From positions 1-23,210 of the IMG/VR virus record IMGVR_UViG_3300002460_000169: a stretch of 23,210 nt of DNA; one strand, written 5' to 3'. This document shows positions 1 through 23,210 of this stretch, piece after piece. The stretch's first letter is position 1, and each line of letters begins with the position of its first letter. A model generated the notes under the pieces. It saw nothing but the letters and a program-made list of their open reading frames with translations. It ran no database searches and had not been told where the DNA came from. A program made the translations under genes and the position numbers. The DNA is from a virus.

Positions 1-131
1 CCCTTGGTCTGGACTGTCAGCGGAAGCTGATATGCCGACCCGTCGAGGTCAGTTCCTGAGCACTCGTACTTCGACTCGACTTTCGAGGCTGGATTCTGAA
101 CCAGAATCGCAACCAATAGGATTGAAAGCAT
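1..131 (-). CDS. small secreted protein, N-terminal part (runs off the window)
   Basis: A frame opens with ATG at 129-131 and stays open to the left edge, giving 43 residues. It starts with a short hydrophobic stretch (MLSILLVAILVQNPAS), which looks like a signal peptide or membrane anchor, followed by KYECSGTDLDGSAYQ. That Y-x-C-x-G ... G-x-x-Y pattern resembles small secreted phage or metagenome proteins I have seen, but I cannot name the family. The start is chosen because a strong Shine-Dalgarno (AGAGAGAGGT at 137-146) sits a few bases upstream. A competing frame over the same bases runs into the gene at 165-398, lacks such a site and has no protein-like features. It is the last of four small SD-led genes in a GC-rich block. 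Function unknown. Confidence 0.6.
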   Translation of the reverse strand, partial: MLSILLVAILVQNPASKVESKYECSGTDLDGSAYQLPLTVQTK

Positions 132-136
132 TTCAC

Positions 137-146
137 ACCTCTCTCT
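137..146 (-). promoter_or_regulatory. Shine-Dalgarno deciding the start at 131
   Basis: On the minus strand AGAGAGAGGT lies five bases before ATG 129-131. It selects the signal-peptide frame over the overlapping alternative frame. Strong SD sequences are rare elsewhere in this window. Confidence 0.6.
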
Positions 147-164
147 AACCAGGTTAAGGGTTTC

Positions 165-398
165 TCACCGTTCATGAGACGACGGAGCCGTACGACTGCC
201 TCCGCTTGGGTCATGTACGCCATGCTCTTTCTCCAACTGGCTCATGTGCTGGTTTACAGCCCAGAGATCGTATCCCATGGTCGCCGTATGGATACCAGCC
301 TGAATCCAGTTTTTGCGACGCAGATTGTAGACCGCGCCGAGGGAATGCCCGAACACGAGCATTCCATGTACGAAGGCTCCGAAGACATGAATGTTCAT
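165..398 (-). CDS. small hydrophobic phage protein, unknown function
   Basis: A 77-residue protein. Residues about 4-26 are moderately hydrophobic (FGAFVHGMLVFGHSLGAVY), followed by a basic RRKNW segment and a polar, His- and Ser-rich tail. This suggests a membrane-associated peptide, though several His and Gly residues make a true transmembrane helix uncertain. The start overlaps the stop of the upstream zinc-finger-like gene as ATGA, and a near-perfect Shine-Dalgarno (GAGGAGGT, 403-410) lies four bases upstream, so the two are translationally coupled. A longer frame on the same strand over 211-600 is treated as a shadow. It belongs to the GC-rich small-gene block at the left end. I do not recognise a named family. 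Confidence 0.65.
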   Translation of the reverse strand: MNIHVFGAFVHGMLVFGHSLGAVYNLRRKNWIQAGIHTATMGYDLWAVNQHMSQLEKEHGVHDPSGGSRTAPSSHER

Positions 399-589
399 CG
401 CGACCTCCTCTTCTCGGCCTGTTTAGCGAGTTCGGCGAGTCGCCATTTGGTGAAACAACGCTGGGCGTTGTTCTCGTGGAATGTCTTGCCGAGGAATCGG
501 ATTTGCTCTGCGTATGGAGCCACGATGATATGGCAGTAGCCGCAGAATGTAGGTTGCCGAGCGACGATTTCGTCTGTCCTTTTCCACAT
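395..589 (-). CDS. small zinc-finger-like protein
   Basis: A 64-residue basic protein. C16-x2-C19, then H38 and C45 give C-x2-C-x18-H-x6-C spacing, a plausible single zinc site of the kind seen in small phage zinc-ribbon proteins. A polybasic tail (KRRSR) ends the chain and could bind nucleic acid. The ATG has AGGAG (593-597) three bases upstream. That Shine-Dalgarno overlaps the TGA of the preceding gene (597-599), and this gene's own stop overlaps the next start (ATGA), so the three genes form a tight operon. The cysteine pattern is why I prefer this frame over the longer overlapping frame at 211-600. The molecular target is unknown. Confidence 0.65.
   Translation of the reverse strand: MWKRTDEIVARQPTFCGYCHIIVAPYAEQIRFLGKTFHENNAQRCFTKWRLAELAKQAEKRRSR
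403..410 (-). promoter_or_regulatory. strong Shine-Dalgarno for the gene at 165-398
   Basis: GAGGAGGT on the minus strand, four bases before ATG 396-398 and inside the 3' end of the gene at 395-589. It supports coupled translation of the pair and contrasts with the SD-poor structural genes. Confidence 0.7.
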
Positions 590-596
590 GATCTCC

Positions 597-977
597 TCAA
601 TTCACGATGATCCTATCTCGTTTGTTGATGTGGTCAACCTTGGCGTGGTCTTTTTCATTGACTCGCACCAGAGTAGTAAACACCGCATACTCGCCCTTTG
701 GCAGAGCAAGCATCATCCGTTGATGGATGACTTCCGAATTTCCGTCCAGTTGTATCAAAGAACTCGAACTCATAGGGCCATCCCAGCCGATAAAGAGGTA
801 CCGATTCAAGTCGTTTCTCGGTACCCGTACTTCGATTCTGGCATCGCACTTTGCCATGCAGATTCGCGGGTAGACCAAGAGGCTGAATTCTAGCTCCTCA
901 CAGTGGGCTGGGTTCCAGCACACGATCACTGCGAACACCCACACACCGTAAACGAGGCGTAGCTGTCGCAGTGTCAT
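597..977 (-). CDS. small exported protein with signal peptide
   Basis: A 126-residue protein. Residues 1-26 form a signal peptide: basic LRQLRL, a hydrophobic GVWVFAVIVCW core, then NPAHC before EELEF. Cleavage near residue 26 is likely, and I see no convincing lipobox. The mature part has four cysteines in all (20, 26, 40, 44) and an alternating beta pattern with RVPRNDLNRYLFIGWDG, suggesting a small beta-sandwich domain. Similar short exported proteins occur in environmental phage genomes with no known role. ATG 975-977 is preceded by GGGAG (984-988) and AGGAG (991-995). It follows the holin-like gene after a 75-base gap and heads the GC-rich, SD-led block. Confidence 0.7.
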   Translation of the reverse strand: MTLRQLRLVYGVWVFAVIVCWNPAHCEELEFSLLVYPRICMAKCDARIEVRVPRNDLNRYLFIGWDGPMSSSSLIQLDGNSEVIHQRMMLALPKGEYAVFTTLVRVNEKDHAKVDHINKRDRIIVN

Positions 978-1052
978 AGCCTGCTCCCTTCTCCTGAGTC
1001 TTATGCCTAGGGTTTGCTCCTCGTTTGCATAGGGTTCAGGAGTGGAAGCGAG

Positions 1053-1304
1053 TTATTTCCATAGCTTACCGACTACGAAAATTGCAACCGAAATTATTAT
1101 CGAAATTACACCTGCAATCACCGCCATCCTGCCCTGGAAGTTGGCCATCTCTTTTTCGAGAGCCGAAAGCCGCCCAGCCTCTAGGTTGTCGAACTTGCTT
1201 TCTAGCCGTAAGATGGAGCCTCCCAACTCTTTTCTCATTTCCTCTACAAGATTATAAACTTCTCGTATCGTAGCTTTTGTATCGTCTGTTCTTCGGTCTT
1301 TCAT
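1053..1304 (-). CDS. holin-like coiled-coil membrane protein (XhlA-type layout)
   Basis: An 83-residue protein. Residues 10-58 are a charged amphipathic helix with heptad-like spacing, and residues 60-79 (MAVIAGVISIIISVAIFVVG) are a single transmembrane helix followed by a basic KLWK end. This N-terminal coiled coil with a C-terminal anchor is the layout of XhlA-type haemolysin/holin accessory proteins. Position at the end of the virion genes, next to a gene with a cell-wall hydrolase domain, fits a role in lysis. I chose ATG 1302-1304, one base after the upstream TAA (TAATATG junction), over a TTG five codons earlier inside that gene. A generic membrane-anchored virion protein is the main alternative. 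Confidence 0.6.
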   Translation of the reverse strand: MKDRRTDDTKATIREVYNLVEEMRKELGGSILRLESKFDNLEAGRLSALEKEMANFQGRMAVIAGVISIIISVAIFVVGKLWK

Positions 1305-1305
1305 A

Positions 1306-3609
1306 TTATTGTTGCCCAAAGTCGTTATCTAACTTAAATGGGCCATTATGTTTGAATCCAGTCATATCAGTGGTAGGTTCAAAAGTTCCATTCATAAGTT
1401 CTTTAATAAGTTTATCTACAATTTCTGCTTTTTTCTTTGAGGGATAGTCTAACTTACCAGACATATAATTCATGTACTGGGTTCCTCTATAGGCATCGTA
1501 CTGGCTTGGTTCTGTAATTACTTGTTGTAGAGATACACCTTTTTGTTGAGCACGATTTACTATGGTTGAAAGAATATCTCGAGCTTCTTCTTCGTTGCCT
1601 GGACTACTTAACTCGCCAAATAAAGTACCTCCAACTCTGCGAGCCTCAAAACTAGATTGAGGTTTAATTACATTACTTGTTTCAGTTGGAATTTCTTCTT
1701 CTGATTGTTGGCTTCCAAATTGATTATTTAATCCAAGACCAATAGGAACAACTCCAAACGCCTCCACTGGCATTCTTCCTCTTTCTTTTGGAAGTTTAAT
1801 CTTCCAATACTCTCCTTGGCCTTCTTTAACTTTACCTTCAACATTCAATCCCATCTTCCTTGCTTCTCTTGGAATTGCTTCTTCATTGAGTTTATAGACG
1901 AAGTGTTTAGTATCTACTTTGCCAGAGATGTCAAAGGTTTCTTCTTGTGCAATATTCCTTACTCCTCTAGTAAATTCGTTGCCAAACTCCATACTTTCAT
2001 AGACGTCTTTCGGCACCGCCTTAAACTTCCCATCTCCGAGGATGTCGGTGATGATCCAAGTCTCTCCCCCTGTTCCTTGTTGAATTATCGGCTTACCTAC
2101 TTTCAGGTCTGCTTCGGCTAGTGAGCTACCAAGTGAAGTGACGTGTCCTGAATCACGCACGTTGTACCAATTCTCTCTACTTCCCAACCCCTCAATCTTC
2201 ATCGCTGTCTCTCCACTTGGAATGAGAATAGTATCTTTGCCATCTTTAGCCGCTCGTTTTACTTCTTCTCGGAAGGTGCGGAGTTGAGCGAGAGGGTCGT
2301 TGGAGGAGTATGGCTGTAGTTTAGAGAGTTCTTGTTCACGTCCTGCAAGTTCCTCACCAATCAGCTTGTTTTCTTTTGCTGTTCTTGGAATCACTGCCTC
2401 TTTCTTTCTCCGAGCAAGTTCAAACTGATGTTCAAAGTTCTCTTTTTGCATCAAATCACTCTGTGTTTCTAATATCTTCCTTGTCTTGCCATCTGCCATA
2501 TCTTCATAGCGGACATGGGAGAAGTAGTTGGGGAATGATTCTCCAGTTTTTATGTCTGGTCCATAAGAATCACTTAAAGTTCCTTTAAAATGCACATCAC
2601 CAGCACTTGTCTTAATCGGGCTTTGATAAACGATTTCACCATACTTGCCATCACCTATGAAATCTTGACCTACATTTGACCAGCGAGGAGATTTTACTGG
2701 AGTAGGAGTGAGAGGAACGAGTTGAGTTTCAACATCTTTGGCGAGTTTGGTGAGGTTGATTTTGCCTGAAGGTTTAATAAATCCTTTTTCTTGAACTATT
2801 ACTGAAACATCTTTAATCCCAAGTTCCTGATACGCTCTTAATCTGTGATGTCCATCAATTAAAACATATTTACCATCTCTAAATTCAACAACGAGAGGAG
2901 TTTTATCACCTTTTTTAATAGATTCTAAAACTCTTGCTTGGTCTCTGGGGTCAAATCTAATAGAAGTTGGTTTGATTAAATTAGCAGGAATATCTGAATA
3001 AACAAGTTTTTCATTTGGATATCTACTAATCAATTTATCAACCGCCATCTGAAATTCTTGTTTGCCCATAATGTCTGCTTCACCTTTCATAACTTTAGGT
3101 AAGTCTTTTAGAATCTCTTTAGTGTTTACATATTTTTGATTGTCAACTAATCCTACAACCAAATCTCTATCTGCTTGTCTAGTACCCTCTTTTGTTGCAC
3201 GATTCAGAACTTCATTAAATTGTTGAGGAGTTATTTCTTCTGCCATACCTCTGAACTTTTCAAGAAGCTTAGTGGAGAGATTTTTGAGACCAGAGAAGAC
3301 TTTGGGAGCAACCTTTGGTGCTACACTTTTAACAAATCCCCCAGCTCCTAACGGACTGGTAAAGTCTGCACCATGCTCCAAGACTCCTTGGGCAGAGCCA
3401 AACATTTTATCTAATTGACCTCCAATATCTTTGGCTGCTCCTTTTAAATCTCCTGTGATAAACTTAACACCTGGAGAATTAGCTACAGCTCTAAACGCAG
3501 GAGAAGGCTCACTCTTAATAAACAATGGCTCTTGTTTTTGTATGGGAGCATTCACCAATGGTTGATTAGTGAACAACGATTCTCCTAAATTGAAGCGATT
3601 GATAGCCAT
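1306..3609 (-). CDS. polyvalent virion protein: ParB-like domain, polyvalent-associated region and C-terminal SleB-like cell-wall hydrolase
   Basis: A 767-residue protein, probably packaged and injected. Residues 1-120 are low-complexity with a Gly/Ala segment. Residues about 200-272 look like a ParB/sulfiredoxin-type domain, with IDGHHRLRAYQELG at 251-264. Residues about 315-535 resemble a region of phage 'polyvalent' proteins: SHVRYEDM near 364, ETQSD at 381-385, EEVKRAAKDGK at 448-458 and GETAMKIEGLG at 466-476. Residues about 655-760 resemble SleB/CwlJ hydrolases (PF07486 type): FGEL with putative catalytic E666, then IVNR and SQYDAY. Polyvalent proteins are known as multi-domain effectors that enter the host with phage DNA. 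The gene follows three ejection-type genes and is followed one base later by the holin-like gene. No SD; the start has TAA just before ATG. The hydrolase could act in entry or in lysis. Confidence 0.7.
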   Translation of the reverse strand: MAINRFNLGESLFTNQPLVNAPIQKQEPLFIKSEPSPAFRAVANSPGVKFITGDLKGAAKDIGGQLDKMFGSAQGVLEHGADFTSPLGAGGFVKSVAPKVAPKVFSGLKNLSTKLLEKFRGMAEEITPQQFNEVLNRATKEGTRQADRDLVVGLVDNQKYVNTKEILKDLPKVMKGEADIMGKQEFQMAVDKLISRYPNEKLVYSDIPANLIKPTSIRFDPRDQARVLESIKKGDKTPLVVEFRDGKYVLIDGHHRLRAYQELGIKDVSVIVQEKGFIKPSGKINLTKLAKDVETQLVPLTPTPVKSPRWSNVGQDFIGDGKYGEIVYQSPIKTSAGDVHFKGTLSDSYGPDIKTGESFPNYFSHVRYEDMADGKTRKILETQSDLMQKENFEHQFELARRKKEAVIPRTAKENKLIGEELAGREQELSKLQPYSSNDPLAQLRTFREEVKRAAKDGKDTILIPSGETAMKIEGLGSRENWYNVRDSGHVTSLGSSLAEADLKVGKPIIQQGTGGETWIITDILGDGKFKAVPKDVYESMEFGNEFTRGVRNIAQEETFDISGKVDTKHFVYKLNEEAIPREARKMGLNVEGKVKEGQGEYWKIKLPKERGRMPVEAFGVVPIGLGLNNQFGSQQSEEEIPTETSNVIKPQSSFEARRVGGTLFGELSSPGNEEEARDILSTIVNRAQQKGVSLQQVITEPSQYDAYRGTQYMNYMSGKLDYPSKKKAEIVDKLIKELMNGTFEPTTDMTGFKHNGPFKLDNDFGQQ

Positions 3610-3706
3610 TTACTTATTTATGATTATAGGGTAAAGTAAGGGAATGATTGAAACCATAGTAATCGGCGGTATATGTGGAATTATAGGCGGTTCGATATTC
3701 CACTGG
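3610..3706. other. 97-base gap with a hairpin, possible -10 boxes and a plus-strand mini-frame
   Basis: This gap separates two ejection-type genes that otherwise sit in a nearly gapless series. It holds a 7-bp inverted repeat, GTGGAAT (3675-3681) with ATTCCAC (3697-3703), around a 15-base loop and without a T-run on either strand. TATAAT occurs twice on the minus strand, once at 3680-3685 in the loop; I see no convincing -35 box. A 24-codon hydrophobic plus-strand frame also crosses it. A promoter for the 767-residue gene is possible but unproven. Confidence 0.35.
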
Positions 3707-3718
3707 TTATTCTCCTAG
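3644..3718 (+). CDS. possible 24-residue membrane peptide on the opposite strand
   Basis: ATG 3644-3646 to TAG 3716-3718 encodes 24 residues beginning MIETIVIGGICGIIGGSIF, a glycine-rich single transmembrane-like helix with small-xxx-small spacing (GGICGIIGG). GTAAGGGA directly precedes the ATG, so an SD-like AAGG is present but closer than usual. The frame overlaps the last codons of the 468-residue minus-strand gene. It would be the only plus-strand gene in the window, so chance is a serious alternative; no homologue is known to me. Confidence 0.2.
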   Translation: MIETIVIGGICGIIGGSIFHWLFS

Positions 3719-5113
3719 GCTTCTAATTCCCAAACCTCCAGCTGCTCCAGCCACTCCCCACTCGGCTGCTCTTGTTAAGACTGGATGTCTTTGACCAAAT
3801 CTTCTTAACGCATTCGTGCCTATTTCTTTTAATTCACCCGAAGCAAGTTTCTCCGATAAATTATCTATTGCTCGGAACATATTGGTTTGAGCCTTCATAC
3901 TTTGTTTGTAAGCTACATCTTTAAGATTGTCCGCAATGAAAGTATTCATTGTTTCTCTCATGGCAGTTATGGCCTGTCGCATTGGCTTGCTGGCGTTGTC
4001 GTATAAGTTTGGAAATTGTTTTTCCACTAGTTCATCGAATGCTTGTCGTGCATCAAGGAGATGTTCAATCGTTCCACCTTTAGACTTGGCTATTTTTAAT
4101 GCAGCTTCACGAGCCAAATCAAACTGACGATTTAGCACCGCATCTGACTTGATAACGATTGGCTTTGCTACAGCACTCATCTTGGAGGATAGTTCCTTAA
4201 ACGAATACAGCTTGTTTTGTCCACTCTTAACAACTTCGGCTCGTAGTTTGGTGGCCTCATACGCTAATGAACTTTTTACCTTGTTTAGATTTTCGCCCAG
4301 GGTAGCCTTAGGGTTAAAACCAGGGACATACTTTTTGATCGTCTCGGCTATTTCTACCACTCTTGGATTGGTATTTAGTGTTATCCTACCAAGCAGGCCT
4401 TTTTTCTGTACGCCTAAACGAGCTGCTTCTTCGGCAGCTTCTTTGGCTGATAATTTTGGAGCTATAGCTTCAGCTATCTTATCGAGATTCTTTTTAGAAG
4501 TCCGTTCACCCAAGCGTTGGGCTACATTTTTCCCTGCCTCTACAACGCTAGGCGTAGCTCTTCCCAATGCTCCAGTCTTTAGTCCCAGAGCAGCTTTTCC
4601 ATAAGTACCACCACCTAGCAGGTCAAGGGTAGTAAAGCCAACATCAGTTAGAGTCTTTTTGTTCGAGGGTATTTGGGACTGACGCTCAGAGGCCTGGCCT
4701 GTTGCCTCAGTAGTCATAGCATGGGCCTTCTGAAGCATTGCAGTACGCTGTGGATCGCCCCTTGGACGCTGCAGAGCAGCCTTAATAAGAGCATCGGCGT
4801 TGTCCCCTGCCTGGCCTGCCTGCTCACGGTTAAATGTCTGTTTTGTAGATGCTATAGATTCGGCTACACCTTGTTGTGATGAGGTTAAGAATCTTGTAAC
4901 TGGAGTCATTCTAGGCTTATTACCACCTAGCCCGTTATTGCTGAATTGAAATCTAGGAGAAGGAGTAGGTGTTTCTTGAACTGGAACTGCACCAAAAGCA
5001 CTAGGATCGAAACTAGAACTTGAACTATGTCCAGGTAAACCAGACCTATTGAGCAGGTTTGTAGATTCTTCTTGAACAGGAGTGGCTCCGAATTTTGTTG
5101 GATCAAATGCCAT
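3707..5113 (-). CDS. putative internal/ejection protein
   Basis: A 468-residue protein without a recognisable enzyme domain. The N-terminus has a duplicated motif, FDPTKFGATPVQE at 3-15 and FDPSAFGAVPVQE at 35-47, joined by a Ser-rich linker. The middle is Ala- and Lys-rich and predicted helical (around 205-235 and 270-440), ending with a Gly/Ala-rich helix (AAEWGVAGAAGGLG) that could touch membrane. Size, composition and position between a lysozyme-domain gene and the polyvalent hydrolase gene fit an injected virion protein, in the way P22 gp7, gp20 and gp16 form a set. The start overlaps the upstream stop as TAATG, with no SD. The role is inferred from context only. Confidence 0.5.
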   Translation of the reverse strand: MAFDPTKFGATPVQEESTNLLNRSGLPGHSSSSSFDPSAFGAVPVQETPTPSPRFQFSNNGLGGNKPRMTPVTRFLTSSQQGVAESIASTKQTFNREQAGQAGDNADALIKAALQRPRGDPQRTAMLQKAHAMTTEATGQASERQSQIPSNKKTLTDVGFTTLDLLGGGTYGKAALGLKTGALGRATPSVVEAGKNVAQRLGERTSKKNLDKIAEAIAPKLSAKEAAEEAARLGVQKKGLLGRITLNTNPRVVEIAETIKKYVPGFNPKATLGENLNKVKSSLAYEATKLRAEVVKSGQNKLYSFKELSSKMSAVAKPIVIKSDAVLNRQFDLAREAALKIAKSKGGTIEHLLDARQAFDELVEKQFPNLYDNASKPMRQAITAMRETMNTFIADNLKDVAYKQSMKAQTNMFRAIDNLSEKLASGELKEIGTNALRRFGQRHPVLTRAAEWGVAGAAGGLGIRSLGE

Positions 5114-6753
5114 TAGGATAACTTATTTAGTACAGCCAAAACTTTGTTAGCGTAGGCAACAGTATCGTATGCTTGTCCTGAAGAGTTTCTGCCTCTTTTT
5201 GCTATTGGTTTCTCTGAGCCTCCAAGTGAGCCGTTCCAAATCATAGCAACTTCTCTAGGTGAGTACCCTCTATTTAATAGGTCAGCCACCTTCCACTTCA
5301 CTACAGCAACCTCGTTTCTGGTATTTTGAACAAGTGGCTTAGCAACTCTATTCACAGCCTTGTTGTAGGAACTGGATATTGTTCTCCAGGTAGCAGGTAG
5401 AAACTGGGCTAGACCATATTCTCCGCTTTTGCCTGGTTGTGCTCGGCCACCACTCTCGTGCATGATTATTGCCTCCGCTAGCTTATTGGCATTTACAGCG
5501 GAGGATGTAGTGCCTGAGTTAAAACTTGTTCGTTTACCTCCAGCCTTTAGGAAGTCGTCTACTCTATCATTCGGTACATCATATTGTTTACCATCTGGGC
5601 CAAGTAAACGAGTAGTATTACCTCCCCCTCCATTTTTACCACTTGCTCTTGTATTTGCGTACTTACCAGCAAATACTTCCTTAACCTTTTCTAGTTGTGC
5701 CTTAAAATCAGAATCGTTTAGATTTCTACCCAATGCGGTGGCAGCTTCACCTAAGACTCGAAATTCAAAGTCAGAAATAGCACCACTACCTTTCAACTTC
5801 TCTCTATTCTCTAAAGATAGAATTCCTTTTAACTGGTTAAACTGATTTAATGCCAACTGTGCTCTTGGATCTGCATCACCAAATCTTAATTTGCCTTGGA
5901 AGAATCCACTTATTCTACCTAAGTTTGGGTTATTTAATAATTCTTCGACAAGACCCAGATTAGATTCCAAACCAGCTTGTCTTGGTGATGTAACGCCCGC
6001 TTTTTGGAGTTCGGCAGCTACTTCACCTCTTTGAGAAGGCGTGAGTTGTTCTAACGAAACATTTCCTGAAACAACTGCTTGAGCTAGATATGACAAATCT
6101 TCCCCAGGTTTCTTTGGAGTCATATCATATCTTACTTTATCCATATTAACTTGAATTTGATCTTGTTCTAGTTTTTCTCGTTTCTTCTTAACATCCTCCT
6201 GTGCTTTTACAGAAGCAATCAAAGTATCTGCATCAAAGCCAGCTAACTTGAATGCCTGTTTGCCTTCCTCAGTCTTGAGTAGAGAGTCTAATCCAGCACT
6301 ACCGCCTAGAGTAGCAGCATCGATGATGTTCTGCCTCATATTATCTTTTAGCTGTTGCTGACGATCTTCTTCATCTTTTAAGAACTGACGAGTGTTTGTA
6401 ATTACATCTCCGAAACTCTTAATTTGTTCGCCAAAGGTTTGCATACCTTGGTTTGCACCCGAAACAGTAGGTTGAACAGCTGAAACCATATTTGCTCTAA
6501 CCGATGATTGAGCTGTAGGAGAAGCACCAATCATATTAGCTGGAGTTTGTTCTGTTCTATTAACTTGCTCTTGTTGGGCATTCAAAGACTGTTCCGCAAA
6601 TGGACGAGTACCTAGTTTCTGATGTCGTTGCAAAAGTTGGGTTAATAAGCCACTAAACTTCTGGCTAGGTGTTGTGCCAGATATAGTTTCTGGCTGTTGG
6701 AAGTTTTGGTCTGAATACTGCGATCCAAATTGTAAATCTCTTGGTGTAGGCAT
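5113..6753 (-). CDS. virion protein with C-terminal lytic transglycosylase domain
   Basis: A 546-residue protein. Residues 1-120 are Gln- and Ser-rich, 120-210 are charged coiled coil, and 320-362 contain GAISDFEFRVLGEAATALGR and a helical region seen in phage internal proteins. Residues 385-408 (GPDGKQYDVPNDRVDDFLKA) form a small motif found in phage tail proteins. Residues 421-546 are a lysozyme-like SLT domain: catalytic Glu433 in MHESGG, EYGLAQFLPATW at 445-456, and a later MIWNGS. Such domains cut peptidoglycan locally so that DNA can cross the wall. It starts one base after the upstream stop and overlaps the next gene by one base, so it belongs to the ejection-type cassette rather than being a free endolysin. 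The domain call is firm; the entry role is inferred. Confidence 0.75.
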   Translation of the reverse strand: MPTPRDLQFGSQYSDQNFQQPETISGTTPSQKFSGLLTQLLQRHQKLGTRPFAEQSLNAQQEQVNRTEQTPANMIGASPTAQSSVRANMVSAVQPTVSGANQGMQTFGEQIKSFGDVITNTRQFLKDEEDRQQQLKDNMRQNIIDAATLGGSAGLDSLLKTEEGKQAFKLAGFDADTLIASVKAQEDVKKKREKLEQDQIQVNMDKVRYDMTPKKPGEDLSYLAQAVVSGNVSLEQLTPSQRGEVAAELQKAGVTSPRQAGLESNLGLVEELLNNPNLGRISGFFQGKLRFGDADPRAQLALNQFNQLKGILSLENREKLKGSGAISDFEFRVLGEAATALGRNLNDSDFKAQLEKVKEVFAGKYANTRASGKNGGGGNTTRLLGPDGKQYDVPNDRVDDFLKAGGKRTSFNSGTTSSAVNANKLAEAIIMHESGGRAQPGKSGEYGLAQFLPATWRTISSSYNKAVNRVAKPLVQNTRNEVAVVKWKVADLLNRGYSPREVAMIWNGSLGGSEKPIAKRGRNSSGQAYDTVAYANKVLAVLNKLS

Positions 6754-6754
6754 G

Positions 6755-7570
6755 TTAGATGGTTAAATCTCGCTGTTGTTTTATTGCTTGCCTTGCTCGT
6801 TCAGCTTGTTCTAATTCAGAAGTTCTATTACGAATCGCACCTCTTCGATTGAATTCTTGTTCACCTACTAAGCCGTTATAGGTATCAGGGCTTAGTTCGT
6901 AAAAAGGCAGTTGACGGCCTGTATCCTGTTGGAACGCACCTTGGCCCGCCAGGACTCTTGGAGAGGCACCTACATTGGGAGCTGTAGGCATTGCTTGTCC
7001 TTGTAATCCACCATACTGTTGGGCAAATGTTCTTGCTTTAGTTCCAGCATTGAATCCCAAGGTTTGTCTATTCGTATCGAGTGTCTGTTGGGTATTAGTT
7101 GCCAAATCTTGTTCTTCTCTCTGCCTAATTCCAGACTGGGCAAATCCTTGTTCAGCAGACTGTTCGCCTAGTTTACGAACTTCTTTTCCATATTGGCGTT
7201 CGAGTTGTTGCTCGAACTGACCTAGTTGTTCGGTAGAGTATCCAACATCTCGCATGAACGATTCACGAGCCAATTTAAGTTGGCTTCCAAAGTATGGATC
7301 AATTTCGCCTTCAGCCTTTTTAGTAAATTCGGCTACCTGTTGGGGAGTAATCTCTATGTTAGGATTGATTCTTTCGCCTCGTTCTTGAAGCTTTGTTAGA
7401 TATTCTTGAAGTTGGTTGTAAAGAATTACCCACTCAGGAGGAAGACCACTTAAATCTGGAGCATTACTTCCTACATCAGAGAATCCTTGCCCTGTTAATT
7501 CCCTTGCACCTGCTGTGCCTTGTGGAACCAATGCTCTTAGTCGTGCTTGTTGTTCGTCGTATGTTGCCAT
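6755..7570 (-). CDS. Gln-rich helical virion protein (putative internal protein)
   Basis: A 271-residue protein rich in Gln, Glu, Ala and Arg. Residues 75-155 form a long charged helix or coiled coil (FGSQLKLARESFMRDVGYST and onward), then EQGFAQSGIRQREEQ near 140-155, a motif style common in environmental phage structural proteins. The C-terminal 40 residues are again helical and basic. There is no signal peptide or membrane span. It is first of four large genes in the order expected for ejection proteins: a smaller helical protein, the lysozyme-domain protein, then two more. It starts two bases after the previous stop and ends one base before the next start, with no SD. I infer an internal virion role; a tail-tip assembly protein is possible. 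Confidence 0.5.
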   Translation of the reverse strand: MATYDEQQARLRALVPQGTAGARELTGQGFSDVGSNAPDLSGLPPEWVILYNQLQEYLTKLQERGERINPNIEITPQQVAEFTKKAEGEIDPYFGSQLKLARESFMRDVGYSTEQLGQFEQQLERQYGKEVRKLGEQSAEQGFAQSGIRQREEQDLATNTQQTLDTNRQTLGFNAGTKARTFAQQYGGLQGQAMPTAPNVGASPRVLAGQGAFQQDTGRQLPFYELSPDTYNGLVGEQEFNRRGAIRNRTSELEQAERARQAIKQQRDLTI

Positions 7571-7572
7571 GG

Positions 7573-8031
7573 TTATAAATATGCAGCTCCAGTACTCTTG
7601 TCGAAGTATGGAGTGCGAATAAATTCTCCGATTAAGGTGTTAGCAATAATAGTATTGATTTGATAAGCTACGAATATTCCAGTATAAATACTTCTATCTA
7701 TATTAGAGTTAGCAAGAGTCAGGTTGTTGGTTAAGGCATGGCGTATCATAAGTTGCGAAGTAGCTACCGTGTTAGTACAGTCAATCTCCCATAATTGTCC
7801 TGGAGCAAATGGAACTACTCGAATTACTGTATCCGAAGCTCCTTCAACATAGTCTAAGGAAAGTCCGAATACATTAGTTTGGGTAGTTGAACTAGAAGCT
7901 GGAACTACTCTCTTATCAACTCTAGAAAACTCAACTACACCTCCAGGATGTATAGTACCAGAAGCATACACTCGTATGATGTTTGGAACTGGAAGAGCTG
8001 AACCTTTAATGTTTACAAATCGTACTGCCAT
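7573..8031 (-). CDS. paralogue of the capsid-proximal decoration-like protein
   Basis: A 152-residue, mostly beta protein clearly related to the protein at 16201-16677. Shared landmarks are MAV/MAI at the start, GLSLDYVEG versus GVSLDYIQG, IRVVPFAPGQLWEIDC versus VRVIPFVPGQLWECDV, SQLM versus AQLM, and IGEFIRTP versus IGEFLKTP. In that protein the position just upstream of the major capsid gene suggests a head decoration role; this copy sits among tail genes 8 kb downstream. It may decorate a different surface (tail hub or portal vertex) or be a diverged copy acquired separately. It starts two bases after the preceding stop with no SD. The homology is seen directly; the role is inferred. Confidence 0.6.
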   Translation of the reverse strand: MAVRFVNIKGSALPVPNIIRVYASGTIHPGGVVEFSRVDKRVVPASSSTTQTNVFGLSLDYVEGASDTVIRVVPFAPGQLWEIDCTNTVATSQLMIRHALTNNLTLANSNIDRSIYTGIFVAYQINTIIANTLIGEFIRTPYFDKSTGAAYL

Positions 8032-8033
8032 AA

Positions 8034-8234
8034 TTATGGGCTGAAAATTGAAACAGGTAAACCAGTTACAGATGAAGATATCGAATCTCCTGATTGAGTG
8101 AGTAAACTCAACCTTTCTTCAACGGAATTGTATACCAATGGACTAACTACGGAATCCGTGTTCCTATTGAGGCCTTTATCAAAGCCTAAGGAATAAACAT
8201 CCATCTTCTCTGGTTCGTTAATTGGTATTTTCAT
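8034..8234 (-). CDS. small conserved-position virion gene, unknown function
   Basis: A 66-residue acidic-to-neutral protein with Ser- and Leu-rich sequence (VEERLSLLTQSGDSIS) and no membrane span, signal peptide or known motif. The start codon lies inside the last codons of the 505-residue tail gene (17-base overlap), and the stop is two bases before the decoration-protein paralogue, so it is tightly embedded in the virion operon. That packing, and the lack of a better frame over these bases, are the main evidence that it is real. It could be a small tail or hub accessory protein. Confidence 0.5.
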   Translation of the reverse strand: MKIPINEPEKMDVYSLGFDKGLNRNTDSVVSPLVYNSVEERLSLLTQSGDSISSSVTGLPVSIFSP

Positions 8235-9735
8235 ATATGATGCCTTCGTTCATACCTGACAAGATTTCTAAACCCATAAATACTGATGACTCCTGGCTAG
8301 ATAAACCTGCTACTTTAAATCGAATCCTGTGGTGTTTAATTGCCAGAGAATTGAATAGGGTTACAAGCTGGCGTAGCTCAGGTGAAAGCGATTCCCATTG
8401 GTTGCTTTCGTCCACCTGATACATAACCTGCATACCTATTCCTTTTTCTGAAACAGCAGCCAGTTTATGAATGGTCTTAGTATTCCAGATGCCTTCCAAT
8501 TCTAGCCAAGGTGTTATGAGATGGTATCGTATTGCTTCGCCAACATCAGTGAGGCCTTTATTGAACTCAGCCACTACTCCATTGTTTAACCCTATGGCTA
8601 TTGAGCTTGAGGTAGAGGTTACAAACGGTGCACCTCGCCCAATTGGGAAAGCATAAGAATAGATAGTCCATACATCGGAAGATTCGGTATATCGGAAGAC
8701 TACATTTCTCCACAGAGAACTACCTAGAGTTTCAGCTATAGTTAGGTTGCCAGCGATTGACCAGTAAATATGGTCTGAGTCTTTCCAGGAAGATATAGTC
8801 TTAGATTGAGCCAATGAAATAGCTGCAACGAAGTCGTTGATGGCTCTGGAAATCTCTATAGGATATCCACCAGAATAGCGATAGAAGCCAGTTTCATGGT
8901 GGAAGTAGAGTCCCTTTTTGCCTTCAATTATACTCTCCTGGCTACGAGTTCCAATTCTAATCAAAGGATCAGGATCAAGACCTGAAGTTCTAAAGCGGTA
9001 TATATAGTTCGGCTTGAATACATCTAACTCCAAGGAATAGCGTTTCAGGCCACTTATACTCTCACCATCTCCAGGGTTGATATCTACATAATCAGTTCGA
9101 GGAGTCCAAGAAATGTTCCCAGCTGAGTCAATTACTGAAGAGAAGAACAGTCTAGAAGGAGTATCAGGATCGCCAGCCAAATAGATTCTTGACTTGTAAA
9201 CTTCTCCAAACGAAGCTCGATTACCATCAACATCCATAAAGTGCTGGGTATTGAGAGGGTTTCCGCCAGAGATAACACTCGTAAACGGAAAAGTTCCGTA
9301 CTTCATAGATTCATATGTTCCCGTGCTAGCCACTGGAATAGCCAATGTATAATTGTTGAAGTCTACGAATCTAACAGTTGGAGCTACACCAGTTTCGCTA
9401 GCTATAGTGAATACTGCAGAAGCCCAAATATAAGCATTGTTGTTATTGGGTATTCTACTAAACGAAACTCCACCATTAACACCTGAACTGAAGGCCGCAA
9501 TTAGAATTGAACTTTGTGCATTGTGAAGAGCCACACAAGTATTACCAGCTGATACTGTAGCTCCAATAGCAGTCAGACCAGGTCGCAAGGAGGCAGCTCC
9601 AATACGATCGAAATGGAAGTTTCGAGCTTCGGAAACAGAACCCGCAGGAGCCAGAGTAGAGTCAACCGAACTCTCTCGTATTATTCCATACGAGCCTATG
9701 TTTCTTATACTTCTCTGTTGAAGTGGCGTACTCAT
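8218..9735 (-). CDS. putative beta-propeller tail hub / DNA-stabilisation protein (P22 gp10-like)
   Basis: A 505-residue protein, beta-rich throughout with no long helices. The N-terminus has ARNFHFDRIGAASLRPGL near 37-54, the 'features a genome-end plug' opening style (N-F-x-F-D ... R-P-G) of podovirus hub and stabilisation proteins. Mid-protein YKSRIYLAGDPDTPSRLFFS (about 180-200), DYVDINPGDGESISGL (about 216-231) and KKGLYFHHETGFYRYSGGYP (about 271-290) are blade-like beta strands. P22 gp10-type and T7 gp12-type proteins close the portal channel with such folds. It starts directly after the stop of the connector-like gene (TAAATG). A receptor-binding propeller is the alternative. The family call rests on pattern and position. 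Confidence 0.5.
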   Translation of the reverse strand: MSTPLQQRSIRNIGSYGIIRESSVDSTLAPAGSVSEARNFHFDRIGAASLRPGLTAIGATVSAGNTCVALHNAQSSILIAAFSSGVNGGVSFSRIPNNNNAYIWASAVFTIASETGVAPTVRFVDFNNYTLAIPVASTGTYESMKYGTFPFTSVISGGNPLNTQHFMDVDGNRASFGEVYKSRIYLAGDPDTPSRLFFSSVIDSAGNISWTPRTDYVDINPGDGESISGLKRYSLELDVFKPNYIYRFRTSGLDPDPLIRIGTRSQESIIEGKKGLYFHHETGFYRYSGGYPIEISRAINDFVAAISLAQSKTISSWKDSDHIYWSIAGNLTIAETLGSSLWRNVVFRYTESSDVWTIYSYAFPIGRGAPFVTSTSSSIAIGLNNGVVAEFNKGLTDVGEAIRYHLITPWLELEGIWNTKTIHKLAAVSEKGIGMQVMYQVDESNQWESLSPELRQLVTLFNSLAIKHHRIRFKVAGLSSQESSVFMGLEILSGMNEGIIYENTN

Positions 9736-11136
9736 TTAATATTCAGTAGGTATATCTGGTGTTATTCTCAACTCGACTCCTATGTATTCTGATTGCAGTG
9801 CTTCTCTCTTTTTAAGCTGCCAGAGTTGGAAGTCAGTATCTTCAGTATCCAATAACCCTGGATTCTTTCTTTTCTTTATCTTCCAAGCCAAGTACGGCAC
9901 ATAAATATCGTAGTTTGGTTCATCTAATTCATCTGCATCTGAATCTGAAGCAAAGATTGTAGTATACGCATCAAGTGAGATGTTTTGATTTATATAGCTA
10001 GTTGAGATTGGCCTATTAAAGAATATATAGGCAGAACCCTGTGGCTCAGCGAATACAGTAAAGTGATCAGGGAGGCCTAGAGAAACATTCTCATAAGCAT
10101 CAGAACCAGCTGAGGCAGTTGGATATGAGCCATGGGCTGTAATGGTGAAGCTATTCTGGGAACCAGTGATTCTCGTACAGGCTATGTTCATTCCTTCAAC
10201 CTGGATAGTAGGCGAACCAGAGAAGTCCCTTCCATTAGCTAACCAAATCGAAGTGGAAGTACCTCGAGTATATGGTACATCAAGAGTTGAATGAGGTTTG
10301 CCTCTCCAGTCGAAGTCCCATTCTTTCTTATCGTAGTAGGTCATGTTAGCCTCTGTGCCTAGTCGAACTCCATAGATGTTTTGGGCTGTATGAGGTTTCT
10401 CAACCCAAATAGGTAGCTCTATACGAAATGAACCTGTCAAAGCACTACCAATTACATTATTGTATCGTCTTCGGAATGGTCTTTTACCTTGAGCTAAGTG
10501 ATACTCTCTTCGAGCTTCCCATAGAGCACGATTAAGGAACTCGTCTGATATAATTTTGCCATCAATCTGTTCATTTACTGATTCCAAGGCTCTTCGTTTC
10601 AGTTCATGTACCGTGTTATCGTTGTATCCAGCGTATGGTATAGCATCTGACCAATCAGAATTACTAGAACCAACAGTTTCGTTGAATCTTACGAAGTAGA
10701 AGCCTGAAGTTTTAGTAGTATCCTTGAATAAGTCCTCAGTTTTAGAAGGATTGATGTATTGAGGATAGGCCATTAAGGTAGTTTTAGAACCTCCTACCGT
10801 AGTAGCATGTTGAACTTCAAATCTATCCCAATCTATAATTGAAACTTTTGAGTCTTGAGGATGGTCGAAGCGAAGTCCAGCAATTAGTGTGGCACTTGTT
10901 CCGCCAATACTTGAACCAGATGAATTTGAAACATTCGAAGTCTTTATGATTTCGCTTTTCTCTTGACCTAATTCACCAATTAGAAGGATCTGGCCTGAAG
11001 CAGTAGTGAGCGAAGTAAAGGCAACTGTACTAACCAGGCCAATCGAAGTCGCTCCAGCGACAACATCACCTGTTAAAAAGGTAAATTCTTTGCTCTTGGG
11101 TAATATTGTAAGATCAGGATAAAGTGTTTTTGGCAT
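9736..11136 (-). CDS. putative head-to-tail connector/adaptor protein
   Basis: A 466-residue protein. It has beta-rich flanks and a helical stretch around 180-220 (VHELKRRALESVNEQIDG, then FLNRALWEARREYHLAQ) of the kind seen in podovirus adaptor proteins. The C-terminus is acidic then helical (EPNYDIYVPYLAWKIKKRKN), which resembles the last helix of connector proteins. The gene directly precedes the propeller-like hub gene and is adjacent to it without a gap, the expected connector-then-hub order. It is one of few structural genes with an SD-like AGGA, about nine bases before the ATG. A baseplate or tail protein is possible. The call is from composition and context only. Confidence 0.4.
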   Translation of the reverse strand: MPKTLYPDLTILPKSKEFTFLTGDVVAGATSIGLVSTVAFTSLTTASGQILLIGELGQEKSEIIKTSNVSNSSGSSIGGTSATLIAGLRFDHPQDSKVSIIDWDRFEVQHATTVGGSKTTLMAYPQYINPSKTEDLFKDTTKTSGFYFVRFNETVGSSNSDWSDAIPYAGYNDNTVHELKRRALESVNEQIDGKIISDEFLNRALWEARREYHLAQGKRPFRRRYNNVIGSALTGSFRIELPIWVEKPHTAQNIYGVRLGTEANMTYYDKKEWDFDWRGKPHSTLDVPYTRGTSTSIWLANGRDFSGSPTIQVEGMNIACTRITGSQNSFTITAHGSYPTASAGSDAYENVSLGLPDHFTVFAEPQGSAYIFFNRPISTSYINQNISLDAYTTIFASDSDADELDEPNYDIYVPYLAWKIKKRKNPGLLDTEDTDFQLWQLKKREALQSEYIGVELRITPDIPTEY

Positions 11137-11152
11137 GTTATGTTCCTATGTT

Positions 11153-12013
11153 TTACATTCCTATACCAGTTAGCATTCTTCTTCGGAATGCTCCACCTCC
11201 AGCAGCAGCTAGAGTGAATTCAAATGTATCGCTCGAATTAAATGTATGAACCGTATAGTCTCCATCAGTTGTTTCCGTACCGCCAGTTGAAGCTGATACA
11301 TCAGCTGTGAGGAATCGAATGATAACCACGCCCGAACCGCCAGCTGCTCCATTTTGAGTAGCACCTCCTCCACCACCGCCTCCACCAGTGTTAGCACTAC
11401 CAGCAGTAGGGACTGTAGGGCCTCCTGGCTCACCGCCAGTTCCGCCACCACCTGCACCACCCGCACCGACAGTACCGCCACTAGTTGTACCGCCTCCACC
11501 GCCTCCTCCTCGAGTTACAGAGGAACCACCGATTGAGCTGGCTAAACCTGCACCGCCTGCACCACCAGCTGCTCCAGCTTGACCTGCTTGTCCTGCAGCG
11601 TTTTTACCGCCTCCTCCGCCTGAGGCACCACCACCTGAACGACCTGCTCCGCCATCGTTTCCTTCGCCTACTGTAGCTGTACCGCCTGCACCTGGAGTGT
11701 TAGAAGCACCGCCACCGCCTGAGCCACCGTTAGCACCGTTTTCACCGTTCGCAGAACCGCCACCACCGCCACCATCAGTATCTAAGAGAACGCCGATTGA
11801 AGAAGCAGTACCATTTCCTCCAGTGCCTCCTGTGGTAGTATCTCCAGCACCGCCAGCTCCAACAGTTACAGTATAAGAACCTTCAGGAATACTAAGAGCC
11901 TGTTCAAGATAACCACCAGCTCCACCGCCTGCAGCTGAGTTTGGATCGGTGCCACCTTTGCCACCGCCTCCACCGCCTGATATTACTAATGATGTAGTAG
12001 ATAGATTAGCCAT
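11153..12013 (-). CDS. glycine-rich tail adhesin (polyglycine-helix type)
   Basis: A 286-residue protein dominated by poly-Gly runs with Ala, Thr and Ser. The opening LVISGGGGGGKGG, the YTVTVGAGGAGDTTTGGTGG segment near 47-66 and the closing SGVVIIRF near 227-234 are hallmarks of glycine-rich tail-fibre tip domains in environmental phages; by analogy with T-even gp38-type tips they may form packed polyglycine-II helices that touch the receptor. After this comes a short beta segment (GDYTVHTFNSSDTFEFT) and an unusual basic end (RRRMLTGIGM). The start overlaps the upstream gene by eight bases, with AAGAAGAAA before it. Long Pro-rich frames on the opposite strand are shadows of the Gly codons. 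Probably receptor binding. Confidence 0.7.
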   Translation of the reverse strand: MANLSTTSLVISGGGGGGKGGTDPNSAAGGGAGGYLEQALSIPEGSYTVTVGAGGAGDTTTGGTGGNGTASSIGVLLDTDGGGGGGSANGENGANGGSGGGGASNTPGAGGTATVGEGNDGGAGRSGGGASGGGGGKNAAGQAGQAGAAGGAGGAGLASSIGGSSVTRGGGGGGGTTSGGTVGAGGAGGGGTGGEPGGPTVPTAGSANTGGGGGGGGATQNGAAGGSGVVIIRFLTADVSASTGGTETTDGDYTVHTFNSSDTFEFTLAAAGGGAFRRRMLTGIGM

Positions 12014-12341
12014 TTTCTTCTTCTAACTTAGGGACTTCAACCCAATTTAGTAAATCTTCGTTCCAGTCATAGCCTTTACCATCTTGAGGCACAGGAATCG
12101 GTGCTTTCCATAAACAAGAATCCTCTTCGAGTATCCAAGAAGTGAATGGTCTAGGAGGAATAAAAGCATCTCTTATGGAGTCATAATTATAGCCAACTCC
12201 TGCGTAGTTTTTACGGATGCTTCCATCAACTGAAGTTTCAACCCAATTTTTAGGATCGCCTAGTTTGCCTGAGTCAATAAACTCCTGAGTCGAAGCAACG
12301 ACTCTTTTGACCACTCCATTTTCGATTTCAGCAAAATACAT
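12006..12341 (-). CDS. tail-fibre-associated protein of a marine-phage-like family
   Basis: A 111-residue protein beginning MYFAEIENGVVKRVVASTQE, followed by DPKNWVETSVDGSIRKNYAG, an FIPPRPFTSW segment and a Trp-rich C-terminus (YDWNEDLLNWVEVP). This layout recurs in cyanophage and other aquatic phage genes next to tail fibres, sometimes annotated as fibre assembly proteins; the exact role is not established to my knowledge. Here it overlaps the start of the glycine-rich adhesin by eight bases, so the two are likely made together. A chaperone or cap for the adhesin is a reasonable inference. No signal peptide or membrane segment; start two bases after the preceding stop, without an SD. Confidence 0.6.
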   Translation of the reverse strand: MYFAEIENGVVKRVVASTQEFIDSGKLGDPKNWVETSVDGSIRKNYAGVGYNYDSIRDAFIPPRPFTSWILEEDSCLWKAPIPVPQDGKGYDWNEDLLNWVEVPKLEEENG

Positions 12342-12343
12342 TT

Positions 12344-13159
12344 TTAGGCACTTTCTTTGATATAACTCACAGAATAGTGAACTAATGAGCCATCGTTTAG
12401 CAAAGCAAGCGTTGTACTAGCTCCAGTGGCGAATAAGAAGCCAGGAGGTGTAACAGCTAGGTTAGCACCTTTGGGCGTGCTGGTCGTCTCCACAGCAGTT
12501 ATGAGAGGCCTCCAGAAGTCAGTAGGCGAAGTTCCAGCTCCATTAGTGAAGCGAGGAGTCATCGATATAATGCCTGTAGTCTGTATAGAGTAGGCAAATA
12601 CCTTGAAGCTGTAGTTAGCTGAGGGTGCGACGAGAGTTACACCGCTAGCTGATACGCCAGAGGTTGTACCAGATACAGTGAAGATGGAGGCAGTATGGCC
12701 TGCGTTATTGAATACTGCTCCAGCTGGATCTATCTTTACAACGAGAGTTCCAGCAGTACTTAATATGTGTACCTTTATCGAATTTGTAATATCGGTCAGG
12801 GTACCGTTCTTGATGGCAATTGAGTCGTTAATCTTGCCTACATCTACCTGTATAGTGCCATCTACCTTGCCCAAGTTAACACCTGCCGTACCTCCAATAG
12901 TATTAAAACGAACTGAAACTACATCATCTATTTTACCTACATTGACTTGGATGGTGCCATCAATCTTACCGATATTAACACCAATAGTGCCTGTAGCAGC
13001 ACCGCTTATAGTTACAGGAAGTGGATCAGATGAAGAAACTTTGGTCTGGGTATTATCTCCTCCAAACTCAAGTTTCACATACTGGTGTTGTGCTGTTCCA
13101 TCATCATCAGTGGCTATAGTTTTGCCACTTCCCTCTGTGATATTTACATTATCTGCCAT
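12344..13159 (-). CDS. repeat-containing virion surface/fibre protein
   Basis: A 271-residue beta-rich protein. The N-terminus, MADNVNITEGSGKTIATDDD, resembles the opening of fibre or structural proteins in aquatic phages. Residues 60-125 hold two copies of a 33-residue unit containing GVNIGKIDGTIQVNVGKI and GVNLGKVDGTIQVDVGKI. The C-terminal half (about 145-271) looks like a jelly-roll or beta-sandwich domain with SANYSFKVFAYSIQTT, WRPLITAVETTS and GSLVHYSVSYIKES. It lies upstream of the adhesin pair and downstream of two small virion genes, so a fibre or head-surface role is likely. Start at TAATATG, no SD. The repeat is directly visible; the role is inferred. Confidence 0.55.
   Translation of the reverse strand: MADNVNITEGSGKTIATDDDGTAQHQYVKLEFGGDNTQTKVSSSDPLPVTISGAATGTIGVNIGKIDGTIQVNVGKIDDVVSVRFNTIGGTAGVNLGKVDGTIQVDVGKINDSIAIKNGTLTDITNSIKVHILSTAGTLVVKIDPAGAVFNNAGHTASIFTVSGTTSGVSASGVTLVAPSANYSFKVFAYSIQTTGIISMTPRFTNGAGTSPTDFWRPLITAVETTSTPKGANLAVTPPGFLFATGASTTLALLNDGSLVHYSVSYIKESA
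12785..12982 (-). repeat. two 33-residue tandem repeats in the 271-residue surface protein
   Basis: Repeat 1 (12884-12982) and repeat 2 (12785-12883) encode units that both begin GVN(I/L)GK(I/V)DGTIQV and continue (N/D)VGKI(D/N)D before diverging. The nucleotide copies differ mostly at third positions, so the duplication is old enough to have drifted. Each unit itself contains two VGK/IGK-like half repeats, suggesting a beta-helical or fibre-shaft segment. Confidence 0.7.
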
Positions 13160-13165
13160 ATTATG

Positions 13166-13405
13166 TTAATCTGTGTTTCTTATTTTTACTACAGGCACAT
13201 CATCACTCTTATAGATAGCTGGCGTAGAAGTATCTATCTGCGTAGCATAAGTCCAAACAAGCAAGAGGCCTATTGGTGTACCTATGCTTATATGCGACTC
13301 CACTGCATCTGTGCGAATACTCGAAAATCTTGAACCAACTTTAGGTATGTCAGTATTCCTGACACCTATAGTCGGAGCATCGTTGCGAATATTTGCTTGA
13401 GGCAT
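13166..13405 (-). CDS. small virion protein, unknown function
   Basis: A 79-residue protein with related RNTD-containing segments near both ends (IGVRNTDIPK at about 13-22 and VVKIRNTD at the C-terminus) and a central aliphatic stretch (SIGTPIGLLLVWTYATQ). The middle is too polar at its edges for a confident transmembrane helix and may be a beta core. It lies 19 bases after the preceding stop and six bases before the repeat-containing surface protein, both on the same strand. There is no SD. Frame, spacing and neighbours support it as a small structural protein; I recognise no family. Confidence 0.55.
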   Translation of the reverse strand: MPQANIRNDAPTIGVRNTDIPKVGSRFSSIRTDAVESHISIGTPIGLLLVWTYATQIDTSTPAIYKSDDVPVVKIRNTD

Positions 13406-13424
13406 GTTTTTATTCTACCAGAGT

Positions 13425-13775
13425 TTACTCTACCTCGAAACCCGTTAGGTTTACAAACATCTCACCAAGAGTAGTGCTTTTTCTTGCAAAGATTGCTCCC
13501 CCAACTGCCGTACTTTCCCAGCAACCAATGCTTGGGCTGAAGTTTATAGATGCGATTGCACCATATGAGGCAATTTGAGCTACAGGATTTTGCTTATCTG
13601 CAAAGAAGAAAGAAATAGTACCGCTTTCAGGTCCACCCATGATGGTTAGATCTGTAACGATTACCCTCTTCCCAGTAATGGGTGTCCAAACAGCAACAGT
13701 ATCTGCTCCTGTAATAGACTTGGTTTTAACTATCGGTGATGATCCTCTTCCGAGGAAAAAGTTAATTGCTGACAT
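13425..13775 (-). CDS. small beta-rich virion protein, unknown function
   Basis: A 116-residue protein, predicted all-beta (KRVIVTDLTIMGGPESGTIS then FFFADKQNPVAQIASYG), lacking charged helices, signal peptide or membrane span. Such short beta-sandwich proteins in the capsid-to-fibre region are often surface decorations, but no specific family is recognised. Its start lies inside the last codons of the 293-residue gene upstream (14-base overlap), which supports both frames and suggests coupled translation. No SD is present. Confidence 0.55.
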   Translation of the reverse strand: MSAINFFLGRGSSPIVKTKSITGADTVAVWTPITGKRVIVTDLTIMGGPESGTISFFFADKQNPVAQIASYGAIASINFSPSIGCWESTAVGGAIFARKSTTLGEMFVNLTGFEVE

Positions 13776-14643
13776 GATTTAGAAACTTACATTTATAGTC
13801 TTTTCTCATTCCTGCGAAATGTTCATCTTCTGGAGTGAGCCTTACTTGCTCTAGGTCCAGGTTAGATAAAACATCTGCTACCATCCTCTGTAATTTACGA
13901 TCAAAGCGTAAATAGTACTTAATGCCCATAACTAGCAATCTCCAAGTATCTTTGACTTCTTGGGTTTGCTCTCGAGAACTCATTACATCCATTAAGCGTA
14001 GGAGTTCCTTTATTGTGTTCTTTTTAAGAGCTTTTTTATCTAGCTCCACGATGACATCTTGCATTCTATACCGATAGGCATTGTCGAATTCAAGTATCGT
14101 GCAGACTATGTCTTTCAACATCAATCTAAGCTCAAGAACCTCGAGTTCCTCATTGGCTCTAGGCGTGTCGAATGCCATATAGATGGCTCTGACTGCCCTG
14201 GAGTATAATTTGCTCTTGATTCTGGATCTCTCGATTAGACGATGAAAGGTTCTAGCCGTAGTTGATATCAGGTCTTTAGCCAGGAATATCAACGGGAACA
14301 TCAGAAGCAATCTGAACTTGTTCTTATGCTTGACTGTGTGGTAAAGTCCACTAAGCGTATTGCGAGAGATCTTCTTAATAAGATCTATCTTCTCTACGAA
14401 CTCAAAGTACGGAAAGCCTCTATATGGGAGTGGATGTCCTGACATATAAGTCAGTATACCACCCTCATCAGGGAACTCTACCTTTTCGAGAGCATTTGTA
14501 TCTGTAGGAACTTCCGATTGAAGCACAGGAATTTCTTTCATTTCTGCGACTATTCCGTGCATCAACTGGACATTCTGCATATAACCTGCCACTTCTGGAG
14601 GTAGAGTCCCTTCGGGTATTGTTGCAATTCCGTTTCCTTGCAT
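13762..14643 (-). CDS. conserved-looking helical protein with a hydrophobic segment, unknown function
   Basis: A 293-residue protein that is strongly helical and basic, unlike its beta-rich neighbours. Residues about 60-85 contain GGILTYMSGHPLPYRGFPYF, then a helical KIDLIKKISRN stretch. Residues 110-123 (FRLLLMFPLIFLAK) are a short hydrophobic segment that could insert in or lie on a membrane. The rest (about 130-285) is Arg/Lys/Glu-rich helix, with ALKKNTIKELLRLMD and MGIKYYLRFDRKLQ. I recall similar proteins in environmental phage genomes without assigned function. It sits between two virion genes, and its end overlaps the next gene by 14 bases. A membrane-active virion protein or head-completion factor are both open possibilities. 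Confidence 0.55.
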   Translation of the reverse strand: MQGNGIATIPEGTLPPEVAGYMQNVQLMHGIVAEMKEIPVLQSEVPTDTNALEKVEFPDEGGILTYMSGHPLPYRGFPYFEFVEKIDLIKKISRNTLSGLYHTVKHKNKFRLLLMFPLIFLAKDLISTTARTFHRLIERSRIKSKLYSRAVRAIYMAFDTPRANEELEVLELRLMLKDIVCTILEFDNAYRYRMQDVIVELDKKALKKNTIKELLRLMDVMSSREQTQEVKDTWRLLVMGIKYYLRFDRKLQRMVADVLSNLDLEQVRLTPEDEHFAGMRKDYKCKFLNHVSN

Positions 14644-14656
14644 TGGTGTACTTTAG

Positions 14657-15097
14657 TTAGCGAACAGCTGTGTAATCTCCAGTGAATCTCATATAACCAG
14701 TGGCATTGCCAAGGTTATGGAAGAACAAGGTTATGTTTCCTGCACCTGGTTGAGCACGCAATAGAATATATTGAGTTCCCTGTGTTCCGTAAGTGTAGGC
14801 TCCACCCTCTTCTCTTAAATTAACTACAACTGAATCTTCTGATCTAATTCCAGCAACTGTAACTGTGGTTGAATACCAAGGAGTTGCTATTGATGGTAAT
14901 TGGACAGAAAAGCTACCTGCAATCGGGAATGTTCCAGACTTAGCAGGAAACTGCCATGCTCTGGAACCCTCATCATCTGACTTAATTGATAGTGTTCCCG
15001 ATACATCAGAACCACTTGCTCCAAAACGAATCGCTGCCGTGTTTTTAAGGTTAACACCGCTAAAACCTGTATAATTGAAACCACCGTATACTGCCAT
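14657..15097 (-). CDS. beta-rich virion surface protein, unknown function
   Basis: A 146-residue protein, rich in Gly, Ser, Thr and Tyr. It starts MAVYGGFNYTGFSGVNLKN and contains GSRAWQFPAKSGTFPIAGSF near 45-63, a phrase typical of phage fibre or decoration proteins ('AWxFPxKSGTFP'). The C-terminus (NITLFFHNLGNATGYMRFTG) is beta-strand-like. It is the first gene after the major capsid gene, separated from it by 87 bases with a hairpin. That position suits a capsid fibre or decoration protein. No SD; the start is TTAAATG. The family phrase is recalled from pattern, so the role is tentative. Confidence 0.55.
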   Translation of the reverse strand: MAVYGGFNYTGFSGVNLKNTAAIRFGASGSDVSGTLSIKSDDEGSRAWQFPAKSGTFPIAGSFSVQLPSIATPWYSTTVTVAGIRSEDSVVVNLREEGGAYTYGTQGTQYILLRAQPGAGNITLFFHNLGNATGYMRFTGDYTAVR

Positions 15098-15117
15098 TTA
15101 ATGTTGAGCTTATTAGA

Positions 15118-15158
15118 GGCACTGTCGGCTCTTCCGTTAGGACAACCGAACCAGTGCC
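15118..15158 (-). terminator. hairpin after the major capsid gene (possible terminator or stabiliser)
   Basis: GGCACTG (15118-15124) pairs with CAGTGCC (15152-15158). Inside it TCGG (15125-15128) pairs with CCGA (15146-15149), giving 11 bp around a 17-base loop with a two-base bulge. On the minus strand TCTAATAAG follows, which is only weakly U-rich. It could reduce readthrough or protect the capsid mRNA 3' end. Confidence 0.45.
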
Positions 15159-15184
15159 ATGAAATAAGTTTTTTAACTAGCTAA

Positions 15185-16183
15185 CTAGGCTGCGTTAGTG
15201 TTCTTAGATCCAACCCATCCTCGCGGATCGTTGTGTCCAAGATCGAATACAGTCGTAGCCTTGTACTGGATTTCACCAGTTTTGAATACCAAGTTTGGAC
15301 CTTCCAACTCGATACCCTGAGCCTCTTTGAATTGAAGTCCATTTCTGGAAGTCTTCATAGAGGAATCGAACATGAACCAATAGTTCGTGTTGGTAGTAAT
15401 CCAAGGCAATGCAACAATCTTGTAGACTGGCACTGCACCTGAATCATGATCAGCCGAACCAGGAATCCAACTCTTATTCAACGCTCCGAGGATTTCCACT
15501 GCTCTGTGATGAACAGCAGTTCCACGTGCACAAACGAATGTGTTGAGGTTGATATAAGTCGGCTTACCAGTCGGGTCTGTAACCAACGAAGCTGTACGAT
15601 GAGCTGCTTTCAACGCATCGTATTCAAAGTCCATGTTAACAGTCGTACCATCAGTTATTCGGTTGTTCCAAGCTGTTCCGCCATCCTCACGAGTGTGGGA
15701 ATTGCTAATGAAAGCAAGTCCGTCGCCACCAGTAGTCGGAATGCTGTAGTTGCCTGAAATGTCTGATGCAAGATAAGAGGTAGCAAATGCGTTGTCCAAA
15801 CGGTCAGCACATCGCAACTCCCTTAAATCGGAACAGGCTTTTCGAGCTTCTGCAGTCACAGACTCCAGTTTTCTCTTTTGGATACCAAACATCCAGACCA
15901 ACTTCGTAAATGACATCAAGACACCAAACTGAACTTGGGTGTAGGTCTTATCAAGACCCTGAACAGGTGAGGCAGCAGTAATCGCAGCATTTTCTACAAT
16001 GCGGCCAGCGTATCCGATACCAGTCAAGGAAGATTCCTTGGTGTAGTAGTCTTTAACGCCAGTTTCAACATTGAAGTAATCCTGGTACATTCGGCCTTCC
16101 GTTGAACTACCCTTCAGCCAGATATCTTGGATACTAACATCTACTAAATCTGCAGCATCCGATAATGATAATGGATTAGGCAT
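15185..16183 (-). CDS. major capsid protein
   Basis: A 332-residue protein, a normal size for an HK97-fold coat protein. The N-terminus is polar and helical (SLSDAADLVDVSIQDIWLKG), without an obvious delta domain or cleavage site. QFGVLMSFTKLVWMFGIQKR and the long helix that follows (KLESVTAEARKACSDLRELR, about 103-122) match the spine-helix style of coat proteins; the C-terminal part has the alternating beta pattern of the P and A domains (IELEGPNLVFKTGEIQYKAT). Context is decisive: it follows terminase, portal, scaffold and decoration-like genes in the standard order. There is no SD, although capsid proteins need high expression. The family is not identified beyond this. Confidence 0.8.
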   Translation of the reverse strand: MPNPLSLSDAADLVDVSIQDIWLKGSSTEGRMYQDYFNVETGVKDYYTKESSLTGIGYAGRIVENAAITAASPVQGLDKTYTQVQFGVLMSFTKLVWMFGIQKRKLESVTAEARKACSDLRELRCADRLDNAFATSYLASDISGNYSIPTTGGDGLAFISNSHTREDGGTAWNNRITDGTTVNMDFEYDALKAAHRTASLVTDPTGKPTYINLNTFVCARGTAVHHRAVEILGALNKSWIPGSADHDSGAVPVYKIVALPWITTNTNYWFMFDSSMKTSRNGLQFKEAQGIELEGPNLVFKTGEIQYKATTVFDLGHNDPRGWVGSKNTNAA

Positions 16184-16200
16184 AGATTAGGATAGTATTC

Positions 16201-16677
16201 TTATTGCCAAAACGCCTGGCCAGGATTGACCATTTGTCGTGGAGTTTTAAGAAACTCGCCGATTACTTTTGCACTACCCGTTGAGGCACCACTTATAGCA
16301 TAGCAGAAGAATACACCATTGATAGACAAAGTCTGATCATAGGAGGTATTTTCCACTGTTACACTGTCGTACAGTCGGAATCTTTTCATGAGCTGTGCTG
16401 TGTTAATAACATTCAACACATCACATTCCCACAACTGGCCAGGTACGAATGGGATCACTCGTACAAAGGAAGTAGGCTCGTTGACACCTTGGATATAATC
16501 CAAAGAAACGCCAACAATCGAGCTTCCAGTGGCAGAAGTAGTGGCAGAAACTGAAACATTGCCTGAGGAAACATCGAAGATAACTACAGAGTTAGGCTTG
16601 ATGACTCCGGAACCAGGCAAGTTAATAACTGCTGGCTCATGAACTGAACCTGCACTTCTAACTAATTTAATCGCCAT
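16201..16677 (-). CDS. head decoration-like protein preceding the capsid gene
   Basis: A 158-residue, mostly beta protein with GVSLDYIQGVNEPTSFVRVI, PFVPGQLWECDV, AQLMKRFRL and VIGEFLKTP. It starts one base after the scaffold stop (TAATATG) and ends 17 bases before the major capsid start. A small beta protein between scaffold and capsid genes is usually a head decoration or stabilisation protein that binds the shell after expansion. A paralogue lies at 7573-8031. No signal peptide or membrane span. The position is typical; the exact family is not recognised. Confidence 0.6.
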   Translation of the reverse strand: MAIKLVRSAGSVHEPAVINLPGSGVIKPNSVVIFDVSSGNVSVSATTSATGSSIVGVSLDYIQGVNEPTSFVRVIPFVPGQLWECDVLNVINTAQLMKRFRLYDSVTVENTSYDQTLSINGVFFCYAISGASTGSAKVIGEFLKTPRQMVNPGQAFWQ

Positions 16678-16678
16678 A

Positions 16679-17521
16679 TTATTCGGGTAATTTAGTTTCT
16701 AAGTTTTTGATTTCTTCTTCCGACCAGCCATGCATATGAGATCGAAGCAAGGAGCTAAGATGACTATTTACAGGCTTAGGAGAAGATCGTTGAGAACCAG
16801 TAGAGCCAGAACTAGCTACTTTAATTTGCTGTTGCTTGACTGCTACAGTCCCTCGATCATTAGGAGTTTTAACAATTTCCCTGTGGGCTTGCAAGAGAAC
16901 TTGGCTAATCAGACGAGGATCCTTTGGCATATTTATCCTAGGACTTCCATCTGGCCATTGAAATTGTCTCTGTAGAGCAGACCAATTTAGGTCATCAGGA
17001 TCGTTTTCAGGTTTATATTCAGGGAACTTTTCCAAAAAGTTGTTGATTTCTTCTTTCTTAACAACATCGTAGAACATTTGCTGAGCTTCAGATTTAGTTA
17101 ATAAACCTTTAGATCGAGCAACTTTTTCAATCAGACTTATATCATCTGGATGTAGGTCTGCGAGTTCATCATTAACTTCGTTAATCTGTTGACTAACTTG
17201 GTTAATTTCCTGCTGTTTCAGTTCTCTTCGCTGACCTTTGAGGTCAACAATTTGACGAAGCAACTTTTCTCTTTCTGATTGTAAACCAGATACTTGTTTT
17301 GTTAAGTTCCCAATATCACCACTCTCGTTTTCAAGAGCTGGTTTTTGTTCAGATTCCTCTGATTCCGCAGGAGGCTCGGCAGGAGTTTCCTTCTCCTCTA
17401 ATATTGGAGCATCGCTCGCAATATCTTCTTTTACCTCCTCTATTGATTCCTCTTGTACTTCCTCTTGAGTTGCCTCATCAGAAGTAAAGTCGGGAATTGC
17501 ACCAACTTTGTTTTCATTCAT
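16679..17521 (-). CDS. capsid scaffold protein (putative)
   Basis: A 280-residue protein. Residues 1-68 are extremely acidic with Pro (TQEEVQEESIEEVKEDIAS); 75-125 are a strongly charged coiled coil (KQVSGLQSEREKLLRQIVDL and beyond); 130-205 are helical; and the C-terminus is basic and Ser-rich (KQQQIKVASSGSTG) ending in a short helix. An acidic, coiled-coil, highly soluble protein between portal and capsid genes is the standard scaffold layout, where it organises the procapsid and then leaves. The ATG is preceded by a weak SD-like AAAAGAAG inside a structured leader (17522-17697), so its level is probably regulated. No protease active-site motif is visible. Confidence 0.7.
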   Translation of the reverse strand: MNENKVGAIPDFTSDEATQEEVQEESIEEVKEDIASDAPILEEKETPAEPPAESEESEQKPALENESGDIGNLTKQVSGLQSEREKLLRQIVDLKGQRRELKQQEINQVSQQINEVNDELADLHPDDISLIEKVARSKGLLTKSEAQQMFYDVVKKEEINNFLEKFPEYKPENDPDDLNWSALQRQFQWPDGSPRINMPKDPRLISQVLLQAHREIVKTPNDRGTVAVKQQQIKVASSGSTGSQRSSPKPVNSHLSSLLRSHMHGWSEEEIKNLETKLPE

Positions 17522-17562
17522 AGGGTTTGACTTCTTTTGATAACCCTGAAGAAGAACAGGGT
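17522..17562 (-). promoter_or_regulatory. alternative hairpins around the scaffold gene start
   Basis: On the minus strand ACCCTG (17557-17562) pairs with CAGGGT (17543-17548) around TTCTTCTT. Alternatively AGGGTT (17542-17547) pairs with AACCCT (17522-17527), placing the weak AAAAGAAG ribosome site in a 14-base loop immediately before ATG 17519-17521. The two stems share bases and exclude one another. The CTTCTT loop could also pair with AAGAAG of the ribosome site. Confidence 0.4.
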
Positions 17563-17571
17563 CTACTTATT

Positions 17572-17606
17572 AAAACAAAACTGAACCCATTTGGTGAGTT
17601 CAGTTT
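17572..17606 (-). terminator. intrinsic-terminator-like hairpin upstream of the scaffold gene
   Basis: AAACTGAAC (minus, 17606-17598) pairs perfectly with GTTCAGTTT (17586-17578), nine base pairs around an 11-base loop that can close further with CC/GG. It is followed at once by TGTTTTA, a U-rich tail. The tail TTTTGTTTTA also follows the palindrome at 18332-18352. The plus strand has no T-run. Confidence 0.55.
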
Positions 17607-17682
17607 GGTAGCTAAGGGAAGGAATCGCTAAAAACCTCCTTAGCTAGCCAATTGAACTAGCCAAACGCTTTAGCGATTCCTT
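17578..17682 (-). ncRNA. candidate attenuator-type structured leader
   Basis: Within the gap before the scaffold gene the minus strand can form competing structures. Stem 1: 17669-17682 with 17619-17632, a perfect 14 bp. Stem 2: 17638-17657 with 17598-17617, 18 bp in blocks of 9, 4 and 5. Terminator stem: 17598-17606 with 17578-17586. Stem 2 uses the whole 5' arm of the terminator, so it is an antiterminator by geometry. Stems 1 and 2 interleave with only one base between their 3' arms, so they cannot both form fully. It matches no riboswitch or leader I recognise. Confidence 0.5.
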
Positions 17683-17697
17683 ATTAGTTGTTAACTT

Positions 17698-17814
17698 CTA
17701 CTTCTTTTTCTTTACCATTCCACTATCAGACATGACATACTTCGATGCTGCTTTCCCTTTCTTTGTGTACGGAAACTTCTTAACCTTGCCTGATTTTGTT
17801 TCAACTTTTGGCAT
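17698..17814 (-). CDS. 38-residue basic protein
   Basis: A short frame of 38 codons with 13 Lys, starting MPKVETKSGKVKKFPYTKKG, then KAASKYVMSDSGMVKKKK. The KKFPYTKKGKAA phrase resembles tiny basic proteins found near portal and capsid genes in many environmental phages. The start overlaps the upstream stop as TAATG. It is the last gene before the structured leader. It could bind packaged DNA or the acidic scaffold; this is inference. No SD. Confidence 0.6.
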   Translation of the reverse strand: MPKVETKSGKVKKFPYTKKGKAASKYVMSDSGMVKKKK

Positions 17815-18302
17815 TATATTGGTCTATTAGCGAATGGTCTATCTTCGACCACTCGGAATTGGGTATCTTTATCTAAGTTATTAAATACTCTCTCGGCCCA
17901 GAGGCGAACTCCATTTACGCCATCCGCAAAAGTAATTACCTTGGGTCTAATATCTTTGCCACCATTCATCTCCTTTTGGGCAGGTGTAATTGAACTGTAC
18001 TTTTCAGGTACTATAATCGAGAATAGGAAGCCAGCACTATCTGGAAGTGCTTCTAATTCAACTCCAAAGTTTTTGTTTAGTACCAAGTCCACAGTATCGA
18101 TAAAGTCAGGAGGAATTGGATACTTGGGCATGCTAACAGTCTCAACAGGAGTCTCAACATTAGCAGGGTTAGGGCCAGCCACAGGCTCTACAACAGGCTC
18201 TGGTTTAACAGTATCTTCTACTTTCTTTTCCAAGGAAGCAAAACTAGACTTTAGAGATTCAATTTCTGAAGACAAATTAGCGAGAGTTTCTTTTTGTGTC
18301 AT
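17814..18302 (-). CDS. head-region protein of unknown function
   Basis: A 162-residue protein. Residues 1-33 form a short coiled coil (SSEIESLKSSFASLEKKVED), 34-60 are a Pro/Val/Glu-rich linker, and 62-160 form a compact domain (FIDTVDLVLNKNFGVELEAL, then FLFSIIVPEKYSSIT). The domain style is familiar from environmental phage genomes between portal and scaffold, without a known function. Its stop overlaps the start of the 38-residue gene by one base. It begins 50 bases after the previous gene, past a palindromic element. No SD. Confidence 0.55.
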   Translation of the reverse strand: MTQKETLANLSSEIESLKSSFASLEKKVEDTVKPEPVVEPVAGPNPANVETPVETVSMPKYPIPPDFIDTVDLVLNKNFGVELEALPDSAGFLFSIIVPEKYSSITPAQKEMNGGKDIRPKVITFADGVNGVRLWAERVFNNLDKDTQFRVVEDRPFANRPI

Positions 18303-18331
18303 CGTTAGATTAATTATGGGTTAATATTAAA

Positions 18332-18352
18332 TAAAACAAAAGTTGATAACTT
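18332..18352 (-). terminator. post-stop palindrome with T-rich tail
   Basis: Directly after the TAG of the 139-residue gene the minus strand reads AAGTT-ATC-AACTT followed by TTGTTTTA. It is a 5-bp stem with a 3-base loop and a U-rich tail. The stem is AT-rich and weak for a terminator, but nearly the same sequence follows the terminase stop at 21279-21301. Confidence 0.4.
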
Positions 18353-18772
18353 CTAGGGTTTGATTAAGGGTAATCCACCATTCATAACACCCTGTTTATA
18401 CTCTTTTGGAAGTGAACCAATTACATCCTCTCTTAAGGCAGAGCAAGGCACGCTGAGTTCTATCGGGAAGTTGATCATCTCTCCTTTATGGATATCCTTA
18501 GTAGCCTTGATTCCCAAGGTAGTCTTGTAATGATGGATCGTTTCAAGAGTTTGAGGTATGAGCTTTTGCTGGTCTTCAGGCTGACCACATACGAACAACA
18601 CTTCTAATAGAATCTTCGTTGGTACAATAGCTGTCTTTCCATCAGGGAATGTCATTCTAACCAGCTTACAGTCCTTAACTTCTTCCTGTTCGCTCCAGTT
18701 GACTTCCCATACCATACCAGTTGAACGCTCGTCTACATCGATGATATTGAATTTTTCTCGTTCTTTTAACAT
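18353..18772 (-). CDS. head-region protein of unknown function
   Basis: A 139-residue protein of mixed alpha/beta composition. The N-terminal half is beta-like (FNIIDVDERSTGMVWEVNWS, MTFPDGKTAIVPTKI). The C-terminal half has a helix (QQKLIPQTLETIHHYKTTLG), then PIELSVPCSALREDVIGSLP. There is no signal peptide, membrane segment or catalytic motif. The start follows the tiny membrane-peptide gene by one base (TAATATG) and has no SD. Position between portal and scaffold suggests a head-assembly or completion role, but nothing in the sequence proves it. Confidence 0.55.
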   Translation of the reverse strand: MLKEREKFNIIDVDERSTGMVWEVNWSEQEEVKDCKLVRMTFPDGKTAIVPTKILLEVLFVCGQPEDQQKLIPQTLETIHHYKTTLGIKATKDIHKGEMINFPIELSVPCSALREDVIGSLPKEYKQGVMNGGLPLIKP

Positions 18773-18773
18773 A

Positions 18774-18869
18774 TTACTTTAATAAAGTTAAAACTTGCTG
18801 AGTCCACCAAATACCGTAGACTCCGATGGCTATCTTGATAAGTTGTAATACTGTTTCACTCCTTGTCAT
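18774..18869 (-). CDS. 31-residue membrane micropeptide
   Basis: ATG 18867-18869 to TAA 18774-18776 encodes 31 residues. MTRSE leads into a hydrophobic helix (VLQLIKIAIGVYGIWW), then TQQVLTLLK. It fills exactly the space between two head genes: it overlaps the upstream stop by 14 bases, and its own stop is one base before the next ATG. That fit and the clear membrane segment support a real gene despite the length. A role in lysis timing, membrane attachment or none in the virion is open. Confidence 0.5.
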   Translation of the reverse strand: MTRSETVLQLIKIAIGVYGIWWTQQVLTLLK

Positions 18870-19089
18870 TGCTCAATTTTATTAGTTCTTGGAAGAATTC
18901 TTGAACTCCTTTCGCTTTACCTTGTTGAACCAACATTTTGCTTACTGTAGCCCATTCTGTATCCTCTAAACTGGTATCGCTCTTGAATTGTTGAATAATC
19001 ATCTCAGCAACTCTTTCGAATGTAGTCCATTGCGGCGAATGGATTATGTTCCTAATCTGATCCTTTTCCAGCTTTGTTAAAAGGTTCAT
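18856..19089 (-). CDS. small helical protein downstream of the portal gene
   Basis: A 77-residue helical protein (KLEKDQIRNIIHSPQWTTFE, AEMIIQQFKSD, GVQEFFQELIKLS). The 'helix - SPxW - helix ... FFxEL' layout resembles short proteins next to portal genes in other environmental podoviruses, with no assigned function. The start overlaps the portal stop as ATGA, indicating coupled translation, and the 3' end hosts the start of the 31-residue membrane peptide. No SD. Confidence 0.6.
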   Translation of the reverse strand: MNLLTKLEKDQIRNIIHSPQWTTFERVAEMIIQQFKSDTSLEDTEWATVSKMLVQQGKAKGVQEFFQELIKLSNDKE

Positions 19090-21233
19090 CTAAAGCCCTG
19101 GCTTAGCCTACTTACAATTCGTTGGGCTATTCCTTGTGGCCGCTCAGGCATACCCGTGCTACTTACCATCGTTTCAGCTTCGGGAGCAGCCATATCGGGA
19201 ACCTCTGCAGGAACCCCTCCAGGAGTGCCAGAAGCTCCTCCAACGCCTTCAGCTGGAAGGAATAGAGGTGGCTGAGGCTGTGGCTGTTGTTGCTGTTCTG
19301 CAGGATCCTGGTTCCAATTATCAGGTAGAATATCTCTCGGATCCTTGTCATAGAGCTTAACTAGAGCCTTGGCTACCTTGCCATATACCATTGGCCCAAT
19401 ATCTTGTCCAGTCATAGGATCAGGCCGAGGAGCAATAAGAGGAATAAGCATATTGTACATCTCCAAGTCTAGAGCTTTCTCTACCTGCTTAGAGGAAGTC
19501 AGCACTGATTGGGACTTCACATTGATAATACCCTCCCAGTTCAAAGACTCTGGCTTGACTCTAAAGAACTGAGTTTCTTGTGTTTCAATCAGGTTGCCTT
19601 TTTCATCTTTATCTAAATTGAGTGGGAACTCAGGGAATACTTTGGCTTTGAATATATCCTTAGCTACACCATTCTCATCTGTTTGTACGGTTCGTTCGTA
19701 GAGCTGAGGATCAGAGTCTATCTCCTTTAGATAGTCGTCAATCAGGGCAGGATCTACAATCTCATAGACTTCAGGCACGGAATATAAGAGCTGGGATAGA
19801 GCTACTGTGATATAGGCTTCCGTGTTCAAGGCATCAGTAATGTTCTCTAACGGATTCTTTAATCTCTTTAGAGCAGCCTCTTTAGCTTGAGCTATCTCAA
19901 ATGCTGTCTTACCGGTAATAGTACCAAGCAAGGGTTCAGTAATACCTGAGGCCTCATCCATGTCCTTCTTGAATCTATCGAGTCCTTCCCAGGCTTCTGC
20001 TCCAGGCCCAGGAACTTGGAGCCAGTTGATGTTCTTAGGATCTAATACCTGTTTACCTACACCTGGCGTAATCTTGATATCTCCAGTTTCACTAAGACTC
20101 TGTGTTCCTTGATAGAAGAACATCTTATAGATCGAGATAACCAATTGGTCAATGGTCATGTTTCTAACCTTGTCTATAAGGTTATTGTCATAACGCATGG
20201 CTTCATAGATACCGATACCGTAGGGGCAATTACCACTCCTAAGATTCCAATAGGTCTGCCAGAGCGAGAGCTTCTTTAAGCCATGAGCATCTGAAATAGG
20301 CAGAGGAGTCAAGACTACAGGCACGCCATTGGCTATTACCAGGAACAGGTCTTTCAGTTTGTTCTCGTAGAAGTATACCTCAACCAAGTCAGATTCTCTG
20401 TAGGTCTTTTCTTCAGTTGTTCCTTTGCTACCAGTTAGGCGGTCTGAAGTAATGCCACCTGGCTGTACTAGAGGAGTCAGCTTCCAGTTTGCGAACTCTT
20501 CTTTGAAGGCATCTAAGGCATAGACCTTACGCCAGCACCAATCTCGCATAGAGAACTGGTTGTTGGGCAATGCCATGTCATCTATCCAGACATTCCAGGG
20601 ATCTAGGTTCTCACGGAAGATATCGTTAAACTCCACCACTTCCTTCTCTTCATATATAGACTTGTCAGGTTCGAGCTGATTGAACTCAACAAGATTGTTG
20701 ACTTTTCTGCTTATTCGAAGAGGATAGGTTCGAGCACAGGCCCAGCCATACTTGGCTAGATTGAATACGAATAACTTGAGCTGTTGCTTACTCTTAGCAG
20801 TTTCCCAACTACGCTTGTAGAGCTGACGCATTAGTTCACTCGTAGCCTGGAACTTCTTAGAGGTAGCAGAGAATACACCCTCTGGATTCTGGTCAATCAG
20901 AGTAGCTAGAGCTATCTGGATCTTAACATATGGATTAGGTTGAGCGATATCAGACTGCCAGTTGGTTTCACCCAAGTTAACCATCTGCCCTCTCCAGCCT
21001 TTGTCTTCATCTGTAACAAGAACCTTCTTGCCTTTGCCTTTTAGTCTATGTGGTATGTAATCTCTATCAGCATCAGACCAGATGCTCTCCATATTGTAGC
21101 CATACTGTTCAGTTCTAGCTTCCTGGAGTTTAGTTATTCGCTGCTTGACGAATTCAAAATCCTTACGCTGTTGTTCGTTAAGGTCTTTTACTTCGCTAAA
21201 CACTCTAACTGCCTTTTTTTCTTGTTCAGGCAT
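19086..21233 (-). CDS. portal protein (P22 gp1-size)
   Basis: A 715-residue protein, close to the 725 residues of P22 gp1. Its polar helical N-terminus contains WSDADRDYIPHRLKGKGKKV. Residues 90-110 (NWQSDIAQPNPYVKIQIALA), DPWNVWIDDMALPN near 211-224 and PYGIGIYEAMRYDNNLIDKV near 337-356 match the wing and stem regions of large podovirus portals; KTAFEIAQAKEAALKRLKNP near 455-475 is the usual late helix. The last 75 residues are Gln- and Pro-rich. The portal forms the dodecameric vertex through which terminase pumps DNA. It follows the terminase after 66 bases with a palindromic element and overlaps the next gene by four bases. No SD. Confidence 0.85.
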   Translation of the reverse strand: MPEQEKKAVRVFSEVKDLNEQQRKDFEFVKQRITKLQEARTEQYGYNMESIWSDADRDYIPHRLKGKGKKVLVTDEDKGWRGQMVNLGETNWQSDIAQPNPYVKIQIALATLIDQNPEGVFSATSKKFQATSELMRQLYKRSWETAKSKQQLKLFVFNLAKYGWACARTYPLRISRKVNNLVEFNQLEPDKSIYEEKEVVEFNDIFRENLDPWNVWIDDMALPNNQFSMRDWCWRKVYALDAFKEEFANWKLTPLVQPGGITSDRLTGSKGTTEEKTYRESDLVEVYFYENKLKDLFLVIANGVPVVLTPLPISDAHGLKKLSLWQTYWNLRSGNCPYGIGIYEAMRYDNNLIDKVRNMTIDQLVISIYKMFFYQGTQSLSETGDIKITPGVGKQVLDPKNINWLQVPGPGAEAWEGLDRFKKDMDEASGITEPLLGTITGKTAFEIAQAKEAALKRLKNPLENITDALNTEAYITVALSQLLYSVPEVYEIVDPALIDDYLKEIDSDPQLYERTVQTDENGVAKDIFKAKVFPEFPLNLDKDEKGNLIETQETQFFRVKPESLNWEGIINVKSQSVLTSSKQVEKALDLEMYNMLIPLIAPRPDPMTGQDIGPMVYGKVAKALVKLYDKDPRDILPDNWNQDPAEQQQQPQPQPPLFLPAEGVGGASGTPGGVPAEVPDMAAPEAETMVSSTGMPERPQGIAQRIVSRLSQGFR

Positions 21234-21278
21234 TCAGACAAGAGTACTTTAATTACTTCAAGTATGGCTTTTAATTCC

Positions 21279-21301
21279 TAAAACACAAAGTTGATAACTT
21301 T
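21279..21301 (-). terminator. post-stop palindrome after the terminase gene
   Basis: The terminase TAA (21300-21302) runs into AAAGTT-ATC-AACTTT, a 6-bp stem with a 3-base loop, followed by GTGTTTTAG. The palindrome and tail nearly repeat the element at 18332-18352. It may be a weak terminator or another kind of signal; a regulatory palindrome ahead of the portal gene is possible. Confidence 0.4.
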
Positions 21302-22703
21302 AATCAAATAGCAGATGCGGTAATCGTTGTGATTCATCTCTAGCTTCCTTCAACTTACGCTCTAAATCAGATAAAGGCTTCAAGGAAGATCTCTCATGTA
21401 GACTCATAAGCATGTATCTATCAGCATCAGCAGCATGGTCTTCGCCATCTGTATCTACATCTTCAGGTCTATGCTCATCGTGGATTAAGGCAGGAATAGT
21501 TCTAATTGAATTGAAGCAGGTGCTAAAGTATGTGAGCTTAGGTTTCTTATGCTCATCCCACCTTAGATATTGATGCATTAGATTCCATCCATCAACTCGT
21601 CTATTGGAAGCAGGAAGGAATACTATGCCATAATGAGCAAAGGTCTCAGCTATCGTTTGGCCACCATACTTATCTACATATCCTATGTTGGCAAATATAG
21701 ATGGATCAGCTACTGAATACTCATAAGACTCTCCTTTAGACAAATCACCTATTTCAGCAGCTAGTTGATCTACATTCATTCCACGCTTGTAAAGTTCTCT
21801 ATACTTATACACCTTGCCATCGTAGTCTAAGGCATACCAAGAACAACAGGCTGGATTCTCTCTACCATGGTCGTATGCTCTAAACCTTTTCCAACTGCTG
21901 GGTATCTCAAATGGCTGTACGATATGCACATCCTTATCCCACTCACCGAAGTACTGGCCTTCAAAGACATCCCAATTACCATCTCTGTATGCCTTCCTGA
22001 GCTTCTCTGGCAAGGAACCTAGAGTGTTGTAATAGCTATCAGGGAGATGTTTATTGTCTTGCGGTAATGCCTTAATGAAGTGGAACTGTTCCCGTTCAGT
22101 TTCTTCTGATGGAAAGTTTCGTTCGATCCATAGTTGCTTGACCCAGTCATGACCGATACCTCCAGGATTAGAAGCAGCTATGAACTTAGTATGCTCAATT
22201 CCAGGCCAGCGTTTTCTAAGTCTTAGGAAGTCAAAGGTTTCTTTTGGATTCTTAGTTAGCTCATCTACCTCAATAAGAGCAAACTCTGAAGATAGATATT
22301 TTGAAGGATCATCTAGGTTTCTGAAAGCAATAACACCACCACCGAATGACTCTTTCAATCTGTATTCGTGGCTTCCACCATTGTAATCTCCCAACCAACT
22401 TGGGAACTCATAAGCTATACGAGATAGATGTCTATCGTGTAGAGCTGGATAGTCTTCACAGAATAGGCCACAACGAATGCCTTTTACACCTGTCTTATGC
22501 CAAGTTTCAATTAGGAACTTAATTGGATACTTCCGAAGGAAATAAGACTTACCTGGCCCAGCAGCTCCACCATAAAATACATAGTCATACTTCTCTACTG
22601 CTTCTTCGGCATCCTTTTGTTTTCTATATATGACTCCACCTTTTTCGTATTCAAAGTTAGACCATTGCCTCCACCAATCAGACCAGTTTAGCTGTTTCTT
22701 CAT
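21300..22703 (-). CDS. terL: terminase large subunit
   Basis: A 467-residue DNA-packaging motor and nuclease. Walker A is GGAAGPGKS at 45-53; Walker B is FALIEVDEL at 141-149 with Asp147 and Glu148; motif III is IAASNPGG near 175-182. The nuclease domain has Asp278 (RAYDHGRENP), Asp333 (VADPS) and the terminal DGEDHAADADRY near 419-430. The ATPase drives DNA through the portal and the RNase-H-like domain cuts the concatemer. I chose ATG 22701-22703 (after AAAAAAGAAG) over a TTG seven codons earlier; it overlaps the small terminase gene by 26 bases. It is the best anchored gene here. Confidence 0.95.
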   Translation of the reverse strand: MKKQLNWSDWWRQWSNFEYEKGGVIYRKQKDAEEAVEKYDYVFYGGAAGPGKSYFLRKYPIKFLIETWHKTGVKGIRCGLFCEDYPALHDRHLSRIAYEFPSWLGDYNGGSHEYRLKESFGGGVIAFRNLDDPSKYLSSEFALIEVDELTKNPKETFDFLRLRKRWPGIEHTKFIAASNPGGIGHDWVKQLWIERNFPSEETEREQFHFIKALPQDNKHLPDSYYNTLGSLPEKLRKAYRDGNWDVFEGQYFGEWDKDVHIVQPFEIPSSWKRFRAYDHGRENPACCSWYALDYDGKVYKYRELYKRGMNVDQLAAEIGDLSKGESYEYSVADPSIFANIGYVDKYGGQTIAETFAHYGIVFLPASNRRVDGWNLMHQYLRWDEHKKPKLTYFSTCFNSIRTIPALIHDEHRPEDVDTDGEDHAADADRYMLMSLHERSSLKPLSDLERKLKEARDESQRLPHLLFD

Positions 22704-22944
22704 CTTCTTTTTTCTTATCTTCAAACAGAAACTCTAATCCCTCATGCCTAACTGTCTCAGCTGGCTTGCCAATGAATTGGTCTAATAAGTATTCAGGACG
22801 AGCCTTCTTAATCTTATCTAGGAACATCTTAGACATCTCTGCATCAAAGATAGCTCTACGCTCTTCCATGGCAAGAGTCTTTTTTCCTTTGGCTCCATCT
22901 GGTCTTCCATTAGGATTACCTGATTTTCCTTTTACAAATGTCAT
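22678..22944 (-). CDS. small terminase-like / DUF5681-type protein
   Basis: An 88-residue protein. The N-terminus, FVKGKSGNPNGRPDGAKGKK, is the 'KGxSGNPxGRPxG' motif of DUF5681 proteins, which lie beside large terminase genes in many phages. A charged helical part follows (EERRAIFDAEMSKMFLDKIK), then an acidic tail. It may recognise DNA for packaging, as small terminase subunits do, although it is short for one. The 3' end overlaps the large terminase start. The start has AT-rich leader sequence and no SD. Confidence 0.65.
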   Translation of the reverse strand: MTFVKGKSGNPNGRPDGAKGKKTLAMEERRAIFDAEMSKMFLDKIKKARPEYLLDQFIGKPAETVRHEGLEFLFEDKKKEDEETAKLV

Positions 22945-23125
22945 ATCTTAATAAAAACAACAATTTACAACGCTTTATACGCTGATACAATACCAATGGG
23001 TTTACTATTGCAAATCTGTGTTTCAGCACATCGTACTCTCTATGCTTCTCTATATGTTTCCCCCATACAAACAAATAGTAGTTGTCCCATCGTCCAGTCC
23101 AGCCTAATTTATTTAATATGTTCAC
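22916..23125 (-). CDS. doubtful small frame upstream of the terminase genes
   Basis: A GTG at 23123-23125 overlaps the TGA of the upstream partial gene (GTGA) and opens 69 codons rich in aromatic and basic residues, ending IRYDICKRKIR-like sequence inside the start of the next gene (29-base overlap). No motif, signal peptide or SD. The stretch 22945-23121 might instead be a non-coding leader of the packaging operon. I list it because nothing else explains these bases. Confidence 0.2.
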   Translation of the reverse strand: MNILNKLGWTGRWDNYYLFVWGKHIEKHREYDVLKHRFAIVNPLVLYQRIKRCKLLFLLRYDICKRKIR

Positions 23126-23210
23126 TTTCTTACACAGTAATAATTCCAATAGCCATCACCGTAATCATTGGGTATCTGCTCATAAGTAAAGTATCTATCT
23201 AAGAAGATCG
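23122..23210 (-). CDS. 3' end of an upstream gene (partial)
   Basis: A frame enters from the right edge and ends at TGA 23122-23124. Its 28 visible residues are Tyr-rich (RYFTYEQIPNDYGDGYWNYY) and end CVRK. It has the strand and spacing expected of a gene before the packaging operon. Too short to name. A plus-strand frame across the same bases has weaker support. Confidence 0.4.
   Translation of the reverse strand, partial: IFLDRYFTYEQIPNDYGDGYWNYYCVRK

Follow-up and report, generated by a model that had tools for sequence, protein, structure and literature searches.

A candidate transcription attenuator in the leader of the scaffold and capsid genes in a clade of uncultured tailed phages

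Why should the short gap between the portal-side genes and the head genes of a tailed phage be filled with RNA strands that can pair with one another in more than one way? The question is raised by a 23,210-base virus fragment from IMG/VR (IMGVR_UViG_3300002460_000169, the whole of which is here called the window), which carries all of its long genes on the minus strand; the features described below lie on that strand. The terminase large subunit (21300-22724) and the portal (19086-21233) are encoded upstream of the RNA element, and between the portal gene and a 38-aa lysine-rich ORF (17698-17814) lie several small genes. The first gene past the element (16679-17521) encodes an acidic coiled-coil protein that is conserved ahead of the capsid gene, and is called scaffold-like here from its position and acidic coiled-coil character only. 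A small gene (16201-16677) separates it from the gene for the major capsid protein (15185-16183), which has the HK97 fold. The capsid assignment is solid, as Pfam family Phage_capsid_4 is matched in 25 of 53 capsid relatives and an AlphaFold model from 53 sequences (pLDDT 86.6) matches HK97-fold phage capsids with E values down to 7e-11. The first-pass annotation of this DNA had placed the element between the portal and the scaffold and capsid genes, and this placement holds. The structural gene cluster has at its far end a gene (1306-3609) for a 767-aa protein with a short ParB-like domain at about residues 206-275.

The element consists of three helices that are mutually exclusive in the manner of an attenuator. 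The first to be transcribed, the anti-antiterminator stem P1, pairs 17668-17682 with 17619-17633 in a 15-bp stem of 14 perfect pairs and one G.U, and contains the perfect 14-bp stem claimed earlier for 17669-17682 and 17619-17632. Strand X (17638-17665) lies within P1, where it can form a small hairpin on itself; alternatively it pairs with strand X' (17590-17617), which is made up of a spacer and the terminator's 5' arm and loop. This antiterminator helix, X:X', is 28 nt long with 82% complementarity and takes in all of that arm and loop. It had been described as an 18-bp stem (17638-17657 with 17598-17617), which is present but imperfect, having an A.C mismatch and bulges, and which extends to the full 28 nt. 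The terminator hairpin T (17578-17606, arms 17595-17606 and 17578-17589) has a loop of CCAAA, and its 3' arm is followed by UGUUUUAAU, with a U-rich tail UGUUUUAAUA at 17568-17577; hairpin and tail had both been recognised, with a stem of 9 bp that we find to be 12 bp. Between the 3' arms of P1 and X:X' there is a single base, 17618, as the first-pass annotation had stated, and the two helices interleave. The features by which an attenuator is defined, namely a terminator with a U-tract, a helix that uses the terminator 5' arm and a third helix that excludes the antiterminator, are all found in the window. The whole 23-kb window holds only four inverted repeats (at least 12 nt, within 100 nt), and three of them are these helices. 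A tRNA-like reading, suggested by GUUCAAUU, was discarded when a tRNA search found none.

The minus-strand RNA of 17560-17700 has a minimum free energy of -48.4 against -28.8 for shuffled sequences (z -5.4), and it lies below all 200 shuffles, so that the shuffled control proposed with the first-pass annotation falls in its favour; on the plus strand z is only -3.05. When the P1 5' arm is left out, the predicted fold is the long X:X' helix with the terminator absent (-34.9, z -4.8), and the X:X' duplex of the window, at -24.6 kcal/mol (z -4.0), is better than 999 of 1000 duplexes made from a shuffled inner segment. In an ensemble calculation the probability of the terminator falls from 0.95 in the free RNA to 0.06 when the P1 5' arm is blocked. 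Before the terminator 3' arm has been made, P1 and X:X' are near balance, at 1.3 kcal/mol, and once the RNA is complete termination is strongly favoured, suggesting that the default state of the window is off.

Relatives were gathered by capsid and portal scans of viral contigs, which gave 155 loci, or 91 after dereplication at 90%. As several of the gaps before the scaffold gene, when read by eye, turned out to share this layout while having unrelated letters, we wrote a detector for a terminator, an upstream stem and a duplex of the loop of that stem with the spacer and the terminator 5' arm. The architecture P1-X-P1'-X'-T (score -38 or better) was found in 34 of the 91 loci, the window included, essentially always directly before the scaffold-like gene and with almost no shared sequence; elsewhere in 938 kb the detector made three coding-strand matches and 11 on the opposite strand. 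Because it takes the best combination per locus, its scores are optimistic, and a fair judgement comes from the tests by shuffling, by swapping and for specificity. With a relaxed detector L075 and L092 are also picked up, and two further loci (L089 and L140) are similar by eye. The attenuator is absent from over half of the loci, and in the capsid tree it is scattered over the whole clade and mixed with loci that do not have it, among them L117, the sister and nearest capsid relative of the window; this distribution agrees with an old element, quick to change in sequence, that has repeatedly been lost or replaced. In L124 (1731-1856) and L117 (1763-1909) the detector also found the same architecture some 10 kb upstream of the capsid gene, with overlapping matches on both strands, and these distant copies may be either a further switch or a bidirectional terminator.

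Several tests point to selection on the pairing itself. X:X' is better than dinucleotide-shuffled inner loops in all 34 loci (z -3.6 to -9.4), and none of 340 shuffles of the whole region reaches the observed score. With its own partners X:X' has an energy of -30.3 kcal/mol, against -12.6 kcal/mol with partners swapped between loci; a locus's own X is the best partner in 31 of the 34, and that of the window ranks first of 34. Between L072 and L123 (69% identity), P1, X:X' and T each show two compensatory double changes, the kind of covariation that the first-pass annotation had proposed to look for, while L044 and L041 (80%) differ by two compensatory changes in X:X', yet have three broken P1 pairs. 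Compensatory changes on reliable alignments are few, and the pair counts were made on pairwise alignments; a four-element MAFFT alignment misplaced the X' arm by one base. The earlier reading as terminator, antiterminator and anti-antiterminator is thus borne out by homologues that keep the three helices with different sequences and by shuffles that fold worse. A simpler account would be a plain intrinsic terminator with an mRNA-stabilising hairpin, X:X' being the idle by-product of an old inverted duplication; T and P1 alone do explain part of the structure, and one locus (L040) has only a simple terminator-like hairpin. We think this distinctly improbable, since an idle duplication would decay, whereas 34 loci retain X:X' in different letters, with compensatory changes and with a pairing to its own partner far above that with swapped ones.

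The same data bear on whether the repeats act as DNA. Large inverted repeats within a head module could be a cruciform or a recombination or packaging signal, but the T-run is always 3' on the coding strand, the fold of that strand is the more significant, and a cruciform has no use for mutually exclusive arms. A neutral alignment of X against X' gave 66 isolated G.U pairs and 27 A.C mismatches, and it is therefore the coding-strand RNA, not the DNA, that appears to be under selection. A site acting at the DNA level is accordingly extremely unlikely.

We consider it probable that the element is a transcription attenuator, forming the leader of the scaffold/capsid operon in a clade of uncultured tailed phages. 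Because the two-way design persists in dozens of distant relatives whose letters are completely different, it is, judged from sequence, very likely a real on/off switch for the making of capsids. From this well-supported structure we infer a mechanism in which P1 would fold first as RNA polymerase passes and would hold X in a local hairpin; the terminator 5' arm would then be free, T would form, and transcription would end before the scaffold gene, which would be the default off state. If the P1 5' arm were blocked, or if a slow polymerase let X' displace P1, X:X' would form and take up the terminator 5' arm, so that T could not form and the scaffold, capsid and downstream genes would be transcribed.

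The mean energies of the two states over the 34 loci are nearly equal (-38.6 and -38.0 kcal/mol). Before the terminator 3' arm exists, 30 of the 34 have an X:X' helix more stable than P1, but P1 is transcribed first, so the outcome should be decided by folding kinetics, by the speed or pausing of the polymerase, or by a factor that blocks P1. A clean predicted switch on blocking P1 (a drop of more than 0.3) is seen in only 7 of the 34. Equilibrium folding cannot tell which state wins during transcription, and in many loci it favours the antiterminator even in the free RNA; kinetics must therefore matter.

A different use of the terminated transcript can also be envisaged, in which transcription normally ends at T and releases a stable small RNA of about 100-230 nt that acts in trans, for example by pairing its X with X' of a read-through mRNA. 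The RNA is indeed compact and structured with a terminator at its end, promoter-like sites lie just upstream in L017, L018 and L056, and there are precedents in the lambda tR'-terminated leader RNA and in Salmonella IsrK, a terminated RNA of Gifsy-1 that acts on its own read-through transcript (PMC4825925). We nevertheless rate this as unlikely. The conserved sequence needed for a target or partner in trans is absent, and X' sits in the same transcript as X. Moreover, in compact loci such as L080 the terminator is followed by the next hairpin after only about a dozen bases, which leaves no space for another promoter before the scaffold gene, and transcription of the scaffold and capsid genes should therefore have to pass the terminator.

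If the element is an attenuator, something would have to choose between its stems. One candidate is the ribosome, with translation of the upstream small ORF (38 aa in the window) picking the stem as in trp-type attenuation. The stop codon of the upstream ORF does lie 10-22 nt ahead of P1 in 16 of the 20 loci with a called ORF, but this distance is explained by compact gene spacing. The upstream ORFs vary by locus, many are ordinary genes of more than 100 codons, and several leaders are without such an ORF. P1 also lies outside the ORF, beginning 15 nt past the stop codon in the window, so that a ribosome does not run into the P1 5' arm, and we regard control by the ribosome as very unlikely. 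The lysine-rich small proteins (38-109 aa) encoded upstream of the scaffold gene in 20 loci, including the window, have in common a C-terminal tag like TSDGYMK and are otherwise dissimilar, with sometimes three in tandem (L037); the tag is possibly one for packaging or scaffold binding.

In the attenuator proposed here, the P1 blocker may be a NusB/S10-type antitermination complex in those relatives with a boxA-like motif, and would otherwise be a phage factor. The motif TTCTTTAACAATT is enriched just upstream of P1 over the 34 loci (mean match 7.91 of 11 versus 6.70, sd 0.14), and 12-13 of 13 positions match in L017, L019, L050, L088 and L113, with all 13 in L050. For some members a Nus-type trigger is plausible, by analogy, as Nus/SuhB complexes that are bound to boxA have been shown to suppress intrinsic termination in vitro (PMC6614801). 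The best boxA match in the window leader is 9 of 13, which is reached by 53 of 100 shuffles and does not lie upstream of P1, and boxA was dropped as a part of the window's own element. The likeness to rrn boxA and lambda nut lies in the boxA-like motif that precedes a hairpin in some of the relatives; the window is without an evident boxA, and the structure here has its own terminator and antiterminator. The leaders of the clade formed by L017, L018, L050 and L088 have a boxA-like sequence, a long hairpin and the pseudoknot described below, without a terminator, and promoter-like sites lie upstream in the terminator-less leaders of L017, L018 and L050, an rrn-leader-like arrangement before head genes.

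Attenuators of the pT181 type, which are controlled by antisense RNA, also use an upstream arm that pre-empts the terminator 5' arm, as the element here does. In the window no promoter-like site reading antisense into the element was found, the scan being for sigma70-like sites on the plus strand just before 17578, and the host may use promoters of another type. Antisense control was rated low.

Messages that read through the terminator would meet a second check at the ribosome-binding site of the scaffold gene. An H-type pseudoknot (17531-17563), absent from the first-pass annotation, sits between the terminator and the scaffold ATG, just ahead of the latter, with stem 1 formed by 17557-17563 and 17542-17548 and stem 2 by 17549-17554 and 17531-17536. 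Its layout is a hairpin of 4-7 bp whose loop pairs with the ribosome-binding region, which is thereby held within stem 2. The best pseudoknot in the window scores -13.5 against a shuffle mean of -3.6, with none of 20 shuffles as good, and a pseudoknot better than at least 19 of 20 shuffles is found at 61% of the 79 scaffold starts that were assigned, versus 19% of 756 starts of other ORFs. In 33 loci with the standard geometry, which were selected for pairing, loop and partner covary (CUUC/GAAG, CUCC/GGAG, CGCC/GGCG, CUGC/GCAG and CUCUA/UAGAG), and when the partners are permuted 8 of the 33 still pair on average and at most 14. As it is present both with and without the attenuator, the pseudoknot is the more widespread part of the leader. 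An H-type pseudoknot near the start codon and ribosome-binding site is also found in the leader of T4 gene 32, where it is the operator for autogenous repression, lying 5' of the Shine-Dalgarno sequence and nucleating the binding of gp32 (PMC535899); here, in contrast, the ribosome-binding region is itself a part of stem 2, and the gene that follows is scaffold-like.

Among known systems, the element is like trp-type leaders, T-boxes and riboswitch platforms in that terminator, antiterminator and anti-antiterminator share arms in a leader before an operon. It differs from these in having no leader peptide over the first arm and no conserved aptamer or T-box sequence, in lying before phage head genes, and in that P1 encloses X, so that the antiterminator and P1 interleave. 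As in the late leader of lambda (pR'/tR' and Q), a terminator ahead of late genes must be passed, but in lambda the protein Q is loaded through a DNA element (PMC4825925, PMC7171158), whereas here the RNA is a self-complementary switch. The first-pass annotation had recognised no known leader, and in agreement with this the Rfam covariance models gave no match at the gathering threshold, the best permissive match reaching 22.2 bits where the cut-off is 55. No description of an attenuator ahead of phage head genes was found in the literature searched, which covered few subscription papers. Comparison of the element with phages by blastn gave one chance match of 35 bases only, two scans of genome contigs found no host or prophage relative, and the portal and a second capsid had no match in INPHARED. 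The closest cultured phages to the window capsid are of the Caulobacter type, at 22% only, and no close cultured relative was found.

Taken with the pseudoknot as a second gate, we lean towards the view that the element represents an undescribed family of RNA switches, conserved in structure with almost no conserved sequence, that controls head-protein synthesis in a large clade of uncultured phages, the two layers of the leader together timing capsid production. The timing of phage late genes is usually credited to protein factors; in these phages a device of RNA, acting in cis, appears to be the gate to the capsid operon. About 40% of the loci in a deep clade have the attenuator, and its logic has been kept while nearly all of its letters have changed, so that sequence-based RNA searches would miss such elements; a search for a stem, an interleaved helix and a terminator could find further ones. 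The proposed mechanism is directly testable, and it would offer an account of when phages begin to build their heads.
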